Shown: piece after piece, positions 1 to 64,000 of the stretch
How the letters are laid out: each line of letters begins with the position of its first letter
Position numbering within the stretch: the first letter of the stretch is position 1
Source of the DNA: an uncultured Cytophagales bacterium
GTDB taxonomy: Bacteria > Bacteroidota > Bacteroidia > Cytophagales > Cyclobacteriaceae
Direction: 5' to 3'
Assembly (NCBI GenBank): GCA_913057175.1
Contig: CAJXNP010000003.1
Span: 310,001-374,000, forward strand
DNA length: 64,000 nucleotides
Position numbers and translations under genes: made by a program
The notes under the pieces: generated by a model
Seen by the model: only the letters and a program-made list of their open reading frames with translations
What the model was told of the DNA's origin: nothing
Databases searched by the model: none

Positions 1-362
1 TCATTCCATTTGGTCAGGTCATATTTGTCATTTTTTACTTTTTTGAATGCGTAAATATTTCCCTTATCCCGATCTGACATTGTATTTCGGATGTAGTTGC
101 CCCCTACGGATACAAGAAGATCAAGCTGATCTGTCAGTTGTTTTCCTGTCCACTGATAAGGATTGTCATCGTCACTTCCACCTCTCAAAACAATGGGCTC
201 TCCTTGATATTGCCAGTACCAGGGATTTTGGGATAGGATGTGCACACCTTTGTATCTATCTATTGAATTAGAATCATTTTGGCCGTAAAGGGTAAATGAT
301 TGTGTCAATACTGCTACAGCCAAAAGCATGTTGAATTTGAAAGTTGATTTATTTATAGTCAT
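1..362 (-). CDS. Secreted glycosidase-like protein, 3' end cut off by window
   Basis: Only about 120 N-terminal residues are present; the gene runs off the left edge. An ATG at 360-362 opens a typical signal peptide (hydrophobic stretch around residues 12-27, cleavage near YGQ-ND). The mature start, with the motifs HILSQNPWYWQYQGEP and VSVGGNYIRNT, resembles the first strands of clan-A TIM-barrel glycosidases (cellulase-like or DUF4038-like), in which a ligand-contacting strand is followed by a GGNYIRNT-type second strand. The catalytic acids would lie in the missing part, so the family cannot be fixed. It is the last gene of the leftward operon that starts with the GH28-like gene, 75 bases after the neighbouring nucleoside-hydrolase-like gene. 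Its place in a pectin locus suggests a side-chain glycosidase, which is inference. Confidence 0.6.
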   Translation of the reverse strand, partial: MTINKSTFKFNMLLAVAVLTQSFTLYGQNDSNSIDRYKGVHILSQNPWYWQYQGEPIVLRGGSDDDNPYQWTGKQLTDQLDLLVSVGGNYIRNTMSDRDKGNIYAFKKVKNDKYDLTKWN

Positions 363-437
363 CAGTTTAATTTTTAGAAGTAGAATAAAATCACAATGTT
401 GAGTTTGTTAAGAATCTATTACTCACTATAAATTTAT

Positions 438-1805
438 CTAAGGCTCTACTGTTACAATGACACGCTGGTAACCTTTTAGCGAAGGGCTACCGCTATCGGT
501 CACCTCAAGTATTAAATGGATGGTCCGGGGCTCATCTACTTCGGGTGCTTTGAAAGACACCTTGGTTGATTCAGCGCCCTTAAGTTCTACCAGGCCATCA
601 TAGCTACCAGCCTCTTTGTATTGCCACCACCTGAATGATATTTTGTCACCATCCAGGTCGTTTGTTTTATCCGCGTTGATGGTCAGCATTTTACCTGAAG
701 CAATGGTTTTGTCGACCTTACCGGAAATGCAGACAATGGGTGCATGATTGGCATCTTCGTACCTGTCAGCCACGCACCAGTCCATCCTGGCTTCGAAATC
801 ACTGTTTACCTGATCTACCCAGATCTTCAGGGATTTCAGTTTGTCACCTTCATCCACAGCGTCTCTATACACATGATCGAATTCTGTGGTTTTTTCAAAT
901 CGGCCTCCCCATCCTCCAAAGGTTGGATCCTCGTAATTCCTTAAGCCATTTTTCAGCGAATAAAAAAAAGCCGGACTGTCGCCTTCACTTACATAATCCT
1001 GTGGATACAGGGCGCCAAGAGGACCGTGATCATTTTTTACATTGTGCTCGATGAAATCGTAGGTATTTTTTTGACTTCGGTAGTTCCAACTCCCCGCGAA
1101 GGAACCGCAATAAATCATCGTAACATCCGGGTGTTCTTGTTCGATGTAGTTGCCCGCACCATCCTGATACCATATGTTGTACATCACGACTTTGGAAACC
1201 GCTCTTTTATAGTCATCCGGATATTCGGTTTTCAGCTTATAGAATGCCTGTGCAGCGGTATTGCCACCACCCCAGGCTTGCAGGTAAATGGTTTCGGGAT
1301 TTTCGTCCAGCAGTATTTCAATAATCTTGTCCGAACCGGGTGTATCTTTCCAGTCGTCCGGTCGGAAGGTGATTTCCGCGCCGGGAATAAGTTCCCAACG
1401 CTTATCCCGTAGTCCCCTCAGATGATCTTCGTCTTCATCACCAATCACGCTGATCTCCCGCAGTCTGTCAGCTGTAGGATAATCGGGGTTGTGTTTAATG
1501 AGATTGGGGTATATCTCAGCATACGCAGCCAACTGCTTTTCATACCAATCTTCATCGCTATGGCCTACCCGTTGAAAAATTGAATTGGTTTCAATGATGG
1601 CCAGTACTTCCACATCGCAAGTGTAAAGCAAAAACCGGATCATAGAACTATGATCATCCACTTCACCATCTGTCATCACGATCACCCGTGGTTTTTGAGC
1701 TTCAGCATCCGTAATATTCGCACCTAAAAAAGCAATGAAGCACAGGAACCAAATGAATGATTTTACATTTCTCATTTGAAGGATATTATTGTTTCTCTTT
1801 TGCAT
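438..1805 (-). CDS. Secreted Sde182-type nucleoside-hydrolase-like protein (DUF1593), copy 1
   Basis: This 455-residue exported protein belongs to the Sde182 / DUF1593 family: an N-terminal nucleoside-hydrolase-like domain (about residues 38-330) followed by a beta-sandwich C-terminal domain (about 365-455). The strand-1 motif VMTDGEVDD at residues 43-51 matches the calcium-binding DxDxxxDD loop of nucleoside hydrolases. The founding member, Saccharophagus Sde_0182, was described as cellulose-binding; no substrate is established for most members. A second Met at residue 11 gives a cleaner signal peptide (MRNVKSFIWFLCFIAF) and may be the real start (position 1775). It is a diverged tandem paralogue of the next gene upstream, 50 bases away, within the pectin operon. 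A hydrolase acting on a furanosyl side chain is plausible but unproven. Confidence 0.85.
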   Translation of the reverse strand: MQKRNNNILQMRNVKSFIWFLCFIAFLGANITDAEAQKPRVIVMTDGEVDDHSSMIRFLLYTCDVEVLAIIETNSIFQRVGHSDEDWYEKQLAAYAEIYPNLIKHNPDYPTADRLREISVIGDEDEDHLRGLRDKRWELIPGAEITFRPDDWKDTPGSDKIIEILLDENPETIYLQAWGGGNTAAQAFYKLKTEYPDDYKRAVSKVVMYNIWYQDGAGNYIEQEHPDVTMIYCGSFAGSWNYRSQKNTYDFIEHNVKNDHGPLGALYPQDYVSEGDSPAFFYSLKNGLRNYEDPTFGGWGGRFEKTTEFDHVYRDAVDEGDKLKSLKIWVDQVNSDFEARMDWCVADRYEDANHAPIVCISGKVDKTIASGKMLTINADKTNDLDGDKISFRWWQYKEAGSYDGLVELKGAESTKVSFKAPEVDEPRTIHLILEVTDSGSPSLKGYQRVIVTVEP

Positions 1806-1855
1806 CGTTGAAATTTCATTTTTAAAAAATTTTAATCTTGACTCACATACCCAAA

Positions 1856-3283
1856 CTAGGGCACTACTTCGATTATCAGCCGCTTATAGCGAGTCAGTCT
1901 GGGACTACCATGATCTGTGACAGCAAGAATGATGTGCATCGTACCGGTACCCGGAGGCATGACCCTGCTGGATTTTACTTCGAGCCATGCCTCAGCCTGG
2001 TCGAACGCATATATGTCATGCTTGACGCCCGTACTGGAATTTGACATCCTTCTGGTACCCGGTTCTTCGTAACAAAACCATTCATAAGAAAGTGCATCAC
2101 CATCCGGATCGGTCGTGGCCTTCGCACTCAATTCTACGCGCTCGCCTTCTTTTGCTCTGATGTAATCCGGATGATCAAATTTGACTACCGGTGGATGGTT
2201 AGCTTCTTCATAAGACTTTACCGTCCAATCCATTCTTGCCGAAAAATCATTCTGGTAAGCTGAACGCCATCGCCAGATCGTGGCATGGTTGGTGGTATGC
2301 CATTCACCATCCACTCCAAGTACTTCATCCTGCACATTGGTCCAAATGGGGCGGGTTTCCGGTTCTAAAAACCACTTTTCATGCTTTGGTGTATACAGTT
2401 CATAGCGACCACCCCAACCACCCCAATCGGGACGTTCAGGATTGCTCAGGCCATTGTTGATCAGGTGGAAAAATGAAGGTGTGTCTCCTTCCATCATAAA
2501 TTTCCATCGAGGATACAACTCTCCAAGCGGGCCTTTGGACCTGACGTTCTTGTCCAGCCATTCATTGGTAACCAGCGAGAAGTCTGCACCGCCAAAACGT
2601 CCATGAAATTTATCACCTCCGATAGCAATCCAGGTTGAATGGTGAAAACCCCCACCGGCATTGACGCCAGGAGTGACGATGTAAAACAACCCGGGAAATT
2701 CTTTGCGTATCCAGGGGCCGCTGTTATCCTGATCTGAAATGGCATACACCCGTAGTTTTGCAACAAACTTCTCCAATTCCTCCACGGACCTTGTCTCACG
2801 CACTTTCCACAAAGCCTGGGCAAGCACATTGGGCCCACCCCAAACAGTAACCCAAAGAGGTCTCTCATCTTCTTTGTCAACCGACTTGATCAAAAGATCA
2901 GAGCCAGGTGAATCCTTGCCTTTTCCCACGGCATCCATTCCATCAAGCTCTTTCCCCTCGGATATTTGTATCTTCAGATAAGCCTCGGTGGGATATCCGG
3001 GTTCATGCAATTCCAGGTTATCCCTTACTTCACCATAGGCTGCAACAATGCGTTCAATATATTCCGGCTCAACATGATTACTTCCTCCATGAGGAGTGGC
3101 AATAAGCCCTTCTATGTCAAAATGATTCGCATACGTCATCAAACGAACCATAGACATTTGATCATCAGGATCTCCACCAATATCAGTCAGGACAATTAGA
3201 CGATTTTTTTCTTGAGCTTCTACCTTTATCGTTAAACTAATTAGCATGGGGAATATGAAATAGAATATTGTTTTTAAATACAT
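1856..3283 (-). CDS. Secreted Sde182-type nucleoside-hydrolase-like protein (DUF1593), copy 2
   Basis: This 475-residue exported protein has the same architecture as its neighbour: signal peptide (residues 1-23), nucleoside-hydrolase-like domain and C-terminal Ig-like domain. The metal loop is fuller here, [11 protein letters not shown] at residues 31-41, followed by [19 protein letters not shown] as in the family. Shared landmarks with copy 1 include a VWGGxN segment, GPLGxLYP, a GDTPSFF/GDSPAFF motif, GGWGGR, and F-AR-DW before the linker to the C-terminal domain. The duplication is old, because the two differ throughout. It lies 66 bases downstream of the PL1 gene and is probably co-transcribed. 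No reaction is established for the family; the intact acidic loop argues for an enzyme rather than only a binding protein. Confidence 0.87.
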
Positions 3284-3349
3284 AATTTGAAGGATTACAA
3301 TGTGTCTAATTCAATGACAGTTTAACTTATATTCAGAGGTTTTTCTGTT

Positions 3350-4699
3350 TCAATTGATGCTGTTTAAATATTTCTCCAACATGGTATAACCATCATTTGC
3401 TACCGTATTTCTATCATCCGGATTGCTAGGATCGAGCCCTTGTGTTTTTTCCCATTTGTCTGGCATACCATCCTTATCCGTGTCCTTCTGAGCTGGTTCA
3501 CTTTTGAGCTCAGGCCAACCTCCTACATCTTCCTGACTTTTGATGATTTTTCCGGTTCTGTTTTTGATATCCTTGACGATTCGCTCATCAACTGCGTCCC
3601 TTTTTGGTAAAGTTGCACCACCGGATGCAAGTACTTCCTTAAAAGCTTTATCAGCATCCCGGGTAGTAACCTGACCTGTTTCAAATGGAATGGTTTGTTT
3701 ATATCTTTTAATATTTTCCTCAGTCCAGGAATCGTTATACTTAACAATGGACCATTGATCTTCTGGTTGAACTTCATTGTAATAGTTGCCAGCAAAGTAA
3801 GACTTATTATGCGGAGAGCCGGTTCGATATGCAATTCCATTATTTTCAGAATCAGCACCCGGAATCAGGTAGTTTCCCACATAGTTAAGTTTAGTAATGC
3901 TTTCGGAATCGTTGTTGTACCCGGCATAATCTCCTCCCCAGTTGTAAATCACATTATTTCTGAAATCTAAAAGAAATCCTTCTGGGTCTTTGGTGTAACT
4001 ATTGATGCTGTAATTTCCAGGACGTGGGCTTCTTCCACGGTGATTAGCGTATAAATTATTAAGAAAACTGTATTTTGCTCCTCCAGTTCCGCGTATCAGT
4101 GAGCCATATCCATGATTGGAGGGGTTCAATCCTTCAGTAATAAAGCACCATTGGACTGTTACATTCCTAAGTGTGGGGTTACGTGTGGAAGCTGAAAGTA
4201 CTTCATCAAGGCTCCAACTGGCAGAACAATGATCCACGATGATGTTTTCACCTACCGATAAGCTAATAGCATCTTTACCTTGTAGGCTACCCTGACCATG
4301 CATGCCATCACCTAGTCTAACCCTCAAATAGCGTATAATGACATCACTGGCGGAAACAAGAAGTGTTTCTCCTCTAATACAAATCCCATCTCCGGGAGCT
4401 GTTTGACCTGCTATTGTAATAAATGGATTTTCGATTGTCAACCTCTCTTTTAAATCAATGATTCCGGAAACCGCAAAAACTACGGTGCGGGGGCCTTCTT
4501 GCTCAACGGCCCAGCGTAAACTCCCTGGACCTTCATCATTGAGGTTGGTGACGTACAATACTTTTCCATTTCGACCACCTTTGGAATATGCCCCGAATCC
4601 TTCCGCTCCAGGGAAAGCAAGGATGTCTTGCGAATAGGAATAGTTTGAATATACTCCCAATACTAAAAATGTGATAATAATGTAAATGACTTTTTTCAT
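3350..4699 (-). CDS. Secreted polysaccharide lyase family 1 pectate lyase
   Basis: The 449-residue protein starts with a signal peptide (residues 1-23, ...YSYSQ) and then the PL1 opening FPGAEGFGAYSKGGRNGKV, typical of PelL/Pel-like right-handed beta-helix lyases. Other family marks are GPGSLRWAVE (58-66), TIAGQTAPGDG (95-105), the calcium-site region DHCSASWSLDEVLS (156-169) and ANHRGRSPR (218-226), whose arginines occupy the catalytic base position. It should cleave de-esterified homogalacturonan by calcium-dependent beta-elimination. The C-terminus carries an acidic thrombospondin-type-3-like repeat, DTDKDGMPDKWE (406-417), a calcium-binding element common at the end of such enzymes. The gene begins only 6 bases after the GH28-like gene, so the two are surely one transcript. 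Confidence 0.92.
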   Translation of the reverse strand: MKKVIYIIITFLVLGVYSNYSYSQDILAFPGAEGFGAYSKGGRNGKVLYVTNLNDEGPGSLRWAVEQEGPRTVVFAVSGIIDLKERLTIENPFITIAGQTAPGDGICIRGETLLVSASDVIIRYLRVRLGDGMHGQGSLQGKDAISLSVGENIIVDHCSASWSLDEVLSASTRNPTLRNVTVQWCFITEGLNPSNHGYGSLIRGTGGAKYSFLNNLYANHRGRSPRPGNYSINSYTKDPEGFLLDFRNNVIYNWGGDYAGYNNDSESITKLNYVGNYLIPGADSENNGIAYRTGSPHNKSYFAGNYYNEVQPEDQWSIVKYNDSWTEENIKRYKQTIPFETGQVTTRDADKAFKEVLASGGATLPKRDAVDERIVKDIKNRTGKIIKSQEDVGGWPELKSEPAQKDTDKDGMPDKWEKTQGLDPSNPDDRNTVANDGYTMLEKYLNSIN

Positions 4700-4705
4700 A
4701 ATTTT

Positions 4706-6550
4706 TTAGTTTTCAATATTTTGAGCAGAGAAGTATGTAGTAATCAACTTTTGTTTCTCTTCAATACTTTCTCCGTTTTCTGTAATACTTATGGCAAATA
4801 ATTTATTTACTGCCTCTCCTTTAAGTTCATAGTAAGTAAGATCATGATAGGTGACTTTTTTGATGCTATTCATCATAAAGGGGTTGGTTTCTGTCTTCAA
4901 ATGATTTCCCAATGCAGACAAAACCTTTTCAGGTAAATCCGCATAGGTGATATCTTCTTTTTTCCGCAATACCTTACCGTCTAACTGAACAAGCACTTCA
5001 ATGTCCAGATCGGTTTCGGGTTCAAGATTGATATCATAAATCGCGTTATTGCTGGTAATGATCCGGTCAATATCAGTGATGAGCATGAGTGGAAATTCTG
5101 ACTCGACTGTTTGCTTAACCAATTCAGGAACTTCATCTAGTTGAATGTCATCAGAGTCAAGAATATCGTCCTCGTTACCATCCAATTCTATTCGTGGAAT
5201 TTCGTTGTCTCCTTTGTGGTAATTCCCATTTATTTCGCTTCCATTTTCATTGGTATTGGATATGCTGAAATTATCCATGTTTTTGATGTAGGAGCCTTTT
5301 GCTGCCTCAAATGTAGAATTGGTAATACTCACATTTGAGATAAAATTTTTGCTGTGACCTGAAACAATAAAGGAACGAGCACTGTTTCGGACATCAAACC
5401 CTTCCATATGAATATCAGATATAATAGCAGGGCCTTCATCTGCTTTGGAAATTCTACCATAAAACACCTGGCCATAAACCCGGTCAATACTAAAATCTTT
5501 TAAAAAAATATTTTTGATCGGTCCTTTCCTTCCTCCATAAACGCGAAATACCATTTCGGTACTGTCTATTTCTATATCTGAAATAAAAACCTTGTTTACA
5601 CCCGCATAGGTATTTGAACTTATGATGATCGGGGAGTAAAGGATGTTGTTGAATCGGCTTTGACGTATCAGGATGTTTTGTGAGGGCCGGTTACCCGGAA
5701 TTTCTGTTCTTCCTGAAAGTATTTTGATACCATCAGCAACCGACTCAAAGTAATTGTTTTCAATCAAAACGTCATTGCTGCTTTCAAGAGCAACACCAAT
5801 CTGGTCATACCCCTGGCTATTGATTGTACAATTTTCAATGGTAAGATCGCTGGTAAGGACCGGATGTACGGACCAATAAGGCGCGTTAATGATATTCAAA
5901 CCGGAAATATTGACCCTGGTGCACTCGATAAAGGCTATTAGATCAGGACGAAGAGAATGGCCGGTTCCAAATTTGCGGTTTATAGGGTTCACACCTTCCT
6001 TGTCCAGTTCCCTCAATAACTCCCAATCTGCCTTATCATTAAATTTCATTTTTTTCCAGACTGTCTCGTAACCCTGTCCATTAATTGTCCCTTTTCCACT
6101 GATTTTAATATCCGTTCCATTATTGGCATATATCATGGGGGAATAGTTCATACAGGGATAACCACCAAACCAGTTATATTTTAGTGGATATAAACCGGGA
6201 TCAGCAATGAACCTTATTTCGGCACCTTCTTTCAAATGCAGGTCAACCCTGGTTTTCAATTGTATCGGGCCAGAAAGGTAAATACCGGCCGGAATTACTA
6301 ATGTTCCTCCACCTCGCTGATCTGTTTGATCGATCGCTTGTTGGATGATACTATGATCATTGGTTATATTAAATTCATATAAGTGAAAGGTATCTATGGG
6401 AATCTGTACCCGGCTAATTTTAGATAAGAGCGAATCTGCATATTCCCAGCCAATTGATAATGCAACAGGGGATTTACCATCAAGGTTCTCTTGTTTTGTA
6501 TGACAACCTATTAAGGATGTCAGTGTAAGGATGCAAATCAATATTCGCAT
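4706..6550 (-). CDS. GH28-fold beta-helix lipoprotein with altered active site and PepSY-like tail
   Basis: With a start at 6550 the protein has 614 residues. The start MRILICILTLTSLIGC gives an ideal lipoprotein signal with Cys16; an ATG at 6601 would add 17 charged residues in front. Residues about 60-430 follow the GH28 polygalacturonase pattern (GGGTLVIPAGIYLSGPIQLK, then GKGTINGQG, then coils around PYWSVHP). The usual catalytic set is mostly replaced: NTD/NxDG reads NSQG (244-247), DD reads AD (272-273), the GHG region reads YSP (305-307) and RIK reads RVY (336-338). Residues about 473-603, after an acidic linker, look like two tandem PepSY-like repeats (VPELVKQTVESEFP... and DLPEKVLSALGNHL...). 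It heads the leftward pectin operon. The protein could be a binding protein or an enzyme with a different mechanism. Confidence 0.8.
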   Translation of the reverse strand: MRILICILTLTSLIGCHTKQENLDGKSPVALSIGWEYADSLLSKISRVQIPIDTFHLYEFNITNDHSIIQQAIDQTDQRGGGTLVIPAGIYLSGPIQLKTRVDLHLKEGAEIRFIADPGLYPLKYNWFGGYPCMNYSPMIYANNGTDIKISGKGTINGQGYETVWKKMKFNDKADWELLRELDKEGVNPINRKFGTGHSLRPDLIAFIECTRVNISGLNIINAPYWSVHPVLTSDLTIENCTINSQGYDQIGVALESSNDVLIENNYFESVADGIKILSGRTEIPGNRPSQNILIRQSRFNNILYSPIIISSNTYAGVNKVFISDIEIDSTEMVFRVYGGRKGPIKNIFLKDFSIDRVYGQVFYGRISKADEGPAIISDIHMEGFDVRNSARSFIVSGHSKNFISNVSITNSTFEAAKGSYIKNMDNFSISNTNENGSEINGNYHKGDNEIPRIELDGNEDDILDSDDIQLDEVPELVKQTVESEFPLMLITDIDRIITSNNAIYDINLEPETDLDIEVLVQLDGKVLRKKEDITYADLPEKVLSALGNHLKTETNPFMMNSIKKVTYHDLTYYELKGEAVNKLFAISITENGESIEEKQKLITTYFSAQNIEN

Positions 6551-6704
6551 AGCGTGTTTTTTTTGTAAATGTATTGATTTGGGCCTTTGTTTATCCGTCA
6601 TTTGACGTCAATAACGGTTATTAACACTTTCTTTTGGTTTCTTTTTATGCTTTTTATATTTTCGTTTAATTTTTATTTAAATTTCGATTTATTGATTTTT
6701 TCAA

Positions 6705-7919
6705 ATGAAAAGTAAGAACGAAGATGACATATGGATAGCGAAAATTGCTGACAGTAAGCATTTTACATCCGAAAAAGATGCTAAATTACTTCAGTACCTC
6801 ATCACATCGACCCGTGAAGGCAAGAGCCTTAAGGAAAATGTGATCGCAATAGATGTGTTCCATCGTGATACTTCATTCGATTCAGGATCCGACTCAATCG
6901 TCCGTTCCAGCATTTATAACCTAAGAAAAAAACTGGATTCATATTATCAGTTAGAAGGAAATAGCGATCCAGTACGTTTCATCATTCCTAAGGGAAGTTA
7001 TAAAGTAGAATTCAAAACCAATCCGGAAAGTAAAAACGGATTTATAAAAAATCTCGCTGACAAAGACTCTTCCATATTCAAGTGGCTGTTCGGAATAACG
7101 CTATCATTTTCAATACTTTTTGCATTTCTCTATTTAAGCAATAATGATGTTGAGACGAATGAACCTACCGTTGAAGTAAATAACCCCGTCTGGAGTCATT
7201 TCATAGAATCCCCAAACCCATTGATCATCGTTTTGGGAGATTATTTTATGATGCAAAAAACGCAATACCCGGATAGCAGCTTAAATTTTATCCGTGACCC
7301 GGAAATCAATAGCCAAAATGATCTCGCTTCCTTTCTGGAAAAAAACCCTAATCAAAAGGAAAGCCTCAAAAAACTGGGGCAAAGCTATTTCGGGGAGGAA
7401 ATTCCAGAGTGTTTATTCGAGGTGAATCGTATGATGATGGCTTCAGATAAACAGGCAAAAATGAAGTATTCTTCTCAATTGACTTTATCAGACATCCGGG
7501 AAAATGATATCATTTTTATTGGTGATTTTGGTACGCTTGGCACACTTAATCCCTTTTTTATGAAGCCAGGGATCAGGTATTCCACGATGCCTCCAGGCAT
7601 AGTTATTTTGAATGAAAAACAAGATACATTAGAATCCATTACCATGAATAATCCTAATCAATCAATTTTCGAAAATGACTATACAGTGGTTTCTTCTATA
7701 GAGGCGTATGAAGGAAAAAAGATCTTGTTCTTTACTTCATTTCTACCATTTGGTAAAAAGGAGGCTTTATACAAACTTGGTGAGATGTCCTTTCTTTCTG
7801 AAATAACAGACAGCTTGTCGGCTTTTTCCAACGAATGGAACCTGTTGATGAAAATTTCCGGATTAAAATCAACCGGGTTTTATTATGAAATAATACGATT
7901 TGACCATGTAGAAAAATGA
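6705..7919 (+). CDS. Membrane-anchored winged-helix regulator (CadC/ToxR-like layout)
   Basis: The 404-residue protein has three parts. Residues 1-103 resemble the winged-helix domain of TPR-type transmembrane regulators: FHRDTSFDSGSDSIVRSSI, NLRKKLDSYY, then DPVRFIIPKGSYKVEF, which matches the IPKGxYxPxF wing of that group. Residues 125-145 are a single membrane helix (FKWLFGITLSFSILFAFLYL). The rest, about 250 residues, should lie in the periplasm and I do not recognise its fold. No kinase or receiver domain is present, so this looks like a one-component sensor that binds DNA from the membrane. It is divergent from the GH28-like operon with about 100-150 bases between starts, so that operon and itself are the natural targets. 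The role is inferred from architecture and position. Confidence 0.7.
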   Translation: MKSKNEDDIWIAKIADSKHFTSEKDAKLLQYLITSTREGKSLKENVIAIDVFHRDTSFDSGSDSIVRSSIYNLRKKLDSYYQLEGNSDPVRFIIPKGSYKVEFKTNPESKNGFIKNLADKDSSIFKWLFGITLSFSILFAFLYLSNNDVETNEPTVEVNNPVWSHFIESPNPLIIVLGDYFMMQKTQYPDSSLNFIRDPEINSQNDLASFLEKNPNQKESLKKLGQSYFGEEIPECLFEVNRMMMASDKQAKMKYSSQLTLSDIRENDIIFIGDFGTLGTLNPFFMKPGIRYSTMPPGIVILNEKQDTLESITMNNPNQSIFENDYTVVSSIEAYEGKKILFFTSFLPFGKKEALYKLGEMSFLSEITDSLSAFSNEWNLLMKISGLKSTGFYYEIIRFDHVEK

Positions 7920-8087
7920 TTTCAATCAGGTCAAAAGCATTTAAAAGTTTGTGGCTATTTCAGCATGTAAGCTAAAAATACAACGGAAATGGCGCTGAAA
8001 GTAATGATCTATTATAATAATGCTTGTTTAATTTGTGCTCGAATCTGATTTTCTGTCAACAATCATTGAATTTACTATCACCGGGAG

Positions 8088-9707
8088 TTAATACCAATAA
8101 ACAGACTTTTCTAAGCCGTCGGGGTATTTTACGGATTCCACATAATTGATAAGGGTTTTCATGTTTCTGATGTACTCCCGTGTAGAAATATACTCTTGAT
8201 CCGATTCATCACGATATGGCGATGTGTCTGTTGCATCCCCAACCATTGTTGATACATATTCATCTGTTTGATCTTGTTTCTCACCATCTCCAATATAGGG
8301 ATTGCTTATCATTGCGTGTTTGGTTAGCCATCGATATTCATTATCAAGTGATCCGAGAACCTCCAATACTTTAGACTCATCGGGTTTACGCCTGTCATCG
8401 TATCGGTTATTGTTATAATAGCTTTGTGGAGAGCCTATCTCAGTAAATTGTTTTGGAATAAGTGGTGAATCTTTGATCACTTCCTCCGGAGAAATTTTGG
8501 ACATTCGCTTATATTCATTTTTCAATCCTTCTAAATCCACCCCACCTTTTCCATAATAATGGGCGAGAAGCTGAGTGTGGTTAGTATCAGTATAATACCT
8601 TCCATATTTCACGTTTGACCCTTTTCGATGAACATAAATTGGTTTATTAGTCTCCGGATCAACAAAGGTGGGGTGCGTTCTCCTTCCCTCAACCTGATCG
8701 TCCGGAAGTCGTGCTTCCTCCAGCCATTTGATAGCTTTTGGAATCGGAGCGAGAAAATTCGGATCACCTGTGTATTCATAAAACTTTAATAATAAAAACG
8801 CATTTTCGCAGGTAGTACCTGGTAAAAAAGCTTTCGGCTCATAAGTTCTGGCTCCCGCCACTTTCATGTTCATATCGACCTGCTGGCCCCATGCCCCACA
8901 ACTGTCTTGTGAAATAATGTAAAAATTCATTCCACGCTGAATTGGTTCAAGGTATCTCTCTTCTCCTAACGTCAGATAACATTGAATGAGAAAATGAACA
9001 TTTTCCCAAATCACATCATCATTAAAGGTATGAAACGAGGTATAGTCGGGATTGCCATTTTTTGAAAATTCATCCATCAAAGGATAACGCTGTGGCCAGC
9101 CACCATTCGGGTACTGGCTTTTGAGAATGAACTCTATGGATTTGTCAAGCGCTGGTTTGTAGGCAGGATCCAATTTTTCCAGGTACATTCTCAATAAAAA
9201 TCGCGCAGCATCCGAAGTGACATCATCATCAAAAGTTGAATTCCCGTAATAGTGTTGAAATTCCTCCAGTCTCCAGGCATTTTTTCCAATCGTATTGTAC
9301 CACTGTTTCAATGAACGGTCACCGGCAAAGTCGACTACATAATTCCAACCTCCCTCATGGCTCTGCCCCCAAATAATGGCCGCTGCAGCTTTCTGAGCTG
9401 CCTGGTAATAGTATTCATTTTCTGTAACGCGATATGCATCCAGAAATACATGCCCCATGCTGATCGTCCCCGGGTTTTGCAACCAGATCATCGTTTTGTA
9501 AGCCTCCATTTCCCCCCATTGACGTGAAAAATCAGGCATATAGTACCAGACATATCCACCATTATTGCTGACCGTTTCAACCATGAAATTGGTTGCATTT
9601 AGCATAGCCGCCTCAACCTCTCCAACGGTCAGTTTTGACTGGCCTTGTACGTTTTTATCTACAAGAAAAATCAAAAACAAAAGTAAAATTATGTTAAAAT
9701 ACCTCAT
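8088..9707 (-). CDS. Secreted PL10-like pectate lyase
   Basis: The 539-residue protein has a signal peptide (residues 1-22, ...KNVQG) and an alpha/alpha toroid typical of the pectate lyase family PF09492 / PL10. Diagnostic stretches are GGWNYVVDFAG (about 120-130), GGWPQRYPL (about 202-210) followed by SFHTFNDDVIWENV, and GTTCENAFLLLKFYEYTGDP. PL10 enzymes cut polygalacturonate by beta-elimination. The protein is longer than the core family because of a C-terminal region rich in Tyr and charged residues that I cannot assign. It lies 42 bases downstream of the LamG gene on the same strand, so the two form a short operon. The stop is followed by about 170 bases before the convergent regulator gene ends. 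Confidence 0.85.
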   Translation of the reverse strand: MRYFNIILLLFLIFLVDKNVQGQSKLTVGEVEAAMLNATNFMVETVSNNGGYVWYYMPDFSRQWGEMEAYKTMIWLQNPGTISMGHVFLDAYRVTENEYYYQAAQKAAAAIIWGQSHEGGWNYVVDFAGDRSLKQWYNTIGKNAWRLEEFQHYYGNSTFDDDVTSDAARFLLRMYLEKLDPAYKPALDKSIEFILKSQYPNGGWPQRYPLMDEFSKNGNPDYTSFHTFNDDVIWENVHFLIQCYLTLGEERYLEPIQRGMNFYIISQDSCGAWGQQVDMNMKVAGARTYEPKAFLPGTTCENAFLLLKFYEYTGDPNFLAPIPKAIKWLEEARLPDDQVEGRRTHPTFVDPETNKPIYVHRKGSNVKYGRYYTDTNHTQLLAHYYGKGGVDLEGLKNEYKRMSKISPEEVIKDSPLIPKQFTEIGSPQSYYNNNRYDDRRKPDESKVLEVLGSLDNEYRWLTKHAMISNPYIGDGEKQDQTDEYVSTMVGDATDTSPYRDESDQEYISTREYIRNMKTLINYVESVKYPDGLEKSVYWY

Positions 9708-9749
9708 AGTTAAATGTTTTACCAGGTGATTGAATAATTCATATTTTGG

Positions 9750-10418
9750 TTAGAAGGCTAAAAAATCTTCACGATTGAGTTGCTTAGGAGTAATCCGGAT
9801 TTTGTAAATTTCCCCTGCAAACCAGGACACCTCATTTTGTCGAACACCAATTGAACATTGACCAGATTCAAGTGGCTTGAAATCAAATGGTTCGGTTAAT
9901 TCAAGTTCTCCATTTACAAATGTTGACATGGCTGATTTTCCAACCACAAGAGCCACATGATACCATTTGCCAAGTGGGTGTATAAGTTTTTCATCAATCA
10001 GTGCTTTTTTATTCTTCCCTGAAGTCACATATCCATCAAAATACCAATTTTCATTTTTAGCACGGATTTCAAGTAATATTCTATCTTTTGAGATTTCACC
10101 GATATGTAGAACCCGCTGCTCAAAAATTGTGGATTTGTCCGGAGCGAAAATCATTTCCACAGTGAATTCCTCCATTGATTCAAGTGGCATTTTATCCACA
10201 AAAATGGCATCACCATCGCCATTAAAACTTACAGCTTCCCCATAAGGAGAGCTGACTAATTGTGGTTTTCCTTTTATATGCACACCGTCTGTTTTATCCT
10301 GTAGCAAATCGGACAGCAACCACTCAGTTTGGTGGCTTATCGGCATTTTGTTATCCGGGATTTGTCCAAATGCCATGAAAGAAAAAAATAGAAGAAAAAG
10401 ATGCATTTTTATTATCAT
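9750..10418 (-). CDS. Secreted single LamG / concanavalin-like domain protein
   Basis: This 222-residue protein has a short signal peptide (MHLFLLFFSFMAFGQ, with a possible start at Met5) and one LamG-type jelly roll. Typical elements are AVSFNGDGDAIFVDKMP (about 62-78), FTVEMIFAPD, GKWYHVALVVGKSAMSTFVNG (about 150-170) and the closing strand WFAGEIYKIRITPKQL. No catalytic motif is visible and there is no other domain, so it is probably a free carbohydrate-binding protein. It is the first gene of a two-gene operon with the PL10-like lyase, and may hold that enzyme's substrate near the cell. The start faces the hybrid two-component gene across a 351-base spacer. Confidence 0.75.
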   Translation of the reverse strand: MIIKMHLFLLFFSFMAFGQIPDNKMPISHQTEWLLSDLLQDKTDGVHIKGKPQLVSSPYGEAVSFNGDGDAIFVDKMPLESMEEFTVEMIFAPDKSTIFEQRVLHIGEISKDRILLEIRAKNENWYFDGYVTSGKNKKALIDEKLIHPLGKWYHVALVVGKSAMSTFVNGELELTEPFDFKPLESGQCSIGVRQNEVSWFAGEIYKIRITPKQLNREDFLAF

Positions 10419-10769
10419 TCAATATGAAAGTTTGCCATCAATGGGAGTTTTCCACACATATTTAAAATTTCCGCTTGTTATAGAATTCGTTTGTTACTTA
10501 AACCAGATTCAATTTTCTACCTAACATTTCAATGTCGTAAGTTTCGCCTTAAATGTTCTTTCCCATTGTTTCTTCAGATCTAATTATAACATCCATGCAT
10601 AGATCATTTTCACCAATTACTAAACTCGTAATATTAGACTAAAATCAGGTGTGATAAACTGTTTGAAACAGGGTGTTTAATTGTCATTAATCCAAAAATT
10701 ATGTTCTAAATCACCGTTATTTTCAATATTTTTAATTGTTAATATTATTTTTACTAGTTCGTCAAATAC
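10419..10769. other. Divergent intergenic region between LamG/PL10 operon and HTCS gene
   Basis: This AT-rich spacer must hold promoters in both directions. I see no open frame and no clean TAnnTTTG box. A segment near 10738 (GTTAATATT) loosely resembles part of the repeated motif upstream of susC, which is too weak to call a site. Confidence 0.4.
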
Positions 10770-13700
10770 ATGGTGAGTTGCACTAACATTTCTGCTTTCA
10801 GAATATTATGCCAAATGGTTATTTTTCTTTTTCTGTCCACAACAGAAAATTTGTTTGCCCAGAAAATCCACAAATTCGAGCACCTGAATATACCTGAAGG
10901 ATTGTCTCAAAACTTAGTGCAAAGCATGCTTTGTGATGACAAAGGATTTTTATGGTTTGGAACCTGGGACGGGCTCATTCGATATGATGGGGAAAATTTT
11001 AGAAAATTCAAAGTAAATCCGGATCTGGAAAACTCTCTTACAAATAACAGAATTGCTGATCTATGGCAGGATAAGCAACATAAAATTTGGATAAAAACCG
11101 GTGATTCATATGTCCATTATTTTGTGGAGGAAACATATGAATTCATCACTTACCCCAATTACCTTAACTCATTAGAAAAAAAGACCAGCATCGTAACATG
11201 TTTCACAGAAACTGATCAGAAGGAAATTTTCCTTGGTACAACAAATTCCGGTCTGTATTATTTAAAGCATGACGATTTAAGCAAGAGATATATCGACCGT
11301 CAATTTAAAAGCGGTGCACCAACGAATCTCAGTAATAATAGCATATCTTTTGTTACCATCGATGAGCTTGGTGATATTTGGGTCGGAACAAATCGGGGTT
11401 TAAATCATGTATCAAAAAAGGAATTGACTAACAATATTCCGGAGTTTTCGGTCTACCAGCCAAACGATAAGTTTACAGTCGGATTCAGTTTGGATTCCAT
11501 CCTTCTGGTTGGTACCGAAAGGGATGGAATAAAGTTAATAAATATCGAAAACCATATTTATGATGATAAGCCAGAAATATTTAAAGATCTATCTGGCAGA
11601 ACAATCACCCTCATACAGAAACCACTACCCGGGAAACTTCTTGTAGGAACTAAATCTGCCGGGCTCTATGTATATGACCTCAATGAAAAATCTCTTCAAA
11701 CTCAACTTTTTAAAGGAAAGGAAATAAAAAAAGTGTACTGTGATTCTTATCAAACGCTATGGGTAAATACACCTGAGTTTGGCATATACAGGGTTGACCC
11801 AACATTTCAAAATACTAAACACTTTGACCTTGTTCCACCAGAAACACAAAACATTGTAGATGATGAACGGCAATTCATTTATGAAGACCTGAAAAATAAT
11901 TTATGGATAGGCCTTCATTTTGGCGGTTTGGCTTACTACAACCGCCAAGCTGATGAATTTCACTTTTACCGGCATACACCTAATGATAATACCACCATTA
12001 GTTCTGACATTGTCTATTGCATGACTGAGGATAAAAGTGGTCTTCTGTGGGTAGGAACCGGTCAACCTAATGGCGGGATCAATAAAATTTATACAACAAG
12101 TGAAGCATTTAAATTAATACAGCTTGAGAAACAAGATATTACAGATAATGAAAATGTTGTAAGATCAATTTTAGTGGACAAGAATGGATACACCTGGGTT
12201 GGTACAAAAATGGGTAATATCTACATTCTGGATCAAGATTACCAATCAATTAAAAAATTTCATAAGATCCCTTTGGTTAATGGTTTTCACCCCGGACAAA
12301 ACACCTATACGATGATGCTTGATAAGGATGGGTTTATTTGGATAGGTACCAAGGGGGCAGGAGTCTTCGTTAGTGAGCTTTCTATCAATAGTCCAAAATT
12401 CAAGTACGAAAACCTTAGATTTATCCACTATTTCCATGATGTGAAAGATAGTCTTTCTCTCTCCAGTAATATCATTTATTCCATATTTCAAGACAGTAAT
12501 GATCGTATTTGGATCGGATCTATTGGAGGAGGGCTAAATCTCGTCACCAACCGAAATGGTTCAAATCTAAATTGCCTGAGATTTAATGATGGGAATTCCG
12601 GTTTATCCAGTAATAGTGTAAGGTATATTATGGAGGACCATACTCAAAAGCTTTGGGTTGCAACATCTTTCGGCCTGAACTTTTTGGACTTGAATTTTTC
12701 AAGTGTAAACAATATTAAAATCAAACAACATTTATTTGATCCCAGGCGGGCATCAAGCCTCTCTTATAACGATGTCATACATGTCTTTGAAGATAGCAAA
12801 GATCGACTTTGGATAGGGACTTCAGGAGGTGGGGTCAACAAATTGAAATCAATTGAGCATGATAGTCTATATTTTACTTATTTAGACAAAAGTAATGGAT
12901 TGATCAATGATGTTGTATTTGGTATCATCGAAGACGATGCAGGAAGTATTTGGTTTAGCACTGATAATGGTCTTTCCAAATATGATGCAGAAGAAAAATT
13001 CTTTGAAAATTTTGATCAAAGGAATAACCTGAGTTTTGATGCTTTTAATGAGAATACCTGTGGCAAGTCATTGGATGGTAAACTATTGTTCGGATCGAAT
13101 GACGGCTTGGTAGTAGTAACACCCGGACTAATTAAAAAAGACAGCTTTGAGCCATATGTGGCGTTAACTAATTTTCAGTTATTCAATAAAGATATCGATA
13201 TATGGGATCCAAATTCCCCAATAAAGCAAGATATCGAAACCCTGGACGAAATAGAATTAACATACTCTCAATCCAGTTTTAGTATTGAATATGCGGCGCT
13301 AAGCTTCTTTGCTCCAACAAAAAACAGGTATTCGTTTAAGTTAGAGAATTTTGATGACAACTGGAATGAAGTAGGAAACCAAAACAAAGCAACCTATACG
13401 AATCTAGCTCCAGGTAAATATATTTTCAACGTTAAAGCAGCCAATTGGAATGGCAACTGGAGTGATCAAACAAGGAGTATATCCATAACAATTTTACCAC
13501 CTTGGTGGAAAACCAACATCATGTACTTGCTCTATGCAATTTTACTAATTATAATTTTTGAGACTATAAGACGGTCATATGTGAGGTATTATAAAATGCA
13601 AAACGACCTCCAAGTTGAAAAAAGGGTTAGTGACATTAAACTACAATTTTTCACCAACATCTCGCACGAAATACGTACACCACTTACTCTTATTTTGGGC

Positions 13701-15197
13701 CCCATCCACGATATCATGGAAATGAAAAGCATCCCAAAAAATATATTGAACAAACTTTCTTTGGTTGAAAAAAATGGGAAGAGAATGTTGAGACTTGTCA
13801 ATCAGCTACTCGATTTCAGAAAGATACAAATGAAAAAGATGGACCTGAAAGTACAAAGGACCGAGCTGGTTTCTTTCATTCGCTTAATAATCGAGAATTT
13901 CGAATTAATTGCCAGTCACAAAAAGGTTGAAATTGTTTTTAACACAGATATTGAAGCTGTTGACGTTTGGGTTGATCCGAATAAATTTGACTCAGTAATT
14001 TTCAACGTAGTTTCAAATGCATTAAAATTTAGCCCAAAGGCCTCACTGGTAACAATCGCAGTAGATAGCCATTCTGCGGATTATATTGATATCGTTATAA
14101 GCGACCAGGGTTCCGGAATACCAAAAGACAAAATGAATTTGTTGTTCCAACGTTTTTCGCCACTTTCGGAAGAAAATGAAGAATTTGGAAGCTCCGGTAT
14201 TGGCTTGGCATTTTCCTATCAGATTATGAAGCTTCATCATGGAGATATCATGGTAAACAGCGAGTTGGATATGGGTTCAACTTTTATCATAAGGCTATTG
14301 TCCGGGTCTGAGCATTTTAACCATGAAGAAATTCTAAGTGATGAAACTGAGTCGCTTTATGTTCACGAAAAAGTTATTGAGGATGAAGAAGATGTAAAAG
14401 AAATACAAGTCTCCGAACACAATGTAAAGGAAAATTACGTGCTTGTCGTCGAAGACAATTCGCAAATCCTTAATTACTTAAAGGAAAACCTTCAAAAAAA
14501 ATACCATGTTTCTATAGCTACGAATGGACAAGAGGCTCTTTCCTCCATTCAGATAAAGCAACCTGATGTTGTTATTACTGATATTATGATGCCAATAATG
14601 AATGGAATAGAATTAACTAAACATCTTAAAAACTCATTTGAAACATCCCATATTCCCGTGATCATGTTAACCGCCAAGTCCACAATCGATGACCAGGTAG
14701 AAGGAGTTGAATCGGGTGCGGAAGCTTATGTATTAAAGCCATTTAATATGGCATACATTCATGCTGTCATCGACAACCTGATAAAACAAAGAAGGCTAAT
14801 CTATTTGAAATATGTGCAGGAAAGAGACAATGGCGGCCTGGATCTTAAGATCACTAATAAAGATGAAAAATTTCTGAATGATGTAACCAATTTAATAATG
14901 CAGAACTATTCTGATCCTGAATTTAACATAGACAAACTTGCAGAAAGCAGTTATGTGAGCCGAACCGTTTTCTATCATAAAATCAAATCGTTAACCGGTC
15001 TGACACCGATTAATTTTTTAAGACAAAAACGATTGGAAATTGCATCTAAGTTAATCATTGAAACAGATTATAATGTATCTGAAATTGCTTTGATAACCGG
15101 CTTCAATGATACCAAAAACTTTAGTAAGAGATTTAAGGAAATTTATAAGCTCACTCCTTCACAATACAAGCAGGAGATGCTAAGCGAGAAGTCTTAG
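10770..15197 (+). CDS. Hybrid two-component system sensor/regulator (HTCS) of the pectin PUL
   Basis: The 1475-residue protein combines a full two-component system in one chain. After a signal peptide, residues about 35-780 form a periplasmic beta-propeller pair with repeated reg_prop motifs (FLWFGTWDGLIRYD, FIWIGTKGAGV, RIWIGSIGGGL, RLWIGTSGGGV). A Y_Y_Y domain (about 785-905) and one membrane helix (about 913-932) follow. The cytoplasmic part has a HisKA box NISHEIRTPL with His966, an HATPase domain with DQGSGIP and SSGIGLAFS, a receiver with TDIMMP and Asp1271, and a C-terminal AraC-type pair of HTH motifs (about 1375-1473). Such proteins bind released oligosaccharides and activate the adjoining susCD genes. 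It converges on susD across a shared terminator. The lack of insertions and the standard order make the call secure; the ligand is inferred to be a pectic oligomer. Confidence 0.97.
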   Translation: MVSCTNISAFRILCQMVIFLFLSTTENLFAQKIHKFEHLNIPEGLSQNLVQSMLCDDKGFLWFGTWDGLIRYDGENFRKFKVNPDLENSLTNNRIADLWQDKQHKIWIKTGDSYVHYFVEETYEFITYPNYLNSLEKKTSIVTCFTETDQKEIFLGTTNSGLYYLKHDDLSKRYIDRQFKSGAPTNLSNNSISFVTIDELGDIWVGTNRGLNHVSKKELTNNIPEFSVYQPNDKFTVGFSLDSILLVGTERDGIKLINIENHIYDDKPEIFKDLSGRTITLIQKPLPGKLLVGTKSAGLYVYDLNEKSLQTQLFKGKEIKKVYCDSYQTLWVNTPEFGIYRVDPTFQNTKHFDLVPPETQNIVDDERQFIYEDLKNNLWIGLHFGGLAYYNRQADEFHFYRHTPNDNTTISSDIVYCMTEDKSGLLWVGTGQPNGGINKIYTTSEAFKLIQLEKQDITDNENVVRSILVDKNGYTWVGTKMGNIYILDQDYQSIKKFHKIPLVNGFHPGQNTYTMMLDKDGFIWIGTKGAGVFVSELSINSPKFKYENLRFIHYFHDVKDSLSLSSNIIYSIFQDSNDRIWIGSIGGGLNLVTNRNGSNLNCLRFNDGNSGLSSNSVRYIMEDHTQKLWVATSFGLNFLDLNFSSVNNIKIKQHLFDPRRASSLSYNDVIHVFEDSKDRLWIGTSGGGVNKLKSIEHDSLYFTYLDKSNGLINDVVFGIIEDDAGSIWFSTDNGLSKYDAEEKFFENFDQRNNLSFDAFNENTCGKSLDGKLLFGSNDGLVVVTPGLIKKDSFEPYVALTNFQLFNKDIDIWDPNSPIKQDIETLDEIELTYSQSSFSIEYAALSFFAPTKNRYSFKLENFDDNWNEVGNQNKATYTNLAPGKYIFNVKAANWNGNWSDQTRSISITILPPWWKTNIMYLLYAILLIIIFETIRRSYVRYYKMQNDLQVEKRVSDIKLQFFTNISHEIRTPLTLILGPIHDIMEMKSIPKNILNKLSLVEKNGKRMLRLVNQLLDFRKIQMKKMDLKVQRTELVSFIRLIIENFELIASHKKVEIVFNTDIEAVDVWVDPNKFDSVIFNVVSNALKFSPKASLVTIAVDSHSADYIDIVISDQGSGIPKDKMNLLFQRFSPLSEENEEFGSSGIGLAFSYQIMKLHHGDIMVNSELDMGSTFIIRLLSGSEHFNHEEILSDETESLYVHEKVIEDEEDVKEIQVSEHNVKENYVLVVEDNSQILNYLKENLQKKYHVSIATNGQEALSSIQIKQPDVVITDIMMPIMNGIELTKHLKNSFETSHIPVIMLTAKSTIDDQVEGVESGAEAYVLKPFNMAYIHAVIDNLIKQRRLIYLKYVQERDNGGLDLKITNKDEKFLNDVTNLIMQNYSDPEFNIDKLAESSYVSRTVFYHKIKSLTGLTPINFLRQKRLEIASKLIIETDYNVSEIALITGFNDTKNFSKRFKEIYKLTPSQYKQEMLSEKS

Positions 15198-15251
15198 GGA
15201 TGATCGTAATCCCAAATTCTGCTCAGCAAAAGACACTATTTCAAGTAAAGT

Positions 15252-15289
15252 AAAAACCCGCCACGAAATCGTAGCGGGTTTGTGTTTTT
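15252..15289. terminator. Bidirectional hairpin terminator between HTCS and susD-like gene
   Basis: AAACCCGC at 15254-15261 pairs with GCGGGTTT at 15274-15281, with an inner ACGA/TCGT stem and an AA loop. A-rich and T-rich flanks fit termination in both directions, which suits the convergent genes. Confidence 0.85.
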
Positions 15290-15311
15290 CAAATACTTAA
15301 GTTGGATTCTA

Positions 15312-17441
15312 TTATCCTCCTCCTCCAACATCCACAGGGTTTGCGTGCCCATAGCCCTGAGTGATCTTACCATTTGATTTTAAGATCGTCTCGGATGGAA
15401 TGGCCCTTACATAACGTGGAGGTTGACCTGCATCATAATAACTATCCGGATATCCACGGAAAATATCTGAAGTATACTGACTTTCATTGGCAACGATGTT
15501 TGCTCCCCATGGTGACAACTCATAGCCATCTGCTAAAAGTGCCAAACCTTCAGGGCTTTCTGGATCAATATATTCGTACATACCTCGTATGGCAAGATTT
15601 ACCTCATCAGAAGGAAGAGTAGCTATATAATCTGTCCATAAATCACTTGTTCCTCTCCATCCGGGTACTAATACAGGATATGTCGGATCCGCTGTAGTGA
15701 TATCATCAGGCGTCTGCGTAGTAAGCAAGTTAAGTAATGGATCGATATCACTCATTCTCACATACTTAGTGTAGATATAATTAGAAATGGTTACACCATT
15801 CGGAAATGTATAATAACCATCTGTTTTTAATCCTTCTACCATCGCAATTTGAGTATCACGGAGTTTTTTAATTCTTTCTGGCATGGTACCACTGGTAATC
15901 ATATCCCATCGGGTATGACCTTCAGTTGCCAATTCAAGCTTCCTTTCTTCCAGAATCGCATCAATTAATGATTGTCCGCTCAAACCAGTGATATAATCAA
16001 TTACTTTTTCCTGTTGATGTTCAGCTGAAAATGCCCTGCTACGCACCTTGGTTAATTCAGCTTTAGCAGGACCTTCTTCACCAGTCATGGCATATGCATA
16101 AGCAAGATTCAGTATTACATCCGCCATTCTCATTTGCTGCCAGTTGCAACCGGATTTTCTTTGTGCAATGGTATATGGGCTTGCAAATCTGGATTCATCC
16201 AGTTTATTATTTGCCAAACCACCTTTTTCACGGCTTCCAGGAGTAAAGTCAATCAACAATTCTGATGCAGCTCCTGAATTGGCTGTAACACAGGCGGTGA
16301 CATCACGGCGCATATCTTCAGGATCGTAAGCTCCGTAGTAAAAACTAGCATAAATACGTCCCTGTCCATAATTTTTTGCCGGATAGGCATTTGAACCTCC
16401 TCCTCCGGAAGGACGACCAAATGAATAAGGAAAATCAGAATTGTATCCTCTCGTATACCCTGATTCATACAATGATTCCGGGCTTACCTGTAAATCCATT
16501 AAATACTGAAAGTTACGCTGAAAAGGGTTATCGAAACCAGATCCACGTTCGTCAGTTGTAATAAGCGTGGCTGCATTAGACATAACTGTTCTATTCAGAT
16601 AATCTTTCGCGATGTTCATAAAAGTTTCCCAATCAGTCCTTCGAACATATTTGGCTTTCCAGGTTTCATTTTCGATACCTTTTTGTTCGAATGATACCCC
16701 TCCGTAATCAAAATCAGTTCTTCTGGTCTGCCAACCGGCTGCATCCAGGGCGATTCCTCCAATAAGGGCCAAGGTATAGGTACGGCTAAATCTCTCTGCA
16801 TTGATCGCTCCCTCCCCGATGTGATACATCAATGGTTCTACACTTCTAAGCGCTTCGATTTCGCTTTCGTAAATTTCATCACGGGAAACTAAACCAAGCT
16901 CGTTACCTTCGTCGGGAGTTCTGACCGGAGTGACATAATACGGGACGTCTCCAAAATAATGTACCAACAACCTGTATAAATGCGCGCGCATGGTAACGGT
17001 CTCTCCGTAAAGGTGTGTCCAGTCATTTGGAATTCCATTTGCCACCGCTTCAAGATATTCCGGTCTTTCTTCCAAAGCCTCCGTAATTAAGTTACATCTA
17101 TTAATAACTTTATAACTTCGGTCAAATGTGCTTTTTGAGTTACCGTCATCTATCGGAAATTCTGAAGCAAAGAGTCCTTCCGGAATATGACGACCTTGAG
17201 AACTGTAATTCTCCGGGTGGCATTCCGAGTCAGAACCAACAGCTTCAGTTTCATAGTGCAATAGCCTGTTGAGGTCATATGCCTCCTCGTAATTTCCCAT
17301 TAATACTTTCGTAGCTTCATCGACCGAAGCAAACACAAAGTCCTCGTCCACCTGTGAAGGTGCAGACACATCCAAAAATTCATCGCATGATACACTTACC
17401 ATTAGGAGTGTAGCAAGCATAAAATATATTGATCTTTTCAT
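15312..17441 (-). CDS. SusD/RagB-family nutrient-binding outer membrane lipoprotein
   Basis: The 709-residue protein begins with a lipoprotein signal, MLATLLMVSVSC, with Cys19, then the family opening DEFLDVSAPSQV. Helical TPR-like segments (YEAYDLNRLLHYETEAVGSD, HLYRLLVHYFGDVPYYVTP) and the late motif AILEERKLELATEGHTRWDMI (about 490-510) are standard SusD marks. It caps the SusC barrel and delivers oligosaccharide to it. At 709 residues it is longer than the usual 500-650; the extra length is in loops and the C-terminus, which ends in a glycine run. It follows the susC-like gene by 18 bases on the same strand and would be translated from the same message. Confidence 0.96.
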   Translation of the reverse strand: MKRSIYFMLATLLMVSVSCDEFLDVSAPSQVDEDFVFASVDEATKVLMGNYEEAYDLNRLLHYETEAVGSDSECHPENYSSQGRHIPEGLFASEFPIDDGNSKSTFDRSYKVINRCNLITEALEERPEYLEAVANGIPNDWTHLYGETVTMRAHLYRLLVHYFGDVPYYVTPVRTPDEGNELGLVSRDEIYESEIEALRSVEPLMYHIGEGAINAERFSRTYTLALIGGIALDAAGWQTRRTDFDYGGVSFEQKGIENETWKAKYVRRTDWETFMNIAKDYLNRTVMSNAATLITTDERGSGFDNPFQRNFQYLMDLQVSPESLYESGYTRGYNSDFPYSFGRPSGGGGSNAYPAKNYGQGRIYASFYYGAYDPEDMRRDVTACVTANSGAASELLIDFTPGSREKGGLANNKLDESRFASPYTIAQRKSGCNWQQMRMADVILNLAYAYAMTGEEGPAKAELTKVRSRAFSAEHQQEKVIDYITGLSGQSLIDAILEERKLELATEGHTRWDMITSGTMPERIKKLRDTQIAMVEGLKTDGYYTFPNGVTISNYIYTKYVRMSDIDPLLNLLTTQTPDDITTADPTYPVLVPGWRGTSDLWTDYIATLPSDEVNLAIRGMYEYIDPESPEGLALLADGYELSPWGANIVANESQYTSDIFRGYPDSYYDAGQPPRYVRAIPSETILKSNGKITQGYGHANPVDVGGGG

Positions 17442-17459
17442 GATTCTTTCTATTGTGAA

Positions 17460-20400
17460 TTAAAATTGAACATTAACTCCTAAAGTAAATCTTCTGGCCC
17501 TGGGATAGAAGTTGTAGTCCAGTCCAGGAGTTGGATAGGTTCCATTGGCATCTTCCATTACATTCACTTCTGGGTCCATACCTGTATAGTTGGTTATGGT
17601 AAATGCATTGTAGATAGTTCCATAGATGCGGAACCTGCTAATCTTTGCTTTTGAAAGCATGGATTCTGGCAAAGAATAACCAATCGTAACCGTATTTAGT
17701 CTTAGAAATGAACCGTCCTCAATATTATAGGTAGTATTCATTGCACTTTCCGGATATGGTAAATGAACCGTTGAATTGGCATTAAGCGCTGCTAATGCAG
17801 CCGGCTCAACCACGTTAACAAGCTGGCCATCTACTATGTCGTAGATTTTATGGGCGCTGGCAAGCTCCTGAAACCTGTTTCTATACAGACCTGCTTCTTT
17901 ATTTCCCAAAAATGCCCTTGCATGATTGGCATTGAATATCTCATTACCTACACTCCAGATGAACTGCATTCCAAAATCAATATTTTTCCAATTTCCGGAA
18001 AAATCAAATCCTCCTGTGTGAGTTGGATTGGCATCGCCAATTATGGTAATATCCAAATCATCTATTATACCATCACCATTTAAATCTTTGACTTTTTGAA
18101 CACCAGGATAAGCGGTTTGTGAACCGGGCTTGTTCTCAAAAGTGCCATAAATATTTGGCAGCAGGCCACTTGATAAATCAGGCACTCCAGGTTTCAATGT
18201 GTAAATTTGGGCATCCTCATCATAAGTAAAATCATCCAAGGTATATACTCCATCATGTATCCATCCTCTATAAAGTCCTACCGGTTTTCCTACAGTAAGA
18301 AAGTAGTCCCCGGTGCTTGGGGCCTGGCGAACCCCACCGTTTCCTGATGAATAGAAACCAGTCACTCCTTCATCTAATTCGTCGACATTGTTTCTATTGA
18401 AATTGATATTAAACCCTGCGCGCAGGTTAAAATCCTCTGATGAAACAACGTCATAATTAAATGAGAATTCAACTCCTTTATTACTGGTACTTCCTACATT
18501 GTCTTGTGTGTCCGGAAATCCTGTAAGAGGTGTAACTGCAGTGGTTACTAACAGGTCTTTCACTGAATTGTGGTAATAGTCAATCGTACCACTCAGCTTT
18601 CCATTAAAAATGGTAAAATCCAAACCGATATCCCTCGTAATAGTAGTTTCCCATATTAAATTGGGGTTGGCTATGATACTTTCATTTGCTGGTATATAAC
18701 TAGGTTGTCTTGCTTCATTGATTGAGAATTGGGTGATTTTGGAAGCCCAGGTCTGTTTCCATAAATTTGACTCGATTTGATCACTACCTACTGTACCATA
18801 AGCAACACGAAGTTTCAAATCATCTAGCCAGCTGGAAGTTCCGCTCATGAATGATTCTTTTGATAAACGCCATCCGAACGATCCTGCCGGAAAATATCCC
18901 CAGCGGTTGTCAGGTGCAAATTTTGAAGAACCATCCGCACGGAAAGTACCTGTCAATAAATACCTGTCTTTATATGCATAATTGACCCTTCCGAAGTATG
19001 ACATCATCCTGTAAGGAACAATCACTTCCGTACTTAAGCCGCCATGAACCGGTGGTAAATTAGTTGAGCCGGGCGCCAGTTCTTCCACTAAATAATCCTG
19101 CATGTTGGCAAAAGCGCGATCGCTGTCATACGTAACTGGATATTTATCACCCCACATGGTAGATCTTTCTCCATATGAGTTGGCTAGTTCCATACCAGCC
19201 AGAATATTCAGTTTATGATCTGTTCCCAAACCCTGGAAGTGATAGTCAAGGGTGTTGTTCCAACGATAGTACCACCCATCTGATGTATTGATCTCTGCAT
19301 CACCAGAAAATGTTTTCTCTCCACCCAATAAATAGTTGCTGGCAACTGCTCCATCCCAATTTTCTGATTTTGACCAGTAAGTAGTATGACTAAAGTTTGT
19401 ACTAAAAGATAATCCATTTACAATATCCCAGTTTAAACCGATGTTGTTGACGAGTTCATTTCTTGTATTGTCCCTAACCTGATCATTCAGAATTGAAACT
19501 GGGTTAAACTCGTCCTGAAGAATCCTGTTGTAGTCTCCAAGTTGGGTATTGCTCGTAACGTCCATATCTCCCAATACATCGCTCGTTGCGATTGGCCGGA
19601 AATAATATGCCTCTGAATTACCTTCATTATCTGTTGAATTAATCTGAGCAAATCGGGAGTTCAATGTAAAGCTCAGATTCTTGCCTAAATTCTGATCTAG
19701 TTTAATTTGAAAATTTGCACGATTAAATCCGGATGCCGCCTTCATACCCTCATCATCAATGTAATTCATCGCAATGAGAAATTTGGTATTCTCTGTACCG
19801 GTAGAAACACTTAGATTATGGCTTTGAGTAAAAGATTCCGTATACAATTGTCTACTAAAATCTTCACTCGGAACGTTTCTGTAATGGTCGATACCAGCAG
19901 TATTGCTTCCTTCATGGCGACCTATTGCCCACATTCTTTCCCAGGCATCTGCATACTGGTCACCAATCGCCGCTGCATAAGCCCAGTTGTAAGCTATATA
20001 GTCGTAGCCATCCATTACATCCAAATACTTTGGAACGGTATTCCACTGTGCAAACCCGTCATATGAAACTACCGGCCTGCCTACTTTGCCACTTTTGGTT
20101 GTAACCATAATTACTCCATTTGCTCCACGAGCACCATATATAGCCGTGGCAGAAGCATCCTTTAATACATCGATGCTTTCAATTTGACTAGGCGCAATGG
20201 TATTCAAAGATGTTGCAGGGAAACCATCAACAATAATTAATGGCTGGTTGCTTTGTGAAATTGATCCACCACCTCTGACACGAATACGCATGTCGGCTCC
20301 TGGACGTCCATCCTGAGAGGTAACGCTTACGCCCGGAAGCCTACCCTGGATTGCCATTGCGGCATCCGCGACCGGGGTTTTCGAAATATCTTCTGAAGAA

Positions 20401-20807
20401 ATTGAAGCTACAGAACCTGTAAGATCACGTCTTTCCTGTGTACCATAACCTACAACAACAATTTCCTGAAGTTGAGTTACATCAGCGGATAAAGCCATGT
20501 CGATGACAGATTCATTTCCTACTACTCTTTCTTGGGTAATATAGCCAACTGAGCTAAATAGCAGGGTGGCTCCCTCAGACACAGAAATAGAATAGGCCCC
20601 GTTAAGGTTTGTCACTACACCATTTGTTGTACCTTTCTCAAGAATAGTTACTCCTGGTAATCCTTCCGGATCCTCAGGGGAAGTTACCTTACCTGTCACA
20701 TTTACTTGCTGTGCCAGAAGCACGTTCACCCCAATTAACTGGAGTGCAAAACCCAGCGAAAAAATTTTCGCATAGGTTAGAAACATTTTTCGTAGAGTGA
20801 TTTTCAT
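17460..20807 (-). CDS. SusC/RagA-family TonB-linked outer membrane transporter
   Basis: The 1115-residue protein has a signal peptide (about 1-32), a carboxypeptidase-regulatory-like domain (VTGKVTSPEDPEGLPGVTIL..., about 36-110), a TonB-box-like segment with EIVVVGYGTQERRDLTGSV, and a plug (about 130-240) with IYGARGANGVIMVTTKSG. The remainder is a 22-strand barrel that ends in RRFTLGVNVQF, with the terminal Phe expected for BAM recognition. It imports glycan fragments with energy from TonB. Its partner is the SusD-like lipoprotein 18 bases downstream. A 522-base spacer upstream holds a pair of direct repeats suitable for the HTCS AraC domain. No TonB-system or anti-sigma extension is present, so control is by the HTCS. 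Confidence 0.97.
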   Translation of the reverse strand: MKITLRKMFLTYAKIFSLGFALQLIGVNVLLAQQVNVTGKVTSPEDPEGLPGVTILEKGTTNGVVTNLNGAYSISVSEGATLLFSSVGYITQERVVGNESVIDMALSADVTQLQEIVVVGYGTQERRDLTGSVASISSEDISKTPVADAAMAIQGRLPGVSVTSQDGRPGADMRIRVRGGGSISQSNQPLIIVDGFPATSLNTIAPSQIESIDVLKDASATAIYGARGANGVIMVTTKSGKVGRPVVSYDGFAQWNTVPKYLDVMDGYDYIAYNWAYAAAIGDQYADAWERMWAIGRHEGSNTAGIDHYRNVPSEDFSRQLYTESFTQSHNLSVSTGTENTKFLIAMNYIDDEGMKAASGFNRANFQIKLDQNLGKNLSFTLNSRFAQINSTDNEGNSEAYYFRPIATSDVLGDMDVTSNTQLGDYNRILQDEFNPVSILNDQVRDNTRNELVNNIGLNWDIVNGLSFSTNFSHTTYWSKSENWDGAVASNYLLGGEKTFSGDAEINTSDGWYYRWNNTLDYHFQGLGTDHKLNILAGMELANSYGERSTMWGDKYPVTYDSDRAFANMQDYLVEELAPGSTNLPPVHGGLSTEVIVPYRMMSYFGRVNYAYKDRYLLTGTFRADGSSKFAPDNRWGYFPAGSFGWRLSKESFMSGTSSWLDDLKLRVAYGTVGSDQIESNLWKQTWASKITQFSINEARQPSYIPANESIIANPNLIWETTITRDIGLDFTIFNGKLSGTIDYYHNSVKDLLVTTAVTPLTGFPDTQDNVGSTSNKGVEFSFNYDVVSSEDFNLRAGFNINFNRNNVDELDEGVTGFYSSGNGGVRQAPSTGDYFLTVGKPVGLYRGWIHDGVYTLDDFTYDEDAQIYTLKPGVPDLSSGLLPNIYGTFENKPGSQTAYPGVQKVKDLNGDGIIDDLDITIIGDANPTHTGGFDFSGNWKNIDFGMQFIWSVGNEIFNANHARAFLGNKEAGLYRNRFQELASAHKIYDIVDGQLVNVVEPAALAALNANSTVHLPYPESAMNTTYNIEDGSFLRLNTVTIGYSLPESMLSKAKISRFRIYGTIYNAFTITNYTGMDPEVNVMEDANGTYPTPGLDYNFYPRARRFTLGVNVQF

Positions 20808-21329
20808 AAATAACTAAATTTTAATTAAAATTTTTTGCTAAGAATTTTCCCATAATCTTACCTGCCAACTTTAAAAAATGTTTGTTTGTCAGTAAACAAG
20901 ATTTAACCAGCAATTAACCAATCAAGAATTGCTAGTAAAAAGCCATTTTAATCAAAACAATATTTAAGTAGATTAAGTAAGATTAGTTAACATTCGAAAA
21001 TAATAGTTAATATTCGAAAAAAATGATTAGACACATGTGGGTTAAATTGTTGGAATTAGGGGGGTAAACTATCAATTATGCCCTATTGATGAAAAACAGC
21101 CCATATCCGAAAGATTATTAATCAAAAAACTAAGATTGTTGATCGGTGGATTGAGCAGCTAGCTAGAACAAACTTGTACGCTTTGAATTTAATTGGCCCC
21201 AACTGACTGAGAATACAGTTTGATCTTGATAAGTGATAGAAGAATAAATCAATCGGGCAATTGATGATCGATGGATAAAGCAATGGTTATCCTACCAATA
21301 TTTTTATTCACAAAAATCTTTAACCAACT
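20808..21329. other. Upstream region of the susCD-like operon
   Basis: This 522-base AT-rich stretch holds no gene. A tentative leftward promoter is TAAAGTTG (20866-20873), one mismatch from TAnnTTTG, with a TTG 23 bases further upstream (20897-20899). A direct-repeat pair lies at 20984-21020. The part from 21030 to 21329 shows nothing that I can assign. Confidence 0.4.
20984..21020. promoter_or_regulatory. Candidate HTCS operator: two 17-base direct repeats, 20-base period
   Basis: TAGTTAAYATTCGAAAA occurs at 20984-21000 and again at 21004-21020, with one difference (C/T). The 20-base period puts both on the same DNA face, as AraC-type regulators prefer. The pair is 177-213 bases upstream of the susC-like start and upstream of a tentative promoter. 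The match to the HTCS is inference. Confidence 0.5.
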
Positions 21330-22895
21330 TTAATTATATGAATCTATTGGTTCAATAACCCTCTTTAGAGCCGGACTGTGAACGAGGAGCTTTCCATCAA
21401 CATACACAGACAATCCTTTTTTCTTGTGATATTTTTCTCCTGTCTCATCCCAAAATATAGAAAGCTCATATCCATGATACCTGACCCCTTCCAGGGCAAA
21501 CCAAGGCCAATTATCTTTTGTAACTAAGGGATTGACTTCAATTACATGATCATCTCGTGGAATCAATCCAATCAGCCCTGAAATTACCAGGTCACAAAAT
21601 GTAGAATGATTGTAAAAAATGCTACGGGGATTGTCGCCTTTTAACCATTCACCGGTTTGTTCATCAAGATACTCCCCGATATATGGCTTTCCATTTTTAA
21701 CATGTGAATCTGCATAAGCCAACAAAGCATTGTAATAATCTTGTTCCACAAGGGTATGTTGATCATAATTTCTAATAAAATTGGCCATCCCAACTAACGT
21801 TTGGGAGGAGGCAAAAGGCCATACTGCGCCATCCCATTCACAGGTACCTGTACCATGCGACCGGAATTCCGGATGTCGTTGTTCAGCCGTCGTAATTCCT
21901 TTCGGCGCTTTAAAACCATCTGTTTGGATAATTTGTTCCCAGGCAAAATTCTGTTCGGTTGAAGGAATATTGAAATACCATGGGATAAAGCCTATGGCTT
22001 CCCTGGCATCAGATATTGTGCCGGATTCCAATTTAACTTTGTAAAATTTCGAATCATTGTCCCAAAGGCTGTCTGTTAGTAATTGAGAAAGCCTTTGTGC
22101 TTTTTGTAAGTAATGGCGACCTGTATCTTCCATTTTTCCCATAAAAGCAAAGGATGAAATGGCTTTTGCATTCGCTACCATGTAACTATTGATGGTTGGA
22201 CGTATGTTCCTGGCGGTTCTGGATCCACTAATTGACTCTTCCATTCCGTCCCGAACATCAAACTGCCAGAAAAGACCATTATCGAGCTGTTTCTCTACTT
22301 CCCATAGTCTATAATCTTCTATAAGATCTGGTAAGAGGTTAAGAACAAAGGAACTATCAAGGTCGACAAGAAACTTTTTGTGAATTGCATCCGCTACCCA
22401 GCTGCTGAATTTATGAAAATGGGGTTGAGGCTTATTGTCATTTCCTCTAAACCAAAAACGGATATACTCATTCAGGAATCGGGAATTGTGTAACCACCTT
22501 CCTTCCATAATATGATGTCCCAGCGCACAACTGATCGTATTATACGCTCCAGCATGAGAAACGGGAGTGATAAATTCTGTGAAGACATATCCTTTTGGAG
22601 TTTGTTTCAGATGTTTTCTGAACGTCCACCAACGGTAGTAATATATCCTTTCTATTGTTTTATCAGGACATTCCAAAAATGGTATATTTTCAATCAACCA
22701 CTGCTGGCTTTCAGCATTAGATATGGCGTTAACCACATCTTCGGCATCATTCTGATTAAATAATTTAATGTACTGAATGAACGGGTCTTTATCTATTTGT
22801 GGAGGTGAATTCTCAATTCTTTTTTGACAGTTCGTCAAAATGTGTATGAACAATATGAACAGGATGTATCTTAAAGATTTGATCATTTGATTCAT
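21330..22895 (-). CDS. MGH1-like (alpha/alpha)6 glycoside hydrolase lipoprotein
   Basis: The 521-residue protein has a lipoprotein signal, ILFILFIHILTNC, with Cys23. The body looks like the MGH1-like / GH63-related alpha-toroid: YYYRWWTFRKHL (about 89-100), HDIMEGRWLH-like GHHIMEGRWLHN (about 126-137), SGSRTARNIRPTINSYMVANA, EWDGAVWPFASSQTLVGMANF (about 353-373) and NHSTFCDLVISGLIGL near the end. Such proteins hydrolyse alpha-linked sugars or glycosyl-glycerates; substrates in pectin loci are not settled. A small beta-domain closes the C-terminus (VYVDGKLLVHSPAL). It is transcribed alone, leftward, with about 350 bases in front and over 500 behind, so it seems to have its own promoter. An outer-membrane location is likely from the lipid anchor. 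Confidence 0.72.
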   Translation of the reverse strand: MNQMIKSLRYILFILFIHILTNCQKRIENSPPQIDKDPFIQYIKLFNQNDAEDVVNAISNAESQQWLIENIPFLECPDKTIERIYYYRWWTFRKHLKQTPKGYVFTEFITPVSHAGAYNTISCALGHHIMEGRWLHNSRFLNEYIRFWFRGNDNKPQPHFHKFSSWVADAIHKKFLVDLDSSFVLNLLPDLIEDYRLWEVEKQLDNGLFWQFDVRDGMEESISGSRTARNIRPTINSYMVANAKAISSFAFMGKMEDTGRHYLQKAQRLSQLLTDSLWDNDSKFYKVKLESGTISDAREAIGFIPWYFNIPSTEQNFAWEQIIQTDGFKAPKGITTAEQRHPEFRSHGTGTCEWDGAVWPFASSQTLVGMANFIRNYDQHTLVEQDYYNALLAYADSHVKNGKPYIGEYLDEQTGEWLKGDNPRSIFYNHSTFCDLVISGLIGLIPRDDHVIEVNPLVTKDNWPWFALEGVRYHGYELSIFWDETGEKYHKKKGLSVYVDGKLLVHSPALKRVIEPIDSYN

Positions 22896-23242
22896 AAAAT
22901 TTGGTTTGATAATTATATAATCTTTAAGAAAATAAAGAGAGTAAATAAACCAAATTCAGGTCAAAACTTCTTGACCACAACTCCCTTCCCTATTCTTGTT
23001 ATAAAATTGATTTACAGATAATTATAATTTTTAATCCTTTGATTAGAATAACTTATTCCTTTTCCGACTCATTGTATTCATTTGTGAGCCAATCTATGTG
23101 AAGTCCTTTCCAAGCATTTTAGAATAATTTCACTAGCCAATCCCTTGGAATCAATGATAAAGTCAGGATCAACAGATCATTATAGTTCTAATCATAATAC
23201 TCCAAGAAATTAAACTCACTACAGAGTAATTGTTTTTTGATT
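22896..23242. other. Intergenic spacer between MGH1-like and GH105 genes
   Basis: This 347-base AT-rich spacer should contain the promoter of the MGH1-like gene and the end of the GH105 transcript. I see no open frame, strong hairpin or repeat in it. Confidence 0.4.
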
Positions 23243-24673
23243 CTAATCAGGCCACTCGCTTTTCAGCTTAAAATGATAGGTGCTGTTACGTGCATTGATC
23301 CTGGCTTTTTGAACTTCTATCTTATCATTTTGTAAAAGCCGGATCATTTCTGCCCCTGCGTACAAAACCGGACCATAGCCATGTGTGGCATAAATACTTT
23401 TTCCCCGGTAATAGTAGTAGGTATTATCATGCGCAAATGTGGTCCCTTCGCATGTACCGTCTACAGCTCCACTTTCCATTATGCGGGTCTCGATGGCATT
23501 CCATCCGGTAATTGCTACAGGGCCATATACATGATTTATCCATCCTTCGTTGATGCCTTTCGCAACAGCAAATGTGAACATAGCCGTACAGGATGTTTCT
23601 GTATAAGTATCAGTTTTGTCTAACATATTATGCCAAAAACCTGTTCCGTCTTGAATCCCTGCAAGACTACGTATCATGGATCTGTATAAATGTAAGATCT
23701 TGTCACGCCCTTGGTATTCTTCAGGCAAAACATCTAAAAGCTCAGCCATGGCCATCAGCGTCCAGCCGTTCGCACGACCCCAGTAAAAGCGTGGGTCATA
23801 ATCGCCTGAAGTGACGCTCCACCCATGATCAAAAAGTTCTTTTTCAGCAATGTAAAGCCTTTCAGCCATTTGAAGAATCTGTTTGACAGCATCATCAAAG
23901 TACTTGTTGTCGCCCGTGAGAACTCCCATATTCGCAAGAAACGGCACACTCATATAGAGGTCATCTGCCCAGATGGATTGATATTGAGGGCGGTGGCGCG
24001 CCAAAGTTCCGTCATCCAGTCGAAACTGTTTATTGGAAATATAATCTGCAGTTATGTCTATTAACTCCAGATAATCGTCATTTTTATCTTTCAGATAGGT
24101 TTTGATCATGGCAGCTCCAATTGATCCGCAGTCATCCAACGCATGAAAGTTGGGTGTCCTATTCCACCCATTTTTTGCTTCGTCACCGAATTTTTCTTTG
24201 TTTTTTATGAAGTAAGGTAGTGTTTCAATCACCAAATCATAAAAACGCGTATTGTTGGCAAAAAAGGCCGGGTCATCGATAACATCATCAATGTATTCAA
24301 ACGCTGAAAGAACGACCCCATTGGTATAAGTCCATTCACTCGCGAAACCTTCTTCTACTACAGCATTTTTGTTTGGTTCTGTAAAGTCAGTAATTTCTTT
24401 TCCAGTTTCACTGTCAATGATCTTTAACGAACTGGTTGACTCGTAATACTGTCTTACCTTGTTCAATGCTTCCGTAATTCCTTCAACCGATGGGTATTCA
24501 TAAGGAACAGGATATACCGGAATCCTTTCTGGCGCATTTTCCTGAGCAATAGACGTGAAATAAAATAAAATGATAAAAATCAGTGTTAAAGCAGGTCTAA
24601 CTATGGATTTAAGTTCAAGGTCCTTTCCTCCATAAGTTTGAATTTGATGATTCTCTTTCATGATGTTTTCCAA
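23243..24673 (-). CDS. GH105 unsaturated rhamnogalacturonyl / glucuronyl hydrolase
   Basis: The 476-residue protein has an N-terminal hydrophobic segment (about 26-44, LTLIFIILFYFTSIAQ) that should export it. The alpha/alpha barrel carries the YteR/GH105 signature: FHALDDCGSIGAAM (176-189), SIWADDLYMSVPFLANMG (233-250) with the catalytic-region Asp pair, and FYWGRANGWTLMAMAELLD (296-314), then HNMLD and ETSCTAMFTFAVAKG. The family removes the 4,5-unsaturated uronate left at the end of oligomers after lyase action, so it directly follows PL1 and PL10 in the pathway. An internal Met5 is an alternative start. It faces the permease-rhamnosidase operon across 278 bases that hold possible shared control sites. 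Confidence 0.92.
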   Translation of the reverse strand: MENIMKENHQIQTYGGKDLELKSIVRPALTLIFIILFYFTSIAQENAPERIPVYPVPYEYPSVEGITEALNKVRQYYESTSSLKIIDSETGKEITDFTEPNKNAVVEEGFASEWTYTNGVVLSAFEYIDDVIDDPAFFANNTRFYDLVIETLPYFIKNKEKFGDEAKNGWNRTPNFHALDDCGSIGAAMIKTYLKDKNDDYLELIDITADYISNKQFRLDDGTLARHRPQYQSIWADDLYMSVPFLANMGVLTGDNKYFDDAVKQILQMAERLYIAEKELFDHGWSVTSGDYDPRFYWGRANGWTLMAMAELLDVLPEEYQGRDKILHLYRSMIRSLAGIQDGTGFWHNMLDKTDTYTETSCTAMFTFAVAKGINEGWINHVYGPVAITGWNAIETRIMESGAVDGTCEGTTFAHDNTYYYYRGKSIYATHGYGPVLYAGAEMIRLLQNDKIEVQKARINARNSTYHFKLKSEWPD

Positions 24674-24752
24674 TAAATGTTATTGTATTTTTCCTAATAC
24701 TTTCGTAATGTTTAAATAGATATTTTTAATATTTTCTTTTTATATATAAAAA

Positions 24753-24760
24753 CAAAACTA
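24753..24760 (-). promoter_or_regulatory. Possible -7 box of the GH105 gene
   Basis: Read leftward the sequence is TAGTTTTG, matching the Bacteroidota TAnnTTTG element, 80 bases before the GH105 start. No clear TTG lies at the -33 distance, so confidence is low. Confidence 0.3.
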
Positions 24761-24861
24761 AACATAATTTTATGAAAAAATATATTAATATTAAGTTTAG
24801 GGAATTTTTCTATTGGTTTATGAAGAATCAACATGATATACTTATAAATTAGAAAATTTTA

Positions 24862-24905
24862 TAGTTGATTTTTCTAAATACATATAATCCATTAGTTGAT
24901 TTTTC
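24862..24905. promoter_or_regulatory. Candidate operator: two 13-base direct repeats, 31-base period
   Basis: TAGTTGATTTTTC occurs at 24862-24874 and at 24893-24905, about three helical turns apart. They lie 47-90 bases before the permease start and on the far side from GH105, in a spacer shared by divergent catabolic genes. They could bind the nearby DeoR-type protein or another regulator; the assignment is inference. Confidence 0.45.
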
Positions 24906-24951
24906 AAGCTCAAAAAATGTTTCATTATTAAGGGTGAAATTGCAATAACAA

Positions 24952-26424
24952 ATGAATCAAGTCAGTGCAGCATCCCCAACCCTTGTCGAACGGCTGGATG
25001 CCCTTTACGAATATGACCGGGAGCCGGTGGCGGAAAATAAGCTACATGGATGGAAAACCTTTATCGCCATGTTTGCCGGTGAACATGTCGCCGGAACGGA
25101 ATTTGTTCTTGGTCCTTTGATGGTGATGCATGGCGTATCCGCATTTGACTTTTTCGTTGGGTTGTTGATTGGCAACACGCTGGCAGTATTGAGCTGGGCT
25201 TTTATGTGTGCTCCCATAGCTGTAAAAACCCGCTTAACCATCTATTGGCAACTTCGCAAAGTATGTGGGCCCTATCTGACTGTCGCATATAGCGCTTTTT
25301 ATGCCATTATCCTTTGTCTGTTGGCCGGAGCCATGGTCAGTGTGGCTGTCACCGCTATTTCCATACCCCTGGACATTCCTAATCCTGATTATCATGCAGG
25401 CGATTTGGTACCCACCATCCCCTGGATGTTGTTGGCATTAGTTGTAGGTACTGTTATCGCTGCATTGGCTGTTTTGGGATTTGAAAAAATAGCACACTTC
25501 TCCAAAATATGTGCTCCCTGGATGGTACTGGTGTTTTTTGCTGCAGGGCTAGCGGTATTACAAGACCTTGGAACAAGTGGGTTTGGCGATTTTTGGAGAG
25601 TTGCCAATGAAAAGATTTTTACCGGTGTTCCGGTCGGGGATAATTCTAAATACACCATCTGGCATGTAATCGGATTCGCCTGGCTGTGCAACGCCACCCA
25701 ACATATCGGTATGTCCGATATCACCATTTTCAGGTATGCAAAGGGTTGGAAGCAGGGGTTTGCCTCTGCATTTGGGATGTTTCTTGGCCACTATATGGCC
25801 TGGATTGCTTCCGGAATTCTTTGCGCAGCCTTTTTAGCAGAAGGATTTACAAATCCTCAACCGGGAAATATAGCATACTTCGGAGCCGGAATTGCGGGTT
25901 TGATTAGCGTAGTCATTGCAGGATGGACGACGGCCAACCCAACCTTATACAGGGCGGGGCTGGCCATTCAAGTAGCAACCCCCAATTGGAAAAGGTGGAA
26001 AGTAACTTTTGTTGCCGGTGCTTTTATGATAATTACTGCTTGTATACCGGCTGTAAACACCTACCTGGATAGAATAATAGGGTATTACGGCTTGTTCTTT
26101 ATGCCTTTAGGTGCATTTATTTTCGTTGATATCTGGCTATTTCCAAAGCTTGGATTGGAAGCCTATTATGCTGATAAAAAAGGATTGCTACTAAGCTGGT
26201 CTGCGATGTTATCCTGGATCATTTCATTTGGTATCATTTTATTCTTTTACGGCAAAGACCATTATCCCTGGTTATCTGAAATATTAGGAAACCAACCCAG
26301 CTGGTTGGCTGTCATAAAAGCCGATTTGTTGTTCATGGTAGCTCCCGAGTGGGTATTATGTGTGATCCTGTATATTGGGTTCAGCAAGATTCAACAGGCA
26401 AATCAATCAAATAATAAAACCTAA
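24952..26424 (+). CDS. NCS1-type (purine-cytosine permease family) inner membrane transporter
   Basis: The 490-residue protein has about 12 membrane helices and the NCS1 / cytosine-permease layout: a charged N-terminus, GWKTFIAMFAGEHVAGTEFVLG (about 24-45) as the first helix region, ISPLDIP-like loop, FEKIAHFSKICAPWMVLVFF, and AGWTTANPTLYRAGLAIQV (about 324-342), which is close to the family's substrate-site helix. Classical members import cytosine, purines, hydantoins or thiamine by cation symport. Here it heads an operon with a small membrane protein and a rhamnosidase in a pectin locus, so it may import a locus product such as a sugar derivative or a nucleoside-like compound. The substrate is unknown. 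The family call is fairly secure; the role is inference. Confidence 0.82.
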   Translation: MNQVSAASPTLVERLDALYEYDREPVAENKLHGWKTFIAMFAGEHVAGTEFVLGPLMVMHGVSAFDFFVGLLIGNTLAVLSWAFMCAPIAVKTRLTIYWQLRKVCGPYLTVAYSAFYAIILCLLAGAMVSVAVTAISIPLDIPNPDYHAGDLVPTIPWMLLALVVGTVIAALAVLGFEKIAHFSKICAPWMVLVFFAAGLAVLQDLGTSGFGDFWRVANEKIFTGVPVGDNSKYTIWHVIGFAWLCNATQHIGMSDITIFRYAKGWKQGFASAFGMFLGHYMAWIASGILCAAFLAEGFTNPQPGNIAYFGAGIAGLISVVIAGWTTANPTLYRAGLAIQVATPNWKRWKVTFVAGAFMIITACIPAVNTYLDRIIGYYGLFFMPLGAFIFVDIWLFPKLGLEAYYADKKGLLLSWSAMLSWIISFGIILFFYGKDHYPWLSEILGNQPSWLAVIKADLLFMVAPEWVLCVILYIGFSKIQQANQSNNKT

Positions 26425-26431
26425 ATCGATT

Positions 26432-26623
26432 ATGAAATTAATTCTAAAGATCATATCTCTGACAGGGCTACTATTAACCGTAGTTCCATCTTTTCTGGTA
26501 TTTTATGAAGTAATTGACAAACAAACACATTTTAATTATATGATAGCGGGCGTATTACTATGGTTTGCAACAGCTCCTTTTTGGATGAGAGGCACATCGC
26601 TTGATGACGTGGAAGAAAAGTAA
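26432..26623 (+). CDS. Small two-helix membrane protein
   Basis: This 63-residue protein starts at an ATG 7 bases after the permease stop. It is mostly two membrane helices (LILKIISLTGLLLTVVPSFLVFY and FNYMIAGVLLWFATAPFWM) with a short acidic tail, TSLDDVEEK. I do not recognise a family. The tight spacing between permease and rhamnosidase suggests translational coupling, and a possible role as a small partner or stabiliser of the permease. An in-frame upstream start inside the permease gene is possible but less likely because it would add a charged, permease-overlapping leader. Confidence 0.65.
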   Translation: MKLILKIISLTGLLLTVVPSFLVFYEVIDKQTHFNYMIAGVLLWFATAPFWMRGTSLDDVEEK

Positions 26624-26633
26624 AAGGATTTTT

Positions 26634-29309
26634 ATGGAAGTTTTCGACCTTAGAACGGAATACAAACACAACCCTATAGGTATTGGCACAACAAGCCCAA
26701 GGTTAAGCTGGAAATTAAAGTCAAAAGATAAGAATACAAAACAGGCGGCTTATCAAATTTTGGTTGCCAAACCTAATACGGAATTATCGTCTGAAGAAAA
26801 CTTTGTCTGGAATACCGGTAAAGTGGTTTCTGATCAATCCGTACATATTCCCTATGAAGGGCCAAAGCTACGGTCGGGACAAAGGTTGTACTGGAAGATC
26901 AAAGTTTGGGACAATTATGGAAATGTAGCTGAATCCGAAAAGCAGGCGTTTTGGGAAATGGGAATGCTAAATCCTGAAGAATGGGAGGCAGAATGGATTA
27001 CCTTGCCTTGGTCTGAAAACCCAAATGCATCATCTCCTTGCCCTTATTTCAGAAATGTGTTTTATGCCTATGAGCCAATTATTGAGGCTAGGATTTATGT
27101 ATCCGCCTTAGGACTCTACGAGCTGGAACTGAATGGTGAGAGAGTGGGTGATGAGTTATTTACACCCGGCTGGACAAACTATCATAAAAGGCTCCAATAC
27201 CAGGTTTATGATGTAACGAAAAATATAAAATTAGGAAAAAATGTTATTGGAGCAATCGTGGGTGATGGATGGTATAGAGGTCACTTTGGTTGGTGGGAAA
27301 ATAACCGGAATAATTATGGTGAAAGACTTGCATTATTGGTGCAATTGAAGCTGGTCTTTCGAGATGGATCGAAAATATTAATCAATTCTGACGACACATG
27401 GAAATCTAATACAGGCCCCCTCTTAAAATCTGACATATATAATGGCGAAACCTATGACGCCCGACTTGAGATGGAAGGTTGGTCAACTTCTTCATTTGAC
27501 GATTCTACCTGGGAAAATGTAAAAATATTAAACCATCCGAAAAATATCCTTGTCGAATCTGTTGGTGAAAAAGTAAAAAAGGTACTAAAAATTTCCCCAA
27601 AAAAATTGTTAACAACTCCAAAAGGGGAAAAAGTATTTGACTTAGGTCAAAACATGGTCGGATGGGTGAAATTAAAGGTTGCAGGGAAAGCAGGAGACAA
27701 GGTGACGTTGAAATTTGCTGAAGTGTTGGACAGCGATGGCAATTTCTACACCGAAAATCTGCGAAATATCGAATGTTCGGATCAATACATTTTAAAAGGA
27801 TATGGTGAAGAAACTTATGAGCCCCGTTTTACCTTCCATGGCTTTAGGTATGTCATGATACAAGGCTACCCTGCAGATTTAACACTTAATAGTATCAAAG
27901 GAGTTGTCATTCACTCTGATATGGATCAAACCGGTAAGTTCCGCTGCTCTGACCCATTAATTAACCAACTGCAAAACAACATAGAATGGGGACAACGGGG
28001 AAACTTTCTGGATGTTCCAACGGACTGTCCGCAAAGAGATGAGCGTTTGGGTTGGACTGGAGATGCACAGGTTTTTGCACCAACAGCCAGCTTCAACTTC
28101 CAAACTGCATCTTTTTTTACCAAATGGTTAAAGGATCTGGAATCTGAGCAACGGGAAGATGGAAGTGTACCCTGGGTAGTTCCCAATATTATTAAAGATG
28201 GTGGTGGTACCGGTTGGTCCGATGGCTTTGGGGCAACAGGATGGGCCGATGCAGCAGTAATCATACCCTGGACGTTATATCAATATTATGGAGATGTCAG
28301 GATACTAGAAGAACAGTTTTCCTCTATGAAAAACTGGATTGAGTATATGCGCAAACATGCCGGCGACTCTTTCATATTTAAATATGGGTTTCATTTTGGA
28401 GACTGGCTTTCGTTCGCGGAGTACCATTCTTACCAATATAATGCCCCTGACTATGGTTATGCCGGCGCTCATACAGATAAGGAGTTGATTGCAACAGCAT
28501 ACTTTTATTATTCCACATCTATTGTTGAAAAATCAGCCAGACTGATAGGTGAAAACAATTATGCCGATGAACTCCGATTGCTACTTCCCAAAATCAAACA
28601 AGCCTGGAACAATGAATTTACTACCAATGCCGGAAGGCTTGTTTCCAATACTCAAACAGCCTTTTCCCTGGCATTGGTATTCGATCTTATTTCCGACGAA
28701 AAAAAAGAAATGATAAGTAGGAGACTTGCTAAAGATGTCGAGCATTTTAGCCATTTAACGACAGGTTTTCTAGGTACGCCAATACTGAATTTTGCTTTGT
28801 CAGACTCCGGGAGAACGGATCTGGCATATTTACTATTAAAAAACAAAAGGTACCCCTCCTGGCTTTACCCAATTACAAAGGGCGCAACAACGATATGGGA
28901 GCGATGGGATGGAATTAAACCTGATGATACCTTTCAGACTGTTGGAATGAACAGTTTCAATCACTATGCTTACGGGGCAATAGGTGATTGGTTATACTCC
29001 AGATTAGCTGGTATCAGGATTGATCCAGATCAACCCGGATATAAAAATATCATCTTCACCCCATCTATCTCAACAGGCATTGAATTTGTAGAAGCAGGTA
29101 TCGAAACAATGTACGGCCTGGTATTTGTAAAATGGAAGATTGATGGAAACAAGGTGCGATACGACATTCAAATCCCACCGAATTGCACCGCTAAAATTAT
29201 GCTACCATCCTCGGAAAAGATTGAAATGGATGGCATGAAAATCAATAAAAGTGATCTCACCAATTTAGAAATTGGTTCTGGTAATCATACTGTTACCTGG
29301 CTAATATGA
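26634..29309 (+). CDS. GH78 alpha-L-rhamnosidase, cytoplasmic
   Basis: With the ATG at 26634, which follows an AAAGGA purine stretch and leaves 10 bases after the small membrane gene, the enzyme has 891 residues. An earlier in-frame ATG at 26601 would overlap that gene. Domains follow the GH78 order: N-terminal Bac_rhamnosid_N and beta-sandwich domains (LRTEYKHNPIGI, PRLSWKLKS, YVSALGLYELELNGERVGDELFTPGWTNY), then the alpha/alpha barrel with DVPTDCPQRDERLGWTGDAQVF (about 460-481), which holds the general acid region, and the C-terminal sandwich. No signal peptide is present, so it acts inside the cell on imported rhamnosylated oligomers, consistent with the permease ahead of it. Rhamnogalacturonan fragments are the likely substrate. 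Confidence 0.95.
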   Translation: MEVFDLRTEYKHNPIGIGTTSPRLSWKLKSKDKNTKQAAYQILVAKPNTELSSEENFVWNTGKVVSDQSVHIPYEGPKLRSGQRLYWKIKVWDNYGNVAESEKQAFWEMGMLNPEEWEAEWITLPWSENPNASSPCPYFRNVFYAYEPIIEARIYVSALGLYELELNGERVGDELFTPGWTNYHKRLQYQVYDVTKNIKLGKNVIGAIVGDGWYRGHFGWWENNRNNYGERLALLVQLKLVFRDGSKILINSDDTWKSNTGPLLKSDIYNGETYDARLEMEGWSTSSFDDSTWENVKILNHPKNILVESVGEKVKKVLKISPKKLLTTPKGEKVFDLGQNMVGWVKLKVAGKAGDKVTLKFAEVLDSDGNFYTENLRNIECSDQYILKGYGEETYEPRFTFHGFRYVMIQGYPADLTLNSIKGVVIHSDMDQTGKFRCSDPLINQLQNNIEWGQRGNFLDVPTDCPQRDERLGWTGDAQVFAPTASFNFQTASFFTKWLKDLESEQREDGSVPWVVPNIIKDGGGTGWSDGFGATGWADAAVIIPWTLYQYYGDVRILEEQFSSMKNWIEYMRKHAGDSFIFKYGFHFGDWLSFAEYHSYQYNAPDYGYAGAHTDKELIATAYFYYSTSIVEKSARLIGENNYADELRLLLPKIKQAWNNEFTTNAGRLVSNTQTAFSLALVFDLISDEKKEMISRRLAKDVEHFSHLTTGFLGTPILNFALSDSGRTDLAYLLLKNKRYPSWLYPITKGATTIWERWDGIKPDDTFQTVGMNSFNHYAYGAIGDWLYSRLAGIRIDPDQPGYKNIIFTPSISTGIEFVEAGIETMYGLVFVKWKIDGNKVRYDIQIPPNCTAKIMLPSSEKIEMDGMKINKSDLTNLEIGSGNHTVTWLI

Positions 29310-29333
29310 ATAGATATAAAGCATTTGATTTTC

Positions 29334-30119
29334 TCAGGATTTTTGAGCTATAATCAGCTCAATTTCATGTTCTTCAAAAACCTTCTTATCTTTTTTATTG
29401 ATGTCCTCATCTGTAATAATATAATCTATTAGTGAGAGCGCTCCAAGGCTGGCCAATGCGCTTTTACCGATTTTGGATGAGTCAGCTACCAGGTAGGTGA
29501 TATCAGCCGCATCAATCATTGCTTTCTTTACTACAATATCGCTCAAGCTGGGATAAGTCAAACCTGATTTCAATGAAATGCCAGCTGTTGCTAAAAATAA
29601 TTTCTGCACTGCCAGCCCTTTAAAAAAGTCGGCCGCTTTCTGGCCGGTCAAGGATAAGGTAGGTGGTTTAAACTCCCCACCAGTTACAATGATTTCAATA
29701 CCCGGCTCAGCACCGAGCATTAACGCAATATTTACTGCATTAGTAATAACAGTAAGATTTTTCATGCCTCTGAGCTTTTTGGCAATTTCTGTAGTCGTTG
29801 AACCCGAATCAAGAATAATTGTATCTCCACTTTCTATAAATTCCAGGCACTTTTCTGCAATCAATTCCTTCTTGTCCATGTTTTCCTGGTGCTCAAGAGA
29901 AAAACTTCTTACCTGATCTTCCACATTTTTTAGGAAAGCACCACCATGTTCCCTGACTATTAAATCATCATGCTCTAACTTTTCCAAATCTTGTCGAATG
30001 GTCACCTCGGTAACCTTAAATAGTTTGGCAAGGTTTGTAACCTTAGCAGAGCCGTCTTCGCGTAGGAGGTCCATTATTTTCTCACGCCGCTGGTTGGCCA
30101 TTAAATTTTCTAGTTTCAT
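29334..30119 (-). CDS. DeoR/GlpR-family transcriptional regulator
   Basis: The 261-residue protein has an N-terminal DeoR helix-turn-helix (about 10-65: NQRREKIMDLLREDGSAKV, VTEVTIRQDLEKLEHDDLIVREHGGAF) and a DeoRC sugar-phosphate-binding domain (about 80-235: GDTIILDSGSTTTEIAKKL, TVITNAVNIALML, VTGGEF, LFLATAGIS). DeoR proteins repress catabolic genes and are released by phosphorylated sugar intermediates. It converges on the GH78 gene with only 24 bases between stops. An ATG at Met7 (MANQRREK) is a possible alternative start. Targets are probably the permease-rhamnosidase operon and itself; a palindrome just upstream may be its own operator. The inducer could be a rhamnose- or uronate-derived phosphate, which is inference. 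Confidence 0.93.
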   Translation of the reverse strand: MKLENLMANQRREKIMDLLREDGSAKVTNLAKLFKVTEVTIRQDLEKLEHDDLIVREHGGAFLKNVEDQVRSFSLEHQENMDKKELIAEKCLEFIESGDTIILDSGSTTTEIAKKLRGMKNLTVITNAVNIALMLGAEPGIEIIVTGGEFKPPTLSLTGQKAADFFKGLAVQKLFLATAGISLKSGLTYPSLSDIVVKKAMIDAADITYLVADSSKIGKSALASLGALSLIDYIITDEDINKKDKKVFEEHEIELIIAQKS

Positions 30120-30133
30120 TTACTGAAGTTTAT

Positions 30134-30157
30134 AAACAAAAGTGATTCACTTTGTTT
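30134..30157. promoter_or_regulatory. Palindromic candidate operator upstream of the DeoR-type gene
   Basis: AGTGATTCACT at 30140-30150 is a perfect 11-base odd palindrome, framed by AAACAA (30134-30139) and TTGTTT (30152-30157). It ends about 15 bases from the regulator's start codon, where binding would block transcription. Autoregulation is inferred from the position. Confidence 0.5.
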
Positions 30158-30554
30158 GGAACAAATCGGCTATTCATTCTATTCTCATTCACTTTAATCC
30201 TCTTGTTGGTAAAAAATTGTGATTTTCATTCAATTAGAGTTTGAACCTTATGATTAATATTCATGATTCAAGGTTTAAAATTCAAAATAAACATTTCAAT
30301 TTACAATTGTTATGATAATTTTCATTTGATTTCTTTTTTGGACTATTTGGCTTTAGATTATTACAGTAAATTATAATGAAAAGCTATTGCTTAATTCTCA
30401 TATTGAGTAACAATCGTAAGATTATGGGGTCTAATAATTCCACCTTTATTGTTAACATCGTTCTTATACTGACCTTCATTATATCTATTATTGAACAGTT
30501 TTAATTTATTTCAAAATGGACTTACAATTTTTTCTAATGTATTTTAAAAGTGAA
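30158..30554. other. Gene-free spacer and probable left junction of the mobile element
   Basis: This very AT-rich stretch contains only a loose inverted repeat (AACCTT near 30245, AAGGTT near 30272). The left end of the integrative element should be here, but no copy of tRNA or right-flank sequence that could mark an attachment site was found by eye. Confidence 0.35.
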
Positions 30555-31250
30555 TTAATTCCGTTTATCTTTTGACTTGCGATCAAATGATATTACGTTA
30601 AGTATCTCTCTCAACCTACTTCTTACCCTATTTCCATAAGAACCCTCCAATTCACAGGCAGAAAGATTTGTCGTAACATGGGTTATAATTTTCGAATGGA
30701 TAAACATGTCATATCGGGATAAAAGGATCTCCGCCATGACATTGGTATCATTGCCATAATATTTAATATTTGATTCTACTCCCAGATCATCGAAACAATA
30801 GGTCTTGGGAAGAAGATCTCCTTCTTTTCTGTGGAAAGCTCCTTTGGAGTATTTGTTGATTATAGGATATCCTTCCTGGATGAATTCATAGGTGATGTCT
30901 CTACTGGATTTGATAAAAAACTGTTCTTTTGGTGAAAGAAAAAATCGCATGATGGTCATGAGACTTGTTTTGCCACAACCAACCGGGCCGGTGAGGAGAA
31001 TGCCTTTATGGAGATCGATGTTTTGAGATTCGGCATTTTTGGTGTCCTGGTAGAAATAGGTTAGGAGTTTGAAAATAATCGGTAGATCCTCCTGGTATAA
31101 TTTGAATTTTGGATTGAAATTGGCTTTACCTGCTTTTTCAATAAATTCGAGGCATTGGTCGAAGGCGAATTTAGAGGTGTTGAAGGAGGTGTCGAGCTTA
31201 ATTTTTGATTCTTCTAAAAAAGATTTAGGGGGAATATTATCGTTGGACAT
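30555..31250 (-). CDS. DnaC/IstB-type P-loop ATPase of the mobile element
   Basis: The 231-residue protein has a Walker A motif GPVGCGKTS at 88-96 and a Walker B-like segment TYCFDDLGVE, followed by sensor-like residues (THVTTNLSACELEGSYGNRVRSRLREI) that match the AAA+ DnaC / IstB group. Such proteins load helicases or support transposition and element replication. It is the last gene of the cassette, separated from the winged-helix gene by repeat copy A. The protein ends in a basic tail, FDRKSKDKRN. The role in element replication is inferred from the neighbours. Confidence 0.75.
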   Translation of the reverse strand: MSNDNIPPKSFLEESKIKLDTSFNTSKFAFDQCLEFIEKAGKANFNPKFKLYQEDLPIIFKLLTYFYQDTKNAESQNIDLHKGILLTGPVGCGKTSLMTIMRFFLSPKEQFFIKSSRDITYEFIQEGYPIINKYSKGAFHRKEGDLLPKTYCFDDLGVESNIKYYGNDTNVMAEILLSRYDMFIHSKIITHVTTNLSACELEGSYGNRVRSRLREILNVISFDRKSKDKRN

Positions 31251-31287
31251 TAGAATTTCATTTAAAAAGTGTGATTAGTATTTCTAT

Positions 31288-31482
31288 TGTCCTATGGCCG
31301 GACAGGCCCTTACTTTGCTCATACGCTCTTTCATGCCACACAACCTTTCGCGAATCTGTGATTTCTGTCTTGATACAGAAAGTAAGCAAAAGAATCCCCG
31401 CCTGCCGGACGGGCAAGAAGGAAAAACAATACTTCCTCGCACAGGCCCACCTGAAGCCCGCTGTTTTTCCAGGCCATCGCTC
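31288..31482. repeat. Structured repeat copy A (98-base constant head plus variable stem)
   Basis: Bases 31288-31385 are identical to 32733-32830 of copy B. The head contains two hairpins: TGTCC/GGACA (31288-31292 with 31300-31304) and TTTCTGT/ACAGAAA (31362-31368 with 31375-31381). The tail forms a 9-pair stem, GGAAAAACA (31420-31428) with TGTTTTTCC (31462-31470), followed by GGCCATCGCTC. Between head and tail stem this copy has an extra GC-rich partial palindrome (about 31397-31415) that copy B lacks. Short overlapping open frames in all directions are not genes. The copy lies 23 bases beyond the stop of the winged-helix gene. Confidence 0.9.
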
Positions 31483-31504
31483 ATGGTGTGCTTCGCACGG
31501 TTTT

Positions 31505-32239
31505 TTATAGTGGTTCATCATAGTTTTTGTTGTTATTAATGTGGAGGTGGTTGGGTTCAGCTGGTTGATGGTTCTTTGGATTAGAATATTTTCCGGAATT
31601 GAGGATCCAGTTAGTAGCAGCTGCTTGCCAGTCTTCCATTTGTTTGTTATTGCCTACTTTCCATCCGACTGATTTGAAGTAGTTGAAAAATTTCCGCGCC
31701 TCGAGCTCCGCATTTTTTTCTGTCTTCAATATATCTTTTAAAAGAGGGAACTGCGATTGAAAAAATAGTAACACTTCCTGTTCATTGGGAGGAAGGAAAT
31801 CACTTCCTTCTTTTTTTGAATTGACCTTTATCACATCTGATAAAGGTGTTCGTTCGCCTTTGCTTTTATTATTGTTTATATAGTTTATATTGTTTAATGA
31901 AGGTCTCACTGGCTTTATCAGCAGCTGTCCACCAGCTTTATCACTACCTTTATCAAATCTGTACAGGTAAACCTTGCTTCCTACCTGTGGATTATAAGAA
32001 GGATCGTACCGAATATAGCCCCATGAATGAAGTTCTTTCATGCACCTGGTGTAGGTGTTTACTGATCCGATTTTTGACATTATCATGATCTCAGATCTGG
32101 AAATTGAAATTGGATTTCGGAAGTGATTCATGTTCCAGGAATTAAAGAGGGCGAAGTAAAGGCTTACATGGTAAGGTGTAAGCCTTTCATCTTTCATGAC
32201 AAAATCCATAAATTGTAAAAAGTGCTTGATAAAATTCAT
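31505..32239 (-). CDS. Replication-type winged-helix protein of the mobile element
   Basis: The 244-residue protein opens with a winged-helix-like segment (about 10-85: FVMKDERLTPYHVSLYFALF, ISISRSEIMIMSKIGSVNTYTRCMKELHSWGYIRY) of the kind found in phage and plasmid replication organisers and DnaD-like proteins. A polar linker rich in Asn and Lys follows, and a helical C-terminal part (about 150-220, ARKFFNYFKSVGWKVGNNKQMEDWQAAATNWI) recalls DnaD/DnaB2 C-terminal domains. The pairing with a DnaC-type ATPase next door supports a replication role for the element. It follows the excisionase-like gene by 5 bases. The precise family is uncertain. Confidence 0.65.
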   Translation of the reverse strand: MNFIKHFLQFMDFVMKDERLTPYHVSLYFALFNSWNMNHFRNPISISRSEIMIMSKIGSVNTYTRCMKELHSWGYIRYDPSYNPQVGSKVYLYRFDKGSDKAGGQLLIKPVRPSLNNINYINNNKSKGERTPLSDVIKVNSKKEGSDFLPPNEQEVLLFFQSQFPLLKDILKTEKNAELEARKFFNYFKSVGWKVGNNKQMEDWQAAATNWILNSGKYSNPKNHQPAEPNHLHINNNKNYDEPL

Positions 32240-32244
32240 TCACG

Positions 32245-32532
32245 CTATCCTGGAAAAATATGATTTGATATTCTATTTTCAGAAAGCATTTTTTGAACAT
32301 CTTCATATTTGTAGAAGATCACTCCACCAATTTTAGAAAAAGGTAGGGTTCCGTTTACCCTGAGGTTTTGAAGTGTTCCAGGAGAGATTCCTAAAAACTC
32401 GCGGACCTCATAAGATTTTAACCATTTCTTCGTGACTTGTCCGGAACTTTCCTTTAGAAGTGTTTTTAATTCTTCTAATAATTCGATCTTGAAATCTCGC
32501 AGATCGTCAGTTGTAATAATTGTAGCTGGCAT
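32245..32532 (-). CDS. Excisionase-like helix-turn-helix protein
   Basis: With the ATG at 32532 the protein has 95 residues (MPATIITTDDLRDFK...); an ATG at 32556 would add 8. It has an N-terminal helical segment and a MerR/excisionase-type HTH (LKSYEVREFLGISPGTLQNLRVNGTLPFSKIGGVIFYKYEDVQ in overlapping parts, about 40-85), the HTH_17 pattern common in Bacteroidota conjugative and mobilisable elements. It probably helps excision or controls the downstream replication genes, which start 5 bases after its stop. It is separated from the RteC gene by repeat copy B. Confidence 0.85.
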   Translation of the reverse strand: MPATIITTDDLRDFKIELLEELKTLLKESSGQVTKKWLKSYEVREFLGISPGTLQNLRVNGTLPFSKIGGVIFYKYEDVQKMLSENRISNHIFPG

Positions 32533-32556
32533 AATATTTAGTTTAATTTGATTCAA

Positions 32557-32732
32557 GACAAATCACGACAGGAAATGAATATCAAAACAGTTGCAGGGGT
32601 TGCAGGACCCTTTGTAAGAGGTTGGTTTTGAGTAGGATATGAGTTTAAAAAATATTAATTCATTGAGCGGTAGAAGACCGAATCAGACATGTCAATTATA
32701 TTTGCTTGCAATAGTTACGTTCCTTCATTTAA
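32557..32732. other. Spacer upstream of the excisionase-like gene
   Basis: This is the leader between repeat copy B and the HTH gene. It should contain that operon's promoter. No clear consensus box or open frame was seen. Confidence 0.35.
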
Positions 32733-32905
32733 TGTCCTATGGCCGGACAGGCCCTTACTTTGCTCATACGCTCTTTCATGCCACACAACCTTTCGCGAAT
32801 CTGTGATTTCTGTCTTGATACAGAAAGTAAACAAAGAAATCAAGACAAAACGATGCTTCTACACACATGCCTACACACCCCCGCCGTTTTGTCTGGCCAG
32901 CGCTC
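32733..32905. repeat. Structured repeat copy B (98-base constant head plus variable stem)
   Basis: The first 98 bases equal those of copy A at 31288-31385. The tail stem is GACAAAACG (32844-32852) with CGTTTTGTC (32885-32893), 9 perfect pairs, followed by TGGCCAGCGCTC. Against copy A, pairs 2, 3 and 9 are changed on both sides, so pairing is kept while sequence is not. Copy B lacks the GC-rich insert found in A. It ends 7 bases beyond the stop of the RteC gene, a placement parallel to copy A. Confidence 0.9.
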
Positions 32906-32911
32906 TTAAAA

Positions 32912-34114
32912 TTAATTTTTACGGACTTGGTTTAGTATATTGATGATGAGATCTTTTATAGTTTCTCTGGTTGAATCTTCAATATTATAAAATTTGGATC
33001 TCATGCTTTCAACAGAAATGTTTTCAGCTCTTTTTGTTTGGGTTCCCATTGAGATGAATTTTAAGACCTCCCTATGATTTTTATTGATAATAATTCCTGT
33101 GTCAAAAAAAAGCCTTACAAGGTATGCTAATTGCGATACAGACAAACTGGTTAATACTTTAAAATCATTGTGAATCGGCTCTTTCCTTTTAAAAGGGATG
33201 TTTAGAGAAAGTTGATTTCTTTTCTCAAGAAAGTACATTTCTTCATCCAGCCATTCCAATAAAGCATCCTTTATCGATATACATTTCGGTTTATAAGCGA
33301 ATCCAGGTTTCACATGGTCCTGGTTCAGTGTTTTAATGAAATAGGCAAGTTTCTCTATCTGGCCACAAAGTGAATCCTCCTTTAGATATAGATCTTTGAA
33401 GTTAGATGTGCAGTAATTAAAAAATTTGAAGGAGTTGTAATTAAGATATATCATTCCACAACACACTTTCTCATCAATACTTTTATCCGTTGAATTGTTG
33501 AATGAAATATCTACTAATTCCTTCAACATCGTTTTCAAATAGATTAATTTTCTGAATGAGATGCATTCTTCATTCCGTGAAATAATGAGCTTTTCAAAAG
33601 GATGAAATACTACTTTATTCAATTCCTGAGAGATCCCTTGTTCCTTTAACTCCCTTTTTAATATTGGTAACTCTTCTTTGAAATCACGTACAGCTATGAT
33701 CATGTAACTGCGGGGAATTTTAGCTTTCAGGCTGAAATATTGTGAGAAGTGCTTTTCGATATAGGTGAGTAAATCTTCTAATTGGACATAAATGATCTTA
33801 TAGAGATTTACCGGGTTAATTTCATCACTTGTAGAATAAATTTTCAAAGCTTCTTCCGGAGAAATGTATTGTAGAAGATGATCTGTTAAGCGAATTAATT
33901 CCTGTTGGTGACATTGAATATATTGCTCAAACTGTTTTTCCCTTTTAATGCTGAATAATTTATTTTTGAATAACAGTTTTATTCTATTTACTTCTGATTG
34001 AACCTTCGTGCACCATTTTTCAAATTGTTGGTTTGATAGGGGGTGATTTTTAAGGTTGTCAGGAGCTAAATCGTGATGGATTAATGCATCCAGTACTTCT
34101 AATTCGTATTTCAA
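32912..34114 (-). CDS. RteC-like regulatory protein
   Basis: The 400-residue protein matches the RteC layout of Bacteroides conjugative transposons: a long helical N-terminus (KWCTKVQSEVNRIKLLFKNK), the central YFSLKAKIPRSYMIIAVRDFKEEL segment, and a C-terminal winged-helix-like part ending the family motif (SVSQLAYLVRLFFDTGIIINKNHREVLKFIS, then QTKRAENISVESMRSKFYN; given here in parts). In CTnDOT RteC activates excision genes in response to a two-component system. No RteA/RteB partner is visible here. It precedes the excisionase-like gene, so control of excision is the likely role. It is separated from the integrase gene by about 200 bases. Confidence 0.85.
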   Translation of the reverse strand: MKYELEVLDALIHHDLAPDNLKNHPLSNQQFEKWCTKVQSEVNRIKLLFKNKLFSIKREKQFEQYIQCHQQELIRLTDHLLQYISPEEALKIYSTSDEINPVNLYKIIYVQLEDLLTYIEKHFSQYFSLKAKIPRSYMIIAVRDFKEELPILKRELKEQGISQELNKVVFHPFEKLIISRNEECISFRKLIYLKTMLKELVDISFNNSTDKSIDEKVCCGMIYLNYNSFKFFNYCTSNFKDLYLKEDSLCGQIEKLAYFIKTLNQDHVKPGFAYKPKCISIKDALLEWLDEEMYFLEKRNQLSLNIPFKRKEPIHNDFKVLTSLSVSQLAYLVRLFFDTGIIINKNHREVLKFISMGTQTKRAENISVESMRSKFYNIEDSTRETIKDLIINILNQVRKN

Positions 34115-34312
34115 TTACTAGGGTTTTGGTCTAAAAAGTGAGCTTAATTAATGGTTAAAAAATGATATAACCCCCTCCAATTCTATTCCTCAAACTCCGC
34201 AAATGATAAGCAAATCGTTGAAAATCCAACCAAATATAATTGAAATAGTAAAATGTACAAATTCAAACAGTGAAAAATATGTTAATATTATTGAAATGTT
34301 ATTTCTAATTTT

Positions 34313-35575
34313 TTAAACAACCTTCTTAGCCTGGTTATTGCCTCTATTTGATGAAAGCTTTTGCTCCAATTTACCCATGTCCTCACTTAGTTTTGTTTCG
34401 ACTACTTTGGCATAGATCTGCGTGGTTGTGATCTTGGTATGACCGAGCATTTTACTAACTGATTCAATGGGGACACCATTGGCCAGGGTAACGGTGGTTG
34501 CGAAAGTATGCCGGGCCAGGTGGAAAGTTAAATTTTTCTCGATACCGCATAAATCGCCGATTTCTTTTAGGTAAGAATTTAATTTTTGGTTGGAGATACC
34601 AGGGAATAGACTTCCCTCATTTAAAACCTTTGGATGTGTCTGATATTTTTCAATTAATATCTTTGCTTTTGGAAGTAATGGAACCTTCACTAACACCGAA
34701 GATTTTTGTCTGCTTGTTGCTAACCATTTTTTACCATCCATTCCAACAACAATATTCTCCGGCTTGAGTTTAATGACATCGATATAAGCTAATCCGGTAT
34801 AGCAGCTGAAAATAAACAGATCCTTCACTTGTTGTAATCGAGGAATTTTGAATTCCTTTTCTTCTAATTTACCTAACTCAATATCTGACAGATATCCCCT
34901 ATCCACTTTATCATATGAAGGTTTGAATTTTGCAAAAGGATCATGAGCCATCCATTCCAATTTGATCGCCAGATTAAGCATCTTTCTAAATCGCTCCATG
35001 TGTTTCATGATTCCATTATTTCCTAGAGGCTTCTGGTGATCAACAGGCTCCCATTTTCTTAGGAAATATTCAAAGTCTGTAATGAATTGATAATTAATCT
35101 GAGATAAGTATATATCAGATGTTTTGAATCGTTTATTTAGAAATCGATTGAGGTATTTCTGTGTAGTAAAATAATTTTTCAGTGTGCCCCAGGCAAGTTT
35201 GTCCTTTAAACTTGTGTTATGGTATTCAATGATCTTATTCAGAGTAAATTCATGCTCATCAATTCCCAGGAATTTATTTTTAAGCGCATCTGCAGAAACA
35301 AACTTCCTCTGCAGCGTCATGTCCTGGTAGTAATCAAAAAGTGAAAGTTTTATTCTGGTCAGATATTTATTCAATGATTGAATTTCGGCACGACTACCTT
35401 TTGCCTGATTTTTTGCACTATCCCAATCTTTGACATCAATGTTTCTTTTAGTTGAAATATTAACTCTTTTACCATTGACATTTAACCTGGCATAAATTGG
35501 AGCAATTCCATTTTTAACTTTCTGTTTTTTAAGATAAAATTTGACTGAAAAAGTGCTACTGTTGGTTCTCATCAT
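34313..35575 (-). CDS. Tyrosine site-specific integrase lacking catalytic Arg I
   Basis: The 420-residue protein has an N-terminal arm-binding domain (SVKFYLKKQKVKNGIAPIYARLNVNGKR), a SAM-like core-binding domain and a C-terminal catalytic domain. The HxxR box reads HLARHTF (about residue 354-360), the LGH motif LGHTKITTTQIYAKV ends with the nucleophile Tyr (about 387-388). The first catalytic Arg, normally in TGLR, is replaced by Ala: CYTGLAYIDVIKL (about 256-268). IntDOT-type integrases of Bacteroides also lack this Arg, so the enzyme is probably active. It is the first gene of the element and faces the tRNA cluster. A shortened N-terminus is not evident. Confidence 0.95.
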   Translation of the reverse strand: MMRTNSSTFSVKFYLKKQKVKNGIAPIYARLNVNGKRVNISTKRNIDVKDWDSAKNQAKGSRAEIQSLNKYLTRIKLSLFDYYQDMTLQRKFVSADALKNKFLGIDEHEFTLNKIIEYHNTSLKDKLAWGTLKNYFTTQKYLNRFLNKRFKTSDIYLSQINYQFITDFEYFLRKWEPVDHQKPLGNNGIMKHMERFRKMLNLAIKLEWMAHDPFAKFKPSYDKVDRGYLSDIELGKLEEKEFKIPRLQQVKDLFIFSCYTGLAYIDVIKLKPENIVVGMDGKKWLATSRQKSSVLVKVPLLPKAKILIEKYQTHPKVLNEGSLFPGISNQKLNSYLKEIGDLCGIEKNLTFHLARHTFATTVTLANGVPIESVSKMLGHTKITTTQIYAKVVETKLSEDMGKLEQKLSSNRGNNQAKKVV

Positions 35576-35801
35576 AATTCAATTTTAGTGTGAATGAATT
35601 GGTTTGAACCTCATAGGTCACCAAACAAACCCAATTAAGAGACCAAATTGAATCAAAATGACTCAATTTTTATACTTGTATATAATTGATAATCAATGAA
35701 TTACAAGCGATTTGGTTACCCAAATATAAAATTTAAAAGAGGTAACCAAATAGGTCACATTTTTTATGAAAAAAAATGGTGTGAATTGATATGATAAAAA
35801 C

Positions 35802-35837
35802 AAAAAAGCCCCTAAATCATAAGATTTAGGGGCTTTT
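35802..35837. terminator. Rho-independent terminator after the tRNA cluster
   Basis: GCCCCTAAATC (35808-35818) pairs perfectly with GATTTAGGGGC (35823-35833) around the loop ATAA, with an A-run on one side and TTTT on the other. It ends the leftward tRNA transcript 24 bases after tRNA-Pro. Confidence 0.92.
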
Positions 35838-35860
35838 AATACCGACTATTGTCCAATGAG

Positions 35861-35935
35861 TCGGGGTGGCAGGATTCGAACCTGCGACCCCCTGGTCCCA
35901 AACCAGGTGCGCTAACCGGACTGCGCTACACCCCG
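35861..35935 (-). tRNA. tRNA-Pro (anticodon TGG)
   Basis: The 75-base gene folds into a standard cloverleaf. The acceptor arm is CGGGGTG/CACCCCG with discriminator A. The anticodon arm has stem CCTGG/CCAGG around the loop TTTGGGA, giving TGG. The T arm contains GGTTCGAATCC. CCA is not encoded. It is the last gene of the tRNA operon, just before the terminator. Confidence 0.97.
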
Positions 35936-36005
35936 ATGAAATTTGGTGATATTATGATTTTTAAATTTGTGATAAAACAAATCACGAAATCACTAGATAT
36001 CCTTG

Positions 36006-36079
36006 TGATCCTGCCAGGACTCGAACCTGGAACCTACTGCTTAGAAGGCAGTTGCTCTATCCAGTTGAGCTACAGGACC
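36006..36079 (-). tRNA. tRNA-Arg (anticodon TCT)
   Basis: The 74-base gene has the acceptor GGTCCTG/CAGGATC (one G-T pair) and discriminator A. The D arm is AGCTCAACTGGATAGAGCA. The anticodon arm ACTGC/GCAGT encloses CTTCTAA, giving TCT. The T arm contains GGTTCGAGTCC. It is the middle intact gene of the cluster; a relic with the same D arm lies upstream. Confidence 0.97.
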
Positions 36080-36120
36080 ATTATCTTTTTTTTACATCTC
36101 AATATTTCAATTCAATAACC

Positions 36121-36185
36121 CCTACTCCAACCTGAAACCTTCCCGACATAAAGTCGGGATGCTCTATCCAGTTGAGCTAACGGAC
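36121..36185 (-). pseudogene. tRNA relic with a palindrome in the anticodon arm position
   Basis: Read leftward, the sequence starts GTCCGTT (acceptor 5' strand) and AGCTCAACTGGATAGAGCA, identical in the D arm to tRNA-Arg. The next 19 bases are TCCCGACTTTATGTCGGGA, a perfect palindromic hairpin (36141-36159), in place of an anticodon arm. A variable-loop-like AGGTT and a decayed T arm (CAGGTTGGAGT) follow, with no matching 3' acceptor strand. It cannot make a normal tRNA. It lies between intact tRNA-Ser and tRNA-Arg genes. Confidence 0.75.
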
Positions 36186-36226
36186 TTATTTGTCTTCAGC
36201 TTAATACTATCCTTCAAAATTCTGAG

Positions 36227-36313
36227 CGGAGAGAGCGGGATTCGAACCCGCGGTACCTTTACAGGTACGGCAGTTTAGCAAACTGCTGGTTTCAGCCACT
36301 CACCCATCTCTCC
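36227..36313 (-). tRNA. tRNA-Ser (anticodon GCT)
   Basis: The 87-base gene has the acceptor GGAGAGA/TCTCTCC and discriminator G. The anticodon arm GCAGT/ACTGC encloses TTGCTAA, giving GCT. The long variable arm expected of tRNA-Ser (GTACCTGTAAAGGTAC) is present, and the T arm contains GGTTCGAATCC. It is the first intact gene after the promoter at 36526-36557. Confidence 0.97.
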
Positions 36314-36359
36314 AGGTCAGTATTATCTGAACTTTTTATTTCATTAATCTAAAATTTCG

Positions 36360-36436
36360 GTAAGGCTGTTTATCCGCCAGCTAGCGGATGGTTTCAGCCA
36401 CTCACCCCTGCCTCGCCGGCAGGCGGGCATCTCTCC
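36360..36436 (-). pseudogene. tRNA-Ser relic with two inserted palindromes
   Basis: Read leftward, GGAGAGAT and GGTGAGTGGCTGAAACC match the intact tRNA-Ser next door. A GC-rich palindrome of about 21 bases (36407-36427) sits between acceptor and D arm. ATCCGCTAGCTGGCGGAT (36372-36389, plus-strand form ATCCGCCAGCTAGCGGAT) replaces the 5' side of the anticodon arm. The sequence then resumes as AAACAGCCTTACC, close to the intact AAACTGCCGTACC, and ends. The relic is in the same transcript and upstream of the true tRNA-Ser. Confidence 0.8.
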
Positions 36437-36498
36437 TTAGAGAAAATACTGATTTTTTATTGCTGAAATAGAGTAAATCAACCATTTCAAATCTTAAC

Positions 36499-36517
36499 TT
36501 TTCGGCTGCTCCGAAAA
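36499..36517. other. Short perfect hairpin between tRNA promoter and first relic
   Basis: TTTTCGG (36499-36505) pairs with CCGAAAA (36511-36517) around a five-base loop. It lies just downstream of the tRNA promoter and also beyond the acyltransferase gene on the same strand, so it could be that gene's terminator or a leader element. There is no strong U-tract. Confidence 0.4.
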
Positions 36518-36525
36518 ATGAGTTG

Positions 36526-36557
36526 CAAATATAGAATTTTGTTTTTCATTTAACCAA
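36526..36557 (-). promoter_or_regulatory. Bacteroidota-type promoter of the tRNA cluster
   Basis: Read leftward, TTG (36555-36557) is followed by 21 bases and TATATTTG (36526-36533), a full match to the TTG/TAnnTTTG consensus of this phylum. It lies 90 bases before the tRNA-Ser relic and correctly oriented for all tRNA genes. Confidence 0.75.
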
Positions 36558-36647
36558 AAGACAACAAATTTTATTCAACTTTTTTCACCCAATAATTGAT
36601 TGATCGCTAATTATTCTGAATGAGCTAACTTTCCATCTTCATCCATT

Positions 36648-37772
36648 TCAACTATTTTTCGGACTATTCACTAACTTAACTTCTTTGACATCAACCTGAA
36701 TAGGGCGAACATCCTCCTTTCTTAATCCTCTCAACCCAAATAATGGTCTTAAGGAATGAACCCTTCGAATCACCCATTCATAAATAACAAAACATCCTGC
36801 GAAGGTTGCTGTTAATACGAAAACATACTTAAGCCAAACCGGAATGTCCATTGGGAAGATCCAGTAAGAGCTGAGAAATAAGAATATCATGTGAATAATA
36901 TAGATCGGGTAAGCGCCTTCGCTCAAATACTGGAGGGTTTTACCAGGCCTATTGAGGTGTTTGTGAGCAAATCCGAAAACCGCAAAGATCCATAAATTAG
37001 ATTCGATCGCCGTGAGGACGTTCGGCGCATTCAATTCATATTCGAAATACCGCAAGAAAAATAGGGCTATTGCCCCAGCCAGGAACAACCACCTCCAGGA
37101 CAGAACAGTTTGCCAGAACGAATGGCCACTTTGTATGCAAATAAACCCGAAGAAAAATGCGAGCAATCCCAGGAAAAAACCATGGGGTGTTAACACGTAC
37201 AGTTCAAATATTTCAGGTTGAAGAATCAATACTTCCAAAACAAAAAATCCTATTATCAACAATATCCCCAAAGGAGTTTTAAACAGGTTTTGAATCCATT
37301 TTACAATCCATCCATTATCATTCTTTTTCAGATAAAAGAATACCGGCAACAGGAGGATCACATAGATAAATATATTACCCAAAAACCATAAATGACCGGG
37401 ATGAGGTATATATTGAATCTCCTGGCTGTAGTATTTTTGCCAGATAAGCATATGGAGGGGAACGATGCACAGCGCCCCAAAAATAAATGGCAGAAATATC
37501 CTCCGTGTCCTTTCCAGCAATAATTGCTTCCAGCTTCTCTTCCTGATGGCAAATGCCACGCCCATTCCTGATACAAAAAATAAGAGGGGGATCCTCCAGA
37601 CATTCAGCATGGACATGGGAATCCATAGGGATTGAAGCGATTCATTGTTTTGAATGAATTGGATAAAAACACCCCAGGGTTGAAACCCAATGGTCGTATG
37701 GTAGATCAATAGTAGTCCAATAGCGATGACTCTTAGCCAATCAATATCGTATCTTCTTTTTGCAGCTTCCAT
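36648..37772 (-). CDS. Acyltransferase-3 family integral membrane protein
   Basis: The 374-residue protein has about ten membrane helices. The N-terminus RRYDIDWLRVIAIGLLLIYHT (residues 6-26, in parts) is the OpgC / acyltransferase-3 signature with the conserved His after the first helix. RTRRIFLPFIFGAL (about 89-102) and PGHLWFLGNIFIYVILLL (about 124-141) are also typical. Such enzymes move acyl or succinyl groups onto extracytoplasmic sugars or glycans. The C-terminus after the last helix is basic and predicted cytoplasmic. It follows the ankyrin gene on the opposite side with 32 bases between, so the ankyrin lipoprotein and this gene may be co-transcribed (ankyrin first). The acceptor is unknown. 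Confidence 0.88.
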   Translation of the reverse strand: MEAAKRRYDIDWLRVIAIGLLLIYHTTIGFQPWGVFIQFIQNNESLQSLWIPMSMLNVWRIPLLFFVSGMGVAFAIRKRSWKQLLLERTRRIFLPFIFGALCIVPLHMLIWQKYYSQEIQYIPHPGHLWFLGNIFIYVILLLPVFFYLKKNDNGWIVKWIQNLFKTPLGILLIIGFFVLEVLILQPEIFELYVLTPHGFFLGLLAFFFGFICIQSGHSFWQTVLSWRWLFLAGAIALFFLRYFEYELNAPNVLTAIESNLWIFAVFGFAHKHLNRPGKTLQYLSEGAYPIYIIHMIFLFLSSYWIFPMDIPVWLKYVFVLTATFAGCFVIYEWVIRRVHSLRPLFGLRGLRKEDVRPIQVDVKEVKLVNSPKNS

Positions 37773-37804
37773 TTTCAGTGAAATAGAGATCAGTGATCAA
37801 ACAA

Positions 37805-38389
37805 TTAACGCAACATTTCAGCTATTTGAGGACGAGTAGATTCGATCCGCACATAGTCAAGTTTTAATCCTAAAGGACCAAGATCACGGCTTAACTGGTC
37901 ATAGATAGGTTTGACATCCCTGAAAGGAACCTCAATGGATTGCAGAGCCGTTGAACCATAATTGTTTACAACACTTTTGTCCACCTCATGATCTAACAAG
38001 GATTGGACAACTTCCTTGCGACAAAAGAATACTGCGGAGTGAAGAGGTGTCGAACCATCATTGTTTAAAAGGTTGACATCTGCGCCCGCTTCGATCAGTG
38101 CTATAGCCACATCCTTTTTCCCAAAAGTTATGGCAATGACCAAAGGAGTGGAACCGTAGGCGTCTTTCTTATTAAGATCCGTACCTGCTTTGATGTGCTG
38201 GCGAATAGCGTCGAGATCTCCCGTTAAAGCAGCTGCATAAATATCAACTTTAGGGGAAGTTTGGCTTACTTTGGAAACCTGGGTCTGATCGGTATCCGAT
38301 GTTTTTCCACATGCGGATGTAACCATTATTAGAGCTAAAATAATAACACTTACTAATAATGAATTGAATTTTTCTTTCTGATTTTTCAT
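37805..38389 (-). CDS. Ankyrin-repeat lipoprotein
   Basis: The 194-residue protein starts with a lipoprotein signal, LALIMVTSAC, with the Cys at about residue 27. A short polar linker leads to three ankyrin repeats (about 50-160): AALTGDLDAIRQHIKAGTDL, AYGSTPLVIAITFGKKDVAI and DGSTPLHSAVFFCRKEVVQS, with a fourth decayed one, YGSTALQSIEVP. The tail mentions no catalytic motif. It is probably a periplasmic or outer-membrane-anchored protein-binding module. It starts a leftward pair with the acyltransferase gene. The 369-base spacer upstream is shared with the divergent AraC-cyclase gene. Confidence 0.85.
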   Translation of the reverse strand: MKNQKEKFNSLLVSVIILALIMVTSACGKTSDTDQTQVSKVSQTSPKVDIYAAALTGDLDAIRQHIKAGTDLNKKDAYGSTPLVIAITFGKKDVAIALIEAGADVNLLNNDGSTPLHSAVFFCRKEVVQSLLDHEVDKSVVNNYGSTALQSIEVPFRDVKPIYDQLSRDLGPLGLKLDYVRIESTRPQIAEMLR

Positions 38390-38758
38390 GACTTTTTAGT
38401 TTTTAGTTTGACTTAAATGAATACTGTAAAGTACCGTCAAAATCAAAGGCACGACTAATCAAAAAAGAGCCTAAACGTGTCAATTTTGGGGATTTGATAG
38501 TAATTATGATGCAAGGGTGTAAATTATGATGCAAAAGGGACTGGAAGATAAAGTATATCACTCTGATCCAACTATATTAATTCGCAGGATAGAAAGTATA
38601 AAATTCCTATCACCTAAAATCAATTAGGCATATATCGACCTGATTATCATCAATCCTGAACCAAACCCCTTCATTCAATTGTTAATTAAATGAGTATCTT
38701 CAATTGTCAATAGCCTTTTTAACATAAAACTTATATAATTGAATGAACCTTAAATCGA
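38390..38758. other. Divergent spacer between ankyrin and AraC-cyclase genes
   Basis: This 369-base region holds the promoters of both genes. Apart from the direct repeat at 38502-38534 it shows nothing assignable; TATAATTG near 38737 is one mismatch from TAnnTTTG and could serve the cyclase gene. Confidence 0.4.
38502..38534. promoter_or_regulatory. Candidate AraC-type operator: 13-base direct repeat, 20-base period
   Basis: AATTATGATGCAA occurs at 38502-38514 and 38522-38534. The 20-base period equals that of the repeat pair upstream of susC and fits an AraC-type pair of HTH motifs. The adjacent gene encodes an AraC domain, so autoregulation is plausible; this is inference. Confidence 0.5.
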
Positions 38759-41401
38759 ATGCCTGAGCCACCAGTAAATAATGACTTTTTAGAAAAGCTT
38801 ACACAAATCATCGAGGCCAACATCTCGAATGAGCTCTTTGGAGTTTCTGAGCTGGCTGAAGAAATCAATATGAGTCGCTCCAACCTGTTGCGCAAGATAA
38901 AGAAACACACTAATCTTTCAGTCAGTCAGTTTATCAGCCAGGTGCGCCTGAAACGGGCGATGGAAATTTTGAAACAATCATCCCTTACCGTTTCGGAAGT
39001 ATCCTACCAGGTGGGTTTCAGCAGTACTTCTTATTTTATTAAATGCTTTCGCGAATACTATGGATACCCTCCGGGCGAGGTAGGAAAGGGGATGGAATCT
39101 CCCTCTAATTCATCCGGTCAGATCACCCCTACCCATCAGCTCGCAGCGATCATGTTTACCGATATTGAAGGATATACAGCTTTGATGCAGCAGAATGAGG
39201 AAAAAGCCATCCGATACAGGTCACGACATCGGGAGGTATTCGAATCCATTACACAAAAATACATGGGAAAGATCCTGCAATACTACGGCGATGGCACCCT
39301 GAGTACCTTTGGTAGCGCCATCGATGCAACAAAATGTGGCATTGACCTTCAATTGGCATTTCGGGAAGAACCCAGAATTCCCGTTCGGATCGGTATCCAT
39401 ACAGGCGATATCCTGTTTTCGGAGGACGGGATCATAGGAGATGGCGTCAACGTAGCTTCTCGAATTGAATCATTGGCTGTGCCGCAAAGCGTCTTCATTT
39501 CGGAAAAAGTCCATGATGAGGTTAAAAATCAACCGGATATTCAGACCCGCTCTATGGGGGTCCATCAGCTTAAGAATGTTGATAAGCCAATGGAGGTGTT
39601 CGCCATCGCTAACACCGGTTTGATTGTTCCTGACAAACAGCAGGTACAAGGCAAGGTTCGGATAAAAGATCCTAAAAAACAGAAAGAATCTGCTGGCAAA
39701 TTTCCGGTCCTGCTATGGTCACTAATCATAATAGCTGTCGCTGCAATTGGATTTGTTATGATAAAACTTGGAGTATTTAAAACATCCGATCAGATCCATG
39801 CCGATACAAATCCTGCTTTGGCCCAAAGCTCGATAGCTGTATTGCCTTTCATGAACGACAGCAATGATTCCAGCAATGTGTACATCATAAACGGATTGAT
39901 GGAAGCCACGCTCAATAATCTCCAGAAGATCAAAAACCTTCGGGTGATCAGTCGGATGTCTGTGGAGAAGTATCGCAATAATCCTAAATCAATCCCTGAA
40001 ATAGGTAGAGAATTAAATGTTCGATACCTGATCGAGGGCAGCGGACAAAAGATTGGCGACCAGATCATGCTACACATCCAGCTGATTGATGCTACAAATG
40101 ACCAGCATATCTGGTCGGAGCAATACAAACGGGAAGTCGGGGATATATTCGACTTGCAAACCGAAGTGGCGAAAAATATCACAGATCACATCGAAGTATT
40201 TATTAGTCCTGAGGAAGAAAAAAGCATCAGCAAACAACCAACAGAAGATCTTGTCGCATATGACTATTTCCTGAAGGGCCTTGAATTTTTTCGTCAGGAA
40301 ACAGCCGAAGGTCTTCACTCAGCTATTTCCTGGTTTGAAAAAGCAATCGAGCAGGATCCGCAGTTTGCTCAGGCGTATGCCAATATTGCTATTGCTTATT
40401 ATTTCCTCGATGCCTACCAGGTGGAGAAAAAATACACGGATCAAATTAACCACTATGCCGATCAGGCGCTCCTGTTTGATGATACTACTCCTCAGAGTCA
40501 AATGGCTAAAGGGCTGTATTACATTCAAATCAAGGAATATGAACTGGGCATTTCTTTTCTTGAAAAAGCATTGGAATACAACCCGAATTCCATACCGATC
40601 CTTCAGATACTTTCAGACATTTATGCTAATGTGGTTCCCAATACTGAGAAATATTTGCAGTACGCATTGAAGGGAATCAGCATGAATATTTCCAATAATG
40701 ATTCATCATCAATCAGTTTTGTTTATTTGCATGTGAGCAATGCTTTTATGCAATCCGGATTTGTGGATGAGGCTGAGCATTATGTCAATAAATCTTTGGA
40801 TTTCAATCCGAATAATATTTACTCAAATTACCTGAGGGCATATATCTTATTGGCGAAGGACAAAAATTATGAACGAACAAAGGATCTATTGCTTGAAACC
40901 CTGACAATGGATACAACCCGTCTTGATGTGATCCAGGAAGTTGGAAAGATCTATTACTATCTCAGGGATTTTGAATCTTCCTATTATTACTATCAAAAGT
41001 TCCTGGAAATAAAGGAAACCCATAACCTGGATGTATATCACGCAGAAAACGCCAAAATTGCCTATGTCATGTCAAAGTTGGGAATGGAGAATGAATCTGA
41101 AGAATTGATGACTAAATATCAGTCGTATGTGGACCTTGATCACTCCATTTACAAAGATCTCAGTCTTTCGGCTTATTACTCGTATCGGGGAGAGGTGCAA
41201 AAATCCCTTGAACATCTAAGGTTATTTTCCGAACAGGATGATTATTTTTATTGGGTTATCCTTTTTCTGGATGATGACCCGCTGCTGGAGAACATCATCC
41301 GGGAACCAGAATTCAAAAAAATTTCTAAAAAGATCAATAACAAATTCTGGCAGTACCACGAAAGGGTGAAGAATTCGCTGGAAAATGAAGGGGTGATTTG
41401 A
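38759..41401 (+). CDS. AraC-HTH / class III nucleotide cyclase / TPR transmembrane protein
   Basis: The 880-residue protein fuses four modules. Residues 8-108 are an AraC-type HTH pair (ELAEEINMSRSNLLRKIKKH, VSEVSYQVGFSSTSYFIKCF). Residues 126-285 are a class III cyclase with metal-binding Asp135 (MFTDIEGYT) and Asp178 (YYGDGTLSTF), and transition-state Asn231 and Arg235 (GDGVNVASRIESLA). Gln174 stands where many adenylate cyclases have the base-selecting Lys, so the product is not certain. A membrane helix (315-336) follows, then a FlgO/TolB-like domain (about 356-460, SSIAVLPFMNDSND, NVRYLIEGSG) and TPR repeats up to the C-terminus, probably periplasmic. The layout suggests a membrane protein that reads an external signal with TPRs and combines cyclase output with DNA binding. 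Confidence 0.88.
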   Translation: MPEPPVNNDFLEKLTQIIEANISNELFGVSELAEEINMSRSNLLRKIKKHTNLSVSQFISQVRLKRAMEILKQSSLTVSEVSYQVGFSSTSYFIKCFREYYGYPPGEVGKGMESPSNSSGQITPTHQLAAIMFTDIEGYTALMQQNEEKAIRYRSRHREVFESITQKYMGKILQYYGDGTLSTFGSAIDATKCGIDLQLAFREEPRIPVRIGIHTGDILFSEDGIIGDGVNVASRIESLAVPQSVFISEKVHDEVKNQPDIQTRSMGVHQLKNVDKPMEVFAIANTGLIVPDKQQVQGKVRIKDPKKQKESAGKFPVLLWSLIIIAVAAIGFVMIKLGVFKTSDQIHADTNPALAQSSIAVLPFMNDSNDSSNVYIINGLMEATLNNLQKIKNLRVISRMSVEKYRNNPKSIPEIGRELNVRYLIEGSGQKIGDQIMLHIQLIDATNDQHIWSEQYKREVGDIFDLQTEVAKNITDHIEVFISPEEEKSISKQPTEDLVAYDYFLKGLEFFRQETAEGLHSAISWFEKAIEQDPQFAQAYANIAIAYYFLDAYQVEKKYTDQINHYADQALLFDDTTPQSQMAKGLYYIQIKEYELGISFLEKALEYNPNSIPILQILSDIYANVVPNTEKYLQYALKGISMNISNNDSSSISFVYLHVSNAFMQSGFVDEAEHYVNKSLDFNPNNIYSNYLRAYILLAKDKNYERTKDLLLETLTMDTTRLDVIQEVGKIYYYLRDFESSYYYYQKFLEIKETHNLDVYHAENAKIAYVMSKLGMENESEELMTKYQSYVDLDHSIYKDLSLSAYYSYRGEVQKSLEHLRLFSEQDDYFYWVILFLDDDPLLENIIREPEFKKISKKINNKFWQYHERVKNSLENEGVI

Positions 41402-41581
41402 TGAGGGAAATCCTTCCTGATCAACTCTTAAAAGTCGACCGTATCTAATTTTCAACATCCATTTCAATTATGAAAATCTATCCTCAGAGAGAATAGGGTC
41501 TGAAATATATTTTTCACACTAACAAATCATGATTTGATATTCTAATCGTAAATTATCCCTTCAAAATCGCAGTCACATATC

Positions 41582-43369
41582 ATGAAATACTTTCTGTTAT
41601 TACTTTTTTCTTTTCACCAGGTCATTGCTCAAAACCCGAAGGGTGATCAGGATATTGTTATTCGACTCAATCAATACGGCTATTTAACTCAGGAAAACAA
41701 ACACGCTATCCTGCTTTCAAATTCACATGTCAACGAAAAATTTGAAGTTATTTCAGAAGACACCAACAAACCGATTGCATCATTCAAACCTGAAAAATCT
41801 AAGACAAAAGGCTGGGGAACATTTACTTATTACCATGACCTGGATTTTTCTGAAGTTGAGGAAACAGGAACCCACTATTTGCAAGGCACTAAATCAGGAA
41901 TAACTTCTGTTAAATTTTCCATTTCCGATCAGGCTTACCAGGGAACTACTGATGATCTACTGACATTCATGCAACAACAGCGATGTGGCTACAATCCCTT
42001 TCTCGATATGGTTTGTCATCAACGGGATGGCCGGTTGTTTTATGGAAAAATGGCGGATTCAACCTATGTCGATCTTTCCGGTGGCTGGCACGATGCGGGT
42101 GATCAGCTTAAATATTTAATAACTAGCAGTTATGCGACGGCCCACATGCTGATGGCCTATCGGCTCTATCCGAAAAAGTTTTCAGACAAGGTGAATGCAT
42201 TGGGACAGCCCTTTCCTAACAACGTTCCTGACGTGCTGGATGAGGCAAAATGGGGATTGGATTGGATCCTAAAATTGCACTTTGCACCCAATCAGCTCGT
42301 TCACCAGGTCGCCGATGACAGGGATCATCGTGGATGGAAAATGCCGGATCAGGACTTGTCGGATTATGGTTGGGGACCTAACAGCTACCGTGTTGGTTAC
42401 GTGGCAAATGGGCAACCACAGGGACTGAATAAATACAAAAGCGAAGCCACCGGGATCGCCAACCTGGCAGGGAGAAGTGCTGCTGCCCTTGCCATAGGAG
42501 CCAATACCTGGATGGCAATTGACTCTATCTATGCCTTGAAATGCCTTCAGGCGGCAATTACGGTGTATGACCTGGGGAAATCCATGGAAGGTTATCAGCA
42601 GGGGAATTCTTATGGTGCCCCGTATCGATACCTGGAGCAAACTTGGGCAGACGACATGGAGTGGGGAGCAGCAGAATTATACCGTTTGACCAAAGATCCA
42701 AAATATCTGTCAGATGCCAAACGATACAGCCAAATGGCGAATACGGATAACTGGCTAATGCTCGACTCAGCTTCCCATTACCAGTATTATCCGTTCATCA
42801 ACCTCGGTCATTTCGCTTTGTTCGATCAGGTAGGAAAATCATTTCAGGACACACTTGTTTCCTACTACAAGGCAGAAATCGAAAATGTGGCCAAACGAGC
42901 AAAAACGAATCCCTATGGCATTGGTGTACCATTTATCTGGTGCTCGAACAACCTCATTACATCATTTATCACCCAGATCTTGCTATACGAAAAGATGACA
43001 GGAGACAGGCAGTTTCATCAATTGATGCTGGATCACTGTGATTGGCTTTTCGGAAGAAATCCATGGGGAACATCGATGTTCACCGGAATGCCGGGAAAAG
43101 GAGAATATCCATTGGATGTGCATACCAGTATTTGGGCAATGACCCATCAGATGGTTCCAGGTGGATTGATAGACGGCCCCATTTTCAAAACCATCCATCA
43201 AAAACTAAAAGGACTTGAATTGACTCAACCGGATGAATTCTCGAGATTTCAAAACAACTTCGTGGTCTATCACGATGATATTGGCGATTATTCCACCAAC
43301 GAGCCCACGATGGACGGTACAGCAGGCTCCATGATCATGATGGCACACTGGTCGCCGGATGTGGAATAA
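41582..43369 (+). CDS. Secreted GH9 endoglucanase-type enzyme
   Basis: The 595-residue protein has a signal peptide (1-16, ...HQVIAQ), an N-terminal Ig-like CelD_N domain (about 24-115, IRLNQYGYLTQENKHAILLS) and a GH9 alpha/alpha barrel. Key motifs are GGWHDAGDQLKYL (about 166-178), which holds the nucleophile-activating Asp residues, DEAKWGLDWILKLH, LFGRNPWGTSMFTG (about 490-503) and DYSTNEPTMDGTAGS near residue 573, with the acid Glu. GH9 enzymes cleave beta-1,4-glucans such as cellulose or xyloglucan. It is not next to SusCD genes and is transcribed alone. It converges with the SASA esterase gene. The catalytic set is intact. Confidence 0.93.
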   Translation: MKYFLLLLFSFHQVIAQNPKGDQDIVIRLNQYGYLTQENKHAILLSNSHVNEKFEVISEDTNKPIASFKPEKSKTKGWGTFTYYHDLDFSEVEETGTHYLQGTKSGITSVKFSISDQAYQGTTDDLLTFMQQQRCGYNPFLDMVCHQRDGRLFYGKMADSTYVDLSGGWHDAGDQLKYLITSSYATAHMLMAYRLYPKKFSDKVNALGQPFPNNVPDVLDEAKWGLDWILKLHFAPNQLVHQVADDRDHRGWKMPDQDLSDYGWGPNSYRVGYVANGQPQGLNKYKSEATGIANLAGRSAAALAIGANTWMAIDSIYALKCLQAAITVYDLGKSMEGYQQGNSYGAPYRYLEQTWADDMEWGAAELYRLTKDPKYLSDAKRYSQMANTDNWLMLDSASHYQYYPFINLGHFALFDQVGKSFQDTLVSYYKAEIENVAKRAKTNPYGIGVPFIWCSNNLITSFITQILLYEKMTGDRQFHQLMLDHCDWLFGRNPWGTSMFTGMPGKGEYPLDVHTSIWAMTHQMVPGGLIDGPIFKTIHQKLKGLELTQPDEFSRFQNNFVVYHDDIGDYSTNEPTMDGTAGSMIMMAHWSPDVE

Positions 43370-43383
43370 CTCTTTTTTCAATC

Positions 43384-43403
43384 TGACAAAGTTTATTTTG
43401 TCA
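43384..43403. terminator. Possible convergent terminator between GH9 and esterase genes
   Basis: TGACAAA (43384-43390) pairs with TTTGTCA (43397-43403) around six bases. It overlaps the last codons of the esterase gene and follows the GH9 stop by 14 bases. The stem is AT-rich and weak. Confidence 0.35.
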
Positions 43404-44238
43404 TTTCAAATGAACCCAATACTTCTTCCGCATATTTATCCGCAAATCGCTTCCCCATTTCCCTCTGGGATTTTGAGTCAAAATGCAGATGATCTCCCTT
43501 GTCCGTTAAGTCGTTTGTAGAAATGACAAACCTGCACTTATCCGCTGCAGCACTTTCATGAATGATCGAATTGATCGAATCAACTTGCAGTTGAACCTCT
43601 ACTGGCTCCCTGAAGGTCCCCAATTCGCCCACTAAAATGGGTAGTGTATCATTTTTCGCTATATTTCTGAATGTCTCAAACAAGGTCTCTATCCCATTCT
43701 TATACAGTGGGATTTTGCCGCTATGCGCATCACTTTCTCCCTGATGCCATAAAATACATTTGATCATCCCCTGGTTTTGTGCGGACTTAACCCTTTCCTT
43801 AAAATTACTCAAAAGGACTACATCTTGGTGGGTAGAGTCGTTGTTCCACTGTTCAACGGAAGAACCTCCAACAGCACATGGAATTAATCCGATCGAAATG
43901 CTATCAGGAACATATTTTAATAATTCACGGGCAAATGAAAGGCCACAGTCTAAACCGGTGAGATCCGGTTGGTAAAAGTGTAGAGGTTCTTTGGCATAGT
44001 ACCATTCTTTATCTTCTCCTAAACTGAGTATTCGCTTATCAGGAACTGTATCCTTCGGTTCTACAAATCCTCTTCCTGCCATGTTGGATTGACCGGCAAG
44101 TACGAAGATCCAAAAATCTTCCTTATCGGGAAGTTGACTTACTTTTTCCCGGTATACGGGGAAATTAATTTTTCTAATATCATCAGATTGAAAAGATGAG
44201 AAAACTATTAAAAACAGAAGTAAGGAAAAGTATTTCAT
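43393..44238 (-). CDS. SASA-type carbohydrate esterase, secreted
   Basis: The 281-residue protein has a signal peptide (about 1-17) and an SGNH-type esterase core of the SASA / sialate O-acetylesterase family. The nucleophile motif is VLAGQSNMAGRG with Ser51, the oxyanion block includes IPCAVGGSSVEQW, the third block LWHQGESDAHSG, and the C-terminal DKGDHLHFDS supplies the Asp-His pair. It should remove acetyl groups from plant glycans (xylan or pectin type). It shares a convergent end with GH9 and is transcribed leftward alone. The precise CE family (CE6 or related) is not fixed by eye. Confidence 0.88.
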   Translation of the reverse strand: MKYFSLLLFLIVFSSFQSDDIRKINFPVYREKVSQLPDKEDFWIFVLAGQSNMAGRGFVEPKDTVPDKRILSLGEDKEWYYAKEPLHFYQPDLTGLDCGLSFARELLKYVPDSISIGLIPCAVGGSSVEQWNNDSTHQDVVLLSNFKERVKSAQNQGMIKCILWHQGESDAHSGKIPLYKNGIETLFETFRNIAKNDTLPILVGELGTFREPVEVQLQVDSINSIIHESAAADKCRFVISTNDLTDKGDHLHFDSKSQREMGKRFADKYAEEVLGSFEMTK

Positions 44239-44545
44239 GAAGTAGCTCTTATTCTTGGAATCCCTTAGAACTCAGAAAAAAACAATCATAAAATAATAAA
44301 GATTTCATTTTCAGCAGTTTATTAAAATTCAATGCATAATATAAGTCGAAGCTAATGTGAACTTATCCTATATCAAAATCATCCGATGAAGCCCCTAATA
44401 ACCATACTAACAAAGTCCATCAGATTGCTTTGCGAGCATCTCAGATGGGATGAAATTGACATGAATTCTGTAAAAAGGAAGATTGGATGTTAAATAGAAT
44501 AATCGAAATTTCTTAATTACAATATAAAGAGAAGCTTAAACAGAT
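44239..44545. other. Gene-free spacer
   Basis: This 307-base AT-rich stretch between two leftward genes contains no open frame, hairpin or repeat that I can support. It should hold the esterase promoter. Confidence 0.4.
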
Positions 44546-45055
44546 TTATTCAAAAGTCTCATTTGGCCTGATTTTATACTCTGAGATAAAGTTCTCAAGT
44601 TCTTTCAGTTTATAAATGTGAGGAAATGTTTTCTCATTATTGATAACTAATCTGGCGTATTTTTCTGTTGAAGTTATTTCTTTACCTGTAAATATATTCC
44701 AGGAAGTAACAATTTCTAATGACAAATTGTACAATTTGAATTGTTTCGTATTGTGAAAAATTAACCATTTGTGAGTTACAAATAAATAGTCGCTTTTTAG
44801 TTCAATTACCTGTAATGGGACTCTCCAACCTCCTGTCTTTAGATTATAATTAATGACAACACATAGAAGAATTATCATAAAAAATGGTAGCAACCAAGCA
44901 AAATTGTTATTTCCTGGCATTAATGACATTATAAAAACAAGTGAAACTGTCGTAAAATAAAAAAATGTAAATAGATTCGAAAGGTATAGAAACACCTTCC
45001 TAAGTACTGGATGCTTTGCACCATAAAGATTATTTGATATTGATTTTAGTTTCAC
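44546..45055 (-). CDS. Hypothetical two-helix membrane protein
   Basis: The 169-residue protein has two adjacent membrane helices (about residues 24-45, YLSNLFTFFYFTTVSLVFIM, and 50-70, NFAWLLPFFMIILLCVVINY) followed by a C-terminal soluble part of about 95 residues rich in Leu, Lys and aromatic residues (VIELKSDYLFVTHKWLIFH). The pattern resembles small PH-like-domain membrane proteins, but I cannot assign a family. It stands alone, with spacers on both sides above 300 bases. AT-rich codon use is similar to nearby accessory genes. No partner is evident. Confidence 0.6.
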   Translation of the reverse strand: MKLKSISNNLYGAKHPVLRKVFLYLSNLFTFFYFTTVSLVFIMSLMPGNNNFAWLLPFFMIILLCVVINYNLKTGGWRVPLQVIELKSDYLFVTHKWLIFHNTKQFKLYNLSLEIVTSWNIFTGKEITSTEKYARLVINNEKTFPHIYKLKELENFISEYKIRPNETFE

Positions 45056-45385
45056 TAAAAATGTGTTGCTATTTTTTAACCGAAAAAATGGATTGTAGAA
45101 ATTGTATTAATCCGTATCTAATTTATGATTCGCAATTTAAATATACGATAAATTAACTCTAAGGCAATGCCAAAATACCTAATGCCCAATGCCAACCCAT
45201 CAACCCGCAACAAAAAGCCTGCACTCAACTTTCTAACGCCTTTTCAATTTCACCCCAAGTAGCCATGTGTAAAGTGGTATCTGCTTAATTAACCCGCACC
45301 CCTCTTGCTTATCAAAATCCAACACTTAATTTTGCCTTCTGTTAATATATTGGTTTTTTGTACGTTGCTAAAATAAAACGGAAGT
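45056..45385. other. Gene-free spacer before the VWA/TPR cluster
   Basis: This 330-base region holds divergent promoters for the membrane protein and the VWA cluster. I see no hairpin or open frame beyond short repeats of AATGCC near 45165-45192. Confidence 0.4.
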
Positions 45386-46354
45386 TTGGCCTGGTATAAA
45401 TCACTTTCCTGGACGGAGATTATCTTTATTCTTGGATTCATCATCGCTTATGGTATTTACATAGGCAGGATGATCTACATCAACCGTATCCTGGAAGTGA
45501 ACAAAGACCGCCTCATCTTCAAGATCATCCTACGCACGCTTTACTTTGCCTTGTTCATAGTTGCATTGCTAGGCCCGTCTTTTGGAGATACCTCCAGGGA
45601 AATCAAATCAATCGGGAAGGACATCATGGTATGTGTCGACCTCTCAGAGTCGATGAATGCTGGTGACATTGCTCCCAACAGATTGGAGCGTGTCAAATTT
45701 GAGTTGAAAAAGATCGTCGATGCCTTTAATTCCGACAGGATTGGCATCATTATTTTTTCCTCTGAAGCCTTCATGCAATGCCCTCTCACGCTTGATCAGA
45801 GTGCTTTATCGCTTTTTATTGAAACACTTTCTACAAGACTTGTCCCCAATGCAGGTACGAATTTCGGTCCGCCGTTAACAATGGCTTTGCAAAAACTCAA
45901 TAGCGAAGAATCAACTGTGGCCCAACAAAAATCTAAGATCATTATCCTGATCAGTGATGGAGAAGATTTTGGCGACGAAACAGAAGGCGCCCTTTCTGAA
46001 ATTGAAAGTAGTGGAATTAAACTCTTTACCCTTGGTGTGGGGACGGAATCCGGAAGTACCATTCCAACCAGCGGTGGCATAAAGACCGATCGGTCAGGTC
46101 AGGAAGTCCTTACCAAATTAAACAGCCGGGACCTGAAAAACCTGGCTTTGCAGACGGGAGGCAAATATTTCGAGATCAATGAGAGTGAAAACGAGATCAG
46201 TAAGATGATCAATCATATTGACAACATCGAAGGAGAATTGAGAGATGCAAAAAAGATCGATGTTTCAGCTAACAAATATTTTTATTTTCTGGCGTTTGCT
46301 TTGTTATTAATGTTGCTCGATCTGATGTTCCAGTTTAAAGTTGTGAAGATTTGA
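45386..46354 (+). CDS. BatB-type VWA-domain membrane protein (aerotolerance cluster)
   Basis: The 322-residue protein starts at a TTG; no ATG lies near the conserved N-terminus WYKSLSWTEIIFILGF. Two N-terminal membrane helices (about 8-25 and 48-66), a von Willebrand A domain (about 78-270) and a C-terminal helix (about 297-316) match Bat proteins. The MIDAS is complete in outline: DLSESM (about 84-89), a Thr in NAGTNFGPP and ISDGEDFGDE. Bat operons were linked to aerotolerance in Bacteroides and to MoxR-type assembly. The following two genes overlap by 4 bases each, so the three are translationally coupled. A MoxR ATPase and BatA/D/E are not within the window. Confidence 0.9.
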   Translation: MAWYKSLSWTEIIFILGFIIAYGIYIGRMIYINRILEVNKDRLIFKIILRTLYFALFIVALLGPSFGDTSREIKSIGKDIMVCVDLSESMNAGDIAPNRLERVKFELKKIVDAFNSDRIGIIIFSSEAFMQCPLTLDQSALSLFIETLSTRLVPNAGTNFGPPLTMALQKLNSEESTVAQQKSKIIILISDGEDFGDETEGALSEIESSGIKLFTLGVGTESGSTIPTSGGIKTDRSGQEVLTKLNSRDLKNLALQTGGKYFEINESENEISKMINHIDNIEGELRDAKKIDVSANKYFYFLAFALLLMLLDLMFQFKVVKI

Positions 46355-46998
46355 AAGCACTTTTACTCATCATTTTTCTTTTTCAGCAGGATGGGATCAG
46401 CAGGATTGCTGAGATTAATAAATATAAAAAGGAAGGCAGCAGGGCCTATATGGAGTCCGACTATTCCACTTCTGCTTCGCGGTATCGATACCTTGTTGAC
46501 AGCTTAAACGTAAAGGAAGACCCGGTCATTCTCAATCTTGCTCATTCATATTTTCATCTGAATGACACAACGAATGCCATAAATTTTTATGCTCAGCTTA
46601 CTGAAAGCAAAAACAGGGAAATTAAATCTGTTGCTTATCAGCAAATCGGGGTGATCGAATTCAATCAAAAGAAATACAACCTGTCGTTGGGTCATTTGAA
46701 AAATGCACTAAAGGCCAATCCCCAGAATGAGGAAGCAAGGAAAAACTATGAAGTACTGAAACGGTTGATGCAGGAGAACCCGGAAATGCAGGATCAACAG
46801 GACGATCAGGATATCGAGCCATCCGAGTATGCTAAGAAATTGAAAGAGCAAGCGGAAATGCTCGTGCGCAATAATCGCTTCATTGATGCGTATAATTTGA
46901 TGGTGAACGGAATGCAGGTTGATCAAACAGTTAGCGCATACAATGAGTTTATTACGAAGTTAAAAGATGTCGCCGAAGTAGAAGGAGGAACCCAATGA
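46351..46998 (+). CDS. TPR protein of the Bat cluster (BatC/BatE-like)
   Basis: The 215-residue protein starts at a TTG that overlaps the previous stop (TTGA). A short hydrophobic segment (MKALLLIIFLF) is followed by TPR helices (about 20-130: GSRAYMESDYSTSASRYRYL, LNLAHSYFHLNDTTNAINFY, YQQIGVIEFNQKKYNLSLGH, ALKANPQNEEARKNYEVLKR). A charged linker rich in Gln and Asp and another helical pair end the protein. It fits the TPR partner usually encoded after VWA Bat proteins. It should sit in the periplasm or at the membrane and bridge VWA proteins. The next gene overlaps its stop by 4 bases. Confidence 0.82.
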   Translation: MKALLLIIFLFQQDGISRIAEINKYKKEGSRAYMESDYSTSASRYRYLVDSLNVKEDPVILNLAHSYFHLNDTTNAINFYAQLTESKNREIKSVAYQQIGVIEFNQKKYNLSLGHLKNALKANPQNEEARKNYEVLKRLMQENPEMQDQQDDQDIEPSEYAKKLKEQAEMLVRNNRFIDAYNLMVNGMQVDQTVSAYNEFITKLKDVAEVEGGTQ

Positions 46999-47645
46999 AA
47001 AGACCTATTCTCATATTTTTAATTATATTGATTGGATACACCATTCAGGCGCAATCCTTTGAAAGTCCACAGTTGGCTTTCAATAAAGCTGCCAATGAAT
47101 ACATCTTCGACCAGGTTGACCAGGCTGTAAAAACGCTTAATGTCGCTTTAAAGGATTATCCCAGTGACAAAAAACTGCGTGATCTTTTGGACAAAATCAT
47201 GAAGGATAGAAAACAACAAGAACAACAGCAGCAACAACAAAACCAGGAAAAACAAGACCAGGAAAATAAAGAAAAACAAAATCAGCAAAACCAGGAACAG
47301 CAGCAACAACAACAAAAAGAAGAACAGCAACAGCAGGAACAATCATCCGAACAAAAAGAAGAGCAGAACGACGAAAAGCAGCAACAAAGCGCTGATGAAA
47401 ATCAGGAAGAAAAAAAGGAAGGAGATCCGTCTCAGCAACAACAAGTAGAACAATCCGAGGAAAATGATGAGAACAAGGACAATAATGAGATGCCTCAGAT
47501 CCAGCAAAACCTGGAAGACCTTAACATCAGCCCGGAAAAAGCGCGGATGATCCTCGAAGCCATGAAGAACAATGAGGTGCAATACATCCAGCAGATGCAG
47601 CGAAAACCTACTAAACGACCGGATAGCGATAAACCAGACTGGTAA
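46995..47645 (+). CDS. Gln/Glu-rich exported protein of the Bat cluster (BatC-like)
   Basis: The 216-residue protein has a signal peptide (about 1-19, LIGYTIQAQS), a short TPR-like segment (LAFNKAANEYIFDQVDQAVK, about 27-46) and a low-complexity central region (about 73-150) made largely of Gln, Glu, Asn, Lys and Asp. It closes with NISPEKARMILEAMKNNEV and the tail QRKPTKRPDSDKPDW, a conserved end of this family. The repetitive part is made of CAG/CAA and GAA/GAG codons, which makes length variation likely. It overlaps the TPR gene by 4 bases and completes the three-gene unit. Function beyond the Bat cluster is not known. Confidence 0.8.
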   Translation: MKRPILIFLIILIGYTIQAQSFESPQLAFNKAANEYIFDQVDQAVKTLNVALKDYPSDKKLRDLLDKIMKDRKQQEQQQQQQNQEKQDQENKEKQNQQNQEQQQQQQKEEQQQQEQSSEQKEEQNDEKQQQSADENQEEKKEGDPSQQQQVEQSEENDENKDNNEMPQIQQNLEDLNISPEKARMILEAMKNNEVQYIQQMQRKPTKRPDSDKPDW

Positions 47646-47736
47646 TAACTAAAAAGTTCATACCCTTCCGGTAAGATTCGTATATTAACATGAGTTCGAT
47701 AAAAGAAAATTAGTTTTTTACTTGAAATGCCCTTAA

Positions 47737-47752
47737 TCCGCCAGCTGGTGGA
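47737..47752. repeat. Dispersed 16-base palindrome, copy 2
   Basis: TCCGCCAGCTGGTGGA is a near-perfect palindrome (one G-T type pair). It belongs to the same family as 36373-36388 in the tRNA-Ser relic and 49385-49400. It lies in a 189-base spacer between the Bat cluster and the thiolase gene. Confidence 0.75.
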
Positions 47753-47834
47753 AATAAGTGGTGTTTTGCTTAAGGTTTTTATTTGAACTCAGGTTATATT
47801 AAGGTATTGTGTTCCTAAACTAATCCTAACGATA

Positions 47835-49022
47835 ATGAAAGAAGTTTTTATTGCCTCGGCAGTGCGAACGCCTATAGGAAGTTTTGGAGGAGTTCTTTCT
47901 TCAATTTCCGCTGTTCAACTGGCTTCCATGGCCATCAAAGGGGCATTGGAAAAAGCCAACATCAATAGTCACCATGTAGAAGAAGTTTTCCTGGGAAACG
48001 TCATCTCTGCAAACCTCGGCCAGGCTCCTGCCAAACAAGCAGCCATAGGTGCCGGTATCAACCATAACGTACCCTGCACATTGGTCAATAAAGTTTGTGC
48101 TTCGGGCATGAAGGCTATTATGCTAGGAGCACAATCAATTATGTTAGGAATTAATGAAGTGGTCGTAGCAGGGGGTACGGAAAGTATGTCCAACATCCCC
48201 TATTATATACCAAAGGCCAGATTTGGATACAAATATGGAAATGCGGAACTGGTAGATGGATTGGTCAAAGATGGTCTATGGGAAGTCTATCACCAGTTTG
48301 CAATGGGCAACTGTGCGGACAATACCGCCAGGGAAATGAATATCTCGCGTGAAGAACAGGATGAATATGCCATTAATTCCTACCTTCGCGCAGAAAAGGC
48401 AACTAAGGCAGGCTTCTTCAGGGATGAGATTGTTCCGGTAAATGTCCCGCAACGAAAAGGCAATCCTCTTAAAGTGGAGGAAGACGAGGAGTTTAAAAAT
48501 GTTGATTTCGAAAAAATACCTAATCTCAAGCCTGTTTTCGATAAGGAAGGAACTGTAACAGCGGCAAATGCTTCTACCATTAATGACGGAGCATCGGCCA
48601 TGGTACTGGTCAATAAAAACATTTTGAAAGAACTAAAATTGGAGCCTATTGCCAGAATTGTCTCGTTTGCCGATGCATCACAGGAGCCACTTTGGTTTAC
48701 TACAACGCCAAGTTTAGCTATTCCAAAAGCATTAAAAAACGCAAAGCTAAAACCGACTGATATTGACTACTATGAAATAAATGAAGCCTTTTCCGTAGTA
48801 GCCATAGCCAATAACAAATTACTGGAACTGGATCCGGAAAGAGTGAATGTGTTTGGGGGAGCGGTTTCTCTGGGACACCCATTGGGCTGCTCAGGGGCAA
48901 GGATTTCTACTACATTGGTAAATGTTTTACACAAGAAAAAGTCCAAATATGGGGTAGCAGGAATATGCAATGGTGGAGGCGGGGCTTCTGCTATGGTCAT
49001 AGAAAACCTGAATAACAATTGA
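47835..49022 (+). CDS. Acetyl-CoA C-acyltransferase (thiolase)
   Basis: The 395-residue enzyme has the thiolase sequence throughout: EVFIASAVRTPIGSFGG at the start, the acyl-accepting Cys88 in NKVCASGMKAIM, GGTESMSNIPYY, the NEAFSVVA segment, GGAVSLGHPLGCSGAR with the catalytic His, and the C-terminal CNGGGGASAMVIE with the second active Cys. It joins or splits acetoacetyl-CoA or longer 3-ketoacyl-CoA. The full length and intact residues indicate a working enzyme. No other beta-oxidation gene is beside it. Biosynthetic (AtoB-like) and degradative (FadA-like) roles cannot be separated here. Confidence 0.96.
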   Translation: MKEVFIASAVRTPIGSFGGVLSSISAVQLASMAIKGALEKANINSHHVEEVFLGNVISANLGQAPAKQAAIGAGINHNVPCTLVNKVCASGMKAIMLGAQSIMLGINEVVVAGGTESMSNIPYYIPKARFGYKYGNAELVDGLVKDGLWEVYHQFAMGNCADNTAREMNISREEQDEYAINSYLRAEKATKAGFFRDEIVPVNVPQRKGNPLKVEEDEEFKNVDFEKIPNLKPVFDKEGTVTAANASTINDGASAMVLVNKNILKELKLEPIARIVSFADASQEPLWFTTTPSLAIPKALKNAKLKPTDIDYYEINEAFSVVAIANNKLLELDPERVNVFGGAVSLGHPLGCSGARISTTLVNVLHKKKSKYGVAGICNGGGGASAMVIENLNNN

Positions 49023-49169
49023 GAATTGAATTTTAAATCTGTTTTTCATAAATAAAAAATTGTTTAAAATTTGTGCTTAATTGTAGGTTCTCTTGAGAAA
49101 ATCATCGTCATTCTGAAACTCGGAACAAAAGACTTTGATTCATATTGGAATGACATCAGTTTATGTCAT
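49023..49169. other. Start of the 455-base thiolase-YwqK spacer
   Basis: No gene is present. Short inverted copies of GTCATT / AATGAC occur around 49110-49170. The rest of the spacer holds the long hairpin element and a palindrome, listed separately. Confidence 0.35.
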
Positions 49170-49309
49170 TAGTGTCGTGTCAAGCATACTGAGACTCTTA
49201 GGTTTGCAAAAAGTCAACTTATATACCCCTCTTGAGAGGGGCGAAGGGGTGTGTATCTAAAAAATTCGACTTTTTGCAAATACGTAAGCCCATCCTTGAC
49301 ACAACACTA
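49170..49309. repeat. Long-hairpin, MITE-like element
   Basis: The outer arms TAGTGTCGTGTCAAG (49170-49184) and CTTGACACAACACTA (49295-49309) are inverted repeats with one mismatch. Inside, TTTGCAAAAAGTC (49203-49215) pairs with GACTTTTTGCAAA (49268-49280), then ATATACCCCT with AGGGGTGTGTAT, leaving a small GA-rich loop with its own CCCCTC/GAGGGG stem. The 140-base unit can fold almost end to end. It encodes nothing. No clear target duplication is visible. Confidence 0.75.
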
Positions 49310-49384
49310 GAAACTTATCACATCGCGATCCCTTCGGGGTTTCAGGATGGGTAAAATACTGACAATCTGATCAAACGATCCTGA

Positions 49385-49400
49385 TCCGCTAGCTAGCGGA
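49385..49400. repeat. Dispersed 16-base palindrome, copy 3 (perfect)
   Basis: TCCGCTAGCTAGCGGA is a perfect palindrome of the same family as 36373-36388 and 47737-47752. It lies in the spacer ahead of the YwqK-like gene, 76 bases after the MITE-like element. Confidence 0.8.
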
Positions 49401-49477
49401 CATGATGACAATTTTTTTCAGTGTCTTTCTTTTTTCATTTAATCAGAAGATTCAGTTGAATAAAATAAAAACAGGTT

Positions 49478-50800
49478 ATGCATAATAAAGTTCTGCTATT
49501 GGTTTCATTTTTATTGGGGGTTTCTCCTACTCTTTTCGCACAGACAAAGGTCATTATTTATCATGACACCCTAAAAATCAACATCAAAGCAGAATACAAC
49601 ATCCTTGGAAATGACAGCTCCCGGATCGATGGGAAATTTATCACATATTATAAAGATGGAAGCATAGCTCTGGAAGGGAATTTTAAAGATGGCAGCAAGG
49701 AAGGTATTTTTAAAGAATATTATCCCGATCAGACATTGCAGCGAACCGTGCTATACAAGGACAACCTGAAAAATGGCAAAACGGAAGTTTACGACCAGGA
49801 AGGATACCTTCTCCAATCCGGCACTTTTGCAAATGATACACTTGTTGGCGTTTTAAAAGTCTATGATGAACAAGGCAATGTGAAGAATGAAACCGAATTC
49901 GTTAAAGGAAAGCCCAATGGTAAAGTGAAAGAATTTTACCCTGAAGGATCCCTGAAACAGGAAATTGCATATGAGGATGGTAAACCCAATGGACTTACAA
50001 AATCCTATTATCCCGACGGAACAGTGAAATCGGAAGCCATGTTCGTCAATGGTCAGGTTGACGGATATTTTAAAACCTACTATGAGAACGGCAAGCTCGA
50101 TACGGAATACAACAATGAGAAAGGACAAAAAACCGGAGCTTATAAATCATACTACAAGGATGGTTCTGTGGCATTAACCGGCCAATACAAAAACGGTCAA
50201 CTGGATGGTGATAACATAGCCTACTTTCAAAATGGGAATAAAAAGCATCAGTTTAACTATCAGGATGGCAAAAAGGCTGGTAAAAACTACACCTATCATG
50301 AGAATGGAAAGGTGAAGGAGGAAATGAATTATGGTTCCGGAGGTGAAGAAGAGACCATTACAGAATACGACGATTCAGGAAACCTGGTATCAGAAAGAAA
50401 GCTGGTGAATGGAAAACCGGAAGGACATTGGAAATATTATTATCCCAACGGAAAATTGAAAAAAGAAATCCACTACTCAGAAGGGAAATACAATGGAAAC
50501 CTGGTAGAGTATTATGAAAATGGGCAGGAAAAATCCATTACCCCTTATCAAAATAATCTGATCATCGGACAGTTGATCGAATATTACGACAATGGCAAGG
50601 TTAAATCTGAAACTAATTATAAATTTGGCCGCAAGCACGGCCCATTCCTGGAATACTATGAAAATGGTAATCCTAAAACAGAAGGTGAGTTTGTAAGCAA
50701 CAAAAAAGTGGGCGATTGGATAGAATACAATCAAAAAAAGAAAAAGATCAAAACCAGCGTGTACCAGAATAATCAACTAGTTGAAGAAATAAACCATTAA
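49478..50800 (+). CDS. Secreted MORN/YwqK-repeat protein
   Basis: The 440-residue protein has a signal peptide (about 1-22, ...TLFAQ) and then about sixteen repeats of 22-24 residues built around YYxNGxxKxExxYxxGxxxG, for example YYENGKLDTEYNNEKGQKTG and YYPNGKLKKEIHYSEGKYNG. This is the MORN_2 / YwqK beta-hairpin repeat. In Bacteroidota such proteins are exported; the antitoxin label used in some databases comes from distant YwqK and has no support here. No toxin gene is adjacent. The purC gene follows 15 bases later, but the two functions appear unrelated. Confidence 0.88.
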   Translation: MHNKVLLLVSFLLGVSPTLFAQTKVIIYHDTLKINIKAEYNILGNDSSRIDGKFITYYKDGSIALEGNFKDGSKEGIFKEYYPDQTLQRTVLYKDNLKNGKTEVYDQEGYLLQSGTFANDTLVGVLKVYDEQGNVKNETEFVKGKPNGKVKEFYPEGSLKQEIAYEDGKPNGLTKSYYPDGTVKSEAMFVNGQVDGYFKTYYENGKLDTEYNNEKGQKTGAYKSYYKDGSVALTGQYKNGQLDGDNIAYFQNGNKKHQFNYQDGKKAGKNYTYHENGKVKEEMNYGSGGEEETITEYDDSGNLVSERKLVNGKPEGHWKYYYPNGKLKKEIHYSEGKYNGNLVEYYENGQEKSITPYQNNLIIGQLIEYYDNGKVKSETNYKFGRKHGPFLEYYENGNPKTEGEFVSNKKVGDWIEYNQKKKKIKTSVYQNNQLVEEINH

Positions 50801-50815
50801 GAATTTTTAAGTAAC

Positions 50816-51757
50816 ATGAGGCCTGCCATCAAAGAAACCAATTACAATTTTCCAGGACTAGAAAAACTATATAAAGGAAAAGTAAGGGACGTATACTTTT
50901 TTCCAGATAAATTGGTGATGGTCGCTACGGACAGAATTTCTGCATTTGATGTCATCTTACCCAAACCCATTCCTTACAAAGGAATGATCCTGACTCAAAT
51001 TGCAAGGGAAAACCTGGAAGCCTCCAGGGATATTGTACCGAATTGGCTGGAGCAATCCCCGGATCCGAATGTTTCGATCGGCAAAAAGTGTGAGCCATTT
51101 AAAGTAGAAATGGTTATAAGAGGGTATGTGGCAGGACATGCTTGGAGAGAATATCGTGCAGGAAAAAGAACCCTCTGTGGAGTTGCACTTCCGGAAGGAC
51201 TGAAAGAAAATGACAGGCTTCCGTCGCCTATCATTACCCCTGCCACCAAAGCAGAAGAAGGGCATGATGAAGATATTTCCAGAGAGGAAATTATCAGACA
51301 AGGAATTGTTTCCGAGGAAGATTATATTCAACTGGAAGATTTTACCCGAAAGCTATTTGAATTGGGTACAAAACGAGCAGCAGAGAGAGGGTTGATCCTT
51401 GTTGACACCAAATATGAATTTGGCAAAGCCGCCGGACGAATCTACCTGATCGATGAAATACATACTCCCGATTCCTCTCGTTATTTTTACAAGGAAGGAT
51501 ATGAGGAAAGACAGGCAAAAGGTGAAAAACAAAAGCAATTGTCAAAGGAATTTGTCAGGCAATGGCTGATTGAAAATAATTTCCAGGGACTTGAAGGTCA
51601 GACTGTTCCGGAGATGGATGAAGACATTGTGAACATGATCTCTGATCGTTACATTGAACTATATGAAAGCGTTACCGGCAATAAATTTGAGGAACCCGAA
51701 ATAAAAAATAGTTTAGAAGATCGAATTTATCATAATATTATGTCGACGTTGACGTAA
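50816..51757 (+). CDS. purC: Phosphoribosylaminoimidazole-succinocarboxamide synthase
   Basis: The 313-residue enzyme has the SAICAR synthetase sequence: [15 protein letters not shown] (15-29), [38 protein letters not shown] (about 100-118), [46 protein letters not shown] (in parts). It joins aspartate to CAIR in purine synthesis, using ATP, in the cytoplasm. The longer, 300-residue form is usual in Bacteroidota and yeast, against about 240 in E. coli. No other pur gene is near. The start ATG is preceded by a short AT-rich leader after the YwqK-like gene. Confidence 0.97.
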
Positions 51758-51852
51758 AGACTTCTGAAAATTCAACCACAATTTTAAAAATTGATCATTA
51801 ATTTTACATTAAATAAAACCGAAAGGTATTTTTGAAGCATAAAATAAAAAAG

Positions 51853-52236
51853 ATGAAATATTCAATAGATAAAAAAGAACAATATTCAATTATGAAGCTG
51901 GAAGAGGAAAAACTTGATTCCATACTTTCACCAGCTTTAAAATCAGAATTAGTAACGATCCATGCAGAAGGCAATTCCAACATCATTCTTGATTTGACTC
52001 AAACAAAATACATCGATTCATCCGGGTTAAGCGCTTTACTTGTAGGGAACAGGATCTTCAGTGAAGACGGGGGGATTTTTATTCTGGCCGGACTTACGGA
52101 CCACGTGATGAAGCTGATAAAAATATCACAGTTGCATAATGTGCTGAACATTCTGCCTACCATTCAGGAAGCAATCGACGCGGTATTTATGCATGAAATA
52201 GAAAAAGATATTACAGACGAAGAAGAGATGGAATAA
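51853..52236 (+). CDS. STAS-domain protein (anti-anti-sigma-like)
   Basis: With the ATG at 51853 (MKYSIDKKEQYS) the protein has 127 residues; a TTG at 51832 would add seven basic residues. It is a single STAS domain, with the phosphorylation-loop motif LDLTQTKYIDSSGLSALL (the Ser after Asp is the usual phosphosite) and the helix HVMKLIKISQLHNVLNI. An acidic tail follows. STAS antagonists bind and release anti-sigma kinases. No RsbW-like kinase is adjacent. It lies 18 bases before rnz, an order that I believe recurs in this phylum, which suggests co-transcription. Confidence 0.9.
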   Translation: MKYSIDKKEQYSIMKLEEEKLDSILSPALKSELVTIHAEGNSNIILDLTQTKYIDSSGLSALLVGNRIFSEDGGIFILAGLTDHVMKLIKISQLHNVLNILPTIQEAIDAVFMHEIEKDITDEEEME

Positions 52237-52254
52237 GTAGATTAATGTCCCATT

Positions 52255-53178
52255 TTGGACTTTCGAATTAAAATCTTAGGCAATAACGCCGCGGTTCCTG
52301 CTCATGGCAGGAACCAAACTTCCCAACTTGTTATCATTCATAATCAATATCTCCTGTTGGACTGCGGGGAGAATACCCAGCAAACCCTGCTCAAGTCAAA
52401 GGTCAACATCAACAAAATCCATCATATTTTTATCAGTCACCTTCATGGTGATCATTATTATGGTTTGATGGGGTTGATATCAACCATGCAACTATTTGGA
52501 AGAAAGCGGGAATTGTCGATTTATGCGCCAACCATTCTGAAAGAAATTATCGATCTCAATCTCAAAGCTTCAGATACCCGGCTAAATTTTCCAATTACAT
52601 TTCTTTCGTTGGATCAGATCAACCAGGGTATTATTCTTGACCACAAGCACTTTATTGTTAAACACTTCCCACTTACCCACCGGATTGTTTGCAATGGATT
52701 TCTTATCAAAGAAAAGTCAAAACCCTATCGGATTGTCAAAGAAAAACTTCATCGTGGAATCAAGTTAAGCCACATTGCACAGTTTTTAAAAGGAAATGAT
52801 GCCCGAGACGATGAGGGGCACCTGCTTTATAGCAAAGAAGACTATACATTGCCACCTAAAAGATCTCTTTCCTATGCCTACTGTTCCGACACTGTCTTTG
52901 ATGTGAATATTATTCCAACAATCAAAGGTGTTGATGTATTGTATCATGAATCGACATTTCTCGATGATTTAAAGGATCGGGCGAAAGACACCTTCCATAG
53001 TACAGCTTCACAGGCAGCAACAATAGCTAAAAAGGCGAATGTTGGCAAGCTTTATCTTGGCCATTATTCGACCCGCTACAAAGAAATTGAACCTTTTCTG
53101 GATGAAGCCAGACAGATTTTTCAAAATTCTTTTCTTTCTTTGGAAGGTGAAGAAATAACCATAGCAGAACCCAAATAA
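52255..53178 (+). CDS. rnz: Ribonuclease Z
   Basis: The 307-residue protein is a metallo-beta-lactamase tRNase Z. Key parts are the first strand DFRIKILGNNAAVPA, the zinc motif FISHLHGDHYYGL (about 58-70), PLTHRIVCNGF, YCSDTVF, LYHESTFLDD with His/Glu and the late HYSTRY. It trims tRNA 3' ends, which matters because the tRNA genes in this window do not encode CCA. The start is a TTG: an in-frame TAA lies 10 bases upstream and no ATG is available. It is followed by the queuosine transporter after one base. Confidence 0.96.
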   Translation: MDFRIKILGNNAAVPAHGRNQTSQLVIIHNQYLLLDCGENTQQTLLKSKVNINKIHHIFISHLHGDHYYGLMGLISTMQLFGRKRELSIYAPTILKEIIDLNLKASDTRLNFPITFLSLDQINQGIILDHKHFIVKHFPLTHRIVCNGFLIKEKSKPYRIVKEKLHRGIKLSHIAQFLKGNDARDDEGHLLYSKEDYTLPPKRSLSYAYCSDTVFDVNIIPTIKGVDVLYHESTFLDDLKDRAKDTFHSTASQAATIAKKANVGKLYLGHYSTRYKEIEPFLDEARQIFQNSFLSLEGEEITIAEPK

Positions 53179-53179
53179 C

Positions 53180-53971
53180 TTGGAAACTCATCTGGATAGA
53201 AAAAAGAATAACCTGTTCATCATTCTTTGTGGAATTTTCATTACCAATGCCCTTGTCGCGGAAATCATTGGAGTAAAAATATTCTCTCTCGAACGTACAT
53301 TTGGTTTCGAGCCAATCGGAGACCAGTTTGTCTCATTTTTAAATATTGAATTCTTACTGACTGCAGGAGTGATCATCTGGCCTGTGGTGTTTATTACGAC
53401 GGATATTATCAATGAATATTTTGGAAAAAAAGGTGTTCGGAAGATCACACTGATTACTGTCATACTCATTGCTTATTCTTTTATCGCTATTTTCCTCGTC
53501 ACTAGGCTGGAACCTGCTGAATTCTGGCTCGATGTGAACAGCACAGATGATGAAGGTAATCCCTTTAACATCAATTTTGCTTTCAAAAAAGTGTATCTGC
53601 AAAGTGCAGGAATCATTGTAGCATCTCTTATAGCTTTTCTCATTTCCCAGCTTCTGGATGTTTTTATCTTCCAGAGACTGAGGGCCATTACCGGAAAGAA
53701 ATGGATTTGGCTCAGGGCGACCGGTTCGACGCTCATCTCCCAGCTCATTGATAGTTTTGTCGTTTTGTTTATCGCATTTTACCTGTTTGGAAACTGGACT
53801 CTCCTCAATGTCACCCAGGTTGCCACCAACAATTACATTTACAAGTTTATCGTTGCGATTCTTGTAACACCATTAATCTATCTTGGACACTTTTTAATAG
53901 ACCGGTACCTTGGCCAGAAAGCAGCTGATGAAATGGCCGACAAGGCAAGTGAGGATAAAACATTCCTTTAA
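53180..53971 (+). CDS. yhhQ: Queuosine precursor transporter (YhhQ family)
   Basis: The 263-residue integral membrane protein has six or seven helices and the vitamin-uptake-like YhhQ pattern: NALVAEIIGVKIFS (about 24-37), WPVVFITTDIINEYFGKKGVRKI (in parts, about 65-87), and KWIWLRATGSTLISQLIDSFVVLFIAF. The family imports 7-cyano- or aminomethyl-7-deazaguanine for tRNA queuosine. The start is a TTG one base after the rnz stop; no ATG is near. A 30-residue insert (PAEFWLDVNSTDDEGNPFN) between helices is larger than in E. coli. Coupling with rnz suits a tRNA-maturation unit. Confidence 0.88.
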   Translation: METHLDRKKNNLFIILCGIFITNALVAEIIGVKIFSLERTFGFEPIGDQFVSFLNIEFLLTAGVIIWPVVFITTDIINEYFGKKGVRKITLITVILIAYSFIAIFLVTRLEPAEFWLDVNSTDDEGNPFNINFAFKKVYLQSAGIIVASLIAFLISQLLDVFIFQRLRAITGKKWIWLRATGSTLISQLIDSFVVLFIAFYLFGNWTLLNVTQVATNNYIYKFIVAILVTPLIYLGHFLIDRYLGQKAADEMADKASEDKTFL

Positions 53972-53975
53972 ACTC

Positions 53976-54731
53976 TTAGTGAAGATTCGGTTGCAATCTT
54001 CTTAAATTGTCACAGATAATCGCTACAGACATGGCTACATTCAAGGATTCAGCCCGGCCGAATTTGGATATGGTGACCCTTTCATTCAAATACCTCTCAA
54101 ATTTGCTGTTAATGCCCTTCGATTCGTTTCCGAATAAAATCCCCATTGGCTTATGGATGGTCATTTGATGAACCGGCTTGCCGTTAAAAACTGCTCCGGA
54201 AATAAATAAGTCCGGATAACTTTGAAAAAAATTGTCAAGGTCGTCATAATAAAGATCAACTCGTGTAAATGATCCCATACTTGCCTGGATAACTTTCGGA
54301 TTATACATGTCCGCAGTTTCACTGGATGCAACTATTTTTTTAATTCCAAACCAGTCTGCTGTCCTGATAATGGTACCGAGATTTCCAGGATCACGGATGT
54401 CATCCAGAATGAGGATGACATCATTGTCAATGACAAGTTTGTTCAATTGGGGAATTTCAACAACTGCAAGGGCTGAATTATTGCTCTTCAAAGCGCTGAT
54501 CGATTCAAGCTTTTCTGTCTTTACAGGAATTACTTCGAGAGTTTTGTCTTTAATTAAATAATCATATTCCTTCATAAATCCATCAGAAACTACAAGAAGT
54601 TCAGGTTGGTATGAGGATTGCAAAAGTTCAAGCACGTTTTTTGTACCTTCAACCAAAAATCTGCTGTGGATATTCCTGTATTTCTTAATTTGCAGGGATT
54701 TGATAAATTTTATCTTTTGAGTCGAGAGCAT
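53976..54731 (-). CDS. TrmH/SpoU-family RNA 2'-O-methyltransferase
   Basis: The 251-residue protein has an N-terminal L30e-like substrate domain (about 1-90, KYRNIHSRFLVEGTKNVLELL) and a SPOUT knot domain (about 100-250) with the three motifs: DDIRDPGNLGTIIRTADWFG, GILFGNESKGI and RVTISKFGRAESLNVAMSVAI (in parts). It uses SAM to methylate a ribose in rRNA or tRNA. The full motif set indicates activity. The target nucleotide cannot be read from sequence. It is divergent from tamL with 21 bases between starts, so promoters overlap. Confidence 0.93.
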   Translation of the reverse strand: MLSTQKIKFIKSLQIKKYRNIHSRFLVEGTKNVLELLQSSYQPELLVVSDGFMKEYDYLIKDKTLEVIPVKTEKLESISALKSNNSALAVVEIPQLNKLVIDNDVILILDDIRDPGNLGTIIRTADWFGIKKIVASSETADMYNPKVIQASMGSFTRVDLYYDDLDNFFQSYPDLFISGAVFNGKPVHQMTIHKPMGILFGNESKGINSKFERYLNERVTISKFGRAESLNVAMSVAIICDNLRRLQPNLH

Positions 54732-54752
54732 GTAGAATTTGAGTAAAGATTG

Positions 54753-57185
54753 ATGAGGGTAAATTTCGGTATTTTTTGGCTATTCATAATAAGCTTATTT
54801 CTTTCATCCTGTATGGGCACACGACACCTTCGTGACAACCAGCTTTTATTATATAAGCAAAAGATCAAAGGAAATGAAGAAATAACCAAAGAAGAGCTGG
54901 AACAATTCTACCGCCAATCCCCAAATAAAAAAATCCCGTTGATCCCCTTCGCTCCATATGTTTGGGTGTATTACATGGGACTAAATAATTATGACTCAGC
55001 AGAATTCTATAGAGAAATAGAAAAAATTGAAAATAAGTTTGATAGGAAAATAGCAACAAAACAGCAAAAGGGAAAAAAGGTAAAACGACTTGAAGCTAAG
55101 AAAGTAAAAAAAATAAAAAAGAAAGAGCTGGCTTTGGAAGAAGGCAATACCCTGATGCGATGGGGAGAGCCACTGTCTATTTTTGATGAAGATAAAACCA
55201 GCGAAACGCGCGATCAATTTGACATATACCTTAAAACCAAAGGATTTTTTAATTCTCATGTAGATTATCGCCTGAAAAGAAAAGGGAGAAAAATATCTGT
55301 CACATACCATATCCAGGAAAATATTCCCCATAAGGTAGATACGTTTTATATTACCACCAAAGATGATTCAATCCGGCAGGTAATAGACGAAAACATAAAA
55401 GATAGTTTTATTGACATTGGAGATAATTACGACCAGGAGTTATTGATCCAGGAAAGAAACCGCATCGAGGCCCTGCTTCAAAACAATGGGTATTATGATT
55501 TTAAAAAACAATTTATTGAATACAGAGTAGATACTTTGGGCGCTCCTTATCAAACCAAAATTGAAATGGTAATCAATAAGCCCAGAAGAGGTTATCATAA
55601 AATATTCAATATTGACTCAGTGATCTTTGTGACAGATGCCGGAGATAGAGAGGCAGGAGATCGTAGTTCTATGACGTACAACAACATTAAGTACAGTTTT
55701 TATAAAAAGAGATTTTCCAAGAAAATTCTGGATCAGCGCGTATTTATTTATCCTAATGAGAAATACAGCAAATTAAATACTCTTAATACACAAAGACAGC
55801 TGGCTAATCTCAATAACTTTAAATTCATCAATGTCAATTACGACACTACCGGAGGTTTCTTTATTGCTAATATTTTCGCCAGCAAGCTGCCCAAGTACCA
55901 GATGACCAATGAATTGGGTGTAAACGTTACCGTGGGTATTCCAGGTCCTTTCTACCGATTTTCATTGGTTGACAGAAATGTCTTTAGAGGATTGGAAAAC
56001 ATGGAATTTTCCGGGTATTTTGCTTTTGAAGGGGTGGCCGGTGTGGCCGGAACAGACAGCTCATCGGTTTATAGCTCAACGGAAGCCGGGTTAAATCTAT
56101 CCTTGTATTTCCCCCAATTTATATTTCCTGGATTCAAAAAGTGGAAAAGGAATAGCGGTACCCTAAACCCGCAAACCGTATTGCAAACAGGGGTGGACTT
56201 TACAAAAAGACCCGAATATGTGAGAACTGGTGTGAATGCCTCATGGGTTTACAATTGGAGAAATTATGATACCAAAACGCTGTATAATTTTACTTTTCTG
56301 AAGATTGGCCTGATCAACTCTGACCTTGACTCTGCTTTTAATGCCTATCTGGAGGATTTGCAATCAAGGGGAAATAACCTGAAGACTTCATTTGACCCAT
56401 CCTTTATTACCAGCTCACAGTTTCTTGTTACTTTTAATTTTGACCCAATTGACAACATTGACAATAGTGCTTCCTTTCTTCGCGTTTTTGCGGAATCAGG
56501 AGGAGTGATTTATAATTTCTATCAACCGAAGTTTCTCGAAGCCAATGACCTGGAATCCTATCAATTTGTAAAAGGGAGTATTGAATACATCCGACATGTT
56601 CCGGTCACTGAAAACGGCGTCTTTGCGAGCAGGGTGAAATTTGGCAGCGCCTATCCTTATAGTGACAACCGGGTTCTTCCTTATGAAAAGTACTTCTTTT
56701 CAGGAGGTAGCAACAGCGTCAGGGCGTGGTACCCCCGCAGACTAGGACCTGGGTCCTACAATCATAACCTGTCAGATGATAATTCGGAGGATGTAGAAAA
56801 CCCCTATCAATACAGCAATAAAATTGAACAACCAGGAGAAATCCTCATTGAGGCAAATCTTGAGTATCGCTCAAAGTTAGTGGGCTTTTTTGACTGGGCT
56901 TTTTTCGTTGATATTGGCAATATCTGGCTCATTAACGAAGACAATACCCGACCGGGTGGAAACTTTGAGTTCAACAGGTTTTATAAAGAATTCGGGATTG
57001 GCTCAGGTTTGGGATTGCGGTTAAATTTCAGCTTTTTGATTGTACGTTTTGACTACGGAGTAAAAATATATGACCCGATCCGGCCTGAAGGAGAGCGCTT
57101 TATTGGCGACGATTATTCCATCTTCCAGTTTAAAGGGCTCCCCGATCAAACTAGACTTAATTTTGCAATAGGTTATCCTTTTTGA
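54753..57185 (+). CDS. tamL: Translocation and assembly module lipoprotein TamL (BamA/TamA family)
   Basis: The 810-residue protein (ATG at 54753; a TTG immediately before adds one residue) has a lipoprotein signal, FIISLFLSSC, then MGTRHLRDNQLLLYKQKIKG, a start shared by TamL of Bacteroidota. POTRA-like domains occupy about 25-390. The rest is the Omp85 barrel, with the L6-type motif near the RAWYPRRLGPGSY segment (about 655-668) and a C-terminal strand ending ...LNFAIGYPF. TamL is thought to work with TamB in outer-membrane protein or lipid handling. TamB is not found downstream here; hemF follows instead. Confidence 0.93.
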   Translation: MRVNFGIFWLFIISLFLSSCMGTRHLRDNQLLLYKQKIKGNEEITKEELEQFYRQSPNKKIPLIPFAPYVWVYYMGLNNYDSAEFYREIEKIENKFDRKIATKQQKGKKVKRLEAKKVKKIKKKELALEEGNTLMRWGEPLSIFDEDKTSETRDQFDIYLKTKGFFNSHVDYRLKRKGRKISVTYHIQENIPHKVDTFYITTKDDSIRQVIDENIKDSFIDIGDNYDQELLIQERNRIEALLQNNGYYDFKKQFIEYRVDTLGAPYQTKIEMVINKPRRGYHKIFNIDSVIFVTDAGDREAGDRSSMTYNNIKYSFYKKRFSKKILDQRVFIYPNEKYSKLNTLNTQRQLANLNNFKFINVNYDTTGGFFIANIFASKLPKYQMTNELGVNVTVGIPGPFYRFSLVDRNVFRGLENMEFSGYFAFEGVAGVAGTDSSSVYSSTEAGLNLSLYFPQFIFPGFKKWKRNSGTLNPQTVLQTGVDFTKRPEYVRTGVNASWVYNWRNYDTKTLYNFTFLKIGLINSDLDSAFNAYLEDLQSRGNNLKTSFDPSFITSSQFLVTFNFDPIDNIDNSASFLRVFAESGGVIYNFYQPKFLEANDLESYQFVKGSIEYIRHVPVTENGVFASRVKFGSAYPYSDNRVLPYEKYFFSGGSNSVRAWYPRRLGPGSYNHNLSDDNSEDVENPYQYSNKIEQPGEILIEANLEYRSKLVGFFDWAFFVDIGNIWLINEDNTRPGGNFEFNRFYKEFGIGSGLGLRLNFSFLIVRFDYGVKIYDPIRPEGERFIGDDYSIFQFKGLPDQTRLNFAIGYPF

Positions 57186-57189
57186 CATC

Positions 57190-58104
57190 ATGACTATAGA
57201 CAAAGAGATCATCGCAGACTGGTTTAAATTGCTTCAAAATGACATTTGCCGTCAATTGGAGCAGGAAGATGGAGCTGGTAAATTCAAGGAAGATCTTTGG
57301 GAAAGGCCCGGTGGTGGTGGTGGTAAAACAAGGATCATGAAAGACGGGCAGATCATTGAGAAAGGCGGCGTTAATTTTTCCGCTGTCTATGGTAAAATGC
57401 CTGAGAAAATCTCAGATGCATTACAGCTTGAAAACGGAGAATTCTTTGCTACGGGGGTTTCGATTGTTATCCACCCACACAATCCTTACATTCCTATCAT
57501 TCACATGAATGTCCGATATTTTGAGACACTATCGTCCAGCTCTTCAAAATGGTGGTTTGGCGGCGGGATCGATCTAACCCCGCATTATGTCAATCCAGCT
57601 GAAGCGGGGTACTTCCACAAACAATTAAAAAGTGTTTGCGACCAACACGATCAAGACTTTTATCCGGAATTTAAAAAATGGGCAGATGATTATTTTTACA
57701 TCCGGCATCGGGAAGAAACAAGAGGCATTGGAGGGGTGTTTTTTGATCACCTAAATGGTGAAAGAAACAAATCGAAAGAAGAATTATTCGAATTCGTAAA
57801 AGATCTCGCTAATGCTTTTGCCCCCACTTACAGAAGATTCATGAAGGAAAATAGAAGGAAAGCATTTACTGAAAAGGAAAAACAATGGCAATATTTACGC
57901 AGAGGCCGATATGTAGAATTTAACCTTGTTTACGACAGAGGAACCAAGTTTGGATTGGATACAAGTGGAAGAACAGAATCGATCTTAATGAGTCTGCCAT
58001 CTACGGCTTCCTGGGAGTACAACCATCACCCAAAAAAGGGGTCAAAGGAAGAAGAAACATTGAAATATTTGAAAAAAGGCATAAACTGGTTGGATCATGA
58101 TTGA
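57190..58104 (+). CDS. hemF: Oxygen-dependent coproporphyrinogen III oxidase
   Basis: The 304-residue enzyme matches HemF end to end: LWERPGGGGGKTRIM, GVNFSAVYGKMP, TGVSIVIHPHNPYIPIIHMN (about 90-109), SKWWFGGGIDLTPHYV (about 117-132), GGVFFDHLNGE, GRYVEFNLVYDRGTKFGLD, RTESILMSLPSTASW. It decarboxylates two propionates in heme synthesis using O2, pointing to an aerobic or facultative life. It follows tamL by 4 bases and overlaps the PAP2 gene by 8, so the three are likely one transcript. Confidence 0.97.
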   Translation: MTIDKEIIADWFKLLQNDICRQLEQEDGAGKFKEDLWERPGGGGGKTRIMKDGQIIEKGGVNFSAVYGKMPEKISDALQLENGEFFATGVSIVIHPHNPYIPIIHMNVRYFETLSSSSSKWWFGGGIDLTPHYVNPAEAGYFHKQLKSVCDQHDQDFYPEFKKWADDYFYIRHREETRGIGGVFFDHLNGERNKSKEELFEFVKDLANAFAPTYRRFMKENRRKAFTEKEKQWQYLRRGRYVEFNLVYDRGTKFGLDTSGRTESILMSLPSTASWEYNHHPKKGSKEEETLKYLKKGINWLDHD

Positions 58105-58672
58105 TTGGCTGGAAAAAATCGACCAGGAATTGTTTCTTTTCTTAAATGGTTTGCACAGCCCTTTTTTTGATCAGGTGATGTGGGTTATTTCTGCCAAAGC
58201 TACGTGGATACCACTGTATCTAGTTTTGCTTTACCTGCTTTATAGAAATTATCAAAAGGAATGGTTCTTTTGGCTGATTGGAATTGGGTTGCTGATATTG
58301 GTAACTGATCAAATTACTTCCAGCTTGCTTAAGCCATTCATTGGCAGACTCAGGCCCTGTCACGATCCGGAAATCAATTACCTGGTACATAATGTAAAGA
58401 AATGTGGAGGGCTGTATGGTTTTGTATCGGGGCATTCCTCCAACTCATTTGCTATTGCCATCTATTTTTTCCTGCTTTTCAAAAATCGGTTCGCTTATAT
58501 TTGGCTGCTATTTATCTGGGCAGCAATTGTTGCGTACAGCCGCGTTTACCTGGGTGTTCATTATCCCGGCGACATATTTACAGGTGGTTTGCTTGGAATA
58601 CTTTTTGGTTGGTTAATTTACCGGTTTTCATCTTCAATGATCAACCGGTACCAAAATAAAAAATCAAAGTAG
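58097..58672 (+). CDS. PAP2-family membrane phosphatase
   Basis: The 191-residue protein has five or six membrane helices and the three acid-phosphatase motifs: KPFIGRLRP (about 79-87), GFVSGHSSNSF (about 107-117) and SRVYLGVHYPGD (about 152-163). Members remove phosphate from undecaprenyl diphosphate, phosphatidylglycerol phosphate or related lipids on the periplasmic face. It overlaps hemF by 8 bases and its 3' end overlaps the convergent LytTR gene by 9. The substrate is not fixed. Confidence 0.93.
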   Translation: MIDWLEKIDQELFLFLNGLHSPFFDQVMWVISAKATWIPLYLVLLYLLYRNYQKEWFFWLIGIGLLILVTDQITSSLLKPFIGRLRPCHDPEINYLVHNVKKCGGLYGFVSGHSSNSFAIAIYFFLLFKNRFAYIWLLFIWAAIVAYSRVYLGVHYPGDIFTGGLLGILFGWLIYRFSSSMINRYQNKKSK

Positions 58673-59356
58673 GTTTAACCTTTCCATCAAAGCTTCCTTA
58701 TACGAAGCACCAATAGGAATAAACTTATTGTTTATAAGAATAGAATTGTCTTCGAGCGATTCAATCTTTTGAGTATTGATAATAAAAGACCGATGTATCC
58801 TGATAAAGGTTTTTCCCGGCAGACGACTTTCAATCCCCTTCATGGTAAAATGTACAATATGCTTTTTGTCGGGAGTATGGATGATAACATAATCTGCCAG
58901 CGCCTCAACATATAAGATATTGATCAAAGGTATACGGACAAGCTTGGATTCTGAACGAACGTACAATTCGGTCATCTCATCATCCGTTTTGATCTTCTTC
59001 TCAATGTTGTTTCTCGCTTTTTGAGCTGCCTTTAAAAACCTGGGATATTCAGCCGGTTTGACCAGAAAATCCGTCACACTTTTATCGAATGCCTCAACGG
59101 CATAGTCACTCTCAGAAGTGATGAGAATAATCTCATAACTTTTCTCAAGGGTCTGGATAAATTCCATCCCGGTCATTTCAGGCATTTTGACATCCAAAAA
59201 AAGGATATCTGTATCCCCTTCCTTTAAAAAATTTGATGCCTCGATGGCATTATCAAATTCCTTAACAAGTGTTAAAAAATTTGTCTTTGTGATAAAATGC
59301 TTGATCACATTACGCGACATTTCATCATCATCGACAATAAGGCATTTAAATTCCAT
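58664..59356 (-). CDS. LytTR-family response regulator
   Basis: The 230-residue protein has a receiver domain (1-115) with acidic residues LIVDDDE, phospho-acceptor Asp55 in ILFLDVKMPEM, and the conserved Lys in DFLVKPAEY. A LytTR DNA-binding domain (about 128-228) follows, with IPLINILYVEALADYVIIHT and FIRIHRSFIINTQKIESLED. No sensor kinase of the LytS or 7TMR type is adjacent, so it is an orphan here. It converges with the PAP2 gene with a 9-base overlap. Its start faces pcm across about 206 bases. Confidence 0.95.
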   Translation of the reverse strand: MEFKCLIVDDDEMSRNVIKHFITKTNFLTLVKEFDNAIEASNFLKEGDTDILFLDVKMPEMTGMEFIQTLEKSYEIILITSESDYAVEAFDKSVTDFLVKPAEYPRFLKAAQKARNNIEKKIKTDDEMTELYVRSESKLVRIPLINILYVEALADYVIIHTPDKKHIVHFTMKGIESRLPGKTFIRIHRSFIINTQKIESLEDNSILINNKFIPIGASYKEALMERLNLL

Positions 59357-59562
59357 TCCCTCCGGTATTTTCTGTTTAAGAGTGTTTGATTTTCACCCGA
59401 AATATAAAAATTATCTGTATTGAATTTAAAAAAATATTTTAAGATTCAAATTAGCTTTAAAATAATCCAGTAATTATGGTGCATATTTAATTTGCTCGAT
59501 TCAATTTTAAGGATCTAAAATTAGGTATTTTTACGTATCAGTTAATCATTATTTTTTGACAC

Positions 59563-60228
59563 ATGGTAAAAAATTTACTTGACACTTATAAACATAAGGG
59601 AATGAGGAGAAAGCTGGTCAAGAAAATTTCTGAAAAGGGAATCAACGATCAGAAGGTGCTCGATGCCATTGACAAAGTACCACGACATTTTTTCTTTGAG
59701 AATGCTTTTCTGGAGCATGCTTACCAGGATAAGGCCTTTCCCATCGGACAGGGACAAACCATTTCACAACCATTTACAGTCGCTTATCAAACGCAACTTT
59801 TGCAAGTTGAAAAAAACGATAAAGTGCTGGAAATTGGAACAGGGTCAGGGTATCAATGTTGTATCTTACTTGAAATAGGGGCTGATGTTTATACTATTGA
59901 ATACAACAAGGTACTTTTCGAAGAAACCAAAAAATTTCTACCTTCTATTGGCTACCTTGCGCACTTCAGGCACGGAGACGGAACCCTAGGCTGGCCGGTA
60001 TTTGCGCCCTATGATAAAATCATTGTCACTGCCGGCGGGCCAAAGATCCCGCAATCACTGATTGATCAATTAAAAGTTGGTGGTAAAATGGTCATTCCGA
60101 TCGGTGATTCTTCCAACCAGGTTATGTACCGGCTGACAAAAGTGAGTGATGATAAAATCGAAAAGGAAGAATTTGATTTTTTTAAATTTGTACCACTTCT
60201 TGGAAAAGAAGGCTGGAATAAAAAATGA
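59563..60228 (+). CDS. pcm: Protein-L-isoaspartate O-methyltransferase
   Basis: The 221-residue enzyme has the PCMT sequence: INDQKVLDAIDKVPRHFF (in the N-terminal helix), AYQDKAFPIGQGQTISQPF (about 50-68), DKVLEIGTGSGYQC (about 86-99) as SAM motif I, GDGTLGWPVFAPYDKIIVTA (about 138-157) and IPQSLIDQLKVGGKMVIPIG. It methylates damaged isoaspartyl residues for repair. All motifs are present. The thioesterase gene starts 4 bases after its stop, so they are co-transcribed. Confidence 0.96.
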   Translation: MVKNLLDTYKHKGMRRKLVKKISEKGINDQKVLDAIDKVPRHFFFENAFLEHAYQDKAFPIGQGQTISQPFTVAYQTQLLQVEKNDKVLEIGTGSGYQCCILLEIGADVYTIEYNKVLFEETKKFLPSIGYLAHFRHGDGTLGWPVFAPYDKIIVTAGGPKIPQSLIDQLKVGGKMVIPIGDSSNQVMYRLTKVSDDKIEKEEFDFFKFVPLLGKEGWNKK

Positions 60229-60232
60229 TAAT

Positions 60233-60748
60233 ATGTCTACGAATAAAAAAACGGTAAAAGAATCACTGGCTGTAAAATCTGAGTTGCTACTGCCCAACGA
60301 TACCAATCCACTTAATAACCTAATGGGAGGAAAGTTGATGCACTGGATGGATATTACAGCAGCTATTTCAGCTCAGAAATTCTGCAATAGCCATGTAGTA
60401 ACTGCTTCCGTTGATAATATTTCCTTTCAAAATCCCATTCCTCTTGGACATGTGGTCACACTCTCAGCCAAAGTTACCCGGTCATTCACGACTTCTATGG
60501 AAATCCATATTGAGGTAATTGCCGAAGACATTCCAAACAATACCCGATTTAGGAGTAACAGTGCTTTTTTTACTTTTGTGGCAGTGGATAAAGAAAACAA
60601 ACCATCTACGGTTCCGGAAGCTGTCCCTGAATCAGAAGAAGAAATAGAAATGTATAATGGAGCGTTGAGAAGAAGGCAGCTAAGGCTAGTACTTGCGGGC
60701 CGGATGAAACCAGATGAGGCAACTGAATTAAAATCTATCTTTTTTTAA
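60233..60748 (+). CDS. Acyl-CoA thioesterase, hotdog fold
   Basis: The start at 60233 (MSTNKKTVKESLAVKSELLLP) is preferred over in-frame ATGs inside pcm because the family begins with this KxxxxSxxxxxELLLPNDTNPLNNLMGGKLMHWMD pattern (given in parts). The protein has 171 residues with one hotdog domain of the BACH / YciA group. NLMGGKLMHWMDITAAI carries the catalytic Asp, and VVTASVDNISFQNPIPLG the substrate strand. It hydrolyses acyl-CoA to free acid and CoA in the cytoplasm. The C-terminal helix region is usual for the Bacteroidota form. Confidence 0.92.
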   Translation: MSTNKKTVKESLAVKSELLLPNDTNPLNNLMGGKLMHWMDITAAISAQKFCNSHVVTASVDNISFQNPIPLGHVVTLSAKVTRSFTTSMEIHIEVIAEDIPNNTRFRSNSAFFTFVAVDKENKPSTVPEAVPESEEEIEMYNGALRRRQLRLVLAGRMKPDEATELKSIFF

Positions 60749-60751
60749 TCA

Positions 60752-61294
60752 ATGGATAATCAACAGGACTACTACAACTTTCTGAAGATCTTTTTTAATG
60801 AGGAAATTTACCTGATCGATGAAGAAGATGTTGAAATTCAGACTTCTGCTGAAGATGAAGTTTCTAGTAACATTGTGAACGAACCTGAGGTCATACCGGT
60901 CCAATCACCGGAAATAACAGGAAATCACAATTCTGAGTTTGCCTTTATCATCGATGAAACCTTTTCAGAAACCCTCCAGGGAAGGTTTGAAACAATGATT
61001 TCCAGGCTGGGACTTTCTGCAGATAGCATTGCTTTAATTAGATTTAAAGAAGGAAAATCACCGGATAACCTGACAGAGTATATTAAAAGCCTAGACGCAA
61101 GTTATGTCGTGATACTTGGAATGAAAGATCAGATGAACGGATGCATTTCTGCGGGTGAAATGAAAATAGTGGACCTGGACCAAAAACATCTACTTTTTGC
61201 CCCATCTTTTCAATCCATCACGCAAAATCCTGACCTTGTCAAATCATTCTGGAAGGAACTATCATCACTGATCCCAAACAGGAACAATGGCTAA
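60752..61294 (+). CDS. Hypothetical acidic protein upstream of proB
   Basis: The 180-residue protein has no signal peptide or membrane segment. It starts with a helical motif, YYNFLKIFFNEEIYLIDEED, followed by an acidic low-complexity linker (about 30-65) and a globular alpha/beta C-terminal part (about 68-175: FAFIIDETFSETLQGRF, ASYVVILGMKDQMNG, DLDQKHLLFAPSFQSITQNP, SFWKELSSLI). The C-terminal half has the look of a nucleotide- or partner-binding subunit, but I do not recognise a family. It overlaps proB by 8 bases, so it is translated with it. A link with proline synthesis is only positional. Confidence 0.7.
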   Translation: MDNQQDYYNFLKIFFNEEIYLIDEEDVEIQTSAEDEVSSNIVNEPEVIPVQSPEITGNHNSEFAFIIDETFSETLQGRFETMISRLGLSADSIALIRFKEGKSPDNLTEYIKSLDASYVVILGMKDQMNGCISAGEMKIVDLDQKHLLFAPSFQSITQNPDLVKSFWKELSSLIPNRNNG

Positions 61295-62366
61295 AGGTAG
61301 TAAGCTGGTAACGATCAAGGTCGGTTCTAATGTGCTGACAAATGAAAAAGGATTGCCCAATGAGGAGGTTATCAGCCGTATATCCATTCAGATAGCTGAA
61401 TTAAAAAAACAGGGCCATCAGGTCATATTGGTTTCATCGGGAGCCGTAGCAGCCGGAAGGAGTTTATATCAATTCAGAAAAAAAGTAGATACAATCGTCC
61501 AGAGACAGGTGCTCTCCTCCATTGGCCAGGTAAAGCTCATATCCCTTTACAAAGAAAAGTTTGAGCATCTTCAGGTGCTTTGTTCCCAGGTATTGGTAAC
61601 AAAGGAAGACTTTCGCAGCAGGAATCACTACCTCAACATGCAAAACTGTCTGACAGCTTTGTTGAACAATGGTATCGTGCCTATCATCAATGAAAATGAT
61701 GTTGTCTCGGTTACGGAATTGATGTTCACGGATAATGATGAACTTGCCGGTCTGGTCAGTGCCATGATGAATGCCGACAAGTTGATCATCCTCACAAATG
61801 TAGATGGCATTTACAATGGCGACCCCAACCATCAGGACACACAACTGATTGATGTTTTTGATGAGAAAAATGTCAATCTGGAATCCATTAAAGCCAACGG
61901 AAAAAAATCAGAATTTGGCCGAGGAGGCATTTTAACCAAATGCAATACTGCCCGAAAAATCGCCCGTATGGGAATACCGGTTTACATTGGCAATGGAAAG
62001 TCAACGGACATTATTTTGAAGATCAGTAATGGGGAAAAAGCAGGTACACTTTTTCCGGCAGCCAAACTAGCCTCCAATATTAAAAAATACATTGCCCACG
62101 CTTACGAAGAGGCAAAGGGAAAGATTAAAATCAACCAGGGCGCTGTTCAGGTTTTACGATCTGAGCGAGCCAACAGTCTGCTACCCATTGGTCTAATACA
62201 TGTGGAAGGCAAATTTAAAAAAGGGGATATCGTTAAAATTGTTGATGAGCATGATGAAGAAATCGGACTGGGACTTGCCCGATACGGGTATAAAAAAGCG
62301 CAGGAAGTTGTCGGAATCAAAAATCAAAAGCCCATAATCCATTACGATCATTTATATTTGCACTGA
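61287..62366 (+). CDS. proB: Glutamate 5-kinase
   Basis: The 359-residue enzyme has an amino-acid kinase domain (about 5-255) with KVGSNVLTNEKG, VILVSSGAVAAGRSL (about 51-65), NENDVVSVTELMFTDNDELAGLV and GRGGILTKCNTARKIARMGI (given in parts), and a C-terminal PUA domain (about 273-350, GKIKINQGAVQVLRSE, SLLPIGLIHVEGKFKKGDIV). It phosphorylates glutamate, the first and feedback-controlled step of proline synthesis. Full length is standard. It is followed by proA after 29 bases. Confidence 0.97.
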   Translation: MAKGSKLVTIKVGSNVLTNEKGLPNEEVISRISIQIAELKKQGHQVILVSSGAVAAGRSLYQFRKKVDTIVQRQVLSSIGQVKLISLYKEKFEHLQVLCSQVLVTKEDFRSRNHYLNMQNCLTALLNNGIVPIINENDVVSVTELMFTDNDELAGLVSAMMNADKLIILTNVDGIYNGDPNHQDTQLIDVFDEKNVNLESIKANGKKSEFGRGGILTKCNTARKIARMGIPVYIGNGKSTDIILKISNGEKAGTLFPAAKLASNIKKYIAHAYEEAKGKIKINQGAVQVLRSERANSLLPIGLIHVEGKFKKGDIVKIVDEHDEEIGLGLARYGYKKAQEVVGIKNQKPIIHYDHLYLH

Positions 62367-62395
62367 ACCAATCAAAATAATAAAAACTTTATTCC

Positions 62396-63643
62396 ATGTT
62401 GGAAGAAACCTTTAAAAAAGTCCAAACTGCAAGTAGAAAACTGGCTTTGCTGGAGGAAGAGAAAATTAATGACATTCTCGTTTCCCTGGCAGAAAAGGCC
62501 GAACAAAACATTGAAGATATTCTCAAGGAAAACAAAAAAGACCTTGACCGCATGCCGGAAAGTGATCCGAAATTCGATCGGCTGAAACTTACCGAACAGC
62601 GAATCCGTGATATAGCAAATGATTTGAGAAATGTGGCCAGGCTCCCCTCGCCACTTGGGATAAGCCTCGAAAAAAAGGATCTTAACTCCGGCCTGGAACT
62701 GCAGAAAATCACCGTTCCCCTGGGAGTGATTGGTATTATTTACGAAGCCCGTCCCAATGTCACTTTTGATGTCTTTTCCCTTTGTTTAAAGTCAGGAAAT
62801 GCCTGCCTGCTAAAAGGTGGAAGCGATGCGGAATATTCCAATCAATTCATTGTCAAACTGATCAAGGAAGTCCTTCAGGAAAAAGAAGTTAATACGGACA
62901 TCCTGGAATTACTCCCCTCCGATAGATCAGCAACAACAGAAATGCTCAATGCCGTTGGTAATGTAGATATCATTATCCCACGAGGCAGCCAGAACCTGAT
63001 CAACTATGTAAGAGAAAATGCGAAAGTTCCGGTCATCGAAACAGGTGCCGGAATCGTCCATACATATTTCGACAAAAGTGGCGATCTGGAAAGTGGTGCC
63101 AACATCATATTCAATTCCAAAACCCGGCGGGTGAGCGTTTGCAATGCATTGGATTGTCTGGTTATCCATCAGGACCGGCTTGCCGACCTTCCTGAATTGA
63201 CCAAAAAGCTTGCTGAAAAGGACGTTGAGATCTTTGCAGATGAAAATGCATTCAACTCACTGAAAAACCACTATCCGGAAAGTTTACTTATCCATGCGGG
63301 AGAAGAACACTTCGGCACAGAATTTCTGGATTATAAAATGAGTATCAAAACCGTTTCTGACCTGGATGAAGCGCTCAATCACATTGCCAAATATAGTTCA
63401 AGGCACAGTGAGGCCATTATCGCGAAGGATGAAGACACCATCAACATTTTTCTAAAGAGCGTCGATGCTGCTGCTGTTTATGCCAATGCATCAACCGCTT
63501 TCACCGATGGTGCGCAATTTGGCCTTGGAGCGGAAATTGGCATCAGCACACAAAAACTTCATGCCCGAGGCCCCATGGCACTTCGGGAAATGACCTCTTA
63601 CAAATGGGTCATCAAAGGACACGGGACGGTAAGAATTCCGTAG
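62396..63643 (+). CDS. proA: Glutamate-5-semialdehyde dehydrogenase
   Basis: The 415-residue enzyme has the gamma-glutamyl phosphate reductase sequence: [16 protein letters not shown] (about 106-121), [41 protein letters not shown] (in parts), [17 protein letters not shown] with the catalytic Cys (about 242-258), and the C-terminal [25 protein letters not shown] (in parts). It reduces gamma-glutamyl phosphate with NADPH. The pair proB-proA completes the route to glutamate semialdehyde, which closes to the proline precursor. No proC is in the window. Confidence 0.97.
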
Positions 63644-63672
63644 TCATTAAACATTTTATCAAAAGGACATCA

Positions 63673-64000
63673 TTGAAGACTAAAAATTCACATACAAAAA
63701 AAGTACTTCTTATTTTTTTGCTAGCCACACTGGTAAACCTGAGTCTTTCATGCGGCGATAAAATCGAAGGTTTTGAAGGTTTTCTAAAACCCGAGATCAT
63801 TCATTTATTGAGCAGAGATTCATCCAAAAACTGGATTCGCATAGAATACTCTGCCAATGGAGAAATCATCACAGGAAATTGTTCGGATAGCCTTACTTAC
63901 AAATTCATGGCCATTGGAAATAAAGAAGATACGTCCGGTTATTTATTTGTCAGGCCAAAGCTTCAAAATTGCGGTCTGTCAAATTTTTGCGACAATAATC
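63673..64000 (+). CDS. Putative lipoprotein, 3' end cut off by window
   Basis: An open frame starts at TTG 63673 (MKTKNSHTKKVLLIFLLATL) and runs off the right edge after about 109 codons. The N-terminus is a lipoprotein signal with LVNLSLSC and Cys27. The mature part (GDKIEGFEGFLKPEIIHLLS, IRIEYSANGEIITGNCSDSL) has paired cysteines (NCSD, QNCGL, NFCDN) but no family that I recognise. It follows proA by 29 bases. The missing C-terminus prevents a better call. Confidence 0.6.
   Translation, partial: MKTKNSHTKKVLLIFLLATLVNLSLSCGDKIEGFEGFLKPEIIHLLSRDSSKNWIRIEYSANGEIITGNCSDSLTYKFMAIGNKEDTSGYLFVRPKLQNCGLSNFCDNN

Follow-up and report, generated by a model that had tools for sequence, protein, structure and literature searches.

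Two units in the window analysed here, a stretch of 64,000 nucleotides, share a common head yet end in tails of two different types. What these units (A and B) are, and at which level, DNA or RNA, their paired arms meet, is the question raised by this locus. The initial annotation had reported that 98 head bases are identical in the two units and that each tail contains a 9-pair stem, with pairs 2, 3 and 9 differing on both strands. Re-reading of the window sequence confirmed both points. Three features had been missed: a hairpin located ahead of the tail (stem 1), a downstream segment complementary to the loop of this hairpin (the loop-complement), and an insertion that splits the loop-complement in unit A.

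Two units inside a small integrative element

The heads of the two units are 97% identical when compared over 109 positions, and the units are spaced by 1445 bases. Unit A is a damaged copy, its loop-complement being interrupted by some 20 inserted bases (Table 1). In the genome of the window, blastn found A and B only, and covariance model R1 (described below) found four copies. Within this genome, the loop-complement is intact in B only; it is split in A and is absent from L202 and L203, which have another loop. Folded freely, the tails alone did not differ significantly from shuffled sequences (z −0.64 for A and −1.26 for B), so that two copies alone could not settle the question of the stems, and the evidence for the tail stems is comparative.

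The A and B modules sit inside a small integrative element. As noted previously, A ends 23 bases and B 7 bases past the stops of minus-strand ORFs, 31505-32239 and 32912-34114 respectively, within the integrase-bearing element. This element (30555-35935) adjoins a tRNA-Pro gene (35860-35935). A comparison of exact 12-base words revealed no attachment-site repeats between 29000-30560 and 35560-35960.

Table 1. Coordinates of the repeat units, their parts and the surrounding genes in the window.
Feature	Positions	Strand	Remarks
Unit A	31288..31482	+	head as in B, tail of another type; loop-complement interrupted
A 98-base head	31288..31385	+	identical in B
Match of model R1 in A	31356-31482	+	40.5 bits, E 5.6e-5
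A stem 1	31362..31381	+	TTTCTGT / loop CTTGAT / ACAGAAA
A GC-rich insertion CCCGCCTGCCGGACGGGC	31397..31414	+	separates ATC from AAG in the loop-complement; alignment gap 21 bases
A tail 5′ arm GGAAAAACA	31420..31428	+	
A tail 3′ arm TGTTTTTCC	31462..31470	+	
Unit B	32733..32905	+	intact member
Match of model R1 in B	32801-32905	+	94.6 bits, E 1.6e-16; B itself is a seed of R1
B stem 1	32807..32826	+	TTTCTGT / loop CTTGAT / ACAGAAA
B loop-complement ATCAAGA	32839..32845	+	pairs with the stem-1 loop
B tail 5′ arm GACAAAACG	32844..32852	+	
B tail 3′ arm CGTTTTGTC	32885..32893	+	
DnaC-like helicase-loader ATPase	30555..31250	-	PHROG 50, E 1.4e-12
Weakly replication-initiation-like protein	31505..32239	-	phrog_8102, E 6.8e-5; better PHROG matches have no known function
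HTH_17 excisionase-like protein	32245..32556	-	
400-aa protein beside B	32912..34114	-	reaches no family cut-off
Tyrosine integrase	34313..35575	-	Phage_int_SAM_5, E 3.3e-22

Module anatomy and paired changes in three helices

Aligned loci reveal a module ordered as stem 1, loop, spacer, loop-complementary segment and tail stem. Stem 1 has about 7-12 pairs, with a T-rich 5′ arm and an A-rich 3′ arm, and carries a loop of 6 bases. The loop CTTGAT, for example, is matched by a downstream ATCAAG, the loop-complement lying about 5-14 bases past stem 1, behind a spacer such as CAAAGAA. The pairing of loop and downstream segment can form either a pseudoknot or an alternative hairpin. The stretch enclosed by the tail stem measures about 32 nt in the two units, and roughly 20-60 nt or more in other copies. 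The 3′ arm of the tail stem ends in TGTC in B, in CGTC in many Pontibacter copies and in TTCC in A.

Two-sided changes were found in all three helices, that is stem 1, the loop contact and the tail stem. In a set of 22 sequences, selected for possessing the stems, 94.4% of 567 cells were paired, as compared to 40-51% after the partner had been slid by 1-3 columns, and 18 of 26 pairs showed two-sided change. Covariance model R1 was built from this set. It produced 43 matches in 36 chosen loci; the 41 distinct ones, in an alignment fitted to the model and leaning its way, were 94.2% paired (41-59% when slid), with two-sided change at 20 of 21 pairs. A tally of loop-complements in 34 of the 43 matches, leaving out nine that were repeats or already-shown loci, gave at least 5 nt in 21 (CTTGTC/GACAAG being one of these pairs), 4 nt in three and none in 10. 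The latter include L018, which has no stem 1, and L243, where only one side has changed.

The loop contact was also examined with a pattern search in which the loop core, the 3′ arm and the downstream segment were fixed, whereas the base ending the loop could be either C or T and the base opposite it either A or G. The 112 unique matches come from 120 fetched stretches, are mostly from Pontibacter and are not independent. Among the matches listed, the loop-end base matched the base at the start of the downstream segment in 110 of 112 (T/A 61, C/G 49, C/A 1, T/G 1), chance being about half. Of 109 actual tails, taken from other copies among the matches listed, 61% contained a stem of at least 7 exact pairs and 48% one of at least 8 pairs, versus 2.2% and 0.37% of shuffled tails; in this test the 5′ arm was held in a nearly fixed register and the later bases were shuffled. 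About 39% of the 109 listed matches had no exact 7-pair tail stem.

A looser pattern, consisting of the 3′ arm and the spacer only, was scanned against 296 genomes and matched in 24 of them (31 rows, 30 loci). Twelve of the 31 rows contained a long hairpin, followed just past the spacer by a loop-complement of 5-7 nt in seven cases, of 4 nt in three and of less in two. Five loop types in five genomes are represented among the seven (CTTGAT, GCGAT, GAGGGG, GTGAG and GCGAC). The loop-complement was reached by 0-5.2% of 500 shuffles for each 5-7 nt case, and by 7-35% for the 4 nt cases. The other 19 rows mostly look like chance matches, several of them lying inside genes.

We then considered 15 locus pairs with homologous flanks on both sides and the element present in both loci. 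Of their 195 pair cells, 23 had changed on both sides, all being Watson-Crick in both species, and 10 had changed on one side; both loci of each pair had been fetched for the pattern, with stem 1 intact, and loci recur across pairs. At orthologous sites, the stem-1 tip, the loop base and the downstream base often switch as a whole block, and L093 is a half-switched copy. Conversion or template switching would account for such block switching no less than selection would. That the fold is conserved does not imply that it is selected, since template switching and gene conversion yield the same pattern. At three further sites (L155/L121, L077/L127 and L133/L100) the element has the opposite orientation between collinear flanks, and these cases may reflect independent insertions. 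Between the two Cecembia species concerned (L133/L100), a segment of roughly 0.2 kb, larger than the element, seems inverted by eye. Neither empty sites, among the fetched loci, which were chosen for carrying the pattern, nor a transposition event were found.

Distribution, gene context and candidate enzymes

A blastn search with unit B gave a match in 13 of 98 genomes, and model R1, run at E 1e-4 and with stricter filters, gave at least 148 matches, which are spread over 28 of 59 genomes; the window's own genome is included in both counts. When the cut-off was E 1e-3 and 150 candidates were scored in each genome, R1 matched 65 times in G099, 40 times in G104 and 51 times in G396. The search of this genome and of others that had been recommended earlier thus recovered many homologues with two-sided tail-stem changes. 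Titles of the fetched stretches, at least 120 in number, read as Bacteroidota throughout among the matches listed. Pontibacter, Cecembia and Arthrospiribacter were checked as belonging to this phylum, in which we presume the other genera to fall as well. Nothing matched when unit B was compared to plasmids and phages by distant blastn.

Among the 143 copies scanned, not one falls within a predicted ORF longer than 200 aa; the L238 copy overlaps an ORF of 117 aa. The genes flanking these 143 elements are convergent in 39 cases, tandem in 48 and divergent in 7, with a contig edge in 49, the ORFs being mechanically predicted and some elements being counted twice because a few loci overlap. Copies occur singly, in tandem and as inverted pairs. 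In G104 the elements are often found in inverted pairs with their tails inside, whereas a tandem arrangement prevails among other close pairs (6 of 10 taken from the scan of 59 genomes). An alignment of 40 of the 60 copies from the Pontibacter loci L063-L182 placed the element inside a longer repeat of mosaic build, in which it is flanked on both sides by AGGTATAG / CTATACCT pieces.

The initial annotation had proposed, among other options, a REP-type (Y1) transposase as the partner of these repeats. The Y1 domain PF01797 is present in 47 of 59 genomes, namely 25 of the 28 with elements and 22 of the 31 without (Fisher p 0.11). Counts of elements and of Y1 matches are correlated across the 59 genomes (rho 0.40, p 0.002) and across 37 genomes of the same family (rho 0.34, p 0.037), neither kinship nor genome size being controlled for in either case; this weak signal is the one result favouring a Y1 link. 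It agrees with the proposal that a Y1 (RAYT/TnpA-REP) protein mobilises the repeats as REP sequences, and so does the published mention of "atypical secondary structures" next to some Bacteroidetes transposases (see below). Against this proposal, PF01797 had no match in three of eight element-bearing genomes (G098, G099 and G104), although G099 and G104, the latter a MAG, are the genomes with 65 and 40 element matches; these assemblies may be incomplete. Furthermore, no element was detected within about 1.5 kb around 26 RAYT-like loci (best E 0.11, some loci being truncated by contig ends), nor at any of the 48 Y1 loci to which they belong when these were scanned with a loop-free descriptor. 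The RAYT-like call follows a size of about 190 aa and an NHxH motif, which we take to be characteristic. Two of three RAYT-like genes inspected have their own, different palindromes at their flanks. For the examined genomes, mobilisation by a Y1 protein is thus largely refuted, and we consider it very improbable.

The loci L040:1004-2014 and L186:1834-1944, both RAYT-like, are flanked by the short palindromes GTTCGACATTTGTAATGTCGAAC and TTCGGACATCCGTGTCCGAA, which are unlike the element.

Derivation from IS91 (Y2) was rejected, since Y2_Tnp PF04986 went unmatched in 14 of the 15 genomes with elements that were scanned for it. Single-linkage clustering of the ORFs at the loci brought out no evident mobilising gene among recurrent neighbours; the largest clusters consist of the bait Y1 proteins, of two clusters joined by repeat translations and of ABC-transporter-like proteins in 13 loci. 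In L240:323-1606, two inverted elements whose tails point inwards enclose a single gene, of the Schlafen-AlbA_2 type, in a cassette-like arrangement. The idea of gene cassettes was abandoned: the element-rich contig C6 of G104 contains ordinary-looking genes and no cassette array.

Explanations weighed and relation to known repeats

We read A and B as members of a Bacteroidota-wide set of palindromic DNA repeats, interspersed and built of modules, whose behaviour resembles that of REP/BIME elements, and put the probability of this reading at about 60%. The repeats have three pairings with two-sided changes, are dispersed between genes and switch stem type in a coordinated manner at orthologous sites; model R1 and the orthologous set were both built from copies selected for pairing. 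In the mechanism that we favour, the strand would fold into a hairpin, a contact between its loop and the downstream segment, and a tail stem of variable sequence, with pairing acting on (single-stranded) DNA. Copies would be spread and homogenised via recombination, gene conversion and template switching, and the hairpins would be past or present substrates of a DNA-processing enzyme other than a local Y1/RAYT protein. No enzyme for the element was found among the neighbour genes, Y1 and Y2 proteins examined. It is possible, if doubtful, that the repeats represent a class of mobile DNA module in which the folded single strand is read via a pairing code of its own, made of the loop/downstream segment and the exchangeable tail stem, and processed by an enzyme other than the tested Y1 and Y2 proteins.

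The composition of stem 1 bears on the nature of the pairing. Among the matches listed, the 1344 stem-1 cells whose 5′ arm lies outside the pattern comprise 1240 Watson-Crick pairs, 9 G-T pairs and 95 mismatches, 50 of the latter falling at one position. When RNA pairing is selected, G-U is expected to be tolerated more than mismatches. Since G-T pairs are scarcer than mismatches in stem 1, pairing at the DNA level, or joint rewriting of the arms, is favoured. As a yardstick, 11 tRNAs present in the loci gave 224 Watson-Crick pairs, 14 G-T pairs and no mismatch, in a small sample filtered by ARAGORN itself. The base-pair counts thus point to pairing in DNA rather than in RNA.

A structured RNA (a 3′ UTR element, a terminator or a small RNA) would agree with the minus-strand tail hairpin, which is followed by a T-rich stretch and resembles an intrinsic terminator, the gene upstream of A and of B reading into it. 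It would also agree with the side of the element that faces gene 3′ ends. Outside L063-182, the neighbour end is a 3′ end on the tail side in 20 of 24 cases and on the head side in 13 of 22; in a set of 29 loci this holds for 17 of 27 on the tail side and for 9 of 23 on the head side, with 8 tail-side 3′ ends versus 0 within 100 nt. However, the Pontibacter-dominated set L063-182 has no side preference (57/91 tail versus 61/100 head), and its tandem gene contexts are divided into 23 elements of same and 21 of opposite orientation. The scarcity of G-T pairs also speaks against RNA, as does the Rfam search of 31000-33200, where nothing exceeded the threshold and one sub-threshold match (E 0.33) fell outside A and B. 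Of the possibilities raised by the initial annotation, a structured RNA is thus disfavoured and appears to us quite unlikely, while the properties of a DNA-level repeat fit; the targeting guide that it also named would be conjecture.

A different explanation requires neither a present function nor an enzyme proper to the element: template switching at quasi-palindromes, together with gene conversion, would rewrite both arms. Passages of PMC8794818 describe how template switching can create and fix hairpins, and template switching alone, without selection, could keep arms complementary. The changes observed are mostly from Watson-Crick to Watson-Crick with few G-T intermediates, and whole blocks switch type at orthologous sites, as this explanation predicts. 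But distant genomes each have a loop-complement just past the spacer, differing in sequence from one to another, and the A-rich spacer is shared between them. Loop-complement and shared spacer exceed the needs of an inverted repeat and therefore count against rewriting by mutation alone, which we judge unlikely. As to a single local duplication in the genome of the window followed by random drift, named earlier as the outcome that would undo the proposal, the distance of 1445 bases and the nearly identical heads of A and B are in its favour. As an account of the family it is refuted by the homologues in many genomes, where the same architecture is found with different stems, and by the different tail types of A and B; we regard it as scarcely credible. 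A and B themselves may share a recent head through duplication or conversion.

Bacteroidota abound in guts, soils and seas; the literature that we searched contains little on their dispersed repeats. The present family has a distinctive pairing of loop and downstream segment, runs to dozens of copies in certain genomes and is not linked with the transposase that was expected, which designates it as a target in the search for a new DNA-processing activity. It also lends itself to testing whether selection or template switching gives rise to two-sided changes, a question of general concern wherever covariation is held to prove that an RNA is structured.

An A-C mismatch within the stem (TTCA...CGAA) recurs in L202, L238, L240, L247 and L255, in several genomes, and position 10 of the stem is mismatched in 50 of 112 pattern matches, among the matches listed. 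These recurrent mismatches look as if they were read by a protein.

In the literature, searched mostly outside subscription journals, we found no recognised description of this repeat family, and literal core strings of 15-17 bases were unmatched. The repeats are REP-like in the broad sense, being dispersed, palindromic and extragenic. Like the REP, BIME and REPIN sequences associated with RAYT proteins, they are short and intergenic, occur singly or in inverted pairs and fall into several subtypes per genome. They differ by a loop complementary to a downstream segment and by a second long-range stem, by the lack of a RAYT gene near the examined loci and by their presence in genomes without a Y1 match. 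The REP foot GT[AG]G is absent in A and B; GTGA precedes stem 1 of B (32803-32806), and the head is the same in A. Closest in some respects are the CGTC REPs, which, as described in parts of PMC3733652, have no dedicated transposase and consist of a single stem of 8-9 bp with a loop of 4-5 nt and a CGTC or TGTC end. The present repeats resemble that description in being palindromic, dispersed and without dedicated transposase, and in bearing the terminal motif in part of the copies; in contrast, their tail loop is too long, their tail is preceded by another hairpin, and A ends in TTCC. TnpA-REP subclass 2.6 of Bacteroidetes is flanked by "atypical secondary structures" according to a portion of PMC6006769. 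Phylum and unusual secondary structures repeated in the genome are common to both, whereas the RAYT-like genes examined here lack the element; this comparison is one of descriptions, and the two could be identical in other genomes.

Certain likenesses extend to mobile elements. MITEs have terminal inverted repeats and target-site duplications; here, inverted ends occur in G104 only, whose inverted pairs of about 0.4-0.5 kb with GTATCCAAAA at or near the ends recall such elements. In single-stranded DNA, the ends of IS200/IS605 elements have hairpins together with short segments that are complementary, and they are cleaved at a tetranucleotide which a guide sequence reads. The present repeats resemble them in their hairpins and complementary segments, but the element has no transposase or ORF. 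On contig C6 of G104, the inverted pairs of L274-L276 measure about 0.4-0.5 kb and have GTATCCAAAA at or near both ends, and one inverted pair of this contig combines two different tail types.
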